64,000 bases of DNA from positions 1,490,876-1,554,875 of the forward strand of contig NZ_LT828648.1 of NCBI RefSeq assembly GCF_900169565.1. The letters run 5' to 3'. The translations under genes were made by a program, and so were the position numbers. Of the stretch, positions 1 through 64,000 are shown piece after piece. The first letter of the stretch is position 1. Each line of letters begins with the position of its first letter. The notes under the pieces were generated by a model. It was given only the letters and a program-made list of their open reading frames with translations, ran no database searches and was not told the origin of the DNA. This stretch comes from Nitrospira japonica. Lineage in GTDB: Bacteria > Nitrospirota > Nitrospiria > Nitrospirales > Nitrospiraceae.

Positions 1-44
1 ACCGGTTACGGGCGTCTTCGTCGACGGTACGCAATGAGGTTGTC

Positions 45-1073
45 ATGAGCCATCCCTATCTCACCGCCGCACTTCCCGGGATCGGCGGACGCATCAGGGT
101 CGTCCCGGAGGATTTTCAGGTGGAAGAGATGCCTTTGTATCTTCCCTGCGGGGAAGGCGAGCATCTCTATATCAAGGTCGCCAAGCGATTACTGTCCACG
201 CCGGATCTGATTCGTCGACTCTCGTCGGTCTTGGGCGTCAAGGTGCAAGGCATTGGATCCGCCGGTCTCAAGGATGCACGGGCCGTCACGACTCAAATGC
301 TGTCTCTGCATGGCGTCACCGCGGAACGCGCGGCCGGGATCAAGATCGACGAACAGGTGTTGTCAGTGGAGATTCTGGGCCGGCACCGCAACCGGCTGCG
401 CCCCGGACATCATGCGGGGAACCGATTCCGACTGGTGATTCGGGATCTGGAAGACCACGCGCATCGGACGGTGCCGCTGGTGTTGCAGATACTCCAGGAG
501 CGGGGGGTGCCCAATTATTTCGGTCCGCAGCGGCAGGGCAGGCGCGGAGACAATTATCAGGTTGGGGCCGAACTCTTGGCGGACGAGGCCAGGCGCCGAA
601 AGATGAGCCGCGCCAAGCGCATGTGGTATCTGAACAGTCTCCAGTCTCACCTGTTCAATCAAATTCTGGCCCGGCGGGTCGATCGGTTGGACCGGGTGTT
701 CGCCGGCGATTGGGCAATGAAAACGGAGAACGGGGCGTGTTTTCCGGTCGAAAACGCCGAGCAGGAGCAGCCACGGGCGGATCGATTCGAGATCAGTCCG
801 ACGGGGATTCTGTTCGGCTCGCGTGTGTCCTGGGCGGATGGGGAGCCGGGAATAATTGAGCGGGAAGTGGTCAGCGAAAACGGCGCGACACCGGAGGGTC
901 TCACGGAAGCCGCCAAGGCCTGCGGATTTCGAGGCGAACGTCGGCCGTTGCGCGCGAAATTGGATCAGGTCGAGTGGGCTTTGGACGGCAACGTGTTGAC
1001 CTTGGGTTTTCCCCTTCCCCCGGGCGCGTACGCGACCAATGTGCTCCGGGAGCTCATGAAGACTCCCGAGTAA
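45..1073 (+). CDS. truD: tRNA pseudouridine(13) synthase TruD
   Basis: TruD converts uridine 13 of certain tRNAs to pseudouridine in the cytoplasm. The 342-residue product has the normal family length. The catalytic signature GLKD-ARAVTTQ is present near residue 77 (the Asp is the nucleophile). NYFGPQRQGRRGDN and the later NSLQSHLFNQIL, both typical of the family, are also present. The gene opens the window and nothing upstream can be judged. The next gene begins about 80 nt downstream on the same strand, so co-transcription with the TIGR00300-type gene is possible. Identification is secure. Confidence 0.95.
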   Translation: MSHPYLTAALPGIGGRIRVVPEDFQVEEMPLYLPCGEGEHLYIKVAKRLLSTPDLIRRLSSVLGVKVQGIGSAGLKDARAVTTQMLSLHGVTAERAAGIKIDEQVLSVEILGRHRNRLRPGHHAGNRFRLVIRDLEDHAHRTVPLVLQILQERGVPNYFGPQRQGRRGDNYQVGAELLADEARRRKMSRAKRMWYLNSLQSHLFNQILARRVDRLDRVFAGDWAMKTENGACFPVENAEQEQPRADRFEISPTGILFGSRVSWADGEPGIIEREVVSENGATPEGLTEAAKACGFRGERRPLRAKLDQVEWALDGNVLTLGFPLPPGAYATNVLRELMKTPE

Positions 1074-1156
1074 CGGGCATCCGCCTACCCCGCCGTGTAA
1101 CGGTTCCTCTCCTGCGCCGATTGGCCTCGCATGATAAAATCGATGAGAGACTTCGT

Positions 1157-2401
1157 ATGGCAGAAGCGCAGGAAACTGTCGTCCTCAAGGGCCACATCAT
1201 CGATTCGCTGATTCTGGCGAAAGTGCTGGATACGATTCTGATGATGGGCGGCACGTTCGATCTGCGCGATGTGTCGATCGGGAAAACCAGACAGGAGCCT
1301 TCCCTCGCACGCATTCTCGTGCGGGCCTCGTCCTCTCAGCTCTTGACCGACATTCTTCGCGCCGTCCAGCCTCATGGCGCCGCCGTCGAGCGTGAAACCG
1401 ACTGTCACTATGAGCCCGCTCCGACCGACGGGGTGTTCCCGGAAGACTTCTATGCCACGACGCACCTGCCGACCCAGGTGCGGTTGGAGGGCCGATGGCT
1501 GGATGTCGAGCGCATCGAGATGGATCTTGGGATCGTCGTGGATCCGAAGGCCGGGCGTGTTCGAGCGGCTCCGATGGGTGATGTGAGGCGGGGTGAACTG
1601 GTCGTGTGCGGCCGGTCCGGCGTCCGTGTGAGCCCGCTCCAACGTCCCCAGGAGCACGATGTCTTCAGCTTCATGGAGTCGCAGGTTTCAGCCGAGCGGC
1701 CGCACGGTCACATCATCGCCGACGTGGCCTCGCGGATGAAGATCCTGCGTGACCGAAGCCGGCAGGGACTTCCTGACAGCCACGTCCTGCTGGCGGGTGG
1801 GCCCGCCATCATTCATGCGGGAGGGAGAGAGGCCCTGACGTGGTTGATCGAGGCGGGCTTCATCCAGGTGCTGTTCTGCGGCAACGCCCTGGCGGCCCAC
1901 GACATGGAGGCGGACCTGTACGGCACCTCCTTGGGGTACGGCCTCTCGGCCGGCCGAGCCGTCCCGCACGGACATGAGCATCATTTGCGGACGATCAATC
2001 GCATACGCGCCATTGGCGGCATTGCCACCGCCGTCGAGCGCGGGGTGATCAAACAGGGAATCATGGCAGCGTGTGTTCGGCAAGGGGTGCAAATCGTCAT
2101 GGCCGGTACGATTCGCGATGACGGACCGTTGCCCGGGGTCATCACGGATTCGATTCGTGCACAGGCGGCGATGCGGGCGGCGATCCCAGGAGTCGGATTG
2201 GCGTTGCTCGTCGCGTCCACGCTTCACTCCGTCGCGACAGGCAACTTGTTGCCGGCCATGGTTCCGACGGTCTGCGTCGACGTGAATCCGGCCGTCCCCA
2301 CCAAGTTGGCCGACCGAGGGAGTTTTCAAGCCGTCGGGTTGGTCATGGATGCGGCCTCATTCCTTCGGGAACTCGCGCGCATCCTGGGTGCGGTGCTGTA
2401 A
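1157..2401 (+). CDS. TIGR00300/LOR-SDH family protein, archaeal-type ornithine cyclodeaminase-like
   Basis: The 414-residue product matches the conserved family (TIGR00300, 'LOR/SDH') that forms the C-terminal half of cyanobacterial AgrE/ArgZ and the stand-alone archaeal ornithine cyclodeaminase. Those enzymes use NAD(H) chemistry to turn ornithine into proline and ammonia. Visible family blocks are the N-terminal GHIIDSLILAKVLD, the central LLAGGPAIIHAGG nucleotide-binding-like segment and the C-terminal AGTIRDDGPLPGVITD. The frame is open further upstream (to 974), but that part overlaps truD, so the start was set at ATG 1157, which reads MAEAQETV. The gene sits 160 nt before an ArgZ-like guanidino hydrolase. 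Substrate is inferred from family and neighbour. Confidence 0.8.
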   Translation: MAEAQETVVLKGHIIDSLILAKVLDTILMMGGTFDLRDVSIGKTRQEPSLARILVRASSSQLLTDILRAVQPHGAAVERETDCHYEPAPTDGVFPEDFYATTHLPTQVRLEGRWLDVERIEMDLGIVVDPKAGRVRAAPMGDVRRGELVVCGRSGVRVSPLQRPQEHDVFSFMESQVSAERPHGHIIADVASRMKILRDRSRQGLPDSHVLLAGGPAIIHAGGREALTWLIEAGFIQVLFCGNALAAHDMEADLYGTSLGYGLSAGRAVPHGHEHHLRTINRIRAIGGIATAVERGVIKQGIMAACVRQGVQIVMAGTIRDDGPLPGVITDSIRAQAAMRAAIPGVGLALLVASTLHSVATGNLLPAMVPTVCVDVNPAVPTKLADRGSFQAVGLVMDAASFLRELARILGAVL

Positions 2402-2560
2402 GTCGAGCATCTTCCGCGAGCACCTTTGCGAGCACCTTCGATGGATGTCGCGGTACCTGTCAGGAAGACCCTGCGATGAGCCGATGCCGCTCAGACATTC
2501 GAATGACTGAGACCGGCGCATGAGGCACGAGATTGACCACAATTCGTACGGAGTCATGGG

Positions 2561-3361
2561 ATGAGCCGGCTATTGGTCTGTCCGCCGGACTACTTTGCCG
2601 TCGATTACGAGATCAATCCGTGGATGCACCGGTCCAACGTGGTCAACACAGAACGGGCGATCGCACAGTGGCATCGCCTCGTCCACGTATTGGAAACGGA
2701 GTTGGGCGCGACGCTCGAGCGGATGAAGCCGGTTTCGGGCCTGCCGGATCTCGTCTTCACCGCCAATGCCGGCGTGGTCTTCGAGGGGAAGGCTGTTCCA
2801 AGCCGGTTCCGGTATCCCGAGCGGCGGCCCGAAGAAACCCATTTCGAAGCCTGGTTCCGGGAGCACGGCTACGGCGTGACGACTCTGGATGAAGGGCTAT
2901 ACTTCGAAGGCGCCGGGGATCTTCTGGGTTTTCCCGACGGCTGGTTCGGGGGTTACCGGCAGCGGTCGGACATTCGCGCCTTTCCCGTCTTGAGCGATCT
3001 CTTCGGAAAAGAAATACTCCCGCTCGAATTGGTGGACGGTCGATTCTATCACCTGGACACCTGCTTCTGCCCGTTGAGCGGAGGAGAGTTGTTGTACTAC
3101 CCGCCTGCGTTCGACGACTATGGGCGAGCCACGATCAAGGAACGGCTCGATGGCAGGCGGCGGCTCGAGGTGCCGGAGGAGGAGGCGCTCAAGTTTGCCT
3201 GCAACGCGGTGTGCATTGGCCGGCAGGTGGTACTCCCCGAGAATTGTCCCAAGACCATGACCCTCCTGGAGTCTCAGGGCTATCAGCCTTATTCCCTCCC
3301 GCTGGACGAATTCATGAAGTCGGGCGGGTCTGCCAAATGCCTGACGTTGGCGCTCTCATGA
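2561..3361 (+). CDS. Arginine dihydrolase/amidinotransferase-superfamily enzyme (ArgZ-like)
   Basis: This 266-residue protein belongs to the guanidino-modifying (pentein) superfamily and most resembles the N-terminal half of cyanobacterial ArgZ/AgrE, which hydrolyses arginine to ornithine, CO2 and two ammonia. The catalytic set is visible: Asn69 in FTANAG, Glu116 in LYFEGAGD, His164 in FYHLDTCF and nucleophile Cys260 in GGSAKCLTL. These positions lie 2-4 residues from the ones I recall for ArgZ (N71, E118, H168, C264). The Asn is the residue reported to separate dihydrolases from deiminases. A GGAG sits 7 nt before the ATG. Together with the preceding gene it would make an arginine-to-proline route. 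A dimethylarginine hydrolase role is the main alternative. Confidence 0.8.
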   Translation: MSRLLVCPPDYFAVDYEINPWMHRSNVVNTERAIAQWHRLVHVLETELGATLERMKPVSGLPDLVFTANAGVVFEGKAVPSRFRYPERRPEETHFEAWFREHGYGVTTLDEGLYFEGAGDLLGFPDGWFGGYRQRSDIRAFPVLSDLFGKEILPLELVDGRFYHLDTCFCPLSGGELLYYPPAFDDYGRATIKERLDGRRRLEVPEEEALKFACNAVCIGRQVVLPENCPKTMTLLESQGYQPYSLPLDEFMKSGGSAKCLTLALS

Positions 3362-3406
3362 TACTCAGAAAGGCCGCGTGCTGCGTTCTCGAATCGCCCG
3401 ATACTC

Positions 3407-3778
3407 TTATTTCTTCCTGAGTAGAAACGCACCGTACAGCCCGGCGATGGCGATCGTCACGAGTTCGATCGTCAACAATAGGCGGCTGACGATGGCGTCA
3501 GGGGCCGGAGGATCAAGCATGAATCGAAGCCCGAGAAATTCCGGTTCCTGCGAAGGAGGGGCTTCCCAGGGAGGAAAGATCACGGCCAGGATGAGAGCGG
3601 CCACCATGCTATACAGGGCACGAAGATTCAAGGATTCCGGTGTATCTTGAGGCGCGACCGGCTTGGCCGCCGCCGGCGGCTGATCCTGAAATGAATAGGC
3701 ATCGAGACGCTGGCCGCATTGCGTGCAATACCGGTTCAGCTCCGGGAGTTCTCGACGGCAGGATGGACAGAGTTTCAT
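3407..3778 (-). CDS. Zinc-ribbon membrane protein of unknown function
   Basis: The 123-residue protein starts with a zinc ribbon: MKLCPSCRRELP followed by YCTQCGQRL gives Cys4, Cys7, Cys18 and Cys21. A Pro/Ala-rich linker follows, then a hydrophobic segment (about residues 54-70) and a second one (about 100-118) ending in the positively charged LLRKK tail. It is probably an inner-membrane protein with its ribbon in the cytoplasm. It is transcribed toward the end of the ArgZ-like gene. No function can be assigned from sequence. The two CxxC pairs and the clean start make a real gene likely. Confidence 0.75.
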   Translation of the reverse strand: MKLCPSCRRELPELNRYCTQCGQRLDAYSFQDQPPAAAKPVAPQDTPESLNLRALYSMVAALILAVIFPPWEAPPSQEPEFLGLRFMLDPPAPDAIVSRLLLTIELVTIAIAGLYGAFLLRKK

Positions 3779-3851
3779 AGGCGATTGCCGTGGCAGGCTA
3801 CACGGAATCGCGGCAATTTTCCAGATGGCAGATTCCTGGAAACCTCGCCCG

Positions 3852-4553
3852 TCAGAAATGAAAGCTGACGCCGAGGCTGAGGTTCAATGCTCCATAGTTG
3901 GCCTTGAATGCGAACGGATCCGCGGCGGGATTGTTATCGTTCGATGAGTAGTTCATTCTGGCCCAATGATACTGGGCCTCGCCGAACAGCGCCCATTTGC
4001 GGGTGAGGTAGTAGCGGCCTCCTCCTTCCACGTTGAGGCCGATGTTCGTCGCCGACTGCCCGGGAGGAGCGGTCGGACCGGTCAGTTTTCCGAAGAACAG
4101 CGCCGGTCCCACGCCGACGTAAGGCTGAAAACGGTATTTCGGGTATCGGAACATGAGCGTCGCCACATCCCAGATGATCATGCGTTGATAGACGCCGGAG
4201 AACGTTCCCAGGTTGGCTGTTCCGCCGGGACCGCTGAGCGTCAATGGTCCCTGCTTGATGTGGGGGTTGGCAAAGGACACGCCGGTCTCGACGCCGATCC
4301 AACGCGCTTTCGAGAAATAATGACCGAGCTTGGCTCCCAGCATGATCGAGTTCTTCAACGCCTGGTCCGAGTCGATGGTGAGGCCTCCGATGCCGTTCTG
4401 TGTGACTTCGCCGTTGCTCAGGGGTTGTGGGAACGTCATCCCGACCTGGCCGCCGACGTAGGTCTCCGCCCGCAGGGAAGTCGTCAGTGCGAACGTGCAG
4501 CTCAGAATCGTCGCCAATCCGATCGGCCAACTGCTCAGTCGTATGATGCGCAT
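3852..4553 (-). CDS. Outer-membrane beta-barrel protein
   Basis: The product is a 233-residue porin-like protein. A signal peptide precedes the mature ETYVGGQVG. Alternating aromatic/polar strands follow, and the C-terminal strand LNLSLGVSFHF ends in Phe, the usual barrel assembly signature of outer-membrane proteins. The open frame reaches to 4760, but ATG 4553 (MRIIRLSS...) places the signal peptide at the N-terminus and was chosen. The sequence resembles the OmpA/OmpW-like 'outer membrane beta-barrel' group without a peptidoglycan-binding domain. Ligand or transport role is unknown. Confidence 0.8.
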   Translation of the reverse strand: MRIIRLSSWPIGLATILSCTFALTTSLRAETYVGGQVGMTFPQPLSNGEVTQNGIGGLTIDSDQALKNSIMLGAKLGHYFSKARWIGVETGVSFANPHIKQGPLTLSGPGGTANLGTFSGVYQRMIIWDVATLMFRYPKYRFQPYVGVGPALFFGKLTGPTAPPGQSATNIGLNVEGGGRYYLTRKWALFGEAQYHWARMNYSSNDNNPAADPFAFKANYGALNLSLGVSFHF

Positions 4554-4863
4554 GTGTCGGTTCCTCGCTGGCTTTGTGTAGTTCGGGGATATCCTATCGG
4601 TCGATCGGATTCCCGCGAAGACAATTGTGAAATCCAGGAGAGGGTGAGCAAGCCATGTGCCATCTGCCTGCGACCCAAGGGCCTGAATATGCGCCGATCG
4701 GGTCGACTCATCTTTCCGCACTGTCTGTTTCGTCACTCTGATTGTACGGGTTGTGAACACTCGTCGATTGACAGCGGAAAGAGCGGATTTCTATAATCGG
4801 CTTCCACCAACGTGCGGCTGCCCGAATCAGCGCAGGGCAGCTCCGACCTGAAATCTAGTCACC

Positions 4864-5880
4864 ATGCCAATCACACGTATCGGAGTCATCGGTGCCGGAG
4901 CCTGGGGAACTGCCCTCGCCAAGCATTTGGCCGAGAAAGGGCTGCTCGTACGGCTATGGGCCTATGAACGGGAGGTCGTCGAGTCGATTCGCGCGTCACG
5001 CGAAAACCGGCTCTTTCTTCCCGGTGTGATGTTGCCGCGGTCGTTGGCCGTCACCAATATTCTGGGAGAGGCGGTGCAGGATTGCGACGGCCTCCTGTTC
5101 GCCGTTCCGTCGCATGTCGCCCGTCCCGTGTTGCGAGAGATGGCTCCGCTTCTTTCTTCGGGCATTCCGGTCATCAGCGCGACCAAAGGGGTGGAAGAAG
5201 ATTCACTTCAGTTGATATCCCAGATCATGGACGACGTGCTTCCCCGGCATATGCGTGACCGAATTCTGGTCCTCTCAGGACCGAGTTTTGCCGCAGAGGT
5301 GAGCCAAGGCCAGCCGACCGCGCTGTGCCTGGCCGGCCGCGACGGTGAACTGGCTGCCGCCTTTCAAGCCGCGTGCATGACCTCGGCGTTGCGGATTTAT
5401 GCCGACAGCGATCTCATCGGAGTCCAACTGGGCGGCGCGCTCAAGAACGTCATGGCGTTGGCCGCTGGAGTCGTCGACGGCCTGGGCCTCGGCCACAACA
5501 CGCGGGCGGCGCTGATTACCAGAGGCCTTGCCGAAATGGTCCGCCTCGGTACGGCGATGGGTGCGGATCCCAGAACCTTTTACGGCCTGTCCGGGGTCGG
5601 GGATTTGGTGCTGACCTGCACCGGAACTTTGAGTCGCAACCATACGGTCGGGGTCCGGTTGGGCAGGGGGGAAAAGCTGGAAACGGTGTTGAGCGGCATG
5701 CAGGCCGTGGCCGAAGGGGTCCGAACCGCAAGGGCCGCGCTCGGGCTCGCCCGCCGGTCGGGAGTCGAGATGCCCATCGTACAGGAAATCAACGCCGTGT
5801 TGTTCGATGGAAAGTCCTGTCGTCGCGCCGTGACCGATCTGATGGAACGTGGCGCAAAACCGGAGAAGGGCATCGCATGA
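4864..5880 (+). CDS. gpsA: NAD(P)-dependent glycerol-3-phosphate dehydrogenase
   Basis: GpsA reduces dihydroxyacetone phosphate to sn-glycerol-3-phosphate, the backbone for phospholipids, in the cytoplasm. The 338-residue length is typical. The N-terminal Rossmann motif IGVIGAGAWGTALA, the SATKGVE segment, the LSGPSFAAEV block and the GGALKNVMALAAGV catalytic-lysine region are all present. Its TGA stop overlaps the ATG of larB (ATGA), so the two are translationally coupled. No obvious Shine-Dalgarno sequence precedes the ATG. Assignment is secure. Confidence 0.96.
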   Translation: MPITRIGVIGAGAWGTALAKHLAEKGLLVRLWAYEREVVESIRASRENRLFLPGVMLPRSLAVTNILGEAVQDCDGLLFAVPSHVARPVLREMAPLLSSGIPVISATKGVEEDSLQLISQIMDDVLPRHMRDRILVLSGPSFAAEVSQGQPTALCLAGRDGELAAAFQAACMTSALRIYADSDLIGVQLGGALKNVMALAAGVVDGLGLGHNTRAALITRGLAEMVRLGTAMGADPRTFYGLSGVGDLVLTCTGTLSRNHTVGVRLGRGEKLETVLSGMQAVAEGVRTARAALGLARRSGVEMPIVQEINAVLFDGKSCRRAVTDLMERGAKPEKGIA

Positions 5881-6653
5881 CCAGGCAGACTCTCGAACGG
5901 ATGTTGGAGCGTGTCCGCCTCGGACGATTGTCGGTCCCGCAGGCCCTGGACCAACTTCGCTCCCTGCCGTTCGAGGACTTGGGCTTCGCCTCGCTCGACC
6001 ATCATCGGGCGATCCGGCAGGGATTTCCCGAGGTCATACTCTGCGAGGGAAAAACGCCGGCTCAGGTGAGAAGCATCGCCAAATCCCTGCTCAAGCATCA
6101 CCGGCCGTTCTTGGCGACAAGGGCGACCCCGGAGGTGGCCGCGGTCATCACCAGGCTGCACCGCCGGGCCCTCTATCACAAGGATGCCCGCGTCGTCGCC
6201 GTCCGTGATCCCGGCGTCCGGCCGGTTGGATTGGTGCTGGTCGTCACGGCGGGAACGTCGGATGTACCGGTCGCGGAAGAAGCCAAAATTACGGCGGAAA
6301 CCATGGGAAGCCGGGTCGAAACGCTCTATGACGTCGGCGTAGCCGGGATTCACCGGCTCCTGGATCGCCGCAGCCGCTTGCTGGCGGCGAGGGTGATCAT
6401 CGTGATCGCCGGCATGGACGGCGTGCTGCCGAGCGTCGTGGGCGGGCTCGTATCCTGTCCGGTCGTGGCGGTGCCGTCGAGCCGCGGCTATGGAGCCAGT
6501 TTCGGAGGAGTGGCGGCCTTGCTGACCATGCTGAATTCCTGTGCGGCGGGCGTCGGCGTGATGAACATCGACAATGGATTCGGCGCCGGATGTCTGGCGC
6601 ACCGGATCAATGTGCTTGGCACCGACGGTGATGACCCGGGCCGCGCCGGCTAA
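5877..6653 (+). CDS. larB: Nickel-pincer cofactor biosynthesis protein LarB
   Basis: LarB carboxylates nicotinic acid adenine dinucleotide and hydrolyses it to pyridinium-3,5-biscarboxylic acid mononucleotide, the first step to the nickel-pincer nucleotide cofactor. The 258-residue protein has the PurE-like C-terminal core: the VVTAGTSDVPVAEEA, DVGVAGIHRL, AGMDGVLPSVVGGL and VPSSRGYGASFGG blocks are all family hallmarks. The ATG at 5877 overlaps the gpsA stop. larC lies 700 nt downstream, separated by a gene on the other strand. LarE, the sulfur-inserting step, is not in this window. The stop overlaps the convergent neighbour by 4 nt. Confidence 0.93.
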   Translation: MTRQTLERMLERVRLGRLSVPQALDQLRSLPFEDLGFASLDHHRAIRQGFPEVILCEGKTPAQVRSIAKSLLKHHRPFLATRATPEVAAVITRLHRRALYHKDARVVAVRDPGVRPVGLVLVVTAGTSDVPVAEEAKITAETMGSRVETLYDVGVAGIHRLLDRRSRLLAARVIIVIAGMDGVLPSVVGGLVSCPVVAVPSSRGYGASFGGVAALLTMLNSCAAGVGVMNIDNGFGAGCLAHRINVLGTDGDDPGRAG

Positions 6654-7252
6654 CGCACCTCGATCGTTCCCCGCTTCGGCCAGGAGACCATGAGCGTTCT
6701 CGGCCCCTTCTCGCCGTTGGCCAGGAGCTTGGCACGCATCTCGTAATGATACAGGCCCGCACTGGCCGGCATCTTCTGGTGGTCCATCCCATCCCAGGTC
6801 AGGACGATGGGAAGCCGCGGAAACTCCGTGTGAGTGGCCGTGGGAATCTCATGATCGTCGAGCGGCTTGCGCGTGGAAATGAAGCGGATCGACGTCTTGG
6901 ACGGAGACGTCAGCAGCGATGAGATCTCGAGCAGGGTTGCGCCGTCCAAGTCCTTCGGGAGCTGCACCACGGCGGAGAATTCCAACTGGCCCGCCGATGC
7001 ATTGTACGGCGTCGGATTGATCTTGAACTCCAGGATCTTCAGATCCGGTTCCGGCCGCGGCGTCCGGGGAATTTTTGATTTCGCGAGGACCGGTCCCGAC
7101 GTGAGGAACAGGATCGCCAGAGAAAGGCAGAGCCAGCCACGAGCGCCACGGCTTGACACGCCGGTCTTTACGGTCTTCTCTGGGACAGGGAGCGACACCA
7201 ACATGCGGCTGTCTGACGGTTCACAGATTGTCGTGAGGCGGATGATTCGCAT
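6650..7252 (-). CDS. Secreted protein with a FlgD/Ig-like domain, unknown function
   Basis: The 200-residue product carries an N-terminal signal or anchor segment (GWLCLSLAILFLTSGPVLA, about residues 40-58) and a single beta-rich domain. The region PDLKILEFKINPTPYNASAGQLEFSAVVQLPKDLDGATLLEI and the later LTWDGMDHQKMPASAGLYHYEMRA resemble FlgD-type Ig folds, where a tryptophan-asp-gly core precedes a 'G.Y.y...a' strand. It is transcribed between larB and larC on the opposite strand. ATG 7204 (MLVSLPVP) is an alternative start. Periplasmic or surface location is inferred; function is unknown. Confidence 0.65.
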   Translation of the reverse strand: MRIIRLTTICEPSDSRMLVSLPVPEKTVKTGVSSRGARGWLCLSLAILFLTSGPVLAKSKIPRTPRPEPDLKILEFKINPTPYNASAGQLEFSAVVQLPKDLDGATLLEISSLLTSPSKTSIRFISTRKPLDDHEIPTATHTEFPRLPIVLTWDGMDHQKMPASAGLYHYEMRAKLLANGEKGPRTLMVSWPKRGTIEVR

Positions 7253-7358
7253 CCGTGGATAACATAGCGCTCCGTACCTGTCAATGCGCGCATTGCCGTT
7301 CCGGACGGCCTTGGGTAAGATGGCGCGCTTCTTTTCGCCGTGGCCTGTGAGGTAACCG

Positions 7359-8561
7359 ATGGGCGCGCACCTTCATTTCGATTGTTTCTCGGGAATCAGC
7401 GGCGACATGACGCTGGGCGCGCTGGTGGACGTGGGATTGCCCTTCGGCGATTTGGTGCGGGGACTCAAGCGGCTGGGTATTTCGGGATTTCAGTTGCGCC
7501 GCCGCCGAGTGCGGCGGGCCGCGCTCCATGCGACGAAGATCGACGTGGTGCTTCGCGCCGGCCTACGGGCGCCCCTGTCCCTGAAACAAATTCACACCGT
7601 CCTGTCGAAGAGCCGGCTGTCCGAACAGGTCAAATTGCAGAGCCGGACGGTGTTCGATCGGCTGGCAGAGGCCGAGAGCCGAGCCCATCGCGTTCCGAAA
7701 GCTCACGTGCATTTCCATGAAGTCTCCGTCCTGGATTCCTTCGTGGACATCGTCGGCAGCCTCATCGGCTGTGAAATTCTGAACGTCTCGCGAGTCACGG
7801 CGTCTCCCGTCAACGTAGGGAGCGGAACGCTTCAATCGGCTCACGGGATATTGCCGGCTCCGGGACCGGCCGTGGCGGTTCTTGCCGAGGGAATTCCGAT
7901 CTACAGCGCGGGGCCGCCGCGCGAGTTGGCGACTCCGACCGGGGTGGCGCTCTTGCGGAGCCTCACCACCGAGTTCGGTCCCATGCCGCTTCTCTCGCCC
8001 GACGCGGTTGGCTACGGCGCAGGTGACGCCAATCCCGAAGGCTGGCCAAACGTGCTGCGGGTGTTTCTCGCCTCGCCGAAGACTCGGCAGCCCCGTGAAC
8101 AGGATCGGGTCGTGCACATCGAAACCAATCTCGACGACGTGAATCCTCAAACGTATGAACACGTCGTGGAACGGCTCTTTCGGCGTCATGCGCTCGACGT
8201 GACGTTGACCCCCGTCATCATGAAGCGCGGACGGCCCGGGATCGTGCTCACCGTGCTGGCCGCTCCGGACCATGCACAGGCTGTCCTGGACGTGTTGTTC
8301 GAGGAGACCACCGCGCTCGGCGTCCGCGTGCAGGAGATCGCCAGGCAGGTTCTGCCCCGTCGATTCGTGACGGTGCAACTCCCCGGGGGCTCGGTTCGGG
8401 TCAAGGTGGCGGGTCTCGATGGAGGGCGCACCAAGGCCGCTCCCGAGTACCTGGATTGCAAACGCATCGCCGAACGGACCGGCCGTCCCGTAAAATCGAT
8501 CCTGGAAGAAGCAGCCACGGCGTATCGCCGGAGTCGCGCGAACAAGAAGGATCGCGCGTGA
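7359..8561 (+). CDS. larC: Nickel-pincer cofactor nickel insertase LarC
   Basis: LarC is the CTP-dependent cyclometallase that inserts nickel into the pincer nucleotide. The 400-residue protein opens with the diagnostic HFDCFSGISGDMTLGALVD and contains VHFHEVSVLDSFVDIVGS. Both halves that Lactobacillus joins by programmed frameshifting are here in one uninterrupted frame. Its TGA stop overlaps the GTG start of the following exchanger gene, which couples their translation. With larB nearby, cofactor synthesis is likely, although larE is not seen in the window. Confidence 0.93.
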   Translation: MGAHLHFDCFSGISGDMTLGALVDVGLPFGDLVRGLKRLGISGFQLRRRRVRRAALHATKIDVVLRAGLRAPLSLKQIHTVLSKSRLSEQVKLQSRTVFDRLAEAESRAHRVPKAHVHFHEVSVLDSFVDIVGSLIGCEILNVSRVTASPVNVGSGTLQSAHGILPAPGPAVAVLAEGIPIYSAGPPRELATPTGVALLRSLTTEFGPMPLLSPDAVGYGAGDANPEGWPNVLRVFLASPKTRQPREQDRVVHIETNLDDVNPQTYEHVVERLFRRHALDVTLTPVIMKRGRPGIVLTVLAAPDHAQAVLDVLFEETTALGVRVQEIARQVLPRRFVTVQLPGGSVRVKVAGLDGGRTKAAPEYLDCKRIAERTGRPVKSILEEAATAYRRSRANKKDRA

Positions 8562-9565
8562 ATCTGGCGTTGTACGGCCTGTTGTTCGTGGCCTCGGTAG
8601 TCGTGACCCTGGGTGCCTGCGCGCTGTTCACGAACGCCATCGAGTGGCTGGGAAAGCGGCTCAATCTGTCCGAGGGCGCCGTCGGGAGCGTGCTCGCCGC
8701 AATCGGGACCACGCTTCCGGAGACCTCCATCCCGATCGTCGCCATCTTTTTCGGCGGAACCCGCGAAGAAGCGGAAGTCGGCCTCGGCGCGATTCTGGGT
8801 GCCCCCTTCATGCTCAGCACGCTAGTGATTCCGATCCTCGCGCTGTTGCTTGTGCTCTATGCCGGACTCGGAAAACGGAACGCCGTCTTCCGGCTGAACT
8901 ACAAAGACGTCTCCGTCGATCTGGCTTTCTTCGCTGCGGCCTATGCCGTGGCCCTCGGTTGCGTGTTCGCTCCGGCTCCCGTCCATGTCGCGGCGGCGGT
9001 GGGCCTTATCGCCTGGTATCTCTACTACGTCAAGTTGAAGTTCACCGAGACGGGCGATGAAGAGGAGGGAGAGCTGAACGAACTGGGCGCGTTGTTTTTT
9101 TCCCGGAGGGCTGACACTCCGTCGTACGGCATGATCGTGCTGCAGGCCCTGACCGGGTTGGGCGGCCTCGTCATCGGCGCGCACATGTTCGTGACGGCGG
9201 CCGAATCCACGGCCCAGTATCTGTCGATCTCCCCGTTGATCCTGGCACTGCTCATTGCCCCATTGGCGACCGAATTGCCCGAGATGTCGAACAGCTTCCT
9301 CTGGCTCTACCAGAAAAAGGATCGTTTGGCCGTCGGAAACGTCACCGGCGCCATGGTGTTTCAAGGCACCATTCCGGTCTCCGTCGGATTGTTGGGTACC
9401 GAGTGGGCGCTCGCTCCATCCGCGCTTCTGACGATGATGCTGGCGGTCCTCGCTACCCTCACGCTCTTGTTCCAGTCGGCCGTCGGGCGGACGTGGCGGC
9501 CTTGGTTGATGAGCGCGTGTGCGCTCCTTTATATAGGGTATGCGGTCTATCTGTATCGGACCTGA
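8558..9565 (+). CDS. Sodium/calcium exchanger family membrane protein
   Basis: The 335-residue integral membrane protein has the two inverted repeats of the CaCA superfamily. Repeat 1 reads VGSVLAAIGTTLPETSIPIVAIFFGG and repeat 2 reads LILALLIAPLATELPEMSNSFLW, each with the acidic 'T-L/P-E-x-S' ion-site motif. About ten hydrophobic segments are visible. The open frame extends upstream into larC, but the GTG at 8558 (overlap GTGA with the larC stop) starts directly before the first membrane segment. The coupled ion (Ca, Na, H or other) cannot be read from sequence. Coupling to larC hints at metal homeostasis, which is an inference. Confidence 0.88.
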   Translation: MNLALYGLLFVASVVVTLGACALFTNAIEWLGKRLNLSEGAVGSVLAAIGTTLPETSIPIVAIFFGGTREEAEVGLGAILGAPFMLSTLVIPILALLLVLYAGLGKRNAVFRLNYKDVSVDLAFFAAAYAVALGCVFAPAPVHVAAAVGLIAWYLYYVKLKFTETGDEEEGELNELGALFFSRRADTPSYGMIVLQALTGLGGLVIGAHMFVTAAESTAQYLSISPLILALLIAPLATELPEMSNSFLWLYQKKDRLAVGNVTGAMVFQGTIPVSVGLLGTEWALAPSALLTMMLAVLATLTLLFQSAVGRTWRPWLMSACALLYIGYAVYLYRT

Positions 9566-9578
9566 GAGGACGTCATCG

Positions 9579-10640
9579 ATGGGCTCACGCAAGGCATCCG
9601 GAGCCGGACGCAAGCGCATCCGCAGTGAATCGAAACCGCTGTTGGGCATTACCATGGGCGATCCGGCCGGAATCGGTCCGGAGGTGATCGCCAAGGCGCT
9701 GGCCCAGCCGCGCGTGCGACGGCTGTGTCTTCCGTTGGTGATCGGATCGCAGTCGATCATGCGACAGACCGTCAAGCGTCTGGGTCTCAGGCTCGACGTG
9801 GTTGCGGTGGACGGGCACGGGGGGGCTGCGTTTCGAGCCGGTCAGATTTCGGTCTTGGATCCGGCGGAACAGCCGCTCTCTCGCGTCAAGCCGGGCGTCG
9901 CGTCTTCTGAGGGCGGAGCCGCGTCCGTGGCCTTCATCAAGAAGGGGGTACGGCTCGCCCAGCTCGGATGTATCGACGGGATCGTGACGGCGCCGATCAA
10001 CAAGGAAGCGATCAATATGGCCGGTTGCCATTTCCCCGGCCACACGGAACTGCTGGCCGATCTGACGAAGGCGAAGGAATCGGGCATGATGATTGTCGGC
10101 GGACCGCTGAAGATCATGTTCGTGACGACCCATCTGGCGATCAAGGATCTCCCGGCGCAGTTGACGAGACCCAAGATTGAAAAGGGCATCCGCCTCGCGC
10201 ACATGGCGTTGACCCGGTTGTTCGGCTTCAAACGGCCTCGAATCGGGGTGGCGGCGCTCAATCCCCATGCCGGCGAACACGGCCTGTTCGGCGACGAAGA
10301 GGGGCGCCTCGTCCTTCCCGCCGCCCGAGCGGCCAGAGCGAAGGGCATCCTGGCGAGTGATCCGCTTCCGGCCGACACATTGTTCGGCAAGGCCGCACGC
10401 GGAGAATACGACGGCGTGGTGGCGCTGTATCATGATCAAGGGCTCATTCCCCTCAAGCTCGTGGCCTTCGGCACTTGCGTCAATCTCACGGTCGGGCTGC
10501 CGATCATCCGCACGTCCGTCGACCATGGGACGGCCTTCGATATTGTGGGTAAGGGGGTCGCCGATCCGGGAAGTCTTGTCGAAGCCATCGTGTTGGCCGC
10601 GGGCCTCGCCGCGCGACGGCAGCGTGCTCAGACGACGTAG
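9579..10640 (+). CDS. pdxA: 4-hydroxythreonine-4-phosphate dehydrogenase
   Basis: PdxA oxidises 4-phosphohydroxy-L-threonine in the DXP-dependent pyridoxal phosphate pathway. The 353-residue protein shows ITMGDPAGIGPEVIAKAL at its start and HFPGHTELLADLTKA, with the metal-binding histidine and ALNPHAGEHGLFGDEE further on. YHDQGLIPLK and VGLPIIRTSVDHGTAFDI follow. ATG 9579 was chosen because GAGAGGA lies just upstream. The frame is open to 9540, which overlaps the exchanger gene. It is followed by a short unknown gene and rsmA, a likely operon. Confidence 0.95.
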   Translation: MGSRKASGAGRKRIRSESKPLLGITMGDPAGIGPEVIAKALAQPRVRRLCLPLVIGSQSIMRQTVKRLGLRLDVVAVDGHGGAAFRAGQISVLDPAEQPLSRVKPGVASSEGGAASVAFIKKGVRLAQLGCIDGIVTAPINKEAINMAGCHFPGHTELLADLTKAKESGMMIVGGPLKIMFVTTHLAIKDLPAQLTRPKIEKGIRLAHMALTRLFGFKRPRIGVAALNPHAGEHGLFGDEEGRLVLPAARAARAKGILASDPLPADTLFGKAARGEYDGVVALYHDQGLIPLKLVAFGTCVNLTVGLPIIRTSVDHGTAFDIVGKGVADPGSLVEAIVLAAGLAARRQRAQTT

Positions 10641-10655
10641 GAGGACATCGAAACC

Positions 10656-10982
10656 ATGATGCAGGATGCGTCCAAAGGGTTGGCAGTCATTCAACAGCAG
10701 TTGAAGGAACTCGATCGGATCATGCAGGAGACGATTGAAACGCTCAATACTACGGCGGGCACCGAGCGGGTCGCCAAGTGGAGGGTCAAAACGGTGGCGG
10801 TGCTGACCGACGCGTTGGGACAGAAAACCGGGCAGGATTTTTCCAAGATCCAGCCTGGCCCTTCCTTTTCGAACGATTTGGTCGAGGAATTCACCGATCT
10901 CGTCGAATGTTTCAGGGGCCCGCTGACGGCGTTGTCGAAAACGACGGCTCAAGCGGCTCAGCGTCCGGCTGGCGGCGGGTGA
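10656..10982 (+). CDS. Small conserved-looking protein of unknown function
   Basis: The 108-residue soluble protein has no recognisable domain. It is largely helical by composition, with amphipathic stretches such as LAVIQQQLKELDRIMQETIETL at the N-terminus and LVEEFTDLVECFRGPLTALSK near the end. The start (ATG ATG) is preceded by GGAGG. It sits 15 nt after pdxA, and its stop codon directly abuts the GTG start of rsmA, so it is embedded in a tight operon. I cannot name a function. Codon use and spacing support a real gene. Confidence 0.7.
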   Translation: MMQDASKGLAVIQQQLKELDRIMQETIETLNTTAGTERVAKWRVKTVAVLTDALGQKTGQDFSKIQPGPSFSNDLVEEFTDLVECFRGPLTALSKTTAQAAQRPAGGG

Positions 10983-11801
10983 GTGGTGCCGGACCATCCG
11001 TTCCCTCCGGCGAACAAGCGTCTCGGACAGCACTTTCTCATCGATCCCAATATCATCCGTAAGATCGTCACCGCCGCCGCGGTGACGCCCGATGACACGG
11101 TGTTGGAGATCGGTCCGGGCCGGGGGGCCTTGACCGCGGCATTGTCGAAGGCGGCGCGCCGGGTGGTGGCGGTGGAGATCGATCCCCTCCTACATCGCCT
11201 GCTTCAAGATCGGCAGACGGAATGGCCCAACGTCGAACTGATCTGCGCCGACGCCTTGAAGTACCCTACGGACGGTTTTCCAACGGGCACGGCGGTGGTC
11301 GCCAACCTGCCGTATTACGCGTCCACTCCGCTGCTGTTCCGGTTACTCGAACAACGCACGAGATGGTCGCGGATGGTGTTGATGTTGCAGGAAGAGGTCG
11401 TCGACCGGTTGATCGCCGGCCCAGGCCGCCCGGACTATGGGGTTCTCTCCGTGATGGCCCAGCATGTCGCGGAGATGACCAAGGAATTCTACGTCTCTCC
11501 GCACTGCTTCAGGCCGAAACCCGACGTCGGTTCCGCGGTCGTGTCGGTCCGTCCGAAGACACTGCCGGATCGGTCCGTGGAAGAAGAGTCACGATTCGGC
11601 GCCTTGGTGCGCGGAGCCTTTGCGCACAGACGGAAGACGCTCGTCAATTCGCTGCGTGACGAAGCCTATGATCAGAAGTCGGTGACGGCTGCGTTGGACG
11701 CGCTGGGAATTTCGGTCACCGCGAGGGCTGAAAATCTTTCCGTCGCACAATTCGTCTCCCTGGAGGCGAGACTGTCCGGGTCTCCATCGTCACACGGATG
11801 A
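10983..11801 (+). CDS. rsmA: 16S rRNA (adenine(1518)-N6/adenine(1519)-N6) dimethyltransferase
   Basis: RsmA (KsgA) dimethylates A1518 and A1519 in helix 45 of 16S rRNA late in small-subunit assembly. The 272-residue protein has the RLGQHFLIDPNI start, the SAM-binding VLEIGPGRGALT motif, the acidic VAVEIDP motif and the catalytic NLPYYAST motif. The frame begins with two consecutive GTG codons (10983, 10986) immediately after the previous stop; either could be used. The pdxA-(x)-rsmA order recalls the pdxA-ksgA linkage common in Gram-negatives. Confidence 0.95.
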   Translation: MVPDHPFPPANKRLGQHFLIDPNIIRKIVTAAAVTPDDTVLEIGPGRGALTAALSKAARRVVAVEIDPLLHRLLQDRQTEWPNVELICADALKYPTDGFPTGTAVVANLPYYASTPLLFRLLEQRTRWSRMVLMLQEEVVDRLIAGPGRPDYGVLSVMAQHVAEMTKEFYVSPHCFRPKPDVGSAVVSVRPKTLPDRSVEEESRFGALVRGAFAHRRKTLVNSLRDEAYDQKSVTAALDALGISVTARAENLSVAQFVSLEARLSGSPSSHG

Positions 11802-11864
11802 TCCGAATGAGGCGGGGTGAGAAGGAACGGCTCGGAACGGGATGGATGCGTGCAGTGGATGATG

Positions 11865-12296
11865 TCAGGCGACGTTCGAATGGAGGTAGCGGAGGAATTC
11901 ATTTAACGATTGTTCCTGTTCCTGATGCATCGCGATGAACATGACGCCGAAAGTGTGCGTTCCCTTCCATCGGGCAATTGCCGATTCTACCGTTACCGGC
12001 CGGCGGAAGTCGGGCAGTTGTATGATCAAGGTATAGGGTTGCTCGAGCATGACGCTGGTCTCACTGCTCACGCGGCAGCCGCCCTGCGAGAGATCGAGAA
12101 GAACCCCCTCTCCCTCCACATCAAACGCCCCGTCCAAAGAAGCAGAGACTGGGGAAAACGACAAGAGGGACCCCGGCGGAAGCATGCTGCGCCGGTGCTT
12201 GCGGCGTTCAATGATGCGATCCAGGGAACGATCCGAGAATGTCATGGTTCTATCCGATACATGATGCGAAGGGGTCTCAGGTGTTTTCCTTATCAT
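11865..12296 (-). CDS. PilZ-domain c-di-GMP binding protein
   Basis: The 143-residue protein is a stand-alone PilZ domain. Both ligand motifs are visible: ERRKHRR (the RxxxR switch, about residues 30-36) and LDLSQGGCRV (the D/N-x-S-x-x-G strand, about 88-97). Such proteins change conformation on binding cyclic di-GMP and act on motility, secretion or surface polymer systems. The gene is convergent with rsmA and divergent from ftsK, so it is probably its own transcription unit. No partner can be inferred from neighbours. Confidence 0.85.
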   Translation of the reverse strand: MIRKTPETPSHHVSDRTMTFSDRSLDRIIERRKHRRSMLPPGSLLSFSPVSASLDGAFDVEGEGVLLDLSQGGCRVSSETSVMLEQPYTLIIQLPDFRRPVTVESAIARWKGTHTFGVMFIAMHQEQEQSLNEFLRYLHSNVA

Positions 12297-12434
12297 AGCC
12301 GTCCGGCCTCGGACGGCAAGTGAAATCCGGTTTCGGTCGAGAGACCGCGACGTGCCGGCTGAATCGCTGTATCAGCGCGCGGAAAGGCCTCCAATCGTTT
12401 GAAATGACCTTTCCCCTGTGTTAGCATCCGAGCC

Positions 12435-14861
12435 ATGGGCGTCACCAACCCGGGCAAGCGCAGCGAGGCCCGCCGTGCCCCCGCTCCCCCCTCCCATATC
12501 AAACGAGAAGTCATCGGCGTGGTTCTGATTGCGCTGAGTCTGCTCACATTGCTGAGTTTGCTGTCGTTCGTTCCGGGCGAACCGAAAGCGGTTGCCAAGG
12601 GTGGGGTCGTGAGCTCCCCTCCGACGCATAACCTTATCGGCACCGCCGGTGCCGTCTTCTCGTCGGTATTGTTTTCCCTCATCGGGGGCGCGGCGTATCT
12701 GTTCCCCGTGTTGCTGGGTCTGCTGGGGGCGCGGTGCTTCACGCAGAGCGATCTGTCGATCCGTCTCCGCAACGCCGGTGCGTCGCTTGTGGCGCTGCTC
12801 TTTCTGAGCGCGTTCCTCCATCTGGAAGTCATGGCGGTCCCGACGGTATCGAGCGGCTTGGTCCATCGCGGTCTGGCGGGAGGCCTCTTCGGACAAGTGT
12901 TGGCGGACGGCCTGCGAACCTACTTGGCGAGCACCGGGGCGCATATCGTCATTCTGGCCGGGTTTCTGATCGCGATGCTCTTTACGGCGCCCTTGTCTCT
13001 GGCGCAACTGACCATCCGTTTGTCCGAATGGAGCCAGTGGATGCTGAAGCGCATTCGCGCACCGAAGGCGGTCCGCGCTTCGGAGGATCATGAAGAATCC
13101 GCGCCGAAGACTCCGCGGCCGAAAAAATCGAAGTCCCTCCGCAGCGTCATCGAAGAGGTGCTGCCGACGGCGGAAGACCTGCCTGCTTCGGCTCCCGCCG
13201 TCATCCAGGCGCCTCCGGAGCCGGATATGGACGAACCGGTCGTGATCGAGCCGGAACCCGTCCGCGGCGGCAGCAATAAGAGGGGCTCGGGTGCGGGAAG
13301 CTACCAATTGCCTGACGCCGCCGAGCTCCTGAGCGAACCGAGCGGCACGTTCTCAAAGGTCACGGAGGACGAACTCAGAATCCAATCCGAGATCCTTGCG
13401 AAGGCATTGGCGAGCTTCGGGATCGACGGCAAGGTCACGGAAGTGCGACCGGGTCCCGTCGTGACGATGTACGAATTCGAGCCGGCTCCCGGGACGAAAG
13501 TGGCGCGGATCGTGAATTTGGCCGACGACCTGGCGCTGGCGATGAAAGCGATCAGCCTGCGCATCGTCGCTCCGTTACCCGGCAAGTCCGTGGTGGGCAT
13601 CGAAGTGCCGAACCAGTATCGCGAGACGGTGTCGATGAGAGAAGTCGTGATGAGCGACGCCTTTGTCCGGGCTCGGTCCAAACTCACCTTGGCGTTGGGA
13701 AAAGACATCTTCGGCGCGTCCGCCACCGCCGACTTGCGGACGATGCCCCATCTTTTGGTCGCTGGTGCAACCGGAGCCGGGAAGAGCGTCAGTTTGAATA
13801 CGATGTTGCTCAGCGTGCTGTTTTCCGCCAGGCCGGATGAGGTGAAACTGTTGCTGATCGATCCCAAGATGTTGGAATTCCAGAGCTACGACGGGATTCC
13901 GCACCTTCTGAGGCCGGTGATCACCGATCCCAAGTCGGCCGCGCGCGGGTTGGGATGGGTCGTCCAGGAGATGGAGCGCCGTTACAAACTGCTGGCCGAA
14001 GCGGGCGTGCGAAATGTCGATGCATACAACGTAAAAGTCGCGGGGGCACAGGGTGTGCTCGGGGATGGTCCGAGCGGAAATAAACCTGAGCAGCCGGAAT
14101 TGCCGATCCAGTATTTGACCGAAGAAGAGCGATTGGCCGCAGGAGAAAGCGCGATCCCCGATGGCAGTCCGGGGTCGTTCGCTCCACCGCCGACGCCGCC
14201 TGAACCGCTGCCGTACATCGTCGTCATGATCGACGAGCTGGCGGATCTCATGATGGTGGCGCCGAAAGACGTCGAAGACAAGATCGCCAGGTTGGCTCAA
14301 ATGGCCAGGGCTTCCGGCATTCATCTGGTTCTTGCCACCCAGCGTCCTTCCGTGGACGTCCTGACGGGGCTGATCAAGGCAAACTTCCCGGCCCGCATCG
14401 CGTTTCAAGTATCCTCGAAGACGGACTCCCGCACTATTCTCGACGCCAACGGCGCGGAAGCGCTGCTCGGTCGGGGCGACATGCTCTATCTGGCGTCGGG
14501 CACCGGGCGCCTCAATCGGTTGCATGGCTGCTTCGTCTCCGACGACGACGTCCGCCGCGTCGTCGAGTTCGTGAAGGAGCAGGCCCAGCCGAGCTACAAT
14601 CAGGAGTTGCAGTCCTTGAAGCTGGACGAGGCCAAAGAAGAGGAGGCGCAGGATGAGGTCTACGAACAGGCGAAGGATCTGGTCCTGTCCACGGGCCAGG
14701 CGTCGGCCTCGTTGATTCAACGGCGCCTGCGGGTCGGTTACCCCCGCGCGGCGCGCATGATCGAGCAAATGGAAAGCGATGGATTGGTCGGAGCTGCCGG
14801 CCGCGACGGCCGTCGGGAAGTGCTGGGCAGACGCGGTCCGGTGGGAGAGGCGCAAGGATGA
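12435..14861 (+). CDS. ftsK: DNA translocase FtsK
   Basis: FtsK anchors at the division septum and pumps chromosomal DNA toward dif. The 808-residue protein has four or more N-terminal membrane segments (within about residues 20-190), a Pro/charged linker, then the motor. The Walker A motif GATGAGKS lies near residue 442 and the Walker B YIVVMIDELADLMM near 600. A C-terminal winged-helix gamma domain (ASLIQRRLRVGYPRAARMIEQME) reads KOPS. The loop between Walker A and B carries a Pro/Gly/Glu-rich insertion of a few tens of residues (around 535-590) compared with E. coli. Its stop overlaps the ATG of lolA. Confidence 0.96.
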   Translation: MGVTNPGKRSEARRAPAPPSHIKREVIGVVLIALSLLTLLSLLSFVPGEPKAVAKGGVVSSPPTHNLIGTAGAVFSSVLFSLIGGAAYLFPVLLGLLGARCFTQSDLSIRLRNAGASLVALLFLSAFLHLEVMAVPTVSSGLVHRGLAGGLFGQVLADGLRTYLASTGAHIVILAGFLIAMLFTAPLSLAQLTIRLSEWSQWMLKRIRAPKAVRASEDHEESAPKTPRPKKSKSLRSVIEEVLPTAEDLPASAPAVIQAPPEPDMDEPVVIEPEPVRGGSNKRGSGAGSYQLPDAAELLSEPSGTFSKVTEDELRIQSEILAKALASFGIDGKVTEVRPGPVVTMYEFEPAPGTKVARIVNLADDLALAMKAISLRIVAPLPGKSVVGIEVPNQYRETVSMREVVMSDAFVRARSKLTLALGKDIFGASATADLRTMPHLLVAGATGAGKSVSLNTMLLSVLFSARPDEVKLLLIDPKMLEFQSYDGIPHLLRPVITDPKSAARGLGWVVQEMERRYKLLAEAGVRNVDAYNVKVAGAQGVLGDGPSGNKPEQPELPIQYLTEEERLAAGESAIPDGSPGSFAPPPTPPEPLPYIVVMIDELADLMMVAPKDVEDKIARLAQMARASGIHLVLATQRPSVDVLTGLIKANFPARIAFQVSSKTDSRTILDANGAEALLGRGDMLYLASGTGRLNRLHGCFVSDDDVRRVVEFVKEQAQPSYNQELQSLKLDEAKEEEAQDEVYEQAKDLVLSTGQASASLIQRRLRVGYPRAARMIEQMESDGLVGAAGRDGRREVLGRRGPVGEAQG

Positions 14862-15568
14862 GACGAATCATCGTGATGGCAATGGCGGTGTGTCTTCTGG
14901 CCGGTCCCTGTCTCGTGTCGGCAGAGGAGCCGGCCGATCCGCAGGAACGGAAAGAAATTCAGGACATCGTCAAGCGTTTGCAGGCACGGTATGAAAAAAC
15001 AAAAGACCTGCAGGCGGACTTTACGCAGAAGACGACCATCGAGGGGTTCGAACGGCCGATGTTGTCGACGGGGAAGGTCTATATCAAGAAACCCGGGCGG
15101 CTGCGATGGAACTACCTGGATCCGTCCACGGAAGATATCTACGTGAATCGGGACGACGTCAAGGTCTATGTGCCGGAGCACAAGCAGGTCCTGGTCGGCA
15201 AGCTGACTCAGATGGCCGCCTCCAGGGCTCCGTTGGAATTGCTCCAGGGGGCGGCAAAACTGGAGGAATCGTTTGTCGTCGAGCCGACGCCGGGGAAGGC
15301 CAAAGGGCTCGGCGGCCTCCGTCTTCTCACGTTGCTTCCGAAAGGCGAGGGGCATGAAACGGTGCGTTCACTGCAGCGGATTGTGATAGAAGTCTTTCCC
15401 AAGACCTACTTCATCCGGACCATTTCGCTTCATGAGCACAGCGGGAACGTGTCTTATTTTGAGTTTTCGTCCCTCCAGGACAACGTCGGGTTGGGTGACG
15501 AGGTGTTTGAGCCGAAATTCCCCGCGGATGTCGAAGTGGTGAAGGCGCCGGTGCTGAGCCAGCCGTAA
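14858..15568 (+). CDS. lolA: Outer-membrane lipoprotein carrier protein
   Basis: LolA ferries lipoproteins across the periplasm from LolCDE to the outer membrane. The 236-residue protein has a signal peptide (MRRIIVMAMAVCLLAGPCLVSA) and the family's hydrophobic half-barrel. YEKTKDLQADFTQKT and GKVYIKKPGRLRWNY match the conserved beta-strand core that binds acyl chains. The ATG overlaps the ftsK TGA by 4 nt. The ftsK-lolA pairing is widespread in Gram-negatives and supports both calls. It implies a lipoprotein-bearing outer membrane, in line with the lipoproteins encoded near 34-36 kb. Confidence 0.93.
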   Translation: MRRIIVMAMAVCLLAGPCLVSAEEPADPQERKEIQDIVKRLQARYEKTKDLQADFTQKTTIEGFERPMLSTGKVYIKKPGRLRWNYLDPSTEDIYVNRDDVKVYVPEHKQVLVGKLTQMAASRAPLELLQGAAKLEESFVVEPTPGKAKGLGGLRLLTLLPKGEGHETVRSLQRIVIEVFPKTYFIRTISLHEHSGNVSYFEFSSLQDNVGLGDEVFEPKFPADVEVVKAPVLSQP

Positions 15569-15608
15569 GCGCAACCGGTGTACGGGTATCCAGACTGTTC
15601 ATGAAGGG

Positions 15609-16382
15609 ATGATGGGTGGAGCGATGACGACTCAGACACTCGATACGATCGCGGAGGCCGTAGATCAAGCCGTGGCGCGCTTGGATTTCGATCGCCTTCA
15701 CCGGGAATATTGGGAACAAAACGAATTCCTCGTGATCCCGCAGTTCCTCGATCGGGCCATGGTCGAGGAATGGCTGGTCCCGCAGGCTCAGGGAGTCAAA
15801 GGCGACCTCAACCGTAACTATATTCCCGGCCATAAGAAAGGCGGGAGCGTCAGTTACTACACGGTCATGGAAAAGGCGCCCCGATTTCTCGATCTCTATC
15901 GCTCACAGGTCTTCATTGAGTTCCTCAGCCGGCTGTCCCACGCAAAGTTGAGACTCTGCCCGGACAACGATCCCCACTCCTGTGCGCTTTATTACTATAC
16001 GGAACCGGGCGATCATATCGGCTTCCACTATGATACGTCGTATTACAAGGGAAGCCGCTATACGATTCTCATGGGTCTGGTTGACCAGTCTACTCACTGC
16101 AAACTGGTCTGCGAACTCTTCAAGGACGATCCCGTCAGACCTTCCAAGCGGCTTGAACTCATTACCCAGCCGGGCGACATGGTGATCTTCAATGGGGACA
16201 AGTTGTGGCATGCCGTGACCCCGCTCGGCCCCAACGAGGAACGGATTGCGTTGACGATGGAATATGTCACCAATCCCGACATGGGAACGTTCAAGCGACT
16301 GTATTCCAATCTCAAAGACTCCTTCGCGTATTTTGGCCTTCGGGCCGTCTTCAAGCGCGCGTTGTCGTTGCCTCGCCGCTAG
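15609..16382 (+). CDS. 2-oxoglutarate/Fe(II)-dependent oxygenase family protein
   Basis: The 257-residue protein has a complete Fe(II)/2-oxoglutarate site: His140 and Asp142 in HIGFHYDTSYY, distal His201 in KLWHAVTPL, and Arg212 in ERIALTMEY for the 2OG carboxylate. The fold is the double-stranded beta-helix of prolyl hydroxylase/PhyH-like enzymes. Substrate is unknown; hydroxylation of a small molecule, lipid or protein are all possible. Starts at 15609, 15612 or 15624 are all plausible; GGTGGAG precedes the last. It follows lolA by 40 nt and may share its transcript. Confidence 0.8.
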   Translation: MMGGAMTTQTLDTIAEAVDQAVARLDFDRLHREYWEQNEFLVIPQFLDRAMVEEWLVPQAQGVKGDLNRNYIPGHKKGGSVSYYTVMEKAPRFLDLYRSQVFIEFLSRLSHAKLRLCPDNDPHSCALYYYTEPGDHIGFHYDTSYYKGSRYTILMGLVDQSTHCKLVCELFKDDPVRPSKRLELITQPGDMVIFNGDKLWHAVTPLGPNEERIALTMEYVTNPDMGTFKRLYSNLKDSFAYFGLRAVFKRALSLPRR

Positions 16383-16464
16383 ATGATCCGTCCGACTACC
16401 GGGCTTGTGTCATGCCGGAAGTCGGACGCGTTCCTTCCACCCATCGATCGATCCTCGTCGCCGG

Positions 16465-16830
16465 TCATGGTCTGTCCAGGGGACCGACGGGCAAGGCTTT
16501 GCCGCTCATCTGAAGATTCATCGTCTGGCCGGTCAATTTCGGTCTTCCCGCCCGAAGGGGTCTCGACCGCCTCGGGAAGGGACCGTGATTGGTGGAGTGC
16601 ATATCGGCCAGCGAGATCCGCATGGCTCGCGCGATCAACCAAGCGATGGTCAGCCCGGGTGTCCAGAAGACCGCATCACGAACCTGTTCGACCAAGTCCT
16701 GCGGCAGATTGACCGTCAGTCGAACTTTGCGTGGCGGGAGTTGGCGGCGTTTTTCAGGAACTGATGCCATCATGGCATTGCCGAGGGATCGTTCGTCCTG
16801 GACCGAGGGCACTGACATCGGCGCTCCCAT
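16465..16830 (-). CDS. Ribbon-helix-helix DNA-binding protein
   Basis: The 121-residue protein contains a CopG/Arc-type ribbon-helix-helix: the strand KVRLTVNLPQDL, then helices VEQVRDAVFWTPGLTIAWLIARAMRISL (about residues 35-70). The flanks are basic and Pro/Arg-rich. Such proteins are dimeric repressors, often antitoxins or plasmid partition regulators. No toxin gene is visible on either side. The patch around it is gene-poor and the downstream DNA becomes AT-rich, suggesting an eroded or acquired insert. The N-terminal methionine choice is uncertain. Confidence 0.65.
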   Translation of the reverse strand: MGAPMSVPSVQDERSLGNAMMASVPEKRRQLPPRKVRLTVNLPQDLVEQVRDAVFWTPGLTIAWLIARAMRISLADMHSTNHGPFPRRSRPLRAGRPKLTGQTMNLQMSGKALPVGPLDRP

Positions 16831-17391
16831 AGAGTTCCTCCGCGGCTAGAGATGAATAATCGGCGACGGTGATCCGTGCGGGTCGGGCCATGCGGGCGTC
16901 GACGATGAAAGGCCGCGCGCCCTTAGCGGCGCACGCGGCCTCATCGGCATGAGCGCGCGGCGATAAAGTCGCTTCGGATGGGCATGATCCGAAGGTCATT
17001 CCACCTGGTGAACAGTCTGCTGTCTCTCTCGGTGGACATTATCGGCGTCTCGCTCCGCCGGCTCATTCAGCACGGCGCAAGTTGTCTCGTCCCGTCGGCG
17101 GCGTAGAGCAACCGGCATACCAGGGCAGTGCAAACCGAATCCTTCGTCCCAACCCATTGATCGGATGGACATTTTTTCGAGGATTTCAAAACAAGGATAT
17201 CAATGAGCCCATTCGCTTAGCAATACTAATCAGTATCGGATCTGGAACCGCTATTATCAAAAGAGATACATCGCCGCTTCTGCTTCACTGGCAGTGAGGA
17301 GAAAAGAGGACGAAAGCAAAGGGAACTTTGAGTGATTCGGCGGAGAGACGGTGGTCGAAAGGTCGGCGTGACGCCGACTATATGATCGAGT
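16831..17391. other. Gene-poor stretch with an AT-rich patch
   Basis: I see no supportable gene in these 560 bases. The half nearest the ribbon-helix-helix gene has the normal high GC. From about 17150 to 17300 composition drops to near half AT, unlike anything else in the neighbourhood. That patch holds a small dyad, ATACT-AATC-AGTAT, at 17223-17236. Short frames here lack ribosome-binding sites and family signatures. The stretch could be the remnant of an acquired segment or a promoter region for the ribbon-helix-helix gene. Confidence 0.5.
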
Positions 17392-17901
17392 CTACTGGTG
17401 CAGGTGCTTCATGGCGGCGGCGCAGAGGATGATAAAGAATCCCATCCAGAGGGCCGCCCGTTGGAACGGAATGACTTCATAGGTCTCCGTCTCGTCGTCC
17501 TCACCCTCATCCTTAAAGATTACGGTGTACAGGAAGAGCGTCAGGAGACAGAGCACGAGAAACAGCTTGATGAAAAACACGATGAGGTATTTGGGATGAT
17601 GCTGGACGCCGGCGCCGGTCTGCGACACCAGCACCTGATTGACATAGTGTAGATTGATCCCTCCCGTGAACAGCAGGACGACTAGGAGGATACCGGCGAC
17701 TTTCTTGTAGTGCTGATAAAAGATGTCGGTGATGGGCTTGATTTGCTGCCTGGGCACGGCTTTTTGCAGCCCAGGGGTCACCGCCATCACAAGAAACGCG
17801 AGGCCGCCGATCCATATGACGGCGGAAAGGAGGTGAAACCAGTGGTTGACGATGGGAATCAGCGTATTGAGATCTGTGACGATGCTTTGAAGCGCGTCCA
17901 T
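17392..17901 (-). CDS. CopD-like four-helix membrane protein
   Basis: The 169-residue protein has four transmembrane segments. The first reads NHWFHLLSAVIWIGGLAFLVMAV, matching the 'H..s..iWiGG' signature of the CopD/YebZ copper-export superfamily. The remaining helices fall at about residues 68-85, 105-127 and 148-163. The final MKHLHQ adds histidines that could bind metal or heme. It is the last gene of the minus-strand run USP/PCP_red - radical SAM - this gene. Copper handling or a heme-linked redox role are both possible. Confidence 0.7.
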   Translation of the reverse strand: MDALQSIVTDLNTLIPIVNHWFHLLSAVIWIGGLAFLVMAVTPGLQKAVPRQQIKPITDIFYQHYKKVAGILLVVLLFTGGINLHYVNQVLVSQTGAGVQHHPKYLIVFFIKLFLVLCLLTLFLYTVIFKDEGEDDETETYEVIPFQRAALWMGFFIILCAAAMKHLHQ

Positions 17902-17929
17902 AAAGACAGTAAAGAGAAGAAATACCGTA

Positions 17930-17998
17930 TTGAATGTTGGGTGCTGAAGTCTGAGCTATCGGAAACTACACACTCACGACTCAACACTCAAAACTTGA
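17930..17998. repeat. Heptad-word array A, paired arms
   Basis: The 86-nt gap after the radical SAM gene is built from degenerate 7-nt words held in strict register. On the plus strand the first arm reads TTGAATG, TTGGGTG, CTGAAGT, CTGAGCT (17930-17957). The second arm reads AACTACA, CACTCAC, GACTCAA, CACTCAA, AACTTGA (17964-17998), five words of the form xACTxxx. The arms are roughly reverse-complementary, so the transcript could fold. The radical SAM stop codon lies inside the second arm. Confidence 0.7.
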
Positions 17999-19373
17999 AG
18001 ACAGGAGCGTCATTCCCGAACCGCTTCTTGCGCAGCTCCTCCATCAACTCCACGGTGATGAGCGTGACGTGATGTTCCCGGGCGTGCTTTTCGACGCCCT
18101 TTTTGACCATGGCCCTGAGAAAGTAAGGGATTCGGCTCAATCGCAGCGCGGAAGCATCATCCCATAGGACTTCCGACTCTTCCGGTGTATTGAAGGCGAC
18201 CTTGATCTTCTCGCCTCCCTTGGGCGTATAGAGGCACCATTGATCTTCGTCCAGCCAATCCCCGTGGTCGACGTACGGCCTGGCGCGGCAGCCGCCGCAG
18301 ATGTCCGTATACTCACAGTCGCCGCACTTGCCCTTCAGCTGCGGGTAACGGAACGAATTGAACACGTCGGATTGCTCCCACAGATCGGCGAAACTGTTCG
18401 AACGGACGTTGCCGGCCGACAACGGCATGTAGGGGCATGGCGTGAGCTCGCCATTGGGTGTAACGCGGGCGTAGTTCGTTCCGGCGAGACATCCGCCGCC
18501 CATGTAGCCCGTCGCCTTTGTGATCGGAGAATTGGGATCCTTCTCATAGGCGAGCCGCTTGAAATGTGGGGCGCAACGGGCTCGCACTAACATTCCTTTG
18601 TAATTGTCCTGGCAGGTCACGAGGTACCCGAGCACTTCTTCATACTGAGCCGGAGTGATGTCGGTCAGTTCCTCGCCCCGGCCGGTACAGACCATGAAAA
18701 AGACGTTCAGCACTCTCGCGCCCAAGCCGTGCGCCCACTCGATCACCGCCGGCAGTTCCTGGTAGTTCATCGGCTGTGCGCTGAAGTGGACCTGGAATTG
18801 AAGCCCATTTCGCTTGCTGGCCTCGATGCCGGCAACCGCGGCTTCCCACGCACCCGGTACCCCTCTGAACCCATTGTGCTTGGCTGCGTCGAGGGAATCG
18901 ATGCTGATGCCCACTCCCATGACGCCGATGTCTACGAGCGTGCGGGCCATCTGGTCGTCAATGAGCATGCCATTAGTCCCGAACACGACCATGAAGCCGG
19001 ATTGCACGGCATAACGGGCGATGTCGAGAATGTCCGGGCGCACCAACGGTTCTCCTCCGGTGATGACGAGGAGGCACCCCTTGTTGACTTGGGCGATTTG
19101 ATCGATGAGCCGGAAGCATTCTTCGGTCGATAACTCGTCGTCGCCGCCCGCGGCTTTGGTGGTGGCGTCCAGATAGCAGTGATCGCATTTGAGGTTGCAG
19201 CGCTTCGTCAGGTTCAATGCCACCAGATACGGTTTGAAGTCGTCCACCGTCCGGCCGTCCAGGGGGCCGTCCCCCTGCTTGGCGGGAGTGAAAACATTCG
19301 TGATCTGTTGTTGAAACGAACCCAGCGCTCCGGAGAGCGCAGGGTTATTCAAAATTGGAAGTGATTTACCCAT
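17988..19373 (-). CDS. Radical SAM/SPASM protein with C-terminal PCP_red domain
   Basis: The 461-residue protein has the radical SAM cluster motif CNLKCDHC (Cys59, Cys63, Cys66), a GGEPL SAM-binding motif and a SPASM-type cysteine set (CPYMPLSAGNV, then KCGDCEYTDICGGC). This is the layout of NirJ/AhbC/AhbD-like and peptide-modifying enzymes. It ends in a PCP_red domain (about residues 400-450: SRIPYFLRAMVKKGVEKHAREH), the small domain also found at the C-terminus of the light-independent protochlorophyllide reductase B subunit. The upstream gene, 27 nt away, carries three more such domains. A tetrapyrrole-related role is an inference. Confidence 0.88.
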   Translation of the reverse strand: MGKSLPILNNPALSGALGSFQQQITNVFTPAKQGDGPLDGRTVDDFKPYLVALNLTKRCNLKCDHCYLDATTKAAGGDDELSTEECFRLIDQIAQVNKGCLLVITGGEPLVRPDILDIARYAVQSGFMVVFGTNGMLIDDQMARTLVDIGVMGVGISIDSLDAAKHNGFRGVPGAWEAAVAGIEASKRNGLQFQVHFSAQPMNYQELPAVIEWAHGLGARVLNVFFMVCTGRGEELTDITPAQYEEVLGYLVTCQDNYKGMLVRARCAPHFKRLAYEKDPNSPITKATGYMGGGCLAGTNYARVTPNGELTPCPYMPLSAGNVRSNSFADLWEQSDVFNSFRYPQLKGKCGDCEYTDICGGCRARPYVDHGDWLDEDQWCLYTPKGGEKIKVAFNTPEESEVLWDDASALRLSRIPYFLRAMVKKGVEKHAREHHVTLITVELMEELRKKRFGNDAPVFKF

Positions 19374-19400
19374 GGTGTCGGCGAATTTGGTCGCGGGAGG

Positions 19401-21485
19401 TTAGGAACTCAATTTCCCGGTGAGGTTTGCGATCATATCCTTCAAGTTGCCGGTCTTCATGGCGTCGGCCATGTAGCCCTTGGCTTGCTCGATGCCTTCG
19501 TTGGCCACTTCCACCGTGATCATCGTCACTCCGAGCTTTTCGGCATGCTTGATGATGAGCGCCTTGGTGCAGTCCCGCATGAATCCTTCCGGAGCGCGGT
19601 CCAGTCTGGCTTGGGCGTCGGCCGTCCATGTATAGGGAGAAGACTCGGTGTGACCGTTGTCGGCCGCATGGCCGTTTTCATGCGTGCCATTGGCGCCCAC
19701 GGCGGCCACCTTGGCTTCCGCCTCCGCCGAGGTCCCGGCGCCTTTGTTGGCGAAGATCGGTTCGTAGTCTTCCTCCGCGGCTTCCTTGATCGTCGGCGCG
19801 GCGTATTCAAGCGTGATAGTGGTCATGCCCAGCTTGCGGGCGCTTTTCTCGATCTTGGCCTTGGCCCGCCGCCGTTGGAATCCGGCCGGAACGGCGCGGA
19901 TCGCCTCCTTGGCATCCTTGGTCCATTGCATCGGCACGTCGTCGTAGGCGACGTCGGTCTCAAGGTCGCCCTCCGACTTGGCGGCCGCTTCGAAGATGCT
20001 CTTGTCCACCTGCTTGAACCTGCCGCCTTCGGCACCGCACACCGGACATTTCACCGGCGTGTCGCCCTTGCCGATGTATCCGCACCCGTCGCATACGAAG
20101 TAGTTCTGGTTCATGCGGTCGAGATAGGCCTGGGTCGCGTCCGATGCGGCCGGCTTTTCCTCGACCACCTGAGTCATCATGCCGCTGAGCGTCGAACCCA
20201 TGAGATCTTTGGCGACGGCGTCATCAGCCTGCATTTTGTCGCGGTCGATACCGGCAGCATCGAGATTGCCGCCGAGCGCCCGCATCGCGTCCATGGCGCC
20301 TTTCGGCAGGATATGGCCCACAGCCGCATCCACGACCGTATTGCTGATGATGGTGTGCCCTTTTTCAATGGCATAGCGATGAATGGCGGTTTTGGCCACG
20401 CCGCGGGCGAACACGGGAATCCTTTCCATGCGGCGCAAGGCTTCCTCGGTCCAGGCAATCGTGTACTCGGCCTGCGTGTCGATCGGGGGCACATACTTCC
20501 GATTGGAGACCAGCACGTTGCAGGGGGCGCTCCGGAGCAGATTTTCCGTGTTGCTTCCGACGTCCATGTCTTCGTCGCTGTGGACGCCGATCCGGCCGAC
20601 GATCAGCAGGGCGGGAACATCCTTGCGGACGTATTGAATGATTTTTTCGAACGCCTTGCCGTCGAGCAGAGTGGTCTTCACGTCGGTCTGCTCCGCCTGG
20701 GCGATCTCGCGCGAAATATCGAGGTGCGATTGGTAAATCTTGGCGAGGCCGCTGTCGATGATCTCCTCGTGCAGCTTTTCCTGCTCTTTGAAGCGGAACA
20801 CCTTGCCGGCTTCCTCGTTCAGGACGCCCGAAATACTGTGGAACGCCGCGTAATGGAAATAGGGATCGAAGGCCGAAATGACCTCGACCGGCATATTGAA
20901 GGCCTTGCCCAACGACAGCCCGGTCATGAGGCCGCCGAACGAATACGGGCTGCCGTCCACCGCGACGACGATCTTTCCGCCCTCGAACGGCTGAATGTTC
21001 TTGATGATGAGCATGTCGGAATTGCGGACCCGGCGGATCACCCGCTCGGTGTTGCTGCCGATCACGCTGTCTTTGACAGCGCCCACGCCGAGGGCGCCCA
21101 TGATGACGAGGTCATACGCGTTAGTGTTGATGTCCTCGGCCAGCACCTTCCAGTTACGGCCCTCGAGAGACCGCCGTTCGACCGGCAGGTTCGCCTCATT
21201 ACACTTCTTGTCGACGTAATCGAGGTAGGAGTCGGTGATGATCTGCAGGCCGCGGGTGATCAGCGAATCATGGATCTGCCGCTGCCGGTCGAGTTCTTTC
21301 TCGTCGTGATACTCTTCCGGGAGTCCCGCTTCCATCTGTTTGAAACGTTTGTCATGCATTTTCGCCGCGTAGACATGGCTGCCGACGATCTTCGAGCCGA
21401 ATGCCTTGGCCAAATGCACGCCCATATCCACGGCGGTATTGGAATGGTCGGAATTATCGACCGGAACATAAATCGTCTTATACAT
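19401..21485 (-). CDS. Tandem universal stress protein with three PCP_red domains and a rubredoxin-like knuckle
   Basis: The 694-residue protein is a fusion. USP domain 1 spans residues 1-165, with the ATP-site pattern G130-x2-G133-x9-G143-S144. USP domain 2 spans 170-330, with G297-x2-G300-x9-G310-S311. PCP_red domain 1 lies at 345-392. A rubredoxin-like knuckle follows (Cys465, Cys468, Cys480, Cys483). PCP_red 2 (519-565) and 3 (618-668) flank an acidic/Ala/His-rich linker. ATG 21485 is preceded by AGGAGG at ideal spacing. It heads the likely operon with radical SAM and CopD-like genes. ATP binding, iron binding and perhaps tetrapyrrole contact are suggested; the actual role is unknown. Confidence 0.88.
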   Translation of the reverse strand: MYKTIYVPVDNSDHSNTAVDMGVHLAKAFGSKIVGSHVYAAKMHDKRFKQMEAGLPEEYHDEKELDRQRQIHDSLITRGLQIITDSYLDYVDKKCNEANLPVERRSLEGRNWKVLAEDINTNAYDLVIMGALGVGAVKDSVIGSNTERVIRRVRNSDMLIIKNIQPFEGGKIVVAVDGSPYSFGGLMTGLSLGKAFNMPVEVISAFDPYFHYAAFHSISGVLNEEAGKVFRFKEQEKLHEEIIDSGLAKIYQSHLDISREIAQAEQTDVKTTLLDGKAFEKIIQYVRKDVPALLIVGRIGVHSDEDMDVGSNTENLLRSAPCNVLVSNRKYVPPIDTQAEYTIAWTEEALRRMERIPVFARGVAKTAIHRYAIEKGHTIISNTVVDAAVGHILPKGAMDAMRALGGNLDAAGIDRDKMQADDAVAKDLMGSTLSGMMTQVVEEKPAASDATQAYLDRMNQNYFVCDGCGYIGKGDTPVKCPVCGAEGGRFKQVDKSIFEAAAKSEGDLETDVAYDDVPMQWTKDAKEAIRAVPAGFQRRRAKAKIEKSARKLGMTTITLEYAAPTIKEAAEEDYEPIFANKGAGTSAEAEAKVAAVGANGTHENGHAADNGHTESSPYTWTADAQARLDRAPEGFMRDCTKALIIKHAEKLGVTMITVEVANEGIEQAKGYMADAMKTGNLKDMIANLTGKLSS

Positions 21486-22179
21486 CGAGATGCCTCCTCC
21501 GGGCCCTCTCACCGTCAAGGTCGAACCGTCATAATTGCCAGAAAAACCAAACGGTTGACAAACCTATCCAGTGTAAAAGAAGCGGCATGATAGCACCGAC
21601 CATCTCGGGAATGCAAGGCGACCCGTAGATAGCCACATCACCGCCGGGCTGGCTCCGAGCGACAACCATCTGATCAATTCGGAGATCTCGATTCATGACG
21701 CGCAAGCTTAGTGCCAAGCGAGCATGAACGCCGGATTTCTTGAAAAAGATGTCGGAACAAAGGGACACAGGCAACGGGCGCGTGACCGGACAAGAGAGAA
21801 ACGCCGGCTCGAATACAGTGGGAATCGTGAAGGAAGGCGATTTGTGACGAAGAGGCGCGGCCCTTCGCGGAAAGATTAGCCGGTGGGTTGAGAACCCAAC
21901 CACGCTGAGCGCGGTCATGTGGAAGAGTGCGTCAGCGATGTTCCCTTGTCGATCGATGAGGCACGGGACCTGGACGCTCGGAGGATTTCTTCGAGCGAAA
22001 GCAAGGCGTCGCGCCCGGAATTGCCTTCAATGCCGCGGGCGAGGTTGGCGTCGGCATATTGGCCGTGATTCCAATCGGATAGATCTTTTTTTGCAGGGCA
22101 GGAAAATGTAAAGGATGGAGTTCATGGCCGTGAAATTGTGAGCGGTGATTTTAAAACTGAAAACTCACAACCGAACACT
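21486..22179. other. Intergenic region upstream of the USP operon
   Basis: About 690 bases separate the USP gene from ubiE, both on the minus strand. A 129-codon frame at 21529-21918 (minus) has no family signature and a composition unlike its neighbours, so it is not called. The region next to 21485 must contain the USP promoter; a TTGTCA on the minus strand near 21558 is a weak -35 candidate. The far end (22130-22179) holds heptad array B. I found no other structure. Confidence 0.5.
22130..22179. repeat. Heptad-word array B after ubiE
   Basis: Directly after the ubiE stop the sequence consists of 7-nt words in register on the plus strand: GTGAGCG, GTGATTT (22138-22151), then TAAAACT, GAAAACT, CACAACC, GAACACT (22152-22179). 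One more GTGAAAT word lies at 22130, shifted by one base. The GTGA-type words and the AAAACT/CACAACC-type words run toward each other as a loose inverted pair, as in array A. Word sequences partly match array A when both are read from the minus strand (AGTGTT..GT.GTGAGT). Confidence 0.6.
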
Positions 22180-22962
22180 TTATTTCATGGCAATATGGAT
22201 GGCGACGATGCCGCCCGAGAGGTTTCGATAGGAGACCTCCCGGAAGCCGGCTTCCTTCAGGATCACACAGAGCCGTTCCTGATCGGGAAACGTCCGGATC
22301 GAGGCCGGAAGATATTCGTAGACCCCCGTCCTGTCATGGGCGACTTTCGTGCCGATCCACGGCAGCAACGTAAAAGAATACCAATCATAGAGGGCGCGAA
22401 GCCATCCGAAAACCGGCCGGGAAAATTCCAGGCAGACGAACGTCCCGCCCGGTTTCATCACACGGCGGATCTCTCTCACGGCCTGCGCCAGGTTGCCGAC
22501 GTTGCGCATGCAAAAGCCGGTTGTCACCGCGTCGAATATATCGTCGGCAAACCCCAAATGCTCGGCGTTCGCCTGGAGACAGGTCACTTTTCCCGCCAAG
22601 CCCTTGGCGGTCACCTTTTTGAGCCCTTCCGCCAGCATGGCATGGTTCAGATCGGAGGCCACGACGCGTCCCTTTGCGCCCATGCGAGGTTCCAGCAACA
22701 GCGCCAGATCGGCCGTGCCGGCTCCGACGTCGAGGGCAGTGCCGTGCTCCACCGGCGGTACGCAGCGAGCGGTTCGTTTTTTCCAGCGGTGATGGAGGCC
22801 GAAGCTCAGTAGCGTGTTATTCAGATCGTAGACGCCCGCGATGGCCGTAAACATCCGCTGCACGGCCTGCTCGCGGGCTTCGCCCGACCAGGTCGAGATG
22901 GTGCGGGCTTCCGCGTCGTTCCCGGGTGGAGACTGTGTCACGGATTCCTCCACGGACAGCAT
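22180..22962 (-). CDS. ubiE: Demethylmenaquinone/ubiquinone methyltransferase
   Basis: UbiE/MenG methylates demethylmenaquinone (and, where present, a ubiquinone precursor) using SAM. The 260-residue protein contains the family start MFTAIAGVYDLNNTLLSFGLHHRWK, SAM motif I ALDVGAGTADLAL, and the GFCMRNVGNLAQAVREIRRVMKPGG segment diagnostic of UbiE. In this setting menaquinone synthesis, feeding the nuo complex, is the likelier role. It is divergent from uvrA with a short shared promoter region. The 'ubiE' symbol is family-level; menG would be equally valid. Confidence 0.92.
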   Translation of the reverse strand: MLSVEESVTQSPPGNDAEARTISTWSGEAREQAVQRMFTAIAGVYDLNNTLLSFGLHHRWKKRTARCVPPVEHGTALDVGAGTADLALLLEPRMGAKGRVVASDLNHAMLAEGLKKVTAKGLAGKVTCLQANAEHLGFADDIFDAVTTGFCMRNVGNLAQAVREIRRVMKPGGTFVCLEFSRPVFGWLRALYDWYSFTLLPWIGTKVAHDRTGVYEYLPASIRTFPDQERLCVILKEAGFREVSYRNLSGGIVAIHIAMK

Positions 22963-23081
22963 GCCCAGCGTGGTAGCACCCGCTTTGCCGCGGTGTCAAG
23001 CCGAACACCGTCTCGGTTCAAATTCATAGTCCGCCGAGAGCGGGCGATGGAGACAGGGTCGCATGCTATAATTCCCTCCCC

Positions 23082-25589
23082 ATGGGAAATTCCATCGTCA
23101 TCAAGGGCGCCCGCGAACACAATCTCAAGAACATCGACGTCGAAATTCCCCGTGATCAGTTGGTCGTCATCACGGGTTTGAGCGGATCGGGCAAATCGTC
23201 GCTCGCCTTCGACACGATCTACGCCGAGGGTCAGCGGCGCTATGTTGAATCGCTGTCCGCCTATGCGCGCCAATTCCTCGATCAAATGGGCAAGCCCGAC
23301 CTCGATTCGATCGAGGGCCTGTCGCCGGCCATCTCGATCGAACAAAAGAGTACGAGCCACAATCCCCGTTCCACGGTCGGGACCGTCACCGAGATTTATG
23401 ATTATCTCAGGCTGCTCTTCGCGCGCGTCGGCCGGCCGCATTGTTTCCAATGCGGTCAGGAGATCACGGCCCAGACCGTTCAGCAGATGGTCGATGCGAT
23501 TTTCGCCCTGCCGGAAGGCATGAAGTTCCAGGTCCTTGCGCCGATCGTTCGGGGGAGAAAGGGCGAATATCGGAAAGAACTGCTGGAGATGCGCCGCGCC
23601 GGCTATGTCCGCGCCCGCGTCGACGGCAAGCTTGTCGATCTCGCCGACGACATCGCCCTCGACAAGCAGAAAAAACACACGATCGAGATCGTCGTCGACC
23701 GGTTGGTGATGAAGCCGGGCGACGCGCTGATGCGCCGGCTTGCCGATTCGGTGGAGGCGTCGCTGAAATTGTCCGGAGGCTTGGTCGGCGTGCTGACCGA
23801 CGAGGGCAAGACGCTGCTCTACAGCGAGAATCTGGCCTGCATCCGATGCGGCGTCAGTTACCCGGAGGTGACGCCGCGCATCTTCTCGTTCAACAGCCCG
23901 CACGGAGCCTGTCCCGCCTGCGACGGCATCGGGTATGCCGTGACGCCGGGCTGTCCGGAGGACGAGGATCTCACGCTGCTGGAACTCTGCGACGTGTGCA
24001 AAGGGGCGAGGTTGCGGCCCGAAAGTCTGGCCGTCAAAGTGGCCGGAAAATCGATCGCGGCCGTCACCGAACTGTCAGTGCGGGCCGCGGCCGACTTTTT
24101 CAGCGGCTTGAAGTTCACCGATAGGGAACTGGTGATTGCACATCGAATTCTAAAAGAAATACGCGAGCGCCTCGGCTTCTTAGTCAACGTGGGGCTCGAT
24201 TATCTGACACTGGATCGGACGGCGGCCACCTTGTCCGGCGGGGAGGGTCAACGAATCCGATTGGCCACTCAGATCGGATCGGGTCTCGTCGGCGTGCTCT
24301 ACATTCTGGATGAACCGTCGATCGGACTGCACCAGCGGGACAACCGACGGTTGCTGCAAACGCTGTTGCGGCTGCGGGATCTCGGCAATACCGTCGTCGT
24401 GGTGGAGCACGACGCGGAAACGATGCTGGCGGCCGACCACATTGTGGACATGGGACCGGGGGCCGGCTCGCATGGCGGGCACGTCATCGCGCAGGGCAGC
24501 CCCAAGCAGGTCATGGACGATCCTCGTTCCTTGACCGGACAGTATTTGCGGGGAACGCAAACCGTTGCCGTGCCAAGCCGGCACCGAAAACCCAAAGGGT
24601 TCCTGTCCGTCGTCGATGCGCGGAAACACAATCTCAAGGGCGTGACGGCCAAGATTCCTCTCGGGTTGTTGACCTGCGTCACGGGGGTCTCGGGTTCGGG
24701 CAAGAGTACGTTGGTGCTCGAAGTCCTGTTTCACTCCCTGTCCCAGTTGCTGTACCACAAGAAACCGAAGATCGACGGGTGCAAGGAATTGCGCGGCGTC
24801 TCCGCGCTCGACAAGGTGATCGACATCGATCAGTCGCCGATCGGGCGCACGCCTCGTTCGAATCCCGCGACCTACACGGGATTGTTCGGGTATATCCGCG
24901 ATCTTTTCTCCAACCTGCCGGAATCCCGGATGCGGGGTTATAAGCCCGGCCGGTACAGCTTCAACGTCAAAGGCGGCCGTTGCGAAGCCTGCCAGGGCGA
25001 CGGACTCATCAAGATCGAGATGCATTTTCTGCCGGACGTGTACGTCACCTGCGAAGTCTGCAAAGGGCAGCGGTACAATCGGGAGACCCTCGAGATCTTG
25101 CATAAGGGAAAGAGCATCGCCGACATCCTGAACATGACGGTCGACGACGCGCTGGAATTTTTCGAGCACATCCCGCTGATCAAAGCGAAGCTCCAAACCC
25201 TGCACGACGTCGGGTTGCATTATGTGAGACTGGGACAGTCGGCCACGACGCTGTCCGGGGGTGAGGCCCAGCGAGTCAAACTGTCGCGCGAGTTGTCGAA
25301 GCGGGCGACCGGCCGTACGATGTATATCCTGGACGAACCGACCACTGGATTGCATTTTGCCGATGTCCAGCGCTTGCTCGATGTGCTCGACCGGCTGGTC
25401 GAAGCGGGAAACACCGTGCTCGTCATCGAGCACAATCTTGACGTCATCAGGAATGCCGATTGGATCATCGACTTGGGGCCTGACGGAGGAGACCGGGGAG
25501 GCCAGATCGTTGCGGAAGGCCCACCGGAAGATATCGCCGCGTCGAAACGGTCGTACACGGGGCAGGTATTGAAGGAAGCGGGGCTATGA
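23082..25589 (+). CDS. uvrA: Excinuclease ABC subunit A lacking the insertion domain
   Basis: UvrA is the damage-sensing ATPase of nucleotide excision repair. Both ABC halves are intact: Walker [11 protein letters not shown] near residue 32 and [10 protein letters not shown] near 540, both LSGG signatures and both LDEP Walker B motifs. The UvrB-binding segment (about 118-245) is present. The protein is only 835 residues, about 100 short of E. coli. After the first zinc knuckle (Cys253, Cys256, Cys277, Cys280) only about 20 residues precede the CDVC pair (Cys303, Cys306), where other UvrAs carry the roughly 100-residue insertion domain. Reading frame is continuous across the gap, so this is a clean deletion, not a frameshift. 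Confidence 0.96.
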
Positions 25590-26698
25590 GGAGCCTAGCT
25601 CTGCCGTAAGGCGGTGCCTGTCGCCGTTCGGAAATTTCAAAGGCAGGACAAGAAAGCGGGTCCTGTCGCGGCGAACAGCCCCACCGTGCTCACTCCACCA
25701 ATCCCCCAGTGGGTCCCTTCCGTTCGCACGGTGGGGCACCCAGCTCGCCACGCCACCCGCGAGGTGAAGCAATTGACACGTTGCCTGGACCTCGTCATTG
25801 GTCCCATGCGCGGTACCCAGTCAGGAAGTCTTCACAAAGATAGAATCGAACCGGCTTCGAGGGACAAGTTGTCCACGATGTCCTAACCAATTAATTAAAA
25901 AAAGAAAAAACATCGATCCCTTCTCTCATTCTCTGACAAGCTGTCAGTCTCATCCAAGCCTCAGCTGCTCACATCACACAGTCCGATCGAGCTGAATCCT
26001 CACGATTTCCCAAGAATTGAACTCGTTGCCGACGAAAGTCTTTTCTGGCCCGTCCCTTGCGTTGTACCAGGGCGTGATGAAGGGCGGCGGAAGAACAATC
26101 TTCTGATGGCCCGGGCGGGAGACGAGAGGAGGGCCTCGATATGAAGCGATTACTGAACTGGACAGTCGCCTGTGGGGATGGGCTTTGCCAGGATGCGGCA
26201 TCTAGGCATGGCGCCTATCTCTTGTCTTTAGACCGTGCCCTGAAGGATGGACCGGATCGGACTTCGAACCAGGCGGGGCAGCCTGGCTCGCAACATGACC
26301 GATCTGGGACTGTGTCGAAATAATCGTATCGAACAATAAGATGTATAGGGGGCTCGATACGCTATGCGGATACTGGGACAAACGGGTCGTTCACTGATCG
26401 AGATCTTCAAGCGTCGTCGAATGGCCACGCTTCAACCTGTCGATCAGCATTTGCACGGACCACATGAAGCGCCCTGTGAGGAGCTGGAGGCGGGAGTGGA
26501 GTATGGCGACGGATTTATTTCCCGGATGATCCAGCTTTCGCAGATGCCGAGGATTCGCTCTCCAAGAGACAGGAACACGTTTTCAATACGATCGGTGCCT
26601 ACGCGACCGGCTTATGGTGTGTGAGGGATGGCGCGGTCGGTGGTTGATTAGATAGGCCACCTGCCGCCCTGGGTCACTTAGCCGAAGAGAGGTGTGTG
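25590..26698. other. 1.1-kb gene-poor region between uvrA and the small membrane ORF
   Basis: No gene is called here. Candidate frames (26141-26323 after GAGGAGGG; 26364-26624; 25974-26201 minus) have no recognisable family. Around 26460-26650 two overlapping frames both look weakly protein-like, as in a frameshifted remnant. At 25678-25747 there is a perfect 12-bp inverted repeat. Bases 25880-25930 are an A/T-rich run. The region is best read as eroded coding DNA plus possible RNA structure. Confidence 0.45.
25678..25747. repeat. Perfect 12-bp inverted repeat downstream of uvrA
   Basis: GCCCCACCGTGC (25678-25689) is exactly reverse-complementary to GCACGGTGGGGC (25736-25747), with 46 nt between. 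The stem is GC-rich and would be very stable in RNA. No U-tract follows, so a simple intrinsic terminator is unlikely. It lies about 90 nt past the uvrA stop and could be an mRNA 3' end structure, part of a small RNA, or a mobile-element end. Confidence 0.6.
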
Positions 26699-26791
26699 AT
26701 GGGAACGTTGGGAAAAGGGTTTCTCTTATGGATTCTGGGCATTCCAGCCGGAGTCATCATGCTCCTCTGGCTGCTGGGAATCCTGCGTTAA
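26699..26791 (+). CDS. 30-residue single-span membrane protein
   Basis: A 31-codon frame starts at ATG 26699 after AGAGAGG. The translation begins MGTLGKGFLLWILGIPAG and ends LLWLLGILR, making one clean transmembrane helix with a short Gly/Lys N-terminus and a terminal Arg, the inside-positive pattern of a small membrane protein. It lies 70 nt before the beta/gamma-crystallin gene on the same strand. Helix composition, start spacing and stop are good, but the short length leaves some doubt. Function unknown; toxin-like or membrane-stress peptides are possibilities. Confidence 0.6.
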   Translation: MGTLGKGFLLWILGIPAGVIMLLWLLGILR

Positions 26792-26861
26792 CGATCGGGG
26801 CGGTCTTCGCGTCGTTAGCAAGGGATAAAAGTCCGGTTGCAAAACCGCAAGGAGGTACGGG

Positions 26862-27254
26862 ATGTCATACATGAAGGTGTTTGCCGCTGGCGTCGGGATC
26901 ACGATGGGTCTGTTGGGAGGCCTGCCGGCCCAGGCCGCGGACGTCGAAATGCAGGTTGTGGACAAGAACTGCTACATCGAGATTTTCGAGGACGACAACT
27001 ATGATGCCGATGACCCGCACATCAAGATTCAGGGACCAAAAGAGTTCGCAACGTTAAAAAGTTTGCAGGGAAAGGACTGGGCCAATGACATTGAAAGCGT
27101 GATCGTGGGTTCCAATGCCACCGTGTATGCGTATGAGGACAAGGATTTCAAAGGGACGGAGATTGTGTTTGCTCCGGGTCAGAAAGTGCCGAATCTTGGG
27201 AAGCTCGATATGGCCAACGACATCGAGTCCATGAAGATTGTCTGCGGTAAATAG
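26862..27254 (+). CDS. Secreted beta/gamma-crystallin domain protein
   Basis: The 130-residue protein has a signal peptide (VFAAGVGITMGLLGGLPAQAA) and one beta/gamma-crystallin domain made of two Greek-key repeats: CYIEIFEDDNYDADDPHI and ATVYAYEDKDFKGTEIVF. Each repeat ends with a calcium-site-like motif, ANDIESV and ANDIESM, fitting the (N/D)(N/D)xx(S/T)S consensus except at the last position. Microbial members are calcium-binding, often stress-related, exported proteins. AAGGAGG lies 6 nt before the ATG, an ideal ribosome-binding site suggesting strong expression. A hairpin follows the stop. Confidence 0.85.
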   Translation: MSYMKVFAAGVGITMGLLGGLPAQAADVEMQVVDKNCYIEIFEDDNYDADDPHIKIQGPKEFATLKSLQGKDWANDIESVIVGSNATVYAYEDKDFKGTEIVFAPGQKVPNLGKLDMANDIESMKIVCGK

Positions 27255-27268
27255 CATCGCACGTCCGT

Positions 27269-27307
27269 GATCTCGTCGCCGTGACGTCACGTCGCGGCGA
27301 CGAGATC
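27269..27307 (+). terminator. 13-bp hairpin after the crystallin gene
   Basis: GATCTCGTCGCCG (27269-27281) pairs perfectly with CGGCGACGAGATC (27295-27307), leaving a 13-nt loop. It sits 15 nt past the crystallin stop and 44 nt before the convergent transporter's stop. There is no T-tract, so it may act as a bidirectional, factor-assisted terminator or an RNA-stabilising 3' end. The pairing is certain; the role is inferred from position. Confidence 0.65.
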
Positions 27308-27350
27308 CGTCAACCCCGTCCAGGCTCCCCGGCTCCATCGCGACCAGCCG

Positions 27351-28487
27351 TCATCCACCACCCTCGCGAGCACCGAGAAACTCGCCGATCGGCGCTAGCG
27401 GCTCGATGTGGTCGCAGAAGATCTTCACGCCGACCATCAAGGGCACGGCCACGAACGTGCCGCCGATTCCCCAGATCCAGCCCCACAACATGAGGGCGAC
27501 CACAATAATCACCGGATTTAACTCAAGTCGATGTCCGACGATCATCGGATTGACGAGCGTACCCTCGATGACGGCGAGCGCCCAATACAAACCGCCGACG
27601 GTGAGAATCTGTCCCAGGTCGTCGAACGTCACCGCCGCAACGAGCGTCACCACGCTGACTCCGATCATGTGGCCCAGATAGGGAATGAACGTCAGCATCG
27701 CCGCCATGACCCCCCAGAGCGGCGCATTGGGCATGCCCAGCAGGTGCATCCCCACGCCGACGGCGATGCCTAGTGCGATATTGATTCCGCTGACTGTCAC
27801 GAGGTAACGAGCCAGGCGGTGTTCGATCTCGCGGACGATTTCCACGGCCCGCTTCTTATCCTCGAATGTCGGAAGGATCTTGACCAATTTTTCCAGAAAG
27901 AGATCTCCCGAGGAGAGCAGGAAGAACAGCAAGATGAGCATCGTCGCCCCGCCCATCAGCAGCTCGCTCGTGATCGTGAACATCCTGGCGGGCCAGATTC
28001 CGTTGTGGATTTCGACTTTCTGGACTTTCTTCGCCTCATCCAAGGTCGTGGCCGTGGCGATCAGTTCACCGGCCTTACTCAATTCCTGCATCGGCTTTTT
28101 GATCACGCGCAGTTTGTACTCGGCTTCTCGGAACACGTGAGGGGCTTTCTCCAGCCACCCGGCCGCGGGTTCGGCCAAGAACGTCATCCCGTAACCGAGT
28201 CCGAAGACGACGATCGACAGGAGGAGGGTCGCGGAAACCGGTTCCGGGACGTGTATCCGTCTCAGCCAACGTGGAATGGGAGCCAAGAGCACGGACAACA
28301 TCACGGCGATGGTGAGAGGCAGGAACACGACTTGGCCCAGATGCAACGTATAGAGAAGAGCCAGGATAAACAGCCCGGTGAGCGCAACCGAGCGAATGGT
28401 CTGTCCGCCGGAAGGTGGGATGTCCCCCTGGATATTCGGCGGACGAGGCTTGTCGCCCGGAGGAAGACATGAATCGACCGCCTGCAT
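27351..28487 (-). CDS. AI-2E family transporter (PerM/TqsA-like)
   Basis: The 378-residue membrane protein fits the AI-2E family: about seven to eight helices with a long soluble loop (residues ~115-170) after helix 3, then the conserved LTFIPYLGHMIGV and the WALAVIEGTLVNPMIVGHRLELNPVIIVVALMLWGWIWGI core. Members export varied small molecules or ions; the AI-2 link was shown for few. The N-terminus is a Pro-rich cytoplasmic tail. It is convergent with the crystallin gene and divergent from the HerA-like ATPase gene. Confidence 0.88.
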   Translation of the reverse strand: MQAVDSCLPPGDKPRPPNIQGDIPPSGGQTIRSVALTGLFILALLYTLHLGQVVFLPLTIAVMLSVLLAPIPRWLRRIHVPEPVSATLLLSIVVFGLGYGMTFLAEPAAGWLEKAPHVFREAEYKLRVIKKPMQELSKAGELIATATTLDEAKKVQKVEIHNGIWPARMFTITSELLMGGATMLILLFFLLSSGDLFLEKLVKILPTFEDKKRAVEIVREIEHRLARYLVTVSGINIALGIAVGVGMHLLGMPNAPLWGVMAAMLTFIPYLGHMIGVSVVTLVAAVTFDDLGQILTVGGLYWALAVIEGTLVNPMIVGHRLELNPVIIVVALMLWGWIWGIGGTFVAVPLMVGVKIFCDHIEPLAPIGEFLGAREGGG

Positions 28488-28682
28488 GACCCCCTACCCT
28501 TCCCCTTACGCGCTCCTCGCATGAATCGCTGTGATCACTCTAGGGGGACGGTGCAGAGCCGAAGGACTGGATAAATCCCCAGTCTCGGTCGGGGACTGCC
28601 CCGGGCGTACGAGCTTGCAGGAGGGAAATACCGATCATACAATGCGGCCATCGTTCACGTCCGACGGTACTCGGAGGATTCG

Positions 28683-31190
28683 ATGCCACGGAAAAAAACG
28701 CCAGGTTCGAACAAGTCGCAACCGGAGACGCTTCGATCGCCTTCGCCGCCCGCCGATCACGTGGAAGACTTCGAAAAGCTCGGCCTGTTCTATCTCGGCC
28801 GCCCGTATGACCTTGCCGGCAGGCGGGCCGAGCCGGGGTGGTTGCTCTACGATTCGAAGGACCTCGTGACCCACGCGGTCTGCGTCGGCATGACCGGCAG
28901 CGGAAAGACCGGCTTGTGTCTGGCGCTCCTTGAAGAAGCCGCCATCGACAATATTCCGGCCATCATCATCGATCCGAAGGGCGATTTGGGCAATCTGTTG
29001 TTGACGTTCCCCAACCTCACGGCGGACGATTTCCGCCCCTGGATCAACGAGGATGAGGCCGTGAATAAGGGGCTGTCCACTGCCGACTATGCCGCAGCAC
29101 AGGCGAAATTGTGGAAAGACGGACTTGCCGCCTGGCATCAGGACGGCGCCAGGATCCGGCGTTTGAGGGAAGCCGCGGACTTCGCGATCTACACTCCGGG
29201 AAGCCATGCCGGCCTGCCGGTCTCGATTCTGAAATCGTTCACGGCGCCGGCTCCGGACGTCCGGCAGGACACGGAGCTATTAGCGGAAAGGATCGGTACG
29301 ACCGTCACCGGCCTTCTGGGATTGCTTGGAGTCGCGGCCGATCCGATTCAGAGTCGCGAGCATATTCTCCTGTCGTCGATCCTCGATCACGCCTGGCGCA
29401 AGGGGGACGACCTGGACCTCGCCGAGCTCATCCATGCCATTCAGTCGCCACCGGTCTCCAAAATCGGGGTGTTGGACGTCGAATCGTTTTTCCCGGCCAA
29501 GGACCGCTTCGCGCTGGCCATGAAACTGAACAATCTGCTCGCGGCCCCGGGCTTCCAGGCGTGGATGGAAGGCGAAGCGCTGGATATTCAGCGCCTGCTC
29601 TACGGTCCGACGGGCAAGCCGCGTCACGCGGTCTTTTCCATCGCACACTTGAACGACGCGGAGCGAATGTTCTTCGTCACGCTGCTGCTGAGTCAATTCG
29701 TGGGATGGATGCGGGCGCAATCGGGCACGACGAGTCTGCGGGCATTGCTCTACATGGACGAGATTTTCGGCTATTTCCCGCCGGTGGCCAATCCGCCGTC
29801 CAAGCTGCCGCTGATGACGCTGCTCAAGCAGGCCAGGGCCTTCGGCGTCGGGATCGTCCTCGCGACACAAAATCCCGTGGATCTGGATTACAAGGGACTC
29901 GCCAATACCGGCACGTGGTTCATCGGCCGATTGCAGACCGAGCGGGACAAGGCGCGGGTGCTCGAGGGGCTCGAAGGCGCGTCGCTCGGCGCCGATCACC
30001 CGTTCAATCGGAGCCGGATGGAGCAGTTGCTGGCTGGACTCGGCAGCCGGATTTTTCTCATGAACAACGTGCATGAGGACGAACCGGTCGTTTTCGAGAC
30101 CCGCTGGTGTTTGTCCTATCTGCGGGGACCGCTGACCCGTTCACAGATCAAACGACTCATGGACGAGCAACGCAATGACCGGGAACGACCGGCATCTCCG
30201 CCCGCCGCCCTTGCACCGGTTGGACGTGAAAAGGGCGGCGCTCGTCCGGTGCTGCCTCCGGACGTTCCTCAACAGTTCATTCCGGTGCGCGGCGCGCCGC
30301 CCGAGCGTGGCGAACTCGTCTATGTGCCCATGGTGGCAGGGGTGGGACGGATCAGGTTTTCCGACACAAAGATGGGCTTCGACGAGACGCAAGAGGTGGC
30401 CGCTCTGGTTCCGATCGGAGAAGGCGCGCTGCCGGTCCGATGGGATCGCGCGTCGACGGTTTCATTGTCCGTCGAGGACTTGGAGTCCAATCCAATGGAC
30501 GGGGCGATCTTTCTTCCCGTTCCAGCCGGCGTGGTTACGGCCAAGAGTACGGCCGGATGGAGCAAGGAGTTCGGGGCCTGGCTCTTCCGCACGCAGAGCC
30601 TGACCTGTCTCAGAAGTCCCAGCATGAAAGTGGTGTCGAAACCGGGAGAGTCCGAACGGGATTTTCGGGTCCGTCTTCAGCAGATCGCCCGCGAACAGCG
30701 GGACAAGTCGGCGGAAGCCCTGCGCCAGAAATACGCGCCCAAGCTGGCTTCGCTGAGAGATCGGATGAGACGGGCCGAGCAAACGCAGGAGCGGCAACGG
30801 GCCGAATCCAGGTCCAGCCAAGTGCAGGCCGCCATCACGGTCGGAGCCTCGATTCTCGGGGCATTCCTCGGACGCAAGACGATCAGCGCGGCCAACGTGG
30901 GGCGGGCCACCACGGCGATTCGTGGCGCGGGCCGGGCGATCAAGGAAGCACAGGACGTGAGCCACGCGGAAGAAAACGTCGGCGCGCTCCAGCAACAGCT
31001 GCTCGGCATGGAACAGCAGCTCAAGTTGGAGACCGACGCGCTGGCAGCCTCGCCAGATCCGCTGAACGAGGCGCTCGACGCGCTTGCCGTCCGCCCGAAC
31101 AAGTCCAACGTGACGGTCACGCTCGTGACGTTGGCCTGGGTGCCTCAGTGGAGGGATCAGCAAGGAGCGCTGAGCGAGGCTTGGGCCTAG
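28683..31190 (+). CDS. HerA/FtsK-superfamily ATPase with C-terminal coiled coil
   Basis: The 835-residue protein has a HerA-type (DUF87-like) motor. The Walker A GMTGSGKT spans residues 69-76, a DPKGDLGNLL segment follows, and the Walker B-like ALLYMDEIFGYFP lies near 355. LATQNPVDLDYKGLANTG resembles the sensor region of TraD/HerA ATPases. After a Pro-rich linker (~500-540) comes a beta-rich domain, a charged coiled coil (~665-720), a glycine-zipper-like stretch (ITVGASILGAFLGRKTI) and another coiled coil. No NurA-like nuclease is nearby. It is convergent with a patatin gene. Substrate (DNA or protein) is not readable; a secretion or genome-maintenance motor are alternatives. Confidence 0.8.
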   Translation: MPRKKTPGSNKSQPETLRSPSPPADHVEDFEKLGLFYLGRPYDLAGRRAEPGWLLYDSKDLVTHAVCVGMTGSGKTGLCLALLEEAAIDNIPAIIIDPKGDLGNLLLTFPNLTADDFRPWINEDEAVNKGLSTADYAAAQAKLWKDGLAAWHQDGARIRRLREAADFAIYTPGSHAGLPVSILKSFTAPAPDVRQDTELLAERIGTTVTGLLGLLGVAADPIQSREHILLSSILDHAWRKGDDLDLAELIHAIQSPPVSKIGVLDVESFFPAKDRFALAMKLNNLLAAPGFQAWMEGEALDIQRLLYGPTGKPRHAVFSIAHLNDAERMFFVTLLLSQFVGWMRAQSGTTSLRALLYMDEIFGYFPPVANPPSKLPLMTLLKQARAFGVGIVLATQNPVDLDYKGLANTGTWFIGRLQTERDKARVLEGLEGASLGADHPFNRSRMEQLLAGLGSRIFLMNNVHEDEPVVFETRWCLSYLRGPLTRSQIKRLMDEQRNDRERPASPPAALAPVGREKGGARPVLPPDVPQQFIPVRGAPPERGELVYVPMVAGVGRIRFSDTKMGFDETQEVAALVPIGEGALPVRWDRASTVSLSVEDLESNPMDGAIFLPVPAGVVTAKSTAGWSKEFGAWLFRTQSLTCLRSPSMKVVSKPGESERDFRVRLQQIAREQRDKSAEALRQKYAPKLASLRDRMRRAEQTQERQRAESRSSQVQAAITVGASILGAFLGRKTISAANVGRATTAIRGAGRAIKEAQDVSHAEENVGALQQQLLGMEQQLKLETDALAASPDPLNEALDALAVRPNKSNVTVTLVTLAWVPQWRDQQGALSEAWA

Positions 31191-31209
31191 CGGAGGGGAA
31201 CGTCGCCCG

Positions 31210-33849
31210 TTATCCGCTTCCATGCGAGTAGAGCAGGTCGAAGAGGCGATCATCGGCCAGCCCCGTCTCCGCGGCGACATCGAGGAACACCTCGTTGACC
31301 GTGTGCAAGCCAAGTTTGCGATAGGATTCGAACTGCGATTCGTCGAAAAACTGATCGCCGGTCGATTCGTGCGGAAATTCCGGATGGCTCGCCGCATAGT
31401 CGAGCACGTCGGTCGGTTCCCGACCGGTCAGCGATGGCTTGAGATACAGCAAGAGGCCGCTGGTCGCCCCGGGATCGACCAGGTCATAGCGGATTCGTCC
31501 GACCGCGTGGCGGCGCTCGCTGTAGGGTGAACCGGCCTTGCGCCGCACCTTCTCGACGTCCAACTCGATTTCAATGCCCAAATCGATTCGAATCTTTCGG
31601 ATGGCGTTGCCCAGGTCGGAAAATCTCGAGAGCTGGTCGCAGCCGGCGTCGCTGACGACGATGATGCGGCATCGCCGCCGGACCATCTCGTAGAGCGCGA
31701 GATTCTCGAAGTGCCCACCGTCCGAAAGATAGACGTAGCGCCGCTCGTCGTTGGTCAATCCGAAGGCTTCGGACAGGAGGGGTCCCACGGCAAACTCCGG
31801 GCAGGATCGGCGATAGGCCGTCTTGCCCGCTTCTCCGGGATTTCCGAGCCACCATCCGAGCCTGATATTGAACAGCGTCAACAGCAGGGTTACCGCGGGA
31901 GACGAATGATAGCCCATGTTGGGACTCGCGGCGGCGCCTGAGATGGCCAGTGCGGTGCCGATCGTGATGGCCTGATTCACCGCGGGGTTCTTGCCGTATT
32001 CCTTGGTCAGACGGTAGCCGCCCGGCGTCATGTTGCCGCTGCCGCAGTGCAGCGGGCTGACGGTGAACGATTGGGCCTTCCGTTGCTGCCATGCCAGGTT
32101 TTTCCCACGCACGAGGTTCAGAGCGATATTGACGACGTGGAAGGGGCGCTGAACCGCGGCGCCTTCCGGGGCGAGGTCTGCCATCTGAAAATTGTCGTGG
32201 GAATCGAATCCGGTGAAGGGATTCGGGACGCGTTTGAATCCGCGCGAAGCCCCCAGATAGGCGCGTATCAGCCGGTTTCGGTACATGGCATGGAGCGAAA
32301 ACTTGTTGATATTGATGTAGAACGACATCAAGACGGCGAACAGCGCCAGGCCGATGATGTATTGACCGATCTGAAGCGCCGGCGCGCTCTGCAGCACGGC
32401 GGCGTTCACCCGGGCGAGCGTCATCAGCACCAGGACGACCGTCAACGGCGCAAGCAGGAGCACATATCCTTTCGCTCCGATTTTTGCCAACAGGCTCGGC
32501 CGCTCATGGTCCTGCTTGCCCGCCGTTCGTGCGCTGAATCCCAGGGCGATCGTCACGATGCCGGTGATACCTCCCGCCGACGTCAGCCAGCCGGGGATCT
32601 GTGCCAGCACCAGGGGTCCGAAGATCACGATGCCGCACATGCCGGTCCAACTCACGGTGGCGATCAGCACCCAGGAACCTGAGCGCCCCCACCATTCGCG
32701 GTCGTCGTCCCCCGTCGAACGGCTGGCGATGCCGATGAATACCGAGGCGGCGAGGAGAAACAGGGATAAGAATCCCGGGACGGCGCCGCAGGCGTACCAG
32801 TCTTCGAAGCGTGGAAGGCCTGATAGGGGCGCTGACTTGGACAGCGCGAGCCACAAGAGTCCGCCGCCGAGCAACCCGCTGAGGACGATGGTCAGGAGTT
32901 CGAGATAGCGCCAGACGTCGTTCCAGCGGCGCCGCAATACCAGTGCGGCGATCAGCCAGGCGACCGTATGCATGGCCGCGGCTCCTAACGAGAAGATCGC
33001 CAGACTCGACCATCCGTTGAGCGTCATGTGCTCCAAGGTTCGCTCGGCTTGCAGGTGCCAGTACCAGCCGAGCGACAGGCTGGTGACGCCCAATAGGAGG
33101 GGAGTCAGACAGAGGCCCAAGAACGCCGGTTGGCTCTCGAACCACCGCCACGACGGAGACGTCCGCAGTTTCCAAAGGCTCGGCCGGCACAAGTGGAGGT
33201 AGACGAGATGGCCCAGCAGAAAGGTGCTTCCCAGAAACGCGCAGAAGCCGGCCAGTGCGTCCGGCGCGTGACTCCTCAGCGCCGCCCGGTACAGAAGCGG
33301 AACGGCCAGCAATGCGAGCAGAAACGGAATGAAGACCAGCCAGTTGAGGACGAGATTGCGGAGATAGGTTCCCACCAGGGTCCAGGAATCGGCGGACATG
33401 AGTCCCAGGCGAGGGCTGAGATAGTTGCTGTAGGCCCGCAGATAGGCGATGGGCAGCGGTTCCACGCAGTCCGGTTGCGGTGGTTGCCGCAGCTCCTCCG
33501 CGACTCCGGCAAGACCCCGCTGGTGATTCTTGATCCAGGCGGAGAGCCAGCTGCCAATATAGCCGCCCCCTGAGACCGTCGACAAATAGTCGAACCGGTC
33601 CAATAGTTTGAGTCTCGCCAGCCCTTGGATGACGCCGAGTGCGAACGTCGCACTTCGGATGCCTCCTCCGGACACGCACAACGCCGCCTGGCGGCGCGGA
33701 AGGCCATGGATGCGGGCGTAGGCGGAGGCGAGCCGATCGGCGTCGGAGGCAGCGGGATCCCCGGCCGGCAGCGGCCCGTGGAGGGCTGCATATTCCTCCT
33801 CCAGCACCCTGGAAAGGGGATAGGGACCGTGTTCCTGTGCGTCCGCCAT
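31210..33849 (-). CDS. Patatin-like phospholipase with membrane segments inserted in the catalytic domain
   Basis: The 879-residue protein has a patatin active site in two widely separated parts. The oxyanion-loop CVSGGGIRSATFALGV (Gly61-63) and nucleophile Ser93 in TVSGGGYIGS are N-terminal. The Asp of the dyad, Asp710 in YLSDGGHFENLALYE, lies some 600 residues later. Between them are about ten hydrophobic segments (within roughly residues 165-525), so the hydrolase would be assembled around a membrane domain. Lipid acyl hydrolase activity is expected from the family. It is the last gene of a four-gene minus-strand operon, 16 nt after a second patatin gene. Confidence 0.85.
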   Translation of the reverse strand: MADAQEHGPYPLSRVLEEEYAALHGPLPAGDPAASDADRLASAYARIHGLPRRQAALCVSGGGIRSATFALGVIQGLARLKLLDRFDYLSTVSGGGYIGSWLSAWIKNHQRGLAGVAEELRQPPQPDCVEPLPIAYLRAYSNYLSPRLGLMSADSWTLVGTYLRNLVLNWLVFIPFLLALLAVPLLYRAALRSHAPDALAGFCAFLGSTFLLGHLVYLHLCRPSLWKLRTSPSWRWFESQPAFLGLCLTPLLLGVTSLSLGWYWHLQAERTLEHMTLNGWSSLAIFSLGAAAMHTVAWLIAALVLRRRWNDVWRYLELLTIVLSGLLGGGLLWLALSKSAPLSGLPRFEDWYACGAVPGFLSLFLLAASVFIGIASRSTGDDDREWWGRSGSWVLIATVSWTGMCGIVIFGPLVLAQIPGWLTSAGGITGIVTIALGFSARTAGKQDHERPSLLAKIGAKGYVLLLAPLTVVLVLMTLARVNAAVLQSAPALQIGQYIIGLALFAVLMSFYININKFSLHAMYRNRLIRAYLGASRGFKRVPNPFTGFDSHDNFQMADLAPEGAAVQRPFHVVNIALNLVRGKNLAWQQRKAQSFTVSPLHCGSGNMTPGGYRLTKEYGKNPAVNQAITIGTALAISGAAASPNMGYHSSPAVTLLLTLFNIRLGWWLGNPGEAGKTAYRRSCPEFAVGPLLSEAFGLTNDERRYVYLSDGGHFENLALYEMVRRRCRIIVVSDAGCDQLSRFSDLGNAIRKIRIDLGIEIELDVEKVRRKAGSPYSERRHAVGRIRYDLVDPGATSGLLLYLKPSLTGREPTDVLDYAASHPEFPHESTGDQFFDESQFESYRKLGLHTVNEVFLDVAAETGLADDRLFDLLYSHGSG

Positions 33850-33865
33850 GACCCCCCGGCGCCCG

Positions 33866-35302
33866 TTACTGGGCTTCGATGAAGTTGACGATCCGATGCT
33901 TGTATTGCTCGACCACCTTGCGCGCCGCTTTGACGAGCAGAGCCCCGTGGCACGGCGTCTTGATCTTGAATAGGGTCGGAATCAGGGCGACCGCTTGCTT
34001 GATCTGGAGCGGTGTCACGTCCGCGGCGAAGTCGTCGCGGCAGGATTCGGGAAGATCCTGATAGCCGGTCCATTCGGCGTCGACATGCTTGAGCACGACG
34101 ATTCTCAGATGCGCAAAATCAGGCAGGATCACGCCCTGCGTCCGCAGGCTGTGCCAGAGGAGCGTCTGATACGTGTTGGCCCGCTCCTCCATGATCCCGA
34201 CGACGCGCGAGGGATCTTCGCGGAAGACTTGAAAGCCCTTGTCGTTGTGGTCGAGGGCGGCGGCTCCGGCGTCGAACGGGAACGAGGTATCGATGACGAT
34301 GATCAGGCCCCGCTTCGGCGAACCCTGCGGGATTTTCTTCAGAAACAAGGTGGTCAACGATTCCGTGCCGAGGTTGTCGAATAGTCCGCCGTCCCCGATG
34401 TGCAAATACCTCGGTGTTCCTTCGATCTGATAGGTGACCGGGCCGACGACGGGTGGAAACGAAGCCGAGGTGGCGACGGCGAGCGACAGCCGAAGGTTTC
34501 TATAGTCCGCCCCGATACGTTCGAAGGTCAGAGGGAGAAACTGCCGGCTCGCCTCGTCCAAGCCTTTTTGGATGATGGCCATGCCCTCGGGCGTGAGCGG
34601 GACGGGCCGGTTCGGGTTTTTCAATTCCTTGGTGAGGAGGCTGATGAAGTCGTAATCGAAATCGGCGGCGGGTAACGTGGTAAACGCGAAACGCTGGCCG
34701 GAGTTATAGACCGTACCGTTGAGAATGACCCGGGGAATGTCGCCGCGGAGTTCGCGCTCGTACAGCTGGGCGAAGGTGATCTCATCCAGAAACTGTGCGT
34801 CCCACACCTCCGACAGCGAGTAGGCCAACTTAGTCGGATTCAGCGCGCGGAAATACGTCAGTTGCCGGATCAGTCCCCGCTCCTGGAAATTGGTTTGCAT
34901 GGCCTTCTTATAGTCGGAGAAAAATTCACGGTAGCGCGGGGAGAGTCCCTGTTCGCCCAGGACCGCCTCGGATTTCGGCGGCTTCTTGGCTACGTAATAG
35001 GCGGTCGCCAGGCTTCCTCCCGAGACGCTCGACATGTAGCTGACCGTCTCGAGCACGCTGCGTGCGCTTCCTTTGAATTGCACCGGCGTTTCCGCGAGCG
35101 CTTCCAAGGCGCCGGCCGCGAACGTCGCCGCTCTGCTCCCACCGCCGGAGACGGCCAGGCCGACCATGAAATCCTGGTCGGGCAGGGGAGCGAACAAAGC
35201 CTCCGCGCCCTGCGGTTGTGCCGGCAGGTGTTGGATCTTGGCGAAGCATCCGGTCAAGACCAATCCGGCGCTCACGAGCATGGTGGCGAGGATACTCTTC
35301 AT
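33866..35302 (-). CDS. Patatin-like phospholipase lipoprotein
   Basis: The 478-residue protein starts with a lipoprotein signal peptide: MKSILATMLVSAGLVLTGC, lipobox LTGC with Cys19. The patatin domain follows, with oxyanion glycines 53-55 in VSGGGSRAATFAAG, nucleophile Ser94 in SSVSGGSLA, and the Asp in HIGDGGLFDNLG near residue 308. It is thus a membrane-tethered acyl hydrolase facing the periplasm or the outer leaflet. It sits between a second lipoprotein and the membrane-embedded patatin, with short gaps, so the three are probably co-transcribed. Roles in membrane remodelling or lipid recycling are the likeliest. Confidence 0.88.
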   Translation of the reverse strand: MKSILATMLVSAGLVLTGCFAKIQHLPAQPQGAEALFAPLPDQDFMVGLAVSGGGSRAATFAAGALEALAETPVQFKGSARSVLETVSYMSSVSGGSLATAYYVAKKPPKSEAVLGEQGLSPRYREFFSDYKKAMQTNFQERGLIRQLTYFRALNPTKLAYSLSEVWDAQFLDEITFAQLYERELRGDIPRVILNGTVYNSGQRFAFTTLPAADFDYDFISLLTKELKNPNRPVPLTPEGMAIIQKGLDEASRQFLPLTFERIGADYRNLRLSLAVATSASFPPVVGPVTYQIEGTPRYLHIGDGGLFDNLGTESLTTLFLKKIPQGSPKRGLIIVIDTSFPFDAGAAALDHNDKGFQVFREDPSRVVGIMEERANTYQTLLWHSLRTQGVILPDFAHLRIVVLKHVDAEWTGYQDLPESCRDDFAADVTPLQIKQAVALIPTLFKIKTPCHGALLVKAARKVVEQYKHRIVNFIEAQ

Positions 35303-35342
35303 ATGGTGACCTCTCGAATCGACCCGACTGGTTCCATGATTC

Positions 35343-36437
35343 TCAGTGCCCCTGCGTCGCGGGCGGTTTCACTTGCAGATAGCAATAGCCTCCGTGCTCG
35401 ACCAGCTTCTTGGCCGTGACTCCTGCGGCGGTTTCCAGGGACGCCGCCAACGTCTCATTGCCCGTTCCGGCCACGCTGCCTCCCCGGACGGCCTCGCCCA
35501 CCTTGGTCATGACGACCGCTTCGACCCGCAGGGCATCGCGCGTCACCCGAGCCATGCCGGAAAGCGGAATACCCGATTGATCGGGCCGGAGCTCCGGAAA
35601 GGGTCGTTCCGCCGCCCAGTCGACCTGCAAGGCGGTTGCACCTTCGACGGCCGGTACTTCGAAGGCCGCGTCGAAAAACGCTTCGATAAAAATCCTGGTC
35701 AGATCTGCGCCGATCCGTTGAGAGGTGGCGGTGCTTCCCGGTTCCGCCGTGAAGGCGTCCGATTCCAGGCTCGCCTGGAATGGCAACCCGGGAAACAGAA
35801 AACTGCGTCCGCTTCGATCGACGAACCCGACGGAGGTGGCCGGCCTGACTCCGCCGGCCGTCTCTCCGGGAGGCGGCTCAGCCTCGACAAGACGAAGATT
35901 GCCGAAATAGGCCTTGTTGTACGCAACGAGCAATCGGGCGAATCGGGACGCTCCTTTTGCAAGGTCCTCTTCCTCCACGTCGATTCGCTCTTGCCAGAGA
36001 CGTGCCGCGGCGACGACTCCCTTCAGCGAGACAATGTCCAATGACCGGCCTTTGTCTTGGATCAAGCCGGCCACGAGGTCTTGAAGATTCGAAAGTGAAT
36101 CGCCTGCCACGGGGTCGCGCTCGCGGACTTTCCTGATCAGAGCCCGCACCGGTGTGATCGGCTCATCATCCGCTTCCGGATCGCTGTCTCGAACTTGCGC
36201 AAGGCAAGCGCGGAATTGACGGGAAAGCACCGGTTCTGCCGCCAGCCGCTCGCGATAGGATTGCAGATGGAGATCGAACGGCTTCGGTCCGTCGGGACCC
36301 GTGGATACGCATCCGACACATACGGCGGTTGCCACCGTGCAGAGGAGAAGCCGGACGGATTTCCCGCACGCCTCGGCGCGGACGGGGGCAGTCGGCCGAT
36401 CGACTGACTGCGGCAACCCTTGAGGAAAGAGCCTCAT
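35343..36437 (-). CDS. Putative lipoprotein of unknown function
   Basis: The protein has a lipoprotein-like signal (VRLLLCTVATAVCVGCVSTG, with the lipobox VGC) after a short Arg/Pro-rich stretch, followed by a soluble domain I cannot assign. The frame is open to 36554, but that part overlaps the upstream gene, so ATG 36437 was used. No good ribosome-binding site precedes it, and an internal TTG is another option. The mature part alternates helices (SLSNLQDLVAGLIQDKG) and beta-rich segments. The genes before and after it are 32 and 40 nt away, so it belongs to the patatin operon. Confidence 0.65.
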   Translation of the reverse strand: MRLFPQGLPQSVDRPTAPVRAEACGKSVRLLLCTVATAVCVGCVSTGPDGPKPFDLHLQSYRERLAAEPVLSRQFRACLAQVRDSDPEADDEPITPVRALIRKVRERDPVAGDSLSNLQDLVAGLIQDKGRSLDIVSLKGVVAAARLWQERIDVEEEDLAKGASRFARLLVAYNKAYFGNLRLVEAEPPPGETAGGVRPATSVGFVDRSGRSFLFPGLPFQASLESDAFTAEPGSTATSQRIGADLTRIFIEAFFDAAFEVPAVEGATALQVDWAAERPFPELRPDQSGIPLSGMARVTRDALRVEAVVMTKVGEAVRGGSVAGTGNETLAASLETAAGVTAKKLVEHGGYCYLQVKPPATQGH

Positions 36438-36469
36438 TGGATACGAACAGGATCTTTTCCGATCCACAT

Positions 36470-37030
36470 CTAGTGCTTTTTCAGCATGAGCCGGTCCGTC
36501 CAGGCCAACAGAATGGCCGAACTGAGGAAGGTCACATGGATGAAAATTTTCCATTTGATGTGTTCCGGATTCTCGTTGGCCACGTCGACGAAGGCCTTGA
36601 GCAAATGGATGCTTGAAATACCGATCAGGGAGGCCGCGAGCTTGATCTTGATCGTGCCGGGATCGACATGGGTCAACCAGTCCGGCCGATCCGGATGGGT
36701 CTCAAGATTGAGTTTGCTGACGAACGTCGCATAGCCTCCGATGATCACCATCGTCAGGAGATTGGCCACCATCGTCACGTCGATCAGACCCAACACCCCC
36801 AACATGAATTCCGTTTCTTGCAATTGCCGGATATGGATCGCCATCTCCCACAATTCGACGAGAAACTTATACGCGTACAGCAGTTCGGCGATGATCAGGC
36901 CCCCGTACAACGGCGCTTGAATCCAGCGGCTGGCAAATACGACGGTTTCGAACGCGTGCTCAATAGGATGGATGACCTCCTGGCTGGATTCGAGAGCATT
37001 ATCGGACGCGGGGGGAGTTCCGCTGGACAT
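36470..37030 (-). CDS. UPF0114 (YqhA-like) membrane protein
   Basis: The 186-residue protein matches UPF0114: four hydrophobic helices with conserved segments such as LIDVTMVANLLTMVIIGGYATFVSKL and the KIKLAASLIGISSIHLLKAFVDV block. GAGGAGA lies a few bases before the ATG, a strong start. It is the first gene of the minus-strand group that continues with a lipoprotein and two patatins. Family function is unknown; YqhA is an inner-membrane protein. The grouping with lipid hydrolases suggests an envelope role. Confidence 0.82.
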   Translation of the reverse strand: MSSGTPPASDNALESSQEVIHPIEHAFETVVFASRWIQAPLYGGLIIAELLYAYKFLVELWEMAIHIRQLQETEFMLGVLGLIDVTMVANLLTMVIIGGYATFVSKLNLETHPDRPDWLTHVDPGTIKIKLAASLIGISSIHLLKAFVDVANENPEHIKWKIFIHVTFLSSAILLAWTDRLMLKKH

Positions 37031-37257
37031 AATATCTCCTCAGGGCATGGATCCGTGCGAATAGGTTCGCGTGGAAGTATGGGAACGGATGGTCGCCTGC
37101 CATAGGCTGCTTGCCGGACCGATCCAAGTGAGCGGTATCCTAGTGGCGAGCGGCGATGCTGTCAATTGTTCGAGCCGTCCTCGCAACCTGGATCGCGTGG
37201 CAAGAACATCGGAGCGATGATGGTCATGTCGGGTCCGCCGGCGCCCAGGTGGACGGG

Positions 37258-37938
37258 TTACTTGGAGGGAAGCGGTGCGCTGAGATTTTTGAAGCTTCCG
37301 GCGTAGAAGGCCGCAACCTGAGACCGTCGTCCGATCTGAAGCTTGGAGTAGATATTTGCCAGGTAGTTTTTGACGGTCTTTTCGCTCAAATTCAACTGTA
37401 CGGCGATCTCCTTGTTGGTCAACCCCTCGGCGACAAGCGGCAGCAACCGTTGCTCCTGCGGCGACAACAGGGGGCGCTTCGACGCTCCCGACTGCGCCGG
37501 GCCATGCTTGATCAGGTGCAGCGTGTACTTGGTCAGTCGGGGATCCATCAGCGGCTGACCCGACGCCACCGTTTTGATCGCCTTGACCAGGGAATCGGAC
37601 GCGATGTCCTTGAGCACGTACCCCTGTCCTCCGGACAGGATCGCCTCCAGAACCGTATGGTCGTCCGCAAAACTGGTCAGAAACAAGACCCGGGTATTCG
37701 GACAGGCCGCTAGAATGTCGCGCGCGGCCTCCACGCCGCTGCCGTCGGGGAGGCGGATGTCCAGGAGGACCAGATCGGGTTTGAGTTTGAGGCTGAGCTG
37801 CTTGGCTTCGTCCTTTCGGGAAGCCTGGCCGACGACCTTGAGGCCGGGCGTCAGATCCAAGACGGCGCCCAAGCCGATCCGCACGACCTCATGGTCGTCG
37901 ACGATCAAGAGCCGAATGGGTGCGGTGCGTGCGGCCAT
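37258..37938 (-). CDS. NarL/FixJ-family response regulator
   Basis: The 226-residue protein joins a receiver domain to a LuxR-type helix-turn-helix. The receiver shows the acidic pair in LLIVDDHEVVR, phospho-acceptor Asp in LVLLDIRLPDG, Ser/Thr in LFLTSFADD and Lys in GYVLKDI. The DNA-binding part is LSPQEQRLLPLVAEGLTNKEIAVQLNLSEKTVKNYLANIYSKL. Its start codon overlaps the stop of the histidine kinase gene by one base (TAATG), so the two are a cognate pair. It resembles the response regulator at 40086-40763 over its full length, suggesting an old duplication. Confidence 0.92.
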   Translation of the reverse strand: MAARTAPIRLLIVDDHEVVRIGLGAVLDLTPGLKVVGQASRKDEAKQLSLKLKPDLVLLDIRLPDGSGVEAARDILAACPNTRVLFLTSFADDHTVLEAILSGGQGYVLKDIASDSLVKAIKTVASGQPLMDPRLTKYTLHLIKHGPAQSGASKRPLLSPQEQRLLPLVAEGLTNKEIAVQLNLSEKTVKNYLANIYSKLQIGRRSQVAAFYAGSFKNLSAPLPSK

Positions 37939-40010
37939 TACGACTCCGTTTGCGACAGATCCACGGTGATGCAGGTGCCCTGATCCGGCTTACTGGTCAA
38001 ACGCAGCCGGGCGCCGATTTTTTTCGCCCTGGCGGCCATGTTCACGAGGCCATGACCCTGTTTGCGTTTGAGCTTGGGGACGAAGCCGATGCCGTCGTCA
38101 CAGACTTGCATCCGCATGCCCGAGGCCCCCAATTGACTCAGCCGGACAGATCGATGCGTTGCCTTGGCATGACGCACGCTGTTGCTCAGCGCTTCACGTG
38201 CAATGTTCAGCAGCTGCTCGGCCTGCTCCGTGGTGATGAGGTCGAGCACACCGTCTTCGATCTCCAGCTCGGGAGGACGATGTCCGGCCGTCGAAAAGGC
38301 CGACACGAGCTGGCGTAGCGCTTCGCGAAGGTCCATCTTTGCGCTTCCGCCCCGGTTCAGCAAGGCGATGAAGTGGCGTACCTCGCTCACCAGGCGGTTC
38401 AACTGGTCGATCGCCTGACTGGCGTGGATCTTCGCTCGTCTGGGTGACTTGCCGGACGCCAGCTTGCTCGCTTCCAGCTGCATGCCCACCGCATAGAGGG
38501 ACTGCAGAATGTTGTCATGCAGGTCCTGGCTGAAGCGCTCGCGTTCCTCCGTCGCGCGTTTTTGGTCGGTGATGTCCTGCACGGCCGCCAGCAGGAGAGG
38601 GCCGGGATGATTGGGTAACCCGACGCCGGTGGCCTTGACGGAGACCCAAATGACCTGTCCCGTTTTCCTGATGTAGCGCTTCTCGAGCGTATAGTCTTCC
38701 CGTATGCCCCGATAAAATTCGTCCGTGAGCTTGAGATTTGGCGCCAGATCGTCGGGATGCGTGTAGAGATCGTAGGTCCGGCCCAATAAATCTTGCTCCG
38801 CGTGACCGGTCAACCTACAGAAGGCCTTGTTTGCGGTCAGCAGCCTCCGCTGCGAGTCCAGAATCACCAGCCCCACGGGAGCCTCGGAGACAAACCGTTG
38901 CAGGAGCAATTCGCTGGCGCGCAAGGCATCTTCTGCTCGCTTGCGCTCCGAGACGTCTTCGACGACGGCGATGAAGTACGCCGGGGCGCCGGATGCGGTT
39001 CTGGCCAACGAGACGGTCAGACTGACCCAGATCCAGGTGTCGTCGCTCCGGCGGCACCGTTGCTCCGTCGAAAAGGAGGCGACCATGCCCGCCGTCAATT
39101 CGTCGAGGTAGCGAAGATTGACCGGGAGGTCGTCCGGATGCGTCAGTTCCTGAAACGTCAGGCTCTGCATGGCGGTCGAGGTGAACCCCAGTGTTTTGCA
39201 CAGACAAGGATTGACGCAAAGAAACTGCCCGCCGAGGCTCCATTGGGCGATGCCGACTCCGGCATGCTCGAACAGCGTTTTCCAACGTTCTTCACTTTCC
39301 CGGACGATGTCTTCGGTCACTCGACGGGCAGTGACGTCTTCGCAGACTACGAGCACCAAGGTTCGGCCGGTGCGGTCCAGGATGCCCTGAGCCCGTTCCT
39401 TGACCCAGAACGCCGTGCCGTCCTTGCGGATTTTCTGAATCTCCCATTCAAATAACTTATCGAGGCTCTCCGTGCATACGCCGATCTGCGCGAGCACGGT
39501 CTCGTGATCCTCAGGTCTGAACACCGCGAGGACGGAGCGGCCGATCAGGTGCTGAGGCAGATAACCCAGCTGTTCCGCCCCGTAGTTGTTGACCGAAAGG
39601 ATCAGGCCGTCCGGGGACAGGGTGAAGTACATGGACGGGTTGTTGTCGTAGAGCGACCGGTACCGGTGCTCGCTCTCATGCAGCGCCGAGGCGATGGTTT
39701 CCTGCTGGAGCAGGTTGTGCTCCACGTGCCCGATCACCCGTGCAAGCTGCTCATCGCAGTCCTGCATGCGGTGGTGCAGCGCCGAATACAGACTTCGGCC
39801 GAGCTCGTCGTCGGATTCGGCGGCTTGCTCCATGGCACGACGGAGGCCGGTCAATTGTGTGAGCAGAAGCTGAAAATCGGTTGCGGCGGAGAGCTCGCTG
39901 TCGGACTGCCGAATCATGGGCTGCTCCATGTCGGACGCGTCGGCCGCCTGCCGGATCGGGTATCCGATGCCGAACGGATTGCCAGGGCCGAACGGATAGG
40001 CCGCTAGCAT
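37938..40010 (-). CDS. Cytoplasmic PAS-domain sensor histidine kinase (NarX-type HisKA_3)
   Basis: The 690-residue kinase has no transmembrane segment. Three PAS domains begin near residues 115, 240 and 370 (for example YRSLYDNNPSMYFTLSPDG and KTLFEHAGVGIAQWSLGG). The HisKA_3 dimerisation segment is RFSQDLHDNILQSLYAVGMQLEAS (phospho-accepting His near 490). A HATPase domain follows with NIAREALSNSVRHAKATH and VCDDGIGF. It senses a soluble signal or redox state in the cytoplasm, but no heme or flavin ligand is obvious. Methionines at residues 28 and 32 are alternative starts. Its partner regulator follows immediately. Confidence 0.88.
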   Translation of the reverse strand: MLAAYPFGPGNPFGIGYPIRQAADASDMEQPMIRQSDSELSAATDFQLLLTQLTGLRRAMEQAAESDDELGRSLYSALHHRMQDCDEQLARVIGHVEHNLLQQETIASALHESEHRYRSLYDNNPSMYFTLSPDGLILSVNNYGAEQLGYLPQHLIGRSVLAVFRPEDHETVLAQIGVCTESLDKLFEWEIQKIRKDGTAFWVKERAQGILDRTGRTLVLVVCEDVTARRVTEDIVRESEERWKTLFEHAGVGIAQWSLGGQFLCVNPCLCKTLGFTSTAMQSLTFQELTHPDDLPVNLRYLDELTAGMVASFSTEQRCRRSDDTWIWVSLTVSLARTASGAPAYFIAVVEDVSERKRAEDALRASELLLQRFVSEAPVGLVILDSQRRLLTANKAFCRLTGHAEQDLLGRTYDLYTHPDDLAPNLKLTDEFYRGIREDYTLEKRYIRKTGQVIWVSVKATGVGLPNHPGPLLLAAVQDITDQKRATEERERFSQDLHDNILQSLYAVGMQLEASKLASGKSPRRAKIHASQAIDQLNRLVSEVRHFIALLNRGGSAKMDLREALRQLVSAFSTAGHRPPELEIEDGVLDLITTEQAEQLLNIAREALSNSVRHAKATHRSVRLSQLGASGMRMQVCDDGIGFVPKLKRKQGHGLVNMAARAKKIGARLRLTSKPDQGTCITVDLSQTES

Positions 40011-40050
40011 AGAACGCTTTGTCCGTGAATTGCTAGGTCAAAGGGCGAGG

Positions 40051-40078
40051 GATAGGCGGGAGGCGAACGGCGACAGGA
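40051..40078. repeat. Heptad-word array F (weak)
   Basis: In the 75-nt gap between a histidine kinase start and the next regulator's stop, four 7-nt words in register share the form GxxxGGC or close to it: GATAGGC, GGGAGGC, GAACGGC, GACAGGA (40051-40078). No clear opposite arm is visible, unlike arrays A to D. It may be the decayed remainder of such an element or a chance G-rich run. Confidence 0.35.
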
Positions 40079-40085
40079 CGGTTTC

Positions 40086-40763
40086 CTAGGTATTGGGCCC
40101 TGAGTAACTGGAACGGCCTTCCCTGATGAACCAGGCCACCGCTTCGGTGCGACGCCTGACGTTGAGCTTCTCGAAGATGTTGGCGAGGTAGTTCTTGACG
40201 GTCTTGTCGCTCAGGCTCAGATGCGCTGCGATTTCCTTGTTGGTCTTCCCTTGCGCCAGGAGCGGCACGATGAGCCGCTCTTGCGGCGAGAGTTTGGGAC
40301 CCTGGCGGCCGGGACTCTCTGTCCGGTACTGCGTCCGGATCCAGTGGAGCGCCTGCTGGGCTACGCGAGGATCCAAATGGCCCTTGCCGCTGGCGACTGC
40401 GCGGATGGCCTGGATCAATTCGTCGGTGCGAATGTCCTTGAGGACGTATCCATGGGCGCCGCTCTGCACGGCCCCGATGATCGACGCGTCCTCCGCATAG
40501 CTCGTCAGGATAAGAACGCGCAGGTTGGGTGCGACGGCGAGGAGTTTACGGCAGGCCTCCATGCCGGTCGCGTCCGGCAATTTGACGTCGAGCAGGACGA
40601 CCTGAGGTTTGACCCGTTCGACCACGGCCAACGCCTCCGCCACTGTCCCGGCCTCTCCGACGATTTTGAAATCTTCTTCCAGGCTCAGCAGCGAGCGAAG
40701 GCCGTGTCGGACGACCTCATGATCATCGACGATGACGATCTTCAGCGGCAGGTCTTTTGTCAT
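40086..40763 (-). CDS. NarL/FixJ-family response regulator
   Basis: This 225-residue regulator carries the receiver KIVIVDDHEVVRHGLRSL, phospho-acceptor in VVLLDVKLPDATG, and Lys in GYVLKDI. The HTH is LSPQERLIVPLLAQGKTNKEIAAHLSLSDKTVKNYLANIFEKL. The frame is open further upstream, but ATG 40763 (MTKDLPLK) overlaps the kinase stop as ATGA and gives a normal length. It is paired with the kinase gene just upstream. The close similarity to the other regulator in this block raises the chance of crosstalk. Confidence 0.92.
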   Translation of the reverse strand: MTKDLPLKIVIVDDHEVVRHGLRSLLSLEEDFKIVGEAGTVAEALAVVERVKPQVVLLDVKLPDATGMEACRKLLAVAPNLRVLILTSYAEDASIIGAVQSGAHGYVLKDIRTDELIQAIRAVASGKGHLDPRVAQQALHWIRTQYRTESPGRQGPKLSPQERLIVPLLAQGKTNKEIAAHLSLSDKTVKNYLANIFEKLNVRRRTEAVAWFIREGRSSYSGPNT

Positions 40764-41485
40764 AGTGCCAGGTGGTCGGGTTCCAAGGCGAATTCCACGA
40801 GAATGTGGGTCCCTTCCCCGACGTGCGAGCGGACCAACAGTCGCCCGCCGAGTTTCTTGGCTCGCGCGGACATGTTGGCGAAACCATAACCCTTTGTGCG
40901 ATTGTCCCCCTGTGTGAAGCCTACCCCGTCGTCCGCGATCGCCAAACGGAGGTGGCGTCCTTGCGCGTAGAGAGAGATACTGGCACGGGTGGCTTTGGCG
41001 TGGCGGACGCAATTGCTCACCGCTTCGCGAATGATCATCAGGACCTCCCGCTTTTCTTCATTGGTCGCCAGAGCGACGGCGCGGGGCACAATATCGGTGG
41101 TGATCTGGAGCGTGCTGATTTCCCCGTAGGTCTTGATGAGGGTCTTGATCTCGGACGCGAGGTCAAATTCCTGGACGTTGCCCGATTCCAGGGTGCGAAT
41201 CATGCCGCGGACCTCTTGGATCAGGGTGTTGAGCTGGTCGATAAGCAGATCATCGGTCTGATCCGCTACCGGCCGCCGCTGGGGCTGGGCCCGTCTGGTC
41301 GATTCGATGGTGAGGCCGATGGCGTACAACGACTGCAGCACGCAGTCGTGCAAGTCCCTGGTGAGTTGTCCGCGATCCTCGACCAGGGCCGCCAATCGCT
41401 GTTCCATCGTGCGTAATGCCACGGCCAGATCATCGCGGCTCTTCGCCGGGCCGAAGGTCTCCGTGGTTCCGATCGCGCTATTCAT
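40760..41485 (-). CDS. Cytoplasmic HisKA_3 sensor histidine kinase
   Basis: The 241-residue kinase has only the transmitter: coiled N-terminus, HisKA_3 block DRGQLTRDLHDCVLQSLYAIGLTIEST and HATPase motifs IIREAVSNCVRHAKATR and IADDGVGFTQGD. No sensor domain or membrane segment is present, so input must come from a partner protein or from the short N-terminal region. ATG 41485 (MNSAIGTTETF) was preferred to the longer frame starting at 41572. It is coupled to the regulator downstream and divergent from luxI, which begins about 290 bp away. Confidence 0.85.
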   Translation of the reverse strand: MNSAIGTTETFGPAKSRDDLAVALRTMEQRLAALVEDRGQLTRDLHDCVLQSLYAIGLTIESTRRAQPQRRPVADQTDDLLIDQLNTLIQEVRGMIRTLESGNVQEFDLASEIKTLIKTYGEISTLQITTDIVPRAVALATNEEKREVLMIIREAVSNCVRHAKATRASISLYAQGRHLRLAIADDGVGFTQGDNRTKGYGFANMSARAKKLGGRLLVRSHVGEGTHILVEFALEPDHLAL

Positions 41486-41680
41486 GCGTTGAGCCGATCG
41501 AAAGTGCTGCGGTCTTGTGCCGGATTGTCCGGCGCCCCTAATCACCTGTAACCCATGCGTGCGGTCACCCACGCCTCACCTCTCCCTTTCCGCCAGGCGA
41601 ATCGCCCTGGCTGTCTCGGCGGCTGCACTGTGCACCGCTCTGAATGCTGGATACCTAACTATCACGGTCGTCGAATCCGA

Positions 41681-41704
41681 TCACCTGGCGAGTCGGCCAG
41701 GTGA
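41681..41704. promoter_or_regulatory. Lux-box-like palindrome upstream of luxI
   Basis: TCACCTGGC and GCCAGGTGA form a perfect 9-bp inverted repeat around GAGTCG. The inner 20 bp (41683-41702) start ACCTG and end CAGGT, with CTG-N10-CAG spacing exactly as in the Vibrio fischeri lux box. It ends 75 nt before the luxI ATG, a normal activator distance. It is the expected binding site for the LuxR encoded at 42601-43416 and would give positive feedback on AHL synthesis. Confidence 0.75.
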
Positions 41705-41777
41705 CGGACTAGACGGGAAATGGAACCATTCGCCGCGTCTAATACGGAATTGCACCGCTGCTCAGAAGGAGGACGAG

Positions 41778-42515
41778 ATGAGCGACTCGATGGTGGTGGC
41801 CGAGGAGAAGCGGATTTTCTTCCATGAAGGCGCGTTCTCCGTAAAGACACTGGAAACAGAATCCGAATGGTGCCAGGCATACCGGCTCCGCCATCGCGTC
41901 TTTGCCGAGCGACTCAAATGGGTGCCGGAACGTCCTGACCGGCTTGAAGCGGACATGTACGACGCCTGGAGTACCTCCATCGGCGTCTTCACCGCCGATT
42001 CGATCCTCCTGGGCTTGGTTCGCATGACGCATGCCCCGGTGCCCTTCATGCTGGAGAGTGAATTCAGTGCCTGTTTGACTGGTACGCATCCCATTCGCAA
42101 GGAACTTGATACCGCGGAAATCACCCGTCTGGCGGTGGATCCACACGTGGCCGACCGAACAGTCTCGACGCGCGTCATGCAGGCGGCCATCAAAGGCGCC
42201 TACCTCTGGTGCGTCGCGAACGACGTTCGCTATACGTACATCGTGGTGGAAGAACGTTTGCTCCGTGGCCTTCGCCTGATGGGATGGCCTTGCCAGTCCC
42301 TCGGAGCTCCGGTCTCGCTACCGCCTGCCCAAGCGGTGTCCGTCGCCGCACTGATCGATCTGGAGACGTTCCGTCTGAATGCCTCGGCGAAGCGACCGGA
42401 AGTATTGAAATGGTATTCCACCGCGGAGACGGTTTCGACCGGTGCGTCCCGCTGCGACTCGCCCGTTCGCGCCTCGGCTTCGGAAGTGGGCGACGTCCAA
42501 TACGAAGCCGCCTGA
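41778..42515 (+). CDS. LuxI-family acyl-homoserine lactone synthase
   Basis: The 245-residue protein shows the LuxI fingerprint: YRLRHRVFAERLKW (Arg38, Phe42, Trp48), E57-x-D59-x2-D62 in RLEADMYD, Arg82 in GLVRMTHAP, FMLESEF, and the E114-x2-R117 motif in TAEITRLAV. LuxI enzymes join SAM and an acyl donor into an AHL signal. GAAGGAGG precedes ATG 41778. The frame is open from 41517, but the ribosome-binding site decides the start. The protein is longer than typical LuxI (about 200) by a C-terminal tail of unclear function. AHL production has been reported for Nitrospira moscoviensis, as I recall it. Confidence 0.9.
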   Translation: MSDSMVVAEEKRIFFHEGAFSVKTLETESEWCQAYRLRHRVFAERLKWVPERPDRLEADMYDAWSTSIGVFTADSILLGLVRMTHAPVPFMLESEFSACLTGTHPIRKELDTAEITRLAVDPHVADRTVSTRVMQAAIKGAYLWCVANDVRYTYIVVEERLLRGLRLMGWPCQSLGAPVSLPPAQAVSVAALIDLETFRLNASAKRPEVLKWYSTAETVSTGASRCDSPVRASASEVGDVQYEAA

Positions 42516-42600
42516 GCTAAATTGGATCGCGGAGCTATTCGGATCGGGACAGGGGGAAAGGACTTGAAGCAGCGGACTGAAACTAGGCGGAGGAAATCCG

Positions 42601-43416
42601 TTAGACCGCGCTGGGAAGGCCGTGCAGGTTCGGCAGGCCGTGTTCGATGGCCGTTGCCACGGCCTGAGAGCGGGAGGTGACGTCGAGTTTGGAGAAAATA
42701 CTCTCCACGTGGAACCGGATGGTGCGCTCGGTGACGCCGAGAATTTGAGCGATCTCCCAGTTCGTCTTGCCGTTCTTCATCCAGTTCAGGATGGTCAACT
42801 CGCGGACGGAGAGTTTTTTTACGCAGCGATCCAGCGCATAGGTGTGACGGGGTTCCGTCCTCATGAGCGCGAGATGCAGGTGGTAACCGAGGTATTCCAT
42901 CAGGGGAAGGTAGCGTTCGGCTTCGAGGTCGCTCTCGCCGGCAAATGAGCAGAACGTCGCGATGCTGCAGGCTTGGTCGGCCGATCCGGTGGTGATGCCG
43001 CTTTGAAGACCGAACTCTTCCGCGGTTCGAATGAACTCTTTTTCCTTCTTGGAAGTGGCGGAGCGGTAGGTATCCTTCCACAACTGGGTCCCGGGTGCTT
43101 TCAGCGCTTTCTGAAAGACCGGGTCAACTTCGAAGAAACTGTTTTGCCAGTACAGCCGCAACCACTCGTCCGGGTAACTCACATTGACGACGTTGGCGAA
43201 CCCTTCGAATCGTCCGCCGGATCCGAGTCTGGCCAAACCTCCGAGTAATCGGCTAAAGGGGAAATGGGTTTGGATCAGCTCCAATACGCCTTTGATGTCC
43301 TCGGACGTTTCCGCCTGGGCCGCGTAATGGAGGACTTCGAGCGAGTGTTCGCACTCCAACCTGGAGAGCGCCGTGAAGACCTGACCCGGGAAGGGATATT
43401 TTGAGGCTTCTGCCAT
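42601..43416 (-). CDS. LuxR-family AHL-responsive regulator
   Basis: The 271-residue protein has an autoinducer-binding domain and a C-terminal HTH. Ligand-pocket residues fit TraR with identical spacing: Trp85, Tyr89, Asp98, Pro99 and Trp113 match TraR W57, Y61, D70, P71 and W85, and a glycine follows at 140. The DNA-binding end is LSVRELTILNWMKNGKTNWEIAQILGVTERTIRFHVESIFSKLDV. ATG 43416 is preferred to 43425 because GAGGG lies 9 nt before it. It converges on luxI, an arrangement common for such pairs. Confidence 0.9.
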   Translation of the reverse strand: MAEASKYPFPGQVFTALSRLECEHSLEVLHYAAQAETSEDIKGVLELIQTHFPFSRLLGGLARLGSGGRFEGFANVVNVSYPDEWLRLYWQNSFFEVDPVFQKALKAPGTQLWKDTYRSATSKKEKEFIRTAEEFGLQSGITTGSADQACSIATFCSFAGESDLEAERYLPLMEYLGYHLHLALMRTEPRHTYALDRCVKKLSVRELTILNWMKNGKTNWEIAQILGVTERTIRFHVESIFSKLDVTSRSQAVATAIEHGLPNLHGLPSAV

Positions 43417-43515
43417 GGTGACCATCCCTCAAGCAAGAGGGCCGCAAAGGACCGCAGCTGTGGATAGTATACGCCGCCTACACAAAAAAATGGAATAGAG
43501 ACGTTAGGCACGACC

Positions 43516-43535
43516 ATAGGGCTGAATAGCCCTAT
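43516..43535. promoter_or_regulatory. Perfect 20-bp palindrome between luxR and the FadL-type gene
   Basis: ATAGGGCT-GAAT-AGCCCTAT is an exact 8+4+8 dyad, 100 nt upstream of the luxR start and 94 nt upstream of the divergent porin gene. It lacks the CTG-N10-CAG spacing of a lux box, so it probably binds another dimeric regulator. A small hairpin role in RNA is the alternative. Confidence 0.6.
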
Positions 43536-43562
43536 CTAATAATAAGTCCTGAAGCCTCTATC

Positions 43563-43576
43563 TCCTGTGGACAGGA
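43563..43576. promoter_or_regulatory. Second short dyad near the FadL-type gene
   Basis: TCCTGT-GG-ACAGGA is a perfect 6-bp dyad, surrounded by a looser one (CCTCT ... AGAGG). It lies 52 nt before the porin start and 27 nt from the 20-bp palindrome. Position suggests an operator for the porin or luxR promoter. Confidence 0.45.
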
Positions 43577-43628
43577 CAGAGGTATGTGAGTACCATCCTG
43601 AATTGCTTGTCCGGCCTCATCCTTAAGC

Positions 43629-44978
43629 ATGATCTGGACCATTGGAATTTTTCTGTCAGTCCTCTTACAGTACTCCAATGTCGCCGCTCAAGCGCTACGG
43701 TTTCAACCGCAAGGCGCGTCCGCCACAGGCCAAGGAAACGCCTTCGTGGCACAAGCCGACGATCCCTCAGCTATCCACTATAATCCTGCCGGGCTAACTC
43801 AGGTCTCGGGCCTTCAGGCGTACATGGGGACGGCGCTTGTCGGCGGCTCGATTCATTTCACCGGTCCCACCGGCGCGACGACACGCGGAGACTTGGGAGG
43901 GAGCGTCGCCTTTCCACCTCCCAGCCATTTCTATATGAGCGCGAATCTCGGCGCGCTCGGTCTGACCGGGCTTTCCGCGGTCACGGCCGGCATCGCCGTG
44001 ACCAGCCCGTTCGGACTCAATACGCGTTATCCTACGGATGGGCCGTTCAATACGGCGGTCACCTCGGCGACCTTGCCGCTCATCGACATCAAGCCGGCCG
44101 TGGCTTACAAGGTCACCGACTCCCTCTCCATTGGGCTCAATGCTGACATCTATACGTTTGCCAGCTTTCTCGGCGAAGGGCAGGCCCAGCAACAACAGGT
44201 ATCGGCAGGAACGGGCGGCATACCGGCCGGTGCCTCATTGGAATTTTTCGGGAACGGTACCGGTGCCGGGTTCGCGGCGAGCCTGCTGTATGCGCCGATG
44301 AAAAGTGCCGAAGGCCTGCCGGTCCTGTCGATCGGGTTTACCTATCACAGCCAGGCGGTGTTGCCTCTCAACGGCGCGTTGCTCGTCAACGGGACCAAGG
44401 CGGCCGACGCGTCCACGAGCCTGGTGCTGCCCCAGATTTTCTCCGGAGGCCTCGCGCTGTGGCCGATTCGGACGGTCGAACGGGAGTGGAAGCTGGAGGT
44501 CGACGTCGAATACGTCGGCTGGAAATCGGCCAGAAATCTCGATATCCGTCTGTCAAACGGGGTGACCGTGCCGCAGCCGCAGCAATGGAAAAACGTGCCG
44601 GTCGTGGCCGTGGGGACCGAATATAAATGGCTGAGCCCCGAGTGGTTGCACCATTGGGAGGTCGCCGCTCGAGGCGGATACACCCGGACACAGGATCCGG
44701 TTCCCGACCAGACGTTCAATCCTGCCACGATATCCCTGACGGCCAATACGATCTCGGTCGGCGGCGGCATGCTTTGCCGCGAGGGCGGCCGATTTCTCAG
44801 TGTGATTCCGTGCGGAGGGGAATCATGGCTCTTGCCGAAGGCGATCGGCGTGGATGTGGCATATCAGGCGTGGATCTACGAATCGCGGACGGTGACGGGC
44901 AACATCAATCCGACCGTCAACGGCGACTACCGGGTCTCGGTTCAGGTGGGAATCGTGAGCCTGAGATTCGTCTATTGA
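43629..44978 (+). CDS. OmpP1/FadL-family outer-membrane transporter
   Basis: The 449-residue barrel has a signal peptide (MIWTIGIFLSVLLQYSNVAAQA) and the FadL hallmark near the mature N-terminus, GNAFVAQADDPSAIHYNPAGLT, which forms the plug. FadL proteins carry long-chain fatty acids or other hydrophobic molecules across the outer membrane. The C-terminal strand VQVGIVSLRFVY ends in Tyr. It is divergent from luxR with two palindromes between; since some AHLs are long-chain, import or export of signal is an attractive but untested idea. Confidence 0.88.
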   Translation: MIWTIGIFLSVLLQYSNVAAQALRFQPQGASATGQGNAFVAQADDPSAIHYNPAGLTQVSGLQAYMGTALVGGSIHFTGPTGATTRGDLGGSVAFPPPSHFYMSANLGALGLTGLSAVTAGIAVTSPFGLNTRYPTDGPFNTAVTSATLPLIDIKPAVAYKVTDSLSIGLNADIYTFASFLGEGQAQQQQVSAGTGGIPAGASLEFFGNGTGAGFAASLLYAPMKSAEGLPVLSIGFTYHSQAVLPLNGALLVNGTKAADASTSLVLPQIFSGGLALWPIRTVEREWKLEVDVEYVGWKSARNLDIRLSNGVTVPQPQQWKNVPVVAVGTEYKWLSPEWLHHWEVAARGGYTRTQDPVPDQTFNPATISLTANTISVGGGMLCREGGRFLSVIPCGGESWLLPKAIGVDVAYQAWIYESRTVTGNINPTVNGDYRVSVQVGIVSLRFVY

Positions 44979-44986
44979 GCGAATCC

Positions 44987-45011
44987 CTCTCGCCGGTAGA
45001 TTCAGCGAGAG
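44987..45011. terminator. Hairpin between the convergent porin and uvrC genes
   Basis: CTCTCGC (44987-44993) pairs with GCGAGAG (45005-45011) across an 11-nt loop in the 23-nt gap between two convergent stops; the right arm reaches into uvrC's last codons. No T-tract is present. A bidirectional terminator is plausible from position only. Confidence 0.35.
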
Positions 45012-46816
45012 TCCGTGAGCGTTTTACGAAGTTCCGCGACGGTCCGTTCGTCGATCCCGGATTCTCTCAGGGCGTCGTCGCTGGCTGCCGCCACCCGCTC
45101 GACGCTGCCGAATCGTTTGAGCAGGCGGGCGCGTCTGATCTCGCCGATTCCGATGATCTGATCCAATTTCGAAGAAAGAAGCGCCTTGCCCCGCAGCGTG
45201 CGATGGAAGGACACCGCGAAGCGGTGCGCTTCGTCGCGAATCCGCTGCAGTAGATGGGTGGCAGGCGATTGTCCTCTCAAGGGGATCGGGTTTTTCCGTC
45301 CCGCCAGGAAGACGCGCTCGTCCTTTTCACCGCGCGCCTTCGCCAGCCCGATCACGGGAAGATGGCCTTCTCCGACCTGCCTGAGCCCTTCGATGGCGGC
45401 GGCCAACTGGCCGAGCCCGCCGTCGATGAGAACAAGATCCGGCCGTGCCAAGCCTTCCATGCCGCCGTACCGACGGGAGACGGCCTCTTGAATGCTGGCG
45501 AAGTCGTTGGCTCCCTCGACCGTGGCGATTTTGAATTTCCGATAATCGGCCTTCTTCATAGTGCCGTCTTCCCATACGACCATCGAGGCGACGGATTGGG
45601 CGCCCATGGTATTGGAAATGTCGAAGCCCTCGATGCGGCGGGGAGCACGGTCGAGCCGAAACAGGCGCCGGAGTTCCTCGCCCGCCTGACGGTCGATGGC
45701 CTCGTCTCGCAAATGGTCGGCCGCCGCCGCCGCCGCGTTTTCCTCCGCCAGTTTGACCAACTGATGTTTTGTGCCACGCTCCGGCACGAGCACTCGCACG
45801 CTATCCCCGCGCTTTTCGGACAGCCATCGGGTGATCAAGTCGACGTCCGGAATGTCCGCCGGCACCAGCAATTCGGCCGGCGGCTGGCCGTCCTTGTTAT
45901 AAAATTGTTCGACGGCGGCGACCACCAATTCGTCGTCGGGCGTATCGGCGGCGCTGGGCCAGAAAAAGTCTTTGCGCCCGATCAGGAGTCCGCCCCGCAC
46001 GAACAGGAGCTGAAGGTCGACTGCCGCGCCCAGCCGCGCGATGCCGATGACGTCCTGATCGACCGATGCGGTCTGCGTGATTCGTTGCCGCTCCAGGGTC
46101 CGCTCGATCTTGAACATGCGGTCGCGCAGCCGCGCCGCCTCTTCGAAGTCCTCCCGTTCCGCCGCGGCCTCCATGCCCGCGCGAAGCTCGTCCAATAATT
46201 CGCGGTCGCGCCCCTCCAGGAACTGGCGCACCTGCTTGACGATCTCGTGGTACTCGTCCCTGGATTGATTGCCGGTGCAGGGAGCCATGCAGCGCTTGAT
46301 CTCGAATTCGATGCAGGCGCGTTCCGCCTTCCCGTCGATCTCGATGCTGCACGTGGCCAAGGGAAACACTTTCTTGATGACTTTCAACGTCTCCCGCAAT
46401 GCGCCGGCCGGGGTATAGGGGCCGTAATACAACGCCCCGTCCCGCTGCACCCGACGGACGATGGAAAGGCGGGGGAAATCTTCTTTGACCGGCAGTCGGA
46501 GGTAGGGATACTGCTTGTCGTCGCGGAGCACCACGTTGAATCGCGGCCGGTGGCGTTTGACGAGGTTGCTCTCAAGGATCAGCGCTTCGAGTTCGGAGCG
46601 CGTCACCATAATTTCGAGATCGGCGATCAGGCTGACCAGCAGGGAGGTCTTGGGAGAATGGTTGCCGCCCTTCTGAAAATACGAGCGCACGCGATCGGCC
46701 AGCACGGCGGCCTTTCCGATATACACCACGTCACCCGCGGCGTCTTTGAACAGGTAGACGCCCGGCTGGTTCGGCAGGCGGGCCAGCTTGGCTTGAAGAT
46801 CGGCTGACAAGACCAT
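45002..46816 (-). CDS. uvrC: Excinuclease ABC subunit C
   Basis: UvrC makes both incisions in nucleotide excision repair. The 604-residue protein contains the GIY-YIG nuclease at its start (PGVYLFKDAAGDVVYIGKA), a UVR domain for UvrB contact (REDFEEAARLRDRMFKIERTLE), the RNase H-like nuclease region (IEGFDISNTMGAQSVASMVVWEDG with the catalytic Asp) and C-terminal helix-hairpin-helix motifs (IIGIGEIRRARLLKRFGSVERVAAA). Length and order are standard. It is convergent with the porin gene and about 95 nt downstream of the dapF-like gene. Confidence 0.96.
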   Translation of the reverse strand: MVLSADLQAKLARLPNQPGVYLFKDAAGDVVYIGKAAVLADRVRSYFQKGGNHSPKTSLLVSLIADLEIMVTRSELEALILESNLVKRHRPRFNVVLRDDKQYPYLRLPVKEDFPRLSIVRRVQRDGALYYGPYTPAGALRETLKVIKKVFPLATCSIEIDGKAERACIEFEIKRCMAPCTGNQSRDEYHEIVKQVRQFLEGRDRELLDELRAGMEAAAEREDFEEAARLRDRMFKIERTLERQRITQTASVDQDVIGIARLGAAVDLQLLFVRGGLLIGRKDFFWPSAADTPDDELVVAAVEQFYNKDGQPPAELLVPADIPDVDLITRWLSEKRGDSVRVLVPERGTKHQLVKLAEENAAAAAADHLRDEAIDRQAGEELRRLFRLDRAPRRIEGFDISNTMGAQSVASMVVWEDGTMKKADYRKFKIATVEGANDFASIQEAVSRRYGGMEGLARPDLVLIDGGLGQLAAAIEGLRQVGEGHLPVIGLAKARGEKDERVFLAGRKNPIPLRGQSPATHLLQRIRDEAHRFAVSFHRTLRGKALLSSKLDQIIGIGEIRRARLLKRFGSVERVAAASDDALRESGIDERTVAELRKTLTDSR

Positions 46817-46910
46817 GGAAGTCGGCTGTCCCGGATAATCCCAGGACGTCAGTCATTGTAACGAGCGGAAGAAATGCGACGCAACCGCCCGAGGCGAGGA
46901 GCGAAGCCGA

Positions 46911-47795
46911 TCACTTCCCGCGCTTGGCGCGAAGCTCCCGCAGGAACGAGGCACTGAGTGTGCCTCTGGCCACTTCGGCCACCGGGCCCTTCATGGTGAG
47001 GCTGAAGTCCTGCGCGACCTCGATCGTGAGCGCGCCGCCCGGCATCTTGACCGTCACCGGAGAGCGCACGAGCCCGAGTCTGACTGCGGCGGAAGCCGCC
47101 GCGCAGGATGAGGAACCGGACGCTTGCGTTTCTCCCGCGCCCCGCTCCCAAATCAGGATGAAGAGTTCGGCGGGGCCGGTGGGAACGGCCAGTTGCACGT
47201 TGGTCCGCTTGGGAAAGATCGCATGATTCTCCAGCGCCGGCCCCAGCGCAAGGAGGTCTTCGCGTGACCAGGATTCGCCTGAGGGTTTGAGGACGACGCA
47301 ATGGGGATTGCCGACGCTGACTCCCGTGAATCGAAGCGAACGCCCGGCCGCATCGATCGGTTCCCGGAGTAATTCGTCGACGCGCAGCGTACAGGGAAGC
47401 GCAGCGGGATCGAACGTGGCCCGCCCCATCTCGACGGTGGCGGACGCGGCGTCCCCGTGGCGGTCGAGATGCAAGGCGATGCTCACGAGCCCACCCTTCG
47501 TGTCCACCGTGAACCGGGTTTTTTTCGTCCGCCCGGTCGCGTGGAGGTAGCGGGAGAAAATGCGGAGGCCGTTGCCCGATTTTTCCGCTTCGCTGCCGTC
47601 GGGATTGAAAATGCGAAGACCGAAATCGGCCCGCTTCGTCGGAACGATGGCCAAAATTCCGTCGCTGCCGAGTCCCCAGTTACGGTCGCATATCCGTTTG
47701 ATCGAAGCAGGCGTCAGGGAGAAGGTCAACTCCTTGGGGTCCATGACGAGGTAATCGTTCCCCAGCCCGTGCCCCCGAAAAAATCCGTTCTTCAT
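46911..47795 (-). CDS. DapF-family epimerase with both catalytic cysteines replaced by serine
   Basis: The 294-residue protein aligns over its length with diaminopimelate epimerase: FRGHGLGNDYLVMD start, NPDGSEAEKSGNGLR, GVSVGNPHCVV, and GAGETQASGSSSCAA. In true DapF the two acid/base cysteines are Cys73 (QCGNG) and Cys217 (ACGSG). Here both are serine: Ser73 in KSGNG and Ser226 in ASGSS. The DNA reads TCG and TCC at these codons, so the changes are unambiguous. Cys-to-Ser enzymes are reported to lose racemisation. It may be an unusual epimerase, act on another substrate, or need a partner. dapF was not used as symbol for this reason. Confidence 0.85.
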   Translation of the reverse strand: MKNGFFRGHGLGNDYLVMDPKELTFSLTPASIKRICDRNWGLGSDGILAIVPTKRADFGLRIFNPDGSEAEKSGNGLRIFSRYLHATGRTKKTRFTVDTKGGLVSIALHLDRHGDAASATVEMGRATFDPAALPCTLRVDELLREPIDAAGRSLRFTGVSVGNPHCVVLKPSGESWSREDLLALGPALENHAIFPKRTNVQLAVPTGPAELFILIWERGAGETQASGSSSCAAASAAVRLGLVRSPVTVKMPGGALTIEVAQDFSLTMKGPVAEVARGTLSASFLRELRAKRGK

Positions 47796-47806
47796 GCAAC
47801 GTTCCT

Positions 47807-47834
47807 TTCTCGTCTGCCGTCGTTCGTGAAGCGC
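47807..47834. repeat. Heptad-word array E upstream of the DapF-like gene
   Basis: Four 7-nt words in register: TTCTCGT, CTGCCGT, CGTTCGT, GAAGCGC. The shared string CGTCGTTCGTGAA(G)CGC also occurs in array D between nuoG and nuoF, 15.7 kb away, showing that D and E belong to one sequence family. No clear opposite arm is seen. Confidence 0.5.
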
Positions 47835-47885
47835 GGGAACAATACGTTGTCACTGCGGAATACGTCAATGGGGAGGCGCGGTCTC

Positions 47886-48051
47886 CGGCCGTCCGGCAAG
47901 GGCCGCAGCGAGGAGACTGTCGCCCCTCCGATCGGCGACGGTTCCGTTGCCGTCGGAAACCGGGACAGGCACCGGCTGCGCCAGAGCCAGTCCCCCGTGA
48001 GTCCCTGAGCGACGCGGGAACGAAGCCGGCGGACTTTTCAACAGCCTGCTA
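47886..48051. repeat. MITE-like imperfect inverted-repeat element
   Basis: About 165 bp between the DapF-like gene and the VOC gene form an imperfect inverted repeat. The right end, read from the minus strand, is TAGCAGGCTGTTGAAAAGTC followed by CGCCGGCTTCG and GCGTCGCTCAGG. The left end has CCGTCCGGCAAGGGCCGCAG. I recall closely similar elements (CAGGCTGCTGAAAAAGTCCGCC ... GCGGCCTTGCTGGACGG) as repeated intergenic sequences in Nitrospira-like genomes. It includes the VOC stop codon and carries no gene. Confidence 0.5.
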
Positions 48052-48447
48052 GACGATCGTCACGCCGTTCGGACGCTCGATCAGTTCGATCTCATAGCCG
48101 TCCGGAGCGTCAATGAAGATGAACCGGCTGCCCGACGACGTCGTCGTGGGCCCGTCGGTAATGGGGACACCCTTGGCGCCGAGCGCGACGATGGTGTCGT
48201 CGAGGTTCTCGACTTGGAAGGCCAGGTGGACAAGATCTTCCTGCACCCGCACGGGGCCGCTGGGCGGGAAGCTGGTCAGTTCGATCAGTTCATCGCTGTT
48301 GGGCACCTTCAAGAAGGCTAGTTGCGATCCCCGGGGGGAGGTCTTTCGTTCCAGTACGTCCAACCCCAGGACCTCCGTATAGAACCGGATCGTCCTGTCC
48401 AGGTCAGTGACGCGCATTCGGGTGTGGAGAAATTTGGCGACGCGCAT
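48049..48447 (-). CDS. VOC-family (glyoxalase-like) protein
   Basis: The 132-residue protein is a single vicinal-oxygen-chelate unit of the lactoylglutathione lyase type: HTRMRVTDLDRTIRFYTEVLGL at the start, HLAFQVENLDDTIVAL in the middle and FIDAPDGYEIELIER near the end. The metal ligands His and Glu expected of glyoxalase I are at 'HTRMRV', 'HLAFQV' and 'EIELIE'. The frame stays open to 48855, but AAGGAA just upstream of ATG 48447 and the family start decide the N-terminus. Methylglyoxal detoxification is possible; other VOC activities cannot be excluded. Confidence 0.82.
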   Translation of the reverse strand: MRVAKFLHTRMRVTDLDRTIRFYTEVLGLDVLERKTSPRGSQLAFLKVPNSDELIELTSFPPSGPVRVQEDLVHLAFQVENLDDTIVALGAKGVPITDGPTTTSSGSRFIFIDAPDGYEIELIERPNGVTIV

Positions 48448-48458
48448 GGTTCGTTCCT

Positions 48459-48950
48459 TTACTCCCGCATCGAGGGACCGCTGGTTTTTCTGAGGAGCAT
48501 TTCGGCGGATCCGGGGATGAGCAGATCGGGGATCGCGCCGATTTCCTGATAGCCGTGCTTCCGGTAGAACCGGCGGGCCGGCTCGTTGAAGTCCGAGACA
48601 CAGATGAAAAGATTCTTGGCCCGCGCAAAGACGAGGGATTCGACGTACGCCAGCAACCGGCCTCCGAGCCCCCGGCTCCTGGCGGCTTCCGCGACGCCGA
48701 AGAGTTCCAGATAGTCGCCGAGAAGAAACTTTTGCCGGACGACGGCGACACCGGCGGCGAGGCCGTCCTGATCCACCACGTAACTGTCGCGTCCCTGCGG
48801 CAGGGGAGCGAAATACCGGTTCCAATCGGCGGCGGTATGCCCCAAACGTTTCCACGGCTGGGAGGCGAGCAACAGGCGGATAACGGGCTCGCGGTCTTCC
48901 GGCCTCATGATCCTGATGGGTGGGAACCTCACGGAGCTGGCGGTTGGCAT
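48459..48950 (-). CDS. GNAT-family N-acetyltransferase
   Basis: The 163-residue protein has the GNAT acetyl-CoA motif VAEAARSRGLGGRLLAYVESLVFARG-like region (R-x2-G-x-G/A as RSRGLGG) and a C-terminal FICVSDFNEPARRFYRKHGYQEIG segment. Substrate is unknown. The start is set at ATG 48950 (MPTASSVRFPP) with GAGG seven bases before it. It overlaps the end of the deacetylase-like gene by 22 nt and ends 11 nt before the VOC gene, suggesting a three-gene transcript. Confidence 0.85.
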   Translation of the reverse strand: MPTASSVRFPPIRIMRPEDREPVIRLLLASQPWKRLGHTAADWNRYFAPLPQGRDSYVVDQDGLAAGVAVVRQKFLLGDYLELFGVAEAARSRGLGGRLLAYVESLVFARAKNLFICVSDFNEPARRFYRKHGYQEIGAIPDLLIPGSAEMLLRKTSGPSMRE

Positions 48951-49636
48951 GAGAGGACCTCGCTGACCGTCATCGGCGTCAAATGTCGTTGCGGCAACAG
49001 GTGCTCGTGCAGACGCGTGACGACGTCGTAGGTATGCGCGCCCTTGCCGTTGGCGTGCATGACGATGATGCTGCCCTGCTTGGTGAGTCGAGAGAGTCGT
49101 GTTTCGATCTGGGCCGCGGACAGGGCCGGATCGGGATCGCCGGACACGACGCTCCACAGCACGAATCGAAGGCCCAGCGCCTTCACGAGGTCCACCGTTT
49201 CAGTGTTGTATTCGCCGTAAGGCGGCCGAAACAGGGGGGCCTGCCGGTTGTATTTCGTCCTCAAGAGGGCGACGGGGCCGAGAATCTCCTGTTTCTGGGA
49301 TTCAGACGAATGCGCCGGGAGATGGGCATGGACCTGCCCGTGCGTGCCGACTTCGAAAAACGGGACCGTGAGCAGTTCTTTGACCCGATCGTCGTGTTTT
49401 GCCATCCAGGTGCCGGACATGAAAAATGTGGCGGCGATGCGGTGTTCGATCAAATAGTCGACCAGCCGTTGATCGTAGCCGCTGCCTCCGCGAACCGGGC
49501 AGAGGTCGAAGGTCAGCGCAACTCCCGGACAGGAGGCCGGCCCGGAGGTGATCACCTGCGCGAAGGCGGGTCCGACGGCCAAAAGAACCAGCGTCGGGAC
49601 GAGGACCGCTCGGACACAGGCGGCAAGTGTCAACAT
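48929..49636 (-). CDS. Secreted NodB-type polysaccharide deacetylase-like protein with altered motif 1
   Basis: The 235-residue protein has a signal peptide (AVLVPTLVLLAVGPAFAQ) and a NodB homology domain: motif 1 VALTFDLCP, motif 2 GTHGQVHAH (His99, His103), and motif 3 LFRPPYGEYN. In typical members motif 1 reads TFDDGP, the second Asp being a metal ligand; here it is Leu45. The histidine pair remains. It may bind metal differently or be inactive. Peptidoglycan, chitin or other N-acetylated glycans are possible substrates. It is divergent from the site-2 protease gene. Confidence 0.78.
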   Translation of the reverse strand: MLTLAACVRAVLVPTLVLLAVGPAFAQVITSGPASCPGVALTFDLCPVRGGSGYDQRLVDYLIEHRIAATFFMSGTWMAKHDDRVKELLTVPFFEVGTHGQVHAHLPAHSSESQKQEILGPVALLRTKYNRQAPLFRPPYGEYNTETVDLVKALGLRFVLWSVVSGDPDPALSAAQIETRLSRLTKQGSIIVMHANGKGAHTYDVVTRLHEHLLPQRHLTPMTVSEVLSCQPPAP

Positions 49637-49701
49637 GTCCGTGAGTATACCCGAACGGGTGAGAGTTGACGCCGGAATTCTCCCGCTGATACCGTGACGG
49701 C

Positions 49702-50853
49702 ATGTCCATGCCCGCCATCGAAATCGGCCGCGCCCTCGGCATCCCGATCCGCGTCCATATGTCGTGGTTCCTGGTCTTCATGTTCGTGAGCTGGACGCTC
49801 GCGACCGGGTATCTGCCCGAGGCCCTGCCGGGCCTCTCCGGTCAACGGTATTGGGGCATGGGCGCCGCGGCCGCGCTGCTGTTATTCCTTTCCGTACTCC
49901 TGCACGAACTTGGTCATTCGTACGTGGCCCAGCGGTATCAGATTCCGATCGGACAGATTACGTTGTTCATCTTCGGCGGGGTCGCGCACATGGGGAAAGA
50001 GCCGCCGAGCCCGCGCGCGGAATTTCTCATCGCCATTGCCGGCCCCGTCGTCAGCCTTGTGCTGGGCTTGTTGTGTCTGGGAGGGACGATCCTCGCGGAG
50101 TCGGTGCTTCATCTTTCCGGCACGCAGGGGTTCGTCGTGCTCGGAGGATTGCTGGGCATCGTCAACGTCAATCTGGGCTTGTTCAATCTCATTCCAGGCT
50201 TTCCCCTGGACGGAGGACGGGTGCTGCGAGCCGGCCTGTGGGCTTGGGGAAAAAACTTCCACCGGGCGACCGGACAGGCCGCCACGGTCGGATTTCTGTT
50301 CGGGATCGTGCTTGCCGGGTTCGGCGCGTTGGTGGTCGGGGGAACCGTTGCCGGCGCGTTGGATCCCTCCCTGGCCGGCAACGGCGGCTGGCTGTTGTTC
50401 ATCGGCGCGTTTCTGGGCGGCGCGGCTTGGAGCGCGCGCCGCCAGGTCGGGCTCCGCATCGTGCTCGACACCACGATGGTCCGCGACGTGATGATCCGCA
50501 ACGTCGTGTCGGTTTCTCCGACCCTCTCCGTGCAGGGTGCCGTGGACGACTTTTTCGTCGCCTACGGATTCAGCGGATTTCCCGTGACGGAGGACGACCG
50601 GATCGTCGGCATCGTGACGACGGACGACGTGCAGGCCGTCCCGCAGGGGTTGTGGGCCTGGAAAACCGTTCTCGACATCATGCGTCCATCGACGGAAGCG
50701 CTCTTCATTCCTGCCGACTGGTCGGTCAGGCTGGCGCTGGATCGGATGATTCAGGAGGGCTGGGATCGGCTGATCGTGACGGAGGACGGCAAGCCGGTTG
50801 GGCTGATTACCCGGTCGTCAGTCGCGCGGTTCCTTCAATTGCGAAAAGCGTGA
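49702..50853 (+). CDS. Site-2 protease family zinc metalloprotease with CBS domains
   Basis: The 383-residue protein is an M50 intramembrane protease of the Rip3/SpoIVFB group. The zinc motif HELGH spans residues 68-72 and the third ligand region GFPLDGGRVLRA lies near 172. About six transmembrane segments fill residues 15-245. Two CBS domains occupy the C-terminus (about 255-380: VRDVMIRNVVSVSPTLSVQGAV and IVTEDGKPVGLITRSSVARFL), which in relatives bind nucleotides and gate activity. It probably cleaves a membrane-bound anti-sigma factor or signal-peptide remnant. No substrate gene is adjacent. Confidence 0.92.
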   Translation: MSMPAIEIGRALGIPIRVHMSWFLVFMFVSWTLATGYLPEALPGLSGQRYWGMGAAAALLLFLSVLLHELGHSYVAQRYQIPIGQITLFIFGGVAHMGKEPPSPRAEFLIAIAGPVVSLVLGLLCLGGTILAESVLHLSGTQGFVVLGGLLGIVNVNLGLFNLIPGFPLDGGRVLRAGLWAWGKNFHRATGQAATVGFLFGIVLAGFGALVVGGTVAGALDPSLAGNGGWLLFIGAFLGGAAWSARRQVGLRIVLDTTMVRDVMIRNVVSVSPTLSVQGAVDDFFVAYGFSGFPVTEDDRIVGIVTTDDVQAVPQGLWAWKTVLDIMRPSTEALFIPADWSVRLALDRMIQEGWDRLIVTEDGKPVGLITRSSVARFLQLRKA

Positions 50854-50880
50854 CGACAGTAGCGAGGATGGCCCTCGCCA

Positions 50881-52239
50881 TCAGTCCGCTCGGGCGGCTG
50901 AAATGTTCTGCGCGATCGCGATGCGGATCAGGTGCACGACGAGGAGGAATCCGTAGACGACGCAGAAGAATTTGAACGTCACCCGGTAGAAATCCATGAG
51001 GAGGACCGGAAGACAGAGGGCAAAGATCAGGCTGGCGATCAACGTGGCGAACGTGAGCCGCCGGCAGAATTCATACGACGCTTCCTTGCCGATCGGTTTC
51101 AGGGCCTTGGCATAGCGCTCCGCGCGCTGCAGACGGGCGTCCTTCAACGCCGCGTTGCTCGGCCCCCAATACCGCAGCCGAAAATATCCACACGTGATGA
51201 GCACCCAGGGCATGGCCCACAACGGCCAGTAGACGGAACCCTGATAGAGTTCGCTGCTCAGCAGGGTGGCGAACGACGGCGCGTAGATGAGTCCCAGGAT
51301 CAACGGCAGAATCCGCTCGTCCCTCGGACGTTCCCCGTCCGATCCGCCATGGATGAGTTCGCGTTCGAACAGCGGATAGCCGTACTTCAGGACGACCAAG
51401 GCGATGGCGGCGCTCATGGTCTTATCCGGCACGTAGCGAACCCAGTTCTGGAACCAATTGACGACCCACCAGCTGATGCTTTCCGCCCAGGTCAGACCAA
51501 AGAGCGATTCGATGTATTCGTGCGCCGTCTGCTCCCATAGCAGAACCCTCGCGCTGAGGGTCTCCGCGACCTCCGGATTGAGGGCAAACGCCGCATGTTC
51601 CTGCAGCGCCGCCTGGACGAACGTGCCGGGGAGACTCATCACGGCCGCACCGCCGACGCCGAAAATATAGAGGAACCAGGCGTGAGACAAGGCTGAGCTT
51701 TTCCCGGTTCTCAGGTATTTGCGAAAGCCCGCCCGCCTTGCCATCCAGCCCCAATAGAACGCGCCCGTCATGCTCACCAGCGACCAGGGGAAAATCACGA
51801 CGTCCGCCCCGGCTTCCGGATAGAGCAGCCAGTTAACGATCGAATTCGACATGAGCGCCGCAATGGCGCCCCACCAGGGTCCGAGAAGAAACGCCACCAG
51901 CGCCGTCCCCGTCATGTCCAGGAAAAGGATACTCTCCAGATGCCGGCTCAAGGTGAGGCCGACGTAGTTCAGCAGAAGTCCCGCCGCCACGATGACGCCG
52001 GTCTCATACATCAACAGATAGGACGTGCCCCGGAGCGGCTTGGCCGAAAAAAAATCGATCGTCGGCGCCGCATCGGACCAGGATTTTCCCGCGGGCGGGG
52101 CAGCGCTCTTGGACTCTTTTCCGGTCTTCAGCCGGTTCTGGATGTCCAGAAGTTTTTCCATCAGGGTCAGCATTGCCACCACGAACCCCGCGATGGTGCC
52201 CCCCAGCATCATGAATTCTTTTCCGAAGTCCTCGGACAT
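50881..52239 (-). CDS. Polytopic membrane protein with ECF-type S-component-like core
   Basis: The 452-residue protein has many hydrophobic helices. The segment FLDMTGTALVAFLLGPWWGAIAALMSNSIVNWLLYP resembles the signature helices of ECF-transporter substrate-binding (S) subunits, but the protein is more than twice their size and no energising subunits are adjacent. Extra features are an N-terminal helix with a charged linker (EKLLDIQNRLKTG) and C-terminal helices after a soluble Arg/Lys-rich loop. ATG 52239 with GGAGGGG upstream was chosen. Function unknown; resemblance is by eye. Confidence 0.6.
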   Translation of the reverse strand: MSEDFGKEFMMLGGTIAGFVVAMLTLMEKLLDIQNRLKTGKESKSAAPPAGKSWSDAAPTIDFFSAKPLRGTSYLLMYETGVIVAAGLLLNYVGLTLSRHLESILFLDMTGTALVAFLLGPWWGAIAALMSNSIVNWLLYPEAGADVVIFPWSLVSMTGAFYWGWMARRAGFRKYLRTGKSSALSHAWFLYIFGVGGAAVMSLPGTFVQAALQEHAAFALNPEVAETLSARVLLWEQTAHEYIESLFGLTWAESISWWVVNWFQNWVRYVPDKTMSAAIALVVLKYGYPLFERELIHGGSDGERPRDERILPLILGLIYAPSFATLLSSELYQGSVYWPLWAMPWVLITCGYFRLRYWGPSNAALKDARLQRAERYAKALKPIGKEASYEFCRRLTFATLIASLIFALCLPVLLMDFYRVTFKFFCVVYGFLLVVHLIRIAIAQNISAARAD

Positions 52240-52335
52240 GCCGAATCCCCTCCGTCGTGTGGACCATTCTAGCCAGGAAGCCGACCCCTCGCCAGAAAAA
52301 GACCACAAGCCGACAGCGGCGGCGGCCCGCGGGAC

Positions 52336-53196
52336 TCAGATTGTAGAGGACGATGGATTGGCCGCGGCGGGCCCGACCGTCTGAAGCCGCGGCTGCAGCG
52401 ACCGCGCGACGACCGCTCCGAACAGGAAAAGGCTGGCCGAATAATACAGCCACAGCAACAGCAGGACGACTTCGAGGAGGGACCCGTACAGGTCTGTATA
52501 GACCGTGGCATAGTCCCGGTAGGTCACGAAGATCAGTTTGGCGGAAACCCAGAGCAGACTGAAGGTCAGCGCGCCGATCATGGCCTCGCGCCAGGCTGGG
52601 CGGCGGCGCGGGACGTACCGATAGACTACAGTCACCGTGAGAAAGGCGAGGGCGAACGGCAGCGTATAGGTCAGGAAAAAGTCGTGCGCCGCCAAGGCCA
52701 GGAAATCCAAACCCCAGAGGCGCGGCGCGTTGGCGACCAGGATGTTTACCGACTGGGTGGCCACGTAGGACACGATGAGCAACAGGCTGGCCGCTCCGAG
52801 CAAGGCCACCGAGATGACGATGGAAATGAGCGGGTGACGCTGTCTGGTGCTGTCGAAGACGACGTTGAGCGTGTAGTCGAGCTCATAGAACACCAGAGTG
52901 CCGAACCACGCAAAGGACAGGAAAACCAGCCAACGAACCGTTTCCATCTCGGCCACCCGCTGCAGCTCTTCAGCCAGCCGTGCGCCGAGAATGGGCAGGA
53001 AGCCCTTCAGAAAACTCAGGAGAACCTGGCCGCCGATCACATCGTGGCTCACGACGAAGCTGACGCCGTAAAGCAGCAGGAAGACGAGCGGAAACAGGGA
53101 GAGAAGCGAAAAAAATGCCAGGGACGCGGCAAGGCTACCGCATCCGTGCCGGAGAAACGACCGTATGAGACTGCCGATCAGAGGCAAGATGGTCAT
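52336..53196 (-). CDS. YihY/BrkB-family inner-membrane protein
   Basis: The 286-residue protein has about six transmembrane helices and the family signatures AASLAFFSLLSLFPLVFLLLYG, SFAWFGTLVFYELDYTLNVVFD, YRYVPRRRPAWREAMIGALTFSLLWVSAKLIFVTY and LLLWLYYSASLFLFGAVVAR. YihY proteins were once thought to be RNase BN; that activity belongs elsewhere and function is unsettled. It is separated from nuoN by about 80 nt and may be read through from the complex I operon. Confidence 0.88.
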   Translation of the reverse strand: MTILPLIGSLIRSFLRHGCGSLAASLAFFSLLSLFPLVFLLLYGVSFVVSHDVIGGQVLLSFLKGFLPILGARLAEELQRVAEMETVRWLVFLSFAWFGTLVFYELDYTLNVVFDSTRQRHPLISIVISVALLGAASLLLIVSYVATQSVNILVANAPRLWGLDFLALAAHDFFLTYTLPFALAFLTVTVVYRYVPRRRPAWREAMIGALTFSLLWVSAKLIFVTYRDYATVYTDLYGSLLEVVLLLLWLYYSASLFLFGAVVARSLQPRLQTVGPAAANPSSSTI

Positions 53197-53275
53197 GGCG
53201 GACTCGCAACCGGAGGGATTGATTCACCCTAGCACGAGCGGGTGGTCCTTCGCACGAACGGAATCTTGCAGGTGC

Positions 53276-54763
53276 TTACTTGAGAGAGAGGACCGATTGC
53301 AGCGCCAGGCTCGCGAGTGTGCTGGGGAAGAGCCCGAAGATGATGACGCCCGCCACGGCAAAGGCCAGCACGACGGACAGGGCCGGGGAAGGAAGCAGGC
53401 GGGGCGGCTCGGCGGTGGTGGGTTCCGGCTCGCGCATGTACATGACCATCACCACCCGCATGTAATAGTAGGCGGACACGGCGGCAAAAATCACGGCCAC
53501 CACGGCGAGCCACGTCAATCCCGCCTCCACGGCGGCCATGAAGACGTAGAACTTTCCGATGAATCCGGCCGTCGGCGGAATGCCGGCGAGAGAAACCATG
53601 AAGACGAGCATCAGGAATCCGGCCAGTGGCTGGCGTTTGGCCAGGCCGGCGAAGTCCTCGATGTTTTCGCTTTCGAGGCCTCCCCGACGGAACAGGCCGA
53701 TCATCGCGAAGGCCCCGAGGGTCATGAAGGCATAGACGACGAGGTACAACATGACCGCGGCGAGCCCTGAGGCGCCGCCCGATTCGCCGGCTCCGCGCGC
53801 GGCGGCCACCACACCGATCAGCGCATAGCCGGCATGGGCGATGCTGGAGTAGGCCAGCATCCGCTTGATGTTGGTCTGGACGATGGCCACGACGTTGCCC
53901 AAGATGAGCGTAGCCAGACAGAGAATCACGAAGAGTCCTGACCAGTCGGCTTTCAACCCGCCGAGACCTTCCACGAAGACCCGGAGGAAGGCGGCGAAGC
54001 TCGCGGCTTTCGAGGCGACCGCCATGAAGGCGGTGACCGAGGTCGGAGCCCCCTGATAGACGTCCGGGGTCCACATGTGGAACGGCACCACGGCCAGTTT
54101 GAACCCGAAGCCGACGGTGAGCAGCACGGTCGCAATCATGAGCAACGGATCCTCGAACCCTCTGCTTCCGATCGCGCCGGCGATGGCCGCCAGTTTGGTG
54201 CCGCCGGTCGCTCCATACAGCAGGGAAATGCCGTATAGCAGCAGGCCGGAGGAGAACGCGCCCAGGACGAAATACTTGGCGGAAGCCTCCAGCGACCGGG
54301 GCGACGACCGTTTGAGCCCCGCCATCACATAGAGCGACAGCGACATCAACTCCGTTCCCAGATAGATGGTCAGCAGATCGGCACCCGACACCATGACCAG
54401 CATGCCGGACAGCGAAAGCAGCATGAAGCCGTAATACTCTCCGAGGTGGAGTCGCTCGACTTTCAGATAGGGCATCGACATCAAAATCGTCAGCCCCGTC
54501 ACGACGTACAGGAGAAGTTTCCAGAAGCGGGCGTAGGCGTCCACGACGACCAGGTCGTTGAAGGCGAACACGCGCAGGTTCAGCGTGCCGATCTGTCCGC
54601 CCGTCAACCCGATGCAGAGGGCCAGCGCTCCCAGGCTGATCCAGGCGAGCCATTCTTTCTTCGACGCCTCGGTCAGCGGATCGAGCACCAGAATGAGACA
54701 GGCCGCCCCGATCACGATGAGTTCGGGAAGGATGACGAGCAGATCGGGACCAAACGACGTCAT
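53276..54763 (-). CDS. nuoN: NADH-quinone oxidoreductase subunit N
   Basis: NuoN is one of three antiporter-like membrane subunits of complex I. The 495-residue protein has about 14 helices with the conserved lysine regions GFGFKLAVVPFHMWTPDVYQGAPTSVTAFM and NIKRMLAYSSIAHAGYALIG. The frame is open back to 56254, but ATG 54763 overlaps the nuoM stop (ATGA) and is the only start consistent with the family. It is the last gene of the operon and ends 80 nt before the YihY gene. Confidence 0.95.
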   Translation of the reverse strand: MTSFGPDLLVILPELIVIGAACLILVLDPLTEASKKEWLAWISLGALALCIGLTGGQIGTLNLRVFAFNDLVVVDAYARFWKLLLYVVTGLTILMSMPYLKVERLHLGEYYGFMLLSLSGMLVMVSGADLLTIYLGTELMSLSLYVMAGLKRSSPRSLEASAKYFVLGAFSSGLLLYGISLLYGATGGTKLAAIAGAIGSRGFEDPLLMIATVLLTVGFGFKLAVVPFHMWTPDVYQGAPTSVTAFMAVASKAASFAAFLRVFVEGLGGLKADWSGLFVILCLATLILGNVVAIVQTNIKRMLAYSSIAHAGYALIGVVAAARGAGESGGASGLAAVMLYLVVYAFMTLGAFAMIGLFRRGGLESENIEDFAGLAKRQPLAGFLMLVFMVSLAGIPPTAGFIGKFYVFMAAVEAGLTWLAVVAVIFAAVSAYYYMRVVMVMYMREPEPTTAEPPRLLPSPALSVVLAFAVAGVIIFGLFPSTLASLALQSVLSLK

Positions 54764-56319
54764 CGTAGAGGGGCCTCCTCGGTCCTCATCTTCACGGCGG
54801 TGACCGGGGCGGGCGCCGGTGCCGACGCGGAAGGATGGGTTGCCGGAGCGACCTTCGTCCGCGCCATCACGTCCAAGGTCTTTGTCACGCTCGCGTGCAT
54901 GCGGCTGACGAGAGGATTCGGATATACGCCGATCCAGAAGACCAGCACGACCAGCGAGGCAAGGGTGGCAAACTCGCGACGATTCACGTCGATGAGCTTC
55001 GGCAGTTGCGCCGGCGACGGAACCCCGAATGCGACACGCTGCACCATCCAGAGCATATAGACGGCCGCGAGGATGATGCCGAGCGCGGCGAGGACGGTGG
55101 CCGCCTTGCTCCAGAGCACTGTCCCGACCAGCACGAGGAATTCGCCCACGAAGCTGTTGGTGCCCGGCAGGCCGAGCGAGGACAGCGAAAAGATCACGAG
55201 CAGAGTCGCGTATTGCGGCATCGGTTTCGCCAAACCGGCATTGTCGGCGATCAGCCGGCTGTGCGTCCGTTCGTAGATGATGCCGACGCAGAGGAACAGG
55301 CCGCCGGTGGTAATGCCGTGGTTGACCATTTGCAGAACGGCTCCCTCGATCCCCTGCTGATTCAGCACGAAGATGCCGAGCGTGACGAATCCCATGTGGC
55401 TGACGCTGGAATAGGCGATCAGTTTCTTGAGATCGGCCTGCGCCAGTGCCATGTAGGCGCCATAGATGATCGCGACGATCGACAGCAGCACCATCAACGG
55501 CGTGAAGTCGCGGGAGGCATCGGGCAGCATCGGCAGACTGAACCGGAGAAATCCGTACGTGCCCATCTTCAGGAGCACGCTGGCGAGGATGACGCTGCCT
55601 GCCGTCGGCGCCTCCACGTGGGCGTCCGGCAGCCACGTATGGAACGGGAACATCGGCACTTTCACCGCGAAGGCGGCGAAGAACGCAAGGAAGAGCCAGA
55701 CCTGAAGCGAGGCCGGATAGGTCACCTGGCTGAGGGCAAGGATGTCGAACGTGCGCCCGCCGTAGAAATACAGGACGAGGATGGCGACGAGGAGCAGCAG
55801 GCTGCCCGCCAGTGTATAGAGGAAGAACTTGATGGCGGCATACAGGCGATTGGGCCCGCCCCACACGCCGATCAGCAGGTACATCGGGATCAACATGGCT
55901 TCCCAGAACACGTAGAACAGCACGAAGTCGAGCGCGGCGAAGACGCCGATCATCGCGGTTTCCATGATCAGCAGCATCGCCATGAAGCCGCGGATCCGCG
56001 TGGTGACGGACGCCCAGGATGCCAGGACGCAAAGCGGCATCAGCGCGGCGGTCATGAGCACCAGCGGAAGGCTGATGCCGTCGAGGCCGAGGCTGTAGTG
56101 GATCGGAGGAGTCGTAATCCAGGTCACGTGTTCGACGAATTGCATCTGGCTCGACTGCGCGTCGAAACGCCACCAGAGCGGCAGCGCCGCCGCGAAATTC
56201 GCCAGTGTGGTCCCCTGGGCGACCCATTTCACGCTCTCGTCCTTGACCAGGCAAAGCGCGGCCGCTCCGGCCAGTGGCAGGAATATCAGGAAGGTGAGCC
56301 AGGGAAAATCAGTCATCAC
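54760..56319 (-). CDS. nuoM: NADH-quinone oxidoreductase subunit M
   Basis: NuoM is a proton-pumping antiporter-like subunit of complex I. The 519-residue protein has the family blocks YSLGLDGISLPLVLM, FAVKVPMFPFHTWLPDAHVEAPTAGSVILASVLLKMGTYG and LKKLIAYSSVSHMGFVTLG. A Pro/Ala-rich C-terminal tail of about 40 residues extends beyond the usual end. It lies about 40 nt after nuoL and overlaps nuoN. Only one nuoM is present in this operon, unlike the double-nuoM operons known from some Nitrospira. Confidence 0.95.
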   Translation of the reverse strand: MMTDFPWLTFLIFLPLAGAAALCLVKDESVKWVAQGTTLANFAAALPLWWRFDAQSSQMQFVEHVTWITTPPIHYSLGLDGISLPLVLMTAALMPLCVLASWASVTTRIRGFMAMLLIMETAMIGVFAALDFVLFYVFWEAMLIPMYLLIGVWGGPNRLYAAIKFFLYTLAGSLLLLVAILVLYFYGGRTFDILALSQVTYPASLQVWLFLAFFAAFAVKVPMFPFHTWLPDAHVEAPTAGSVILASVLLKMGTYGFLRFSLPMLPDASRDFTPLMVLLSIVAIIYGAYMALAQADLKKLIAYSSVSHMGFVTLGIFVLNQQGIEGAVLQMVNHGITTGGLFLCVGIIYERTHSRLIADNAGLAKPMPQYATLLVIFSLSSLGLPGTNSFVGEFLVLVGTVLWSKAATVLAALGIILAAVYMLWMVQRVAFGVPSPAQLPKLIDVNRREFATLASLVVLVFWIGVYPNPLVSRMHASVTKTLDVMARTKVAPATHPSASAPAPAPVTAVKMRTEEAPLR

Positions 56320-56361
56320 AAATCATGCGCCGTCGAAGCCCGCTGCTCGGCGGCGGTCCTT

Positions 56362-58257
56362 CTACCACATCAGAAATACGGTCACCATCACGACGACGCC
56401 CAGCGCCATGCCCAGCGCATAGTGTTGGGTCTGTCCGCTCTGAATGAGCCGCAGCATCCACCCGCCCCAGGCGACGCCCCGGCCCATGCCGTTGACCGCG
56501 CCGTCGATGACATCGACGTCCACTCGTTTCCACAGTTCTCGCGCGGCGGTGAACGTCGGCCTGACGATCGCCCGGTCATAGACTTCGTCGACGTACCATT
56601 TATTGAGAGACAGCTGATAGAGGGATGCCCATTGCCTTGCCCATCGATCCGGAAGCGCCGGGTTGGCGACGTAGACGTAATAAGCCCCGGCGATGCCGAC
56701 TATGCCGGTCAGGGTGGCGGTCAGCATGATGGCCAGCGCCGCGCCGCCGTGATGGTCCTCGGCCGCGCCTCCGGCGAACATCGGTTCAAGGAAGGCCGGA
56801 ATGCCGAAATACCCGGCCGCGATGCTGCACACCGCCAGAATCACCAGCGGGATCGTCATGGTCGGCGACGGTTCGTGGACGTGCGATGCGTGATGGGGGT
56901 CGACGTGCGAAGGTCCCCAGAATGTCACGAAGACCAAACGAAAGCTGTAAAACGCCGTCAGCAGGGCCGTCAACAGTCCGAGGACCGTGAGCAGCTGTCC
57001 CAGCGGACCGGCGTTCCACGCGGATATCAGCAGCGCGTCTTTGCTGAAAAACCCGGCGGTGAGGGGAAATCCGGCCAAGGCCAGGGAGCCGATCAGGAAC
57101 GTCCAGTAGGTGACGGGCAGTTTGTCTTTGAGGCCGCCCATATGCCGCATGTCCTGCTCGTGATGGAGTGCGATGATGACCGAGCCGCAGCCCAGGAAGA
57201 GCAGCGCCTTGAACGCACCGTGAGTGAGGAGATGGTACATGCCGGCCGCGTAGGCGCCCAGGCCGCAGGCCATCATCATGTACCCGAGTTGGCTCATCGT
57301 CGAATAGGCCACGACCCGCTTGATGTCGGTCTGGGTGAGAGCGATCGTCGCCCCCAACACCATCGTCATCCCCCCGACGATGGCTACGACGGTGCCGGCC
57401 ATGGGAGCCAGGTCGTACAGCGGAGCCAGGCGCGCCACCATGAACACCCCCGCCGTCACCATCGTGGCTGCGTGGATCAGGGCGGAGATGGGCGTCGGTC
57501 CTTCCATCGCGTCCGGCAACCAGACGTGCAGGGGGACCTGCGCCGACTTGCCGACCGCGCCGACGAACAGCAGCAGGCAGATCACCGTCAACACCGGAAC
57601 GTCCCACTGCCCGCCGAAAGGATGGAGCAGGTTCAGCGTGGCGCCGGACGAATCCTTGGCGCGGGCGAAGACCTCTGCATAGTCGAGCGAGCCGAACGTC
57701 AACCAGACCAGGAGCAACCCCAGGATGAATCCGAAATCTCCCACGCGGTTGACGATGAAGGCTTTGGTGGCGGCGGCGCAGGCGGACGCCCGTTCGTACC
57801 AGTGGCCGATCAGCAGATAAGAGCAGAGCCCGACCGCTTCCCAGAACACGAACAGCTGCAGGAAGTTGTCGGCCAGGACCAGCATCAACATGGAAAAGGT
57901 GAAAAGCGCGATGTAGCTGAAGAAACGGGCGTATCCCGGTTCGCCCGCCATGTAGCCGATCGTGTAGACGTGAACGAGCGTGCTGACGCCCGTCACGAGG
58001 ATGAGCATGGCGGCGGTGAGCCGGTCGATCGTCAGGCCCAGATGCACGTCGAGCGTACCGGAGGTGAGCCAGGTATACAACGGGAGGGTCGTATGATGAC
58101 CGCCGCCCACGTTGATCAAGGCGAACAGGGACAGCAGGAACGACACCGCGACCGCCGGCACGGCGACGAAATGCGCCTTCTCCTTGATCCAGTGGCCGCC
58201 GAGGCCGAGGAGCAGGAATGAGGCGAACGGCAGAAGTGGAATGAGTTCGTAGGTCAT
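56362..58257 (-). CDS. nuoL: NADH-quinone oxidoreductase subunit L
   Basis: NuoL is the distal antiporter-like subunit of complex I, with the long lateral helix. The 631-residue protein contains LHVWLPDAMEGPTPISALIHAATMVTAGVFM, TDIKRVVAYSTMSQLGYMMMA and the C-terminal lateral-helix region ending in a hydrophobic anchor. The segment GPSHVDPHHASHVHEPSPTM is a His-rich loop that also occurs in many homologues. Heptad array C fills the 100-nt gap before it. The ATG at 58257 has no strong ribosome-binding site. Confidence 0.95.
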   Translation of the reverse strand: MTYELIPLLPFASFLLLGLGGHWIKEKAHFVAVPAVAVSFLLSLFALINVGGGHHTTLPLYTWLTSGTLDVHLGLTIDRLTAAMLILVTGVSTLVHVYTIGYMAGEPGYARFFSYIALFTFSMLMLVLADNFLQLFVFWEAVGLCSYLLIGHWYERASACAAATKAFIVNRVGDFGFILGLLLVWLTFGSLDYAEVFARAKDSSGATLNLLHPFGGQWDVPVLTVICLLLFVGAVGKSAQVPLHVWLPDAMEGPTPISALIHAATMVTAGVFMVARLAPLYDLAPMAGTVVAIVGGMTMVLGATIALTQTDIKRVVAYSTMSQLGYMMMACGLGAYAAGMYHLLTHGAFKALLFLGCGSVIIALHHEQDMRHMGGLKDKLPVTYWTFLIGSLALAGFPLTAGFFSKDALLISAWNAGPLGQLLTVLGLLTALLTAFYSFRLVFVTFWGPSHVDPHHASHVHEPSPTMTIPLVILAVCSIAAGYFGIPAFLEPMFAGGAAEDHHGGAALAIMLTATLTGIVGIAGAYYVYVANPALPDRWARQWASLYQLSLNKWYVDEVYDRAIVRPTFTAARELWKRVDVDVIDGAVNGMGRGVAWGGWMLRLIQSGQTQHYALGMALGVVVMVTVFLMW

Positions 58258-58270
58258 AAAATTGTTAAGA

Positions 58271-58356
58271 GCGTATAGCCGATAGCATATGGCATATGGT
58301 GAAACTTCCGATCCGAGCCCCTGCCATTCGCCATACGCTATTCGCCATCTGCTGAG
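58271..58356. repeat. Heptad-word array C between nuoK and nuoL
   Basis: Two arms of 7-nt words in register fill the gap. Arm 1: GCGTATA, GCCGATA, GCATATG, GCATATG, GTGAAAC (58271-58305). Arm 2: TGCCATT, CGCCATA, CGCTATT, CGCCATC, TGCTGAG (58322-58356), all of the form xGCxATx apart from the last. Arm 2 is roughly the reverse complement of arm 1 (AGCGTAT ... ATACGCT), so the nuoK-nuoL mRNA could fold here. This is the clearest of the arrays. Confidence 0.7.
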
Positions 58357-58359
58357 TTC

Positions 58360-58665
58360 CTACCATTTCAGCAATTGGAATTCGTCCACGTTGATCGTGG
58401 ACTTCGACCGGTGCAGCGCGATGATGATGGCCAGTCCCACCGCCACCTCCGCTGCCGCCACGGTCAGGGCGAAAAAGACGAAGACCTGCCCCGCGGCATG
58501 GTGAAAGTATTCCGAGAAGGCCACGAAGTTGATGTTCGTGGCGTTCAACATGAGCTCCACGGACAGGAGAATGATGATGATGTTCCGCCTGATCAACACA
58601 CCGACCAGCCCGGTCAGGAACACCACGCCGCTGAGAATGAGATAGAACGACAGGGGCACGGTCAT
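58360..58665 (-). CDS. nuoK: NADH-quinone oxidoreductase subunit K
   Basis: NuoK is a three-helix membrane subunit of complex I carrying part of the proton path. The 101-residue protein has the family core [29 protein letters not shown] with the buried Glu in SVELML and a second acidic residue in [16 protein letters not shown] 58665 overlaps the nuoJ stop by ATGA. Array C starts just after its stop codon. Assignment is secure. Confidence 0.95.
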
Positions 58666-59180
58666 GATTCCGCCGACTCCGGAAGATCGCGCTTGGCGAG
58701 GATGATCGCGCCGATCATGGCGACGAGCAGGATCAGCGAGGCGACTTCGAAGGGGAACAGATACGACGTATAGAGGACGTCTCCGAGTGCTTCGGTATTT
58801 CCGAGCCCTTCCACCGCGGCTGTTTCCGCCGAACCGGCTCTGGGGCCGGCCTGTCCCTTCAGCAGGGCCAGGACCGTTCCCTCGATGACCAGGATGCCTC
58901 CGACCGCGGCGGCAATGGGCCATTGATGGTGGTACCGTTCGTCGTGCTTGAGGTTCAGGAGCATCACCACGAACAGGTAGAGCACCAGGATCGCTCCTGC
59001 GTAGACAATGATCTGCACGGCCGCCAGAAACTCCGCGTGCAACGTCACATAGAGCCCGGCCACGTGAAAAAACATGATCAGCAGGGACAGGGCGCTGTAG
59101 ATAGGGTTGTGCAGCGCCACGACCAGAATCGAGGTCAGGGCAATGACCAGGGCGAAGTAAAAAAAGAACAAGGATTCCAC
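58662..59180 (-). CDS. nuoJ: NADH-quinone oxidoreductase subunit J
   Basis: NuoJ is a membrane subunit of complex I with a helix that carries the pi-bulge. The 172-residue protein has five helices with the conserved [26 protein letters not shown] Gly/Ala/Glu-rich loop (about 108-135) is longer than in E. coli. It overlaps nuoK and follows nuoI by 28 nt. Confidence 0.94.
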
Positions 59181-59208
59181 GTTTACCGTTTCCGCGGCTG
59201 TGCCGGCG

Positions 59209-59787
59209 TCAGTTCGGCTTCTGCGGCACGTGACCGAACGACACGTTGAAAAAGGCCACGTTCGGATGCTGCAGTTCCAGACGCTTTTCCCGGACCGGAA
59301 AGGACCGGTCGCCGATCGCGAGCAGCTGCTGCTTGTTGAGATGCAGCTGGCGTTTGTCGTACACCGCCCATTCGAATTCCTGCGACATGCCGAGGGCGTC
59401 GACCGGACAGGCTTTCACGCACATGCCGCAGAACAGGCAGCGGGTCATGTCCATGTAATATTCTTTGGAATAGCGTTTGGTGGGCTCGCCCGGCACTTCG
59501 GCGCTGACGACCCGGATCACTCGCGACGGACAGGCCGCCTCGCACAGATCGCAGCCCACGCATTTTTCCGTCCCGTCGTCGTACCGGAGCAGCCCGAGCA
59601 TCCCGCGATAGTTGTCGGGAAGCGCCCGCTTTTCATGCGGATATTGGACTGTGATCGGTTTGTAGTGAAGCAGGTGCGACATGGTGGCCTTCATCCCCAC
59701 GAGGAGCTCGTAGAAGACGATGGTCTTGAGCCACTCGACGAACCGCGATGGGCGTTTGGAGCCGGTTTGAACCGGTGCGGTCGACAT
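59209..59787 (-). CDS. nuoI: NADH-quinone oxidoreductase subunit I
   Basis: NuoI carries clusters N6a and N6b in the peripheral arm of complex I. Both 4Fe-4S motifs are present in the 192-residue protein: CVGCDLCEAACP (Cys76, 79, 82, 86) and CLFCGMCVKACP (Cys117, 120, 123, 127). An N-terminal amphipathic segment binds the membrane arm. It lies between nuoH and nuoJ. Confidence 0.95.
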   Translation of the reverse strand: MSTAPVQTGSKRPSRFVEWLKTIVFYELLVGMKATMSHLLHYKPITVQYPHEKRALPDNYRGMLGLLRYDDGTEKCVGCDLCEAACPSRVIRVVSAEVPGEPTKRYSKEYYMDMTRCLFCGMCVKACPVDALGMSQEFEWAVYDKRQLHLNKQQLLAIGDRSFPVREKRLELQHPNVAFFNVSFGHVPQKPN

Positions 59788-59797
59788 CGGTCCCTCG

Positions 59798-60868
59798 TCA
59801 GCCTCGGAAAAAGTACACGGCGATGGATGTCACGACGATGTTCGCGAGCGCGATCGGCAACATCACCTTCCATCCGAATTTCATTAATTGGTCGTAACGA
59901 AGCCGCGGCAGGGTGGCGCGCAGCCAGAAGAACAGAAACAGAAACGCATAGGCCTTGACGGTGAACCAGGCGATGTTCTCCGCCCAGGCGAACTGCGGCA
60001 GCCCGATCTGCTCAAGGATCGTCCCGGGATAGGGCGCGTTCCATCCGCCCAGAAACATGACGGCCGCGATGCAGGACACGAGCACCATGTTGGCGTATTC
60101 GGCGATGAAGAAGAACGCGAACCGCATGCCGCTGTACTCCGTGAAGAATCCCGCCACGAGCTCGCTTTCCGCCTCCGGCAGGTCGAATGGCACGCGGTTG
60201 GTCTCGGCCACCGCCGAGATCACATAGACGACGAACGCGAAAATCTGCGGCGCCGGGAACGCGAACACGTACCAATGCCAGAACCCCCCGCTCTGGGCTT
60301 CGGCGATCTTCACGAGGCTCAGCGAGCCCGCCAGGATCAGTACGCCCACGATCGCCAGCCCGACGTTGAGTTCGTAGCTGATGACCTGCGCGGCGGAGCG
60401 CAGGCCGCCCAGCAGGGAATACTTGCTGTTCGACGCCCACCCGCCCAGGATGATGCCGTATGCGCCGATGGAGGTGAACGCCAGGATGTACAAGATGCCG
60501 ATATTGATGTCGCTGATGATGAAGGGCTTGACCGTAATTCCGAAGAACTCGAAGGTCTGGCTGGGACCAAACGGGATCACGGCGAAACCGATCAGCGCGG
60601 GGACCAGTGCGAGAATCGGTCCCAGAGTGAACATGAGCTTGTTGGCCCCGGCCGGCACGATGTCTTCCTTGAAGAAAAGCTTCAGCCCGTCGGCGATCGG
60701 CTGCAACACGCCGTAGGGACCGACTTCCATCGGACCCATGCGGTCCTGCATCCAGCCGAGCACCTTTCGTTCGGCCAACGTCAGGATCATCACCGTCAAC
60801 AGGACGACGCCCATGACCACGGCGATTTGAGCAAGCGACACGGCGAGACGCACGCTGAGTTCGGTCAC
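59798..60868 (-). CDS. nuoH: NADH-quinone oxidoreductase subunit H
   Basis: NuoH contributes the quinone chamber entrance. The 356-residue, eight-helix protein has the conserved [39 protein letters not shown] and [28 protein letters not shown] blocks. Its start overlaps the nuoG stop by 4 nt (ATGA). It is followed by nuoI after 10 nt. Confidence 0.95.
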
Positions 60869-63552
60869 GACAACACTCCCTTCTCTTCCTCGACCTTGAC
60901 GACCGATACGGAGGCCGCCCTGAACGACGGGACCTTCGTCTCCTGATCGATCGTGATTTCACACAATCGGGTGATGTCCTGGGCAAAATGATCGGGAAAC
61001 CACGCGAATCCCTTCGGAACGCGGTCGAGCAGCTTCACGGTCGCCGTACAGGATCCCCGTTCATTGGACAGCGTGACGCGGTCTCCGGTGCTCACGGTCA
61101 ACCGGGCCGCGTCGTCGGGATTGAGCCGCAACGTCCCGGTGGCTTCCACCTGGAGCAGGCCCTTCGCCCTGGTGGACAACTTGCCCGAATGGAACAGGCT
61201 CTGCACGAGTCCCAGCGTCAGCGCGGCAGCGGGCCGGTTCGCCGGAAGGGGCAGAGTATACCGGTCGGTCAGGTCCTGACGAAACCCCCCTGCGAGATAG
61301 CGGCCGAGCGCGTCCTGATTCACCTTGGCCGACACGGGCGTCGGTCCGAGCGGCCCGTATCCTGGAACGACGCCGCGGATTTCCTTCAATAGGTCCTTCG
61401 CATCCGCGTATTCCCAGGGAGTCCCGAGCAACAGCGCCAGGGCCGAGAACATTTCCCAATCCGGGCGGCTGTCGCCGACCGGCTCGATCGCGGGACGGAC
61501 GGCTTGCGCGTGCCCTTCGGCGTTCGTAAAGGTGCCGGCTTTCTCGAGGGAGGAAGCGGCAGGCAGGACGACATGCGCCAACGACGCGGTTTCCGTGAGG
61601 AAGAGTTCCTGGCACACGAGGAAGTCCAGTTTCTTGAGCTTGTCCTTCACGCCGAGATGAGCCGGCAGGCTGGCCACCGGATTTTCTCCGGCGATCAGCA
61701 TGGCCTTGATCCGGCCGGTCCCGGCCTGTTCGATCATGTCCATGAGCGTCGCGCCCGTCTGGTCGGGCGGCGTCCCTTTCCAAACCCGTGAAATCTGCTT
61801 TCGGGCCGCCTCGTCCGATACGTCGAGGGCGCCGGGCAGCCATTCCGCCACGGCTCCCATTTCAACGGCGCCCTGGTCGTTATTCTCCTCGGTCAGAGGC
61901 GCGAAGCCGCAGCCGGGAGCGGCGGCTTTGCCGAGCAGGAGCAGCAAATCGAGAAGATTCAGGCTCGCGTGGTATCCGCCCGGGCTCCGCAAGAGACCCT
62001 GGCCGGCGAGAATGACAACGCGCCGGCCCCGTGCGAGCGCCGCAACGATCTCGGAGAACTGCTGTTGGGAGGCTCCCGTTCCGTCCGCCACGTCCGTCCA
62101 GGCGAGCCGGTTGAGTTGCTGGGACAAGGCTGCGACGTAATCCGGCACCTGCGCGCGGAGGCTCGCGTCGACATGATCGCCCTCCAGCGCGGCCTTGAGA
62201 AGGCCAAGCACGGCGGCCGGGAATTGTTCCGGTCCCATGCAGAGATGGAGGCGCGACAAATTGGCGATGTTGCTGATCGTATCGATCGCCGGCTGCACCG
62301 ATTCGATTGTCAGCAGGTCGGCATGGTGCTTCTTCACCGCTTCCTTCACCTTGAGGCCCGTGATCGGATTCGCCTCGGTCAGATTCGTGCCGATCAGAAG
62401 CAGGACGTCGGCATGCACGATGTCTTCAAACGCGACCGTCCAGCGGTGCGTGCCCTGGACCCGCTGCATGGCCCGGACGGCGTTGAGATGGCCGTAGCGC
62501 GCGCTGCTGTCCACGTTGTTCGTGCCGATGGCGAGGCGCAGGAGCTTCTGGAAGAGATACAGCTCCTCGTTGGTCAGCCGGCCGGAGATCAGTCCGCCCA
62601 CCGCCTGGGGACCTGATTGGGCCTTGATCTCCATCAGGCGTTGAGCGGTCAGCTGCAGGGCCGCTTCCCACGTGGCTTCGACGAGAACCCCGTTCTGACG
62701 GATCAGCGGCTTGGCGAGCCGCTCCGGATTGGCCGCTGCATGGAACCCGAAAAATCCCCTGGCGCAGAGGTCCCCGTTGTTGCGGCCGGCACCCTGAGCC
62801 GAATTGACTTCGACGAGCAGATTGTCCTTGGTCTGCACGGTGATTTGGCAGCCGTCTCCGCAGTAGCCGCAGACCGTGTCGGCCCGCTTGAGCATCCAGG
62901 GCCGGTATTCGTACATCGACAGCCGGCTCGTGATCGCGCCGACCGGGCAGATCTGGACGCAGCCGCCGCAGAACTCGCAGTCGAGCGGATGCGCCGCGAA
63001 GGACTTGATCTCGGTCATGGTGCCGCGGCCCACGGGCGCCAGCGCCTTGACGTCCATCACTTCGTCGCAATAACGGACGCAGCGTAAGCATTGCACGCAG
63101 CGGTTCATCTGGGTCTCGATCAGCGGGCTGAAGTATTCCTTCTGGAAAATCCGCTTGGTCTCGGTGAATCGGCTGCCCGTCGCGGTGTATTCGTGGGAAA
63201 AGTCCTGGAGGTCGCACTTGCCGCCCTGGTCGCATACCGGACAGTCCAGGGGATGATTGGCAAGAATGAATTCGAGCACTGACTTGTGCGCGTCATGGAC
63301 GACCGTGGTGGCCGTACGGACGGCCATGCCGTCGGTCGCCACGGTGCTGCACGACGTCTGCAGCTTCGGCATCTTCTCGACTTCCACAAGACACATGCGG
63401 CAATTGGCATCCGGCTTCAGCTTGGGGTGATAGCAGAAGTGGGGAATCATGACGCCGACCCGCCGCGCCGCCTCGATGACGAGCGTGCCCTTCGGGACCG
63501 TCACGGAGATGCCGTCGATGGTCAGGCGTACGGTGTCGGTGGTGTCAGGCAT
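60865..63552 (-). CDS. nuoG: NADH-quinone oxidoreductase subunit G
   Basis: NuoG carries several iron-sulfur clusters of the peripheral arm. The 895-residue protein has a 2Fe-2S domain (Cys40, Cys51, Cys54, Cys68), the His-Cys3 motif in [14 protein letters not shown], two 4Fe-4S motifs ([11 protein letters not shown] and [12 protein letters not shown]) and the N7-type motif CGYCGDGC with a later Cys in [10 protein letters not shown] molybdopterin-oxidoreductase-like fold without cofactor ligands forms the rest. Length fits bacterial NuoG. It is followed by nuoH with overlapping stop and start. Confidence 0.95.
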
Positions 63553-63555
63553 GGT

Positions 63556-63660
63556 GTTCGTCGCGCGTCGTTCGTGAAACGTGAAGCGCCCATCCGCTCG
63601 GACGGAAGCCGGCGGAACAGCGCCTGCCTTTTGCGAGATACGAGATACGCATCACAGGCG
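63556..63660. repeat. Heptad-word array D between nuoF and nuoG
   Basis: The roughly 110-nt gap between nuoF and nuoG carries two arms of 7-nt words. Arm 1: GTTCGTC, GCGCGTC, GTTCGTG, AAACGTG, AAGCGCC (63556-63590), mostly xxxCGTx. Arm 2: GCGAGAT, ACGAGAT, ACGCATC (63633-63653). The string CGTCGTTCGTGAA recurs in array E near 47.8 kb. As with A-C, the array sits directly between two co-oriented genes. Confidence 0.65.
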
Positions 63661-63663
63661 GCA

Positions 63664-64000
63664 TCAGGCTCTCGTCCCCGTCGGGATGGAGCGGATCAGG
63701 TTGGCCGCGTCCGCCTCGTGGATCAGCGCCACGTATTCCTGGCGCCAATGCTTCAACGTGCTCATGATGGGCGCAACCTCGGCGTCGCCGAAGGCGCAGA
63801 CCGTACGGCCCGCGATGTTCTTACACAGATCCGTCAACGTTTCAAGGTCCTGCGCTCTGCCCTGTTTGGCCACGATGCGGCGCATGGTCTGAACCAGCCA
63901 GGAACTGCCTTCGCGGCATGGACTGCACTTGCCGCAGGACTCGTGGTAGAAAAATTCCATGAGCCGGAGTGCGGCCCAGACCATGCTGGTTCCCTCTTCC
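63664..64000 (-). CDS. nuoF: NADH-quinone oxidoreductase subunit F, C-terminal part
   Basis: The last 110 or so residues of NuoF, cut by the window edge. The 4Fe-4S (N3) motif ESCGKCSPCREG is visible together with the later Cys in TVCAFGDAEVAP. NuoF binds FMN and NADH and passes electrons to NuoG. The frame stays open through position 64000, reading EEGTSMVWAALRLMEFF. The FMN/NADH-binding N-terminal part and nuoE are outside the window. Confidence 0.94.
   Translation of the reverse strand, partial: EEGTSMVWAALRLMEFFYHESCGKCSPCREGSSWLVQTMRRIVAKQGRAQDLETLTDLCKNIAGRTVCAFGDAEVAPIMSTLKHWRQEYVALIHEADAANLIRSIPTGTRA

Follow-up and report, generated by a model that had tools for sequence, protein, structure and literature searches.

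Results and Discussion

The fusion gene and its operon

The window analysed here, a stretch of 64,000 nucleotides from Nitrospira japonica, carries at 19401–21485 on the minus strand a gene (ATG at 21485) for a protein of 694 aa, named protein A in the following, in which two USP domains are followed by a PCP_red domain, a rubredoxin-like knuckle and two further PCP_red domains. A Shine-Dalgarno-like GGAGGAGG (21493–21500, minus strand) is located 7 nt upstream of the ATG. Make-up and length are as in the original prediction, which was made from the sequence; the strand had to be corrected to minus. The gene of protein B (17988–19373, minus strand) follows 27 bp downstream and encodes a member of the AhbD/NirJ2 group of radical SAM/SPASM enzymes that carries PCP_red at its C-terminus (aa 404–448, 18030–18164, minus strand; Pfam E = 1.7e-12), and the third gene of the operon (17392–17901, minus strand) encodes a CopD-like/DUF4149 membrane protein of 169 aa.

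We compiled 92 fusion ORFs, and in all 81 loci with enough flank the radical-SAM gene lies directly after the fusion on the same strand, frequently with an overlap of 1–4 bp; the other 11 loci stop within ~1.1 kb of the fusion. The CopD-like gene is the third one, downstream of A and B, in 42 of the 43 Nitrospira loci of at least 17 kb and also in several other families. The fusion had at first been seen as a single protein. The protein is real, but the unit to be considered is the operon together with the set of five PCP_red proteins described below.

Also found in the window is a gene for MpqE, the methyl-plastoquinone methyltransferase (22180–22962, minus strand; NF052510, 409 bits, above cut-off). 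A B12-binding radical-SAM protein, which matches the cyanobacterial slr0320 family over its full length but below cut-off, is present in 36 of 43 Nitrospira loci and, in the loci inspected for this, is located between the genes of MpqE and the fusion, but is missing from this place in the present window. It is possibly part of methyl-plastoquinone synthesis. On the plus strand, 15609–16382 encodes a protein that resembles 2OG-Fe(II) oxygenases and weakly matches the halogenases HalD and WelO5.

Protein A

USP domain 1 (aa 1–155, 21021–21485) and USP domain 2 (~aa 169–330, 20496–20981, both minus strand) are matched by the Pfam family Usp in two stretches (E = 9.2e-35, 120.7 bits against a cut-off of 24) and both possess the intact ATP motif G-2x-G-9x-G-S (G130-x2-G133-x9-G143-S144 and G297-x2-G300-x9-G310-S311). 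The Pfam match to PCP_red (E = 6.3e-33) comprises three stretches on the minus strand, aa 345–388 (20322–20453) as the best one, aa 521–560 (19806–19925) and aa 620–661 (19503–19628), with 53.7, 41.7 and 38.4 bits, each above the cut-off of 32.5 bits. The knuckle at aa 463–491 (20013–20099, minus strand) shows the pattern CxxC(465/468)-x11-CxxC(480/483) and matches RUBY_RBDX (PF21349) with 24.2 bits, slightly below the cut-off of 26.5 bits, which is exceeded by the knuckle of the relative L191 with 44.8 bits. The Oxidored_nitro core (PF00148) is absent from protein A according to Pfam.

Among 36 relatives of protein A no variation is seen at the ATP-motif residues G133, G143, G297, G300, G310 and S311 and hardly any at G130 and S144, and a helical insertion in USP2 carries the invariant residues D207, H211, F215, F230, K233, Q235, E236, H239 and D244. 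In 79 Nitrospira orthologs all seven Cys including the four of the knuckle are invariant, and USP1, USP2, PCP1 and PCP2 are 95–96% conserved, compared to 58% for the linker preceding PCP3. Synonymous differences amount to ~0.6 and nonsynonymous ones to 0.04–0.06. The overall pairwise dN/dS of 0.03–0.04 indicates strong purifying selection, with values near 0.01 in PCP1 and PCP2 (where estimable) and 0.1–0.2 in the linker. At least 80 Nitrospira-type records contain the fusion, with 83–94% identity; the best 80 of 355 matches in the contig scan were all Nitrospira-type but one titled Nitrosospira. A plasmid search gave generic USPs only. The expected conservation of the fusion in relatives holds, whereas the knuckle is not essential to the architecture, being absent from the families f11 and f34.

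The AlphaFold2 model of protein A (mean pLDDT 75.8, pTM 0.57) shows two USP folds and three helical PCP_red units. The USP folds resemble those of the tandem ATP-type USPs Rv2623 and TTHA0350 with ATP (Foldseek E 1e-15 to 1e-10), and in the model each PCP_red segment consists, at moderate pLDDT, of three helices that keep a common register (347–353/358–375/382–392, 523–529/536–551/559–571 and 622–629/635–651/658–678). From the Pfam matches, the invariance of motifs and Cys, the model and the low dN/dS we conclude that the domains of protein A are real and under selection. The assignment of two ATP-type USP domains and three PCP_red domains, the latter modelled with three helices each, is thus confirmed, as are the four Cys of the rubredoxin-like knuckle, whose profile score falls just short of the cut-off in protein A, and the fusion architecture is not due to chance.

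Protein B

The best NCBIfam matches of protein B are NirJ2 (321.6 bits), AhbD (TIGR04545, 313.9 bits) and TIGR04053 (264.2 bits), compared to 130 bits for the mycofactocin and 105 bits for the PqqE maturase, with all scores being below the respective cut-off, which for AhbD is 500 bits. Its radical SAM and SPASM core aligns across the full AhbD model, and in 26 sequences C59, C63 and C66 of the CxxxCxxC motif as well as C295, C313, C350, C353, C359, C362 and C380 of the auxiliary-cluster/SPASM part are invariant. The predicted structure (mean pLDDT 76.4) has PqqE, SuiB and anSME as fold neighbours; AhbD may be without a solved structure that the model could match.

In a phylogenetic tree with midpoint rooting the PCP_red-bearing radical-SAM enzymes form one clade, a paralogous sister to the AhbD-like enzymes, with the AhbC-like ones being located outside. 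Many Nitrospirota genomes encode both an AhbD-like enzyme (424–453 bits) and the PCP_red enzyme (~280–340 bits). As it belongs to a clade of its own and coexists with AhbD-like genes, protein B is not simply a heme b synthase. Its ancestry nevertheless speaks for a substrate that is an iron tetrapyrrole or related to one.

Scanning viral contigs (IMG/VR) with protein B revealed one AhbD/NirJ2-like protein without PCP_red. It is a 695-aa protein (L217:4999–7086) whose N-terminal half has no assignment and whose other half is the AhbD/NirJ2-like radical-SAM part, and its gene adjoins an apparent terminase large subunit.

A set of five PCP_red proteins

PCP_red is usually filed as a chlorophyll-synthesis domain, and according to the original prediction it contributes to pigment binding at the C-terminus of BchB in the light-independent protochlorophyllide reductase (DPOR). 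In a whole-genome profile search we found 12 copies in five proteins of the window's genome: three in protein A (the tandem USP fusion with knuckle), one in protein B (radical SAM), two in protein C, which carries a zinc ribbon and is encoded directly after Mrp/ApbC, four in protein D, and two in protein E, which has Cys motifs (zinc ribbon) and whose gene neighbours are DUF420 and a cytochrome bd-like oxidase. A search of this genome for DPOR or nitrogenase-like genes gave no match above cut-off and only one below it, which bears out the proposed use of PCP_red outside photosynthesis. The related statement that nothing else in the window suggests photosynthesis had overlooked the PCP_red encoded by the adjacent gene at 17988–19373. 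Our search of openly licensed papers found none describing PCP_red outside DPOR.

Among 197 Nitrospirota genomes with a completeness of at least 85%, every Nitrospiria genome contains PCP_red, mostly in 8–13 copies (3 in one f7 genome), and genomes outside the class contain 0–8. A second draw of 396 genomes agreed with this, except that some of the less complete genomes had fewer copies. The copies have in common a Trp, Ile/Val-Pro, a hydrophobic or aromatic residue, a Glu and Ile-Thr. No Cys or His is common to all 12 copies of the genome, and PCP_red is therefore unlikely to be a redox centre or to provide an axial ligand by itself; a role as metal or heme ligand was rejected on the same grounds. 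Its repetition, mixing and fusion would fit a docking module.

The five proteins are also connected by their gene order. Outside Nitrospiria the arrangement is simpler: the families f11 and f34 have USP-USP-PCP-PCP without the knuckle, and in f24, f25 and f29 a stand-alone tandem USP adjoins the radical-SAM-PCP gene and PCP_red is present on protein B alone. In f5, f8 and f9 protein A has grown to ~900 aa, with two additional PCP_red and two additional knuckle-like CxxC pairs. In deeper lineages members of the set are joined in operons or fusions, with Mrp/ApbC and CopD-like/DUF420 membrane proteins close by. L127 has B and D joined in one chain (D match of 41% over 332 aa), A, B, D and the CopD-like gene form a single operon in L194 and L191, and L140 has A, B, CopD-like, D, C, Mrp and DUF420 inside ~8 kb. 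In 28 of 31 loci Mrp is immediately followed by protein C. Because of these shared operons and fusions the five PCP_red proteins likely work together. In f24, f26 and f34 the USP gene or the radical-SAM-PCP_red gene has as neighbour a conserved family of ~220–255 aa (F1, ~240 aa) without Pfam or NCBIfam match (L188:11560–12291, L185:7551–8285, L186:11888–12649 and L131:5173–5826).

In family f18 PCP_red is found at the N-terminus of a chlorite dismutase/HemQ-fold protein (L133:5036–6061; L228–L242). This applies to 15 of 15 genomes, each of which has a single PCP_red, located on its only protein of this family. In all of them R, A or T takes the place of the aligned His of the Nitrospira HemQ type; the fusion may thus lack the usual mode of heme binding, which weakens it as a proof that heme is bound. 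PCP_red thus recurs on three families of tetrapyrrole chemistry, BchB, AhbD-like and HemQ-like, and the evidence for a tetrapyrrole link is real, if indirect. From the suggestion that PCP_red might be a general tetrapyrrole or redox-partner module, the tetrapyrrole part is hence supported by the AhbD-sister enzyme and the HemQ-fold fusions, but not a redox or pigment-ligating function of the domain itself.

Neighbourhood of respiratory and heme genes

Cytochrome bd-like and NXR-like operons are found near the A-B pair in lineages other than Nitrospira. In three families (L182, L183 and L184) the pair is located directly beside an NXR-like type II molybdoenzyme operon (L182:965–9123), which encodes a TAT-bearing alpha subunit of 1149 aa, a beta subunit, c-type cytochromes and a bd-like oxidase, and in L183 also a chaperone. 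These neighbours suggest a respiratory destination. The window's genome has three full-length NxrA-like genes (G000:C1 2097345, 761026 and 880635) with 41–42% identity to the f25 enzyme. With respect to heme synthesis it encodes two HemQ/Cld-family genes and one HemN_C protein, and no clear pattern of complementarity between the PCP_red system and HemQ/HemN was observed.

Proposed function and alternatives

Taken together, the data point to a conserved, hitherto undescribed system of several proteins that probably makes or fits a cofactor. Our preferred model, which we put forward tentatively and as somewhat short of an even chance, is an ATP-responsive cofactor-maturation complex docked by PCP_red, with protein A as the ATP-binding scaffold or regulatory subunit. 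The complex would probably serve an iron tetrapyrrole or the Fe-S chemistry associated with it. PCP_red would act as a small three-helix docking module, as we infer from its repetition and fusion, and its 12 copies would gather A, B, the four-PCP_red linker D and the zinc-ribbon-PCP_red proteins C and E. Protein C would couple the complex to the Fe-S carrier Mrp/ApbC and thereby to the Fe-S supply. Binding and release of ATP by the tandem USP of protein A, which has the invariant charged USP2 insertion (D207, H211, K233, Q235, E236, H239, D244), might switch assembly or substrate access. The radical chemistry would be carried out by protein B, whose substrate would most likely be an iron tetrapyrrole or a precursor of one, and the product might reach membrane respiratory proteins through the CopD-like and DUF420 partners.

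As peptides are the substrate of most SPASM enzymes, the system might instead modify a peptide or protein, with B as SPASM maturase and A presenting or regulating the protein substrate. The SPASM domain, the fold neighbours PqqE, SuiB and anSME and the F1 family adjoining the pair in f24, f26 and f34 are in line with this idea, which we nevertheless regard as unlikely, as the sequence of B is far closer to AhbD/NirJ2 than to the peptide maturases and no small conserved peptide that could serve as precursor came to notice in a survey not aimed at short ORFs.

Protein A could also be a stand-alone stress or redox sensor, as originally suggested, in which the USPs sense ATP, the knuckle iron or the redox state, and PCP_red a tetrapyrrole signal. 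Its intact ATP motifs and the knuckle Cys, invariant in Nitrospira, would suit such a sensor, and several UspA proteins, perhaps with the counterpart of protein A among them, are up at low O2 in Nitrospira marina (PMC8115632). The invariable coupling to a catalytic radical-SAM gene, the loss of the knuckle in f11 and f34, PCP_red without a conserved ligand and the failure to find in protein A any domain for DNA binding or signalling output make us doubt this possibility a little more than the previous one.

That B is the heme b synthase of the organism, with AhbD activity on iron-coproporphyrin III and A as a helper, is improbable. The match to the AhbD model is full-length and AhbD takes the place of HemQ in some organisms (PMC7242693), but at least seven B-bearing genomes also have a separate AhbD-like gene (424–453 bits), B stands in its own clade, and the window's genome has the HemQ/Cld-family and HemN_C genes mentioned above. 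A plain heme b synthase identity of B was therefore rejected. Least probable of all is that the system is dedicated to maturing nitrite oxidoreductase or related type II molybdoenzymes, since the pair does border the operon with the TAT-bearing enzyme in L182–L184, which is 41–42% identical to the NxrA-like genes of the genome, but is not near nxr in Nitrospira and the genomes G157 and G095, with 13 and 9 PCP_red copies, have no NXR-like enzyme, so that an NXR-specific role was rejected as a general rule.

Returning to the PCP_red-docked complex, it could in its most far-reaching form be an ATP-gated system for tetrapyrrole modification and delivery that is universal in the class Nitrospiria, in which the AhbD-sister B produces a modified heme destined, for instance, for the cytochrome bd-like oxidases typical of Nitrospira, and PCP_red is an ancient docking module in common with chlorophyll synthesis. 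We consider this extended version unlikely as a whole. If the tetrapyrrole reading was true, it would provide a concrete gene set and a candidate enzyme for heme chemistry in Nitrospira, and the C-terminal domain of BchB would be seen as a docking module rather than as a pigment ligand. Either way, PCP_red is the commonest module across a five-protein set that is kept by a whole class of non-photosynthetic nitrite oxidisers and their relatives, and there are now testable partners for PCP_red and for a USP family.

Comparison with known systems

The PCP_red domains resemble PCP_red (PF08369) of BchB/ChlB in DPOR (2KRU, 3AEK, 2XDQ, 8VQI), with the same Trp start, the 'IP-F-R' turn and the 'IT' before helix 3, and copy 1 of protein A matches BchB-type PCP_red with phmmer E-values of 7e-4 to 0.05. 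In contrast to BchB/ChlB, protein A has no nitrogenase-like core and carries PCP_red three times joined to USPs, in a genome without DPOR. Asr4154 from Nostoc (2L09) is likewise a case of PCP_red outside BchB, but is a single stand-alone protein of 62 aa and not a fusion. Protein B has the same radical SAM and SPASM core as AhbD/NirJ2 over the full AhbD model and differs in its score below cut-off, its position in a sister clade, its C-terminal PCP_red and its coexistence with AhbD-like genes. With its CxxC-x11-CxxC pattern the stretch at aa 463–491 resembles the rubredoxin-like domain (PF21349) of rubrerythrin and nigerythrin, whose di-iron domain is not present in protein A and whose cut-off is narrowly missed. 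Finally, Rv2623, TTHA0350 and UspE also have two ATP-type USP domains per chain, but protein A shows only 17% identity to them, has its own helical insertion with invariant D/H/K/Q/E/H and adds the C-terminal PCP_red domains, the knuckle and an obligate radical-SAM neighbour.

Follow-up and report, generated by a model that had tools for sequence, protein, structure and literature searches.

Nitrospira japonica encodes a single member of the diaminopimelate (DAP) epimerase family, and this protein has serine in the places of both catalytic cysteines. We consider it likely that the gene, which lies within a 64,000-nucleotide stretch of contig NZ_LT828648.1 (the window), encodes the LL-DAP epimerase of this genome and belongs to a separate, widespread DapF clade with serine acid/bases. 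Homology, predicted fold, conservation, occurrence as the sole DapF, pathway context and the replacement of other DapF types all point to this activity. We also lean towards a broader proposal, in which a whole clade of cofactor-independent epimerases would use two serines, with help from a neighboring lysine, as the acid/base pair, would repeatedly have taken the place of the thiol/thiolate form in a pathway, that of DAP, which is essential, and would be immune to cysteine oxidation and thiol reagents. A literature search that excluded most subscription journals, preprints and UniProt found no report of a DapF without both catalytic cysteines.

Profile searches with the 294-residue protein gave a match to the DapF model TIGR00652 over residues 5-280 (219.3 bits; cut-off 114.65). 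A Pfam scan matched PF01678, with PhzC-PhzF reaching only E = 0.12, under its cut-off, and no match to PF05544, the proline racemase/hydroxyproline epimerase superfamily. Scores were far below the thresholds of NF038284, the bifunctional DapF/glutamate racemase model (50.5 vs 350 bits), and of NF033599, the CntK histidine racemase model (12.3 vs 300 bits). The O-ureidoserine racemase DcsC (7vdy) and the histidine racemases HisR and CntK are also amino-acid racemases with a DapF-like fold, but those known are of the Cys/Cys type, act on different substrates and match the Ser/Ser protein more weakly than DapF does. Curated models name Ser/Ser genes plain dapF, which hides the Cys/Ser difference. 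The gene order around Ser/Ser dapF (Table 1) is the same in N. moscoviensis, and in other phyla the neighbors are mixed, with lysA or a dapF-DUF484-xerC arrangement in a few. We rejected guessing another substrate from gene neighbors, as those in Nitrospira (uvrC, glyoxalase, GNAT and polysaccharide deacetylase genes) give no clue to a pathway. Elsewhere in the window (17988-21518), inspection by eye suggested a radical-SAM/SPASM-type protein adjoining a 705-residue protein, both halves of which look universal-stress-like and which also has a CxxC ribbon like that of rubredoxin; the C-terminal segments of the two proteins seem alike.

Table 1. Positions of the Ser/Ser dapF gene, its active-site codons and neighbors (window coordinates), and of related genes at other loci.
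Feature	Location	Strand	Remarks
Ser/Ser DapF-family gene	46911..47795	minus	294 aa; ATG start at 47795
Ser73, codon TCG	47577..47579	minus	place of catalytic Cys73 of H. influenzae DapF
Ser226, codon TCC	47118..47120	minus	place of catalytic Cys217 of H. influenzae DapF
Lys72, codon AAA	47580..47582	minus	Lys in 135/137 Ser/Ser, Met in 81/82 Cys/Cys
Ser229 codon	47109..47111	minus	ASGSS vs ACGTG; Ser in 135/137 Ser/Ser, Gly in 81/82 Cys/Cys
uvrC	45002..46816	minus	downstream neighbor of Ser/Ser dapF; not a lysine gene
Glyoxalase-family protein gene	48049..48480	minus	upstream neighbor of Ser/Ser dapF; start approximate
argH	L174 7156-8562		N. japonica
lysA	L174 8867-10129		N. japonica
dapA	L174 10210-11082		N. 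japonica
dapB	L174 11109-11912		N. japonica
Ser/Cys dapF	L366:5484-6311		
Ser/Cys dapF	L367:5459-6286		
Ser/Cys dapF	L368:2599-3423		
Ser/Cys dapF	L369:5819-6625		

In solved DapFs, the aligned counterparts of the window protein's segments EAEKS73GNGLR and ERGAGETQAS226GSSSC are EQCGNG and ERGxGETxACGTG. Alignment and codons thereby confirmed what an earlier note had read from the DNA: serine occupies both catalytic cysteine positions, and the rest of the family signature, including GLGNDY, GNPHCVV and GAGETQ, is intact. Residues Asn11, Asn64, Asn157, Asn190, Glu208 and Arg209 are those that we take to hold DAP in the H. influenzae structure, and the matching N13, N64, N163, N199, E217 and R218 were invariant in 48 Ser/Ser representatives. 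The PROSITE DapF active-site signature is N-x-[DN]-[GS]-[SENGFT]-x(4)-C-[GI]-N-[GA]-x-R (PMC8225329). The window protein departs from it solely at the Cys position; with S written for C, the signature is matched by the window protein (from residue 64) and by 137/137 Ser/Ser sequences. The motif of the second catalytic cysteine, ACG[TS]G, is replaced by ASGSS in the window protein, and Ser226 is found in 137/137 Ser/Ser sequences. Compared with the DapFs of H. influenzae, E. coli, P. aeruginosa and cyanobacteria (9mro), to which it is homologous over its full length with ~35% identity, the Ser/Ser protein also differs in having Lys72 for Met, Ser229 for Gly, Ser44 for Ala and Ile79 for Cys; Gln201, Tyr15 and Pro65 are further clade-specific states. 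Given these states, the change looks, from the aligned sequences, like a rebuilt active site rather than two separate substitutions.

Both serines were kept in all 137 Ser/Ser sequences tallied. They were also present in all 7 genomes of the genus Nitrospira and in all 80 related loci of a second collection, as far as each stretch was complete, the motifs there being KSGNG or RSGNG and ASG[ST]S. One of the carriers is N. moscoviensis, whose chromosome NZ_CP011801.1 is complete; others are Flavobacterium, Neobacillus and Apibacter isolates. Among the 136 of 137 sequences that gave a codon, all six serine codons (AGC, AGT, TCA, TCC, TCG and TCT; 66 AGY and 70 TCN) occurred at position 73, and only TCN occurred at position 226. 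Retention of Ser73 through AGY/TCN switches indicates strong selection for serine at this position. The NG86 comparison with the nearest congener gave dN 0.055 and dS 0.675 (dN/dS ~0.08), dS being near saturation in the other comparisons. In an unrooted maximum-likelihood tree of 82 DapFs, from which the trait columns 72, 73, 226 and 229 had been taken out, a branch supported at 100/100 set all 48 Ser/Ser rows apart; the Flavobacterium Cys/Cys group carries a long-branch warning. The direction of change in this unrooted tree was likely from Cys to Ser. A Ser/Ser form that branches deeply and reads ASGTGAS where ASGSS is usual (loci L241 and L243) occurs in two genomes, G044 and G054, that also encode Cys/Cys DapF, and it may represent an early stage of the Cys-to-Ser change. 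The Ser/Ser clade spans many phyla, although some locus labels are those of metagenome bins and may be wrong.

AlphaFold2, run on the Ser/Ser clade alignment, predicted a DapF-like two-domain fold (pLDDT 94.9). The best PDB match of the model was the inhibitor-bound structure 9mro (VIA Z 37.1, rmsd 1.6, 267 residues); the best matches were DapFs, and the C73S and C217S mutant structures of H. influenzae DapF were also matched. By analogy with DapF, LL-DAP would be held between the two domains, with a pair of helices facing each other and pointing their N-terminal ends at its alpha carboxylate. The alpha carbon would then have Ser73 on one face and Ser226 on the other, to abstract and to donate the proton, and Lys72, Ser229 and Ser44 may adjust the oxyanion pocket or the hydroxyls of the serines. 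Two points speak against a simple exchange of residues. The hydroxyl of serine replaces a thiolate poorly, and in relatives single Cys-to-Ser changes abolish the activity of PddB (PMC8225329) and hinder racemization by HisR (PMC11602996), in agreement with the earlier note's statement that such changes abolish racemization. Because Cys-to-Ser mutants of Cys-type enzymes lose racemization, the additional clade-specific changes, such as Lys72 and Ser229, are probably needed.

The protein could also be a DAP epimerase in which the serines are not both acid/bases, with a one-base mechanism or with Lys72, a conserved cysteine such as Cys36, or an ordered water moving at least one proton. Serine is a weak base, Lys72 replaces Met in 135/137 Ser/Ser proteins, and Cys36 is invariant in all 137. 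We nevertheless regard this alternative as unlikely. Cys36 is nearly as usual in Cys/Cys proteins (74/82), so it is no special compensation, and neither Cys166 nor Cys231 is universal among Ser/Ser sequences; on the same grounds we rejected a displaced catalytic cysteine. Strict retention of Ser73 and Ser226, the former through codon switches, suggests that the hydroxyls matter. Catalytic serine moreover has precedent in this fold at one position, in a hydroxyproline epimerase (Ser93/Cys) and a dehydratase (Ser90/Thr256), for which accessions are inconsistent within the paper (PMC4113996). The former, the Agrobacterium vitis 4-hydroxyproline 2-epimerase of the sister proline racemase superfamily, shares the general fold and still epimerizes with serine at one acid/base place, but it differs from Ser/Ser DapF in family and substrate and keeps Cys at the second place (PMC4113996). 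The Ser/Thr dehydratase, like Ser/Ser DapF, has hydroxyl residues at both places of a DapF-like fold with Ser as the base, but it catalyzes dehydration, a one-sided reaction without epimerization (PMC4113996).

The N. japonica genome is closed in one contig (4.08 Mb, 99.96% complete), and a family search found no DapF besides the Ser/Ser protein. DapL (619 bits), LysA (556), DapA (374) and DapB (316) are all encoded, the last three scoring over cut-off, as is a MurE (534 bits) with the DNPR meso-DAP motif. DapL makes LL-DAP directly, whereas the substrate of LysA is meso-DAP, for which two sources are known, DapF and DAP dehydrogenase. No DAP dehydrogenase was detectable in this genome; the only match, to TIGR01921, was weak (22.5 bits), and we rejected it as a candidate because the gene adjoins pgk and reads as GAPDH. 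Given the DapL, LysA, DapA, DapB and MurE genes above, something must epimerize LL-DAP in N. japonica. We found no published murein analysis of Nitrospira. The earlier note had offered two readings, a neofunctionalized paralog beside a normal dapF elsewhere or a serine-based epimerase in this lineage. The first is contradicted in this genome, which has one DapF, no DAP dehydrogenase and an otherwise complete pathway from LL-DAP to lysine and murein. Neither circumstance that the note named as refuting it applies, be it a Cys/Cys DapF in the genome together with relaxed selection on this gene, or TGC at one of the two codons. The second is better supported as regards the serine form, with catalysis by the serines deduced, and falls short in its restriction to one lineage.

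Cys/Cys DapF was absent from 27 of 32 Ser/Ser genomes across phyla; the other five encode both types, whose functions may differ there. No DAP dehydrogenase scored over cut-off in any of 33 Ser/Ser genomes, and no such bypass did in 63 genomes. lysA was over cut-off in 28 of the 33 and murE in 32, with DNPR in 30/30 murE loci read. Our own count of sequences read in 102 Nitrospirota genomes, including N. japonica and G005, gave 49 with Cys/Cys only, 47 with Ser/Ser only, 4 with Ser/Cys only and 2 with both Ser/Ser and Cys/Cys. The 53 Aquificota genomes read had one copy each, 43 Cys/Cys and 10 Ser/Ser. Such near-exclusive occurrence is expected of interchangeable enzymes. Three genomes of one sister genus encode a full-length DAP dehydrogenase relative (L370:1462-2436; 110-120 bits vs a cut-off of 180.6) that is absent from N. 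japonica and, judged by its sequence, is possibly a divergent DAP dehydrogenase. Neobacillus cucumis (L172) has a Ser/Ser DapF and only one very divergent Cys/Cys relative (ERGVGFTNACGTAMS), which may be other than the ordinary Bacillus DapF.

Ser/Ser DapF appears to have replaced other DapF types on several occasions. At the Nitrospirota Cys/Cys loci read with flanks, dapF lies mostly in lysA-dapF-dapA-dapB, and three sister genera in the family of Nitrospira have argH-lysA-dapF-dapA-dapB with a Ser/Cys DapF. The N. japonica operon is argH-lysA-dapA-dapB, with no dapF between lysA and dapA, and Ser/Ser dapF lies beside uvrC, ~78 kb away; this separation from the lysine genes counts against the epimerase assignment. 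Among 121 Flavobacterium genomes, 3 had only Ser/Ser DapF and 27 others that were read had only Cys/Cys DapF, the remaining genomes, whose sequences were unread, having scores like those of the 27. The sites differ: the Ser/Ser gene precedes an inorganic pyrophosphatase gene, and the Cys/Cys gene lies by GNAT and mltG-like genes. In a Burkholderiales bin (L088), Ser/Ser dapF is followed, as judged by eye, by DUF484 and a xerC-like recombinase gene; dapF-DUF484-xerC is the classical proteobacterial dapF neighborhood. This bin holds two Ser/Ser dapF copies within ~5 kb, the first (634-1358) broken by stops and the second (5001-5837) being the one that precedes DUF484 and the xerC-like gene. lysA directly adjoins Ser/Ser dapF in two Bacteroidota loci (L083 and L075). 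The three natural replacements, in Nitrospira, Flavobacterium and Burkholderiales, argue that the Ser/Ser enzyme epimerizes LL-DAP. A second Nitrospirota clade (loci L217, L218, L219 and L212) resembles the Ser/Ser form in having Ser at position 73 and in being the sole DapF in 4/4 genomes, in the argH-lysA-dapF-dapA-dapB operon in 3/4, but it differs in belonging to another DapF branch (ERGVEDET type), keeping Cys226 and lacking Lys72.

These data also bear on whether the gene encodes a neofunctionalized DapF-fold enzyme, acting on another D-amino acid or catalyzing an elimination or isomerization, with meso-DAP in Nitrospira coming from an unrecognized enzyme. Cys-to-Ser variants of cofactor-independent racemases can favor elimination, as in glutamate racemase mutants (PMC8142540) and the Ser/Thr dehydratase (PMC4113996), some genomes carry Cys/Cys DapF as well, and an epimerase of another kind may lie elsewhere in these genomes, beyond the reach of homology searches. 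This explanation is nonetheless improbable, because most genomes have no DapF but the Ser/Ser protein, amid a pathway that is complete, because it stands in for other types of DapF in three settings independent of one another, and because its DAP-contact residues are retained. Loss of both catalytic cysteines is the expected look of decay in a single sequence, but we give a dead or decaying gene, or a sequencing or assembly error such as a misread TGC codon, practically no weight, as both are refuted by the recurrence of the same residues in many phyla (and in all 7 genus genomes and the 80 loci), by their presence in isolates and in closed genomes, by the low dN/dS and by the six serine codons at position 73.

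As the only candidate enzyme for meso-DAP in Nitrospira and many unrelated bacteria, Ser/Ser DapF means either that serines can do a job thought to be reserved for thiols or that a basic step of lysine synthesis is unexplained. The textbook view of amino-acid racemases that need no cofactor is that of thiol/thiolate enzymes, and it is still being asked how a weak base can take away a proton whose pKa is ~29. If true, a DapF that naturally works with two serines in an essential pathway would show that the thiol can be dispensed with, and would allow the contributions of pocket and helix dipoles to be told apart from that of sulfur. DapF is also an antibacterial target, with thiol-reactive and aziridine inhibitors. 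H2O2 inactivates the C. glutamicum enzyme by way of a disulfide that joins the two catalytic cysteines (PMC5296763), and the Ser/Ser clade should therefore be insensitive to peroxide, as it should to thiol-reactive and aziridine attack. We speculate that an epimerase proof against cysteine oxidation may suit nitrite oxidizers, as well as other lineages that face oxidative or nitrosative stress.
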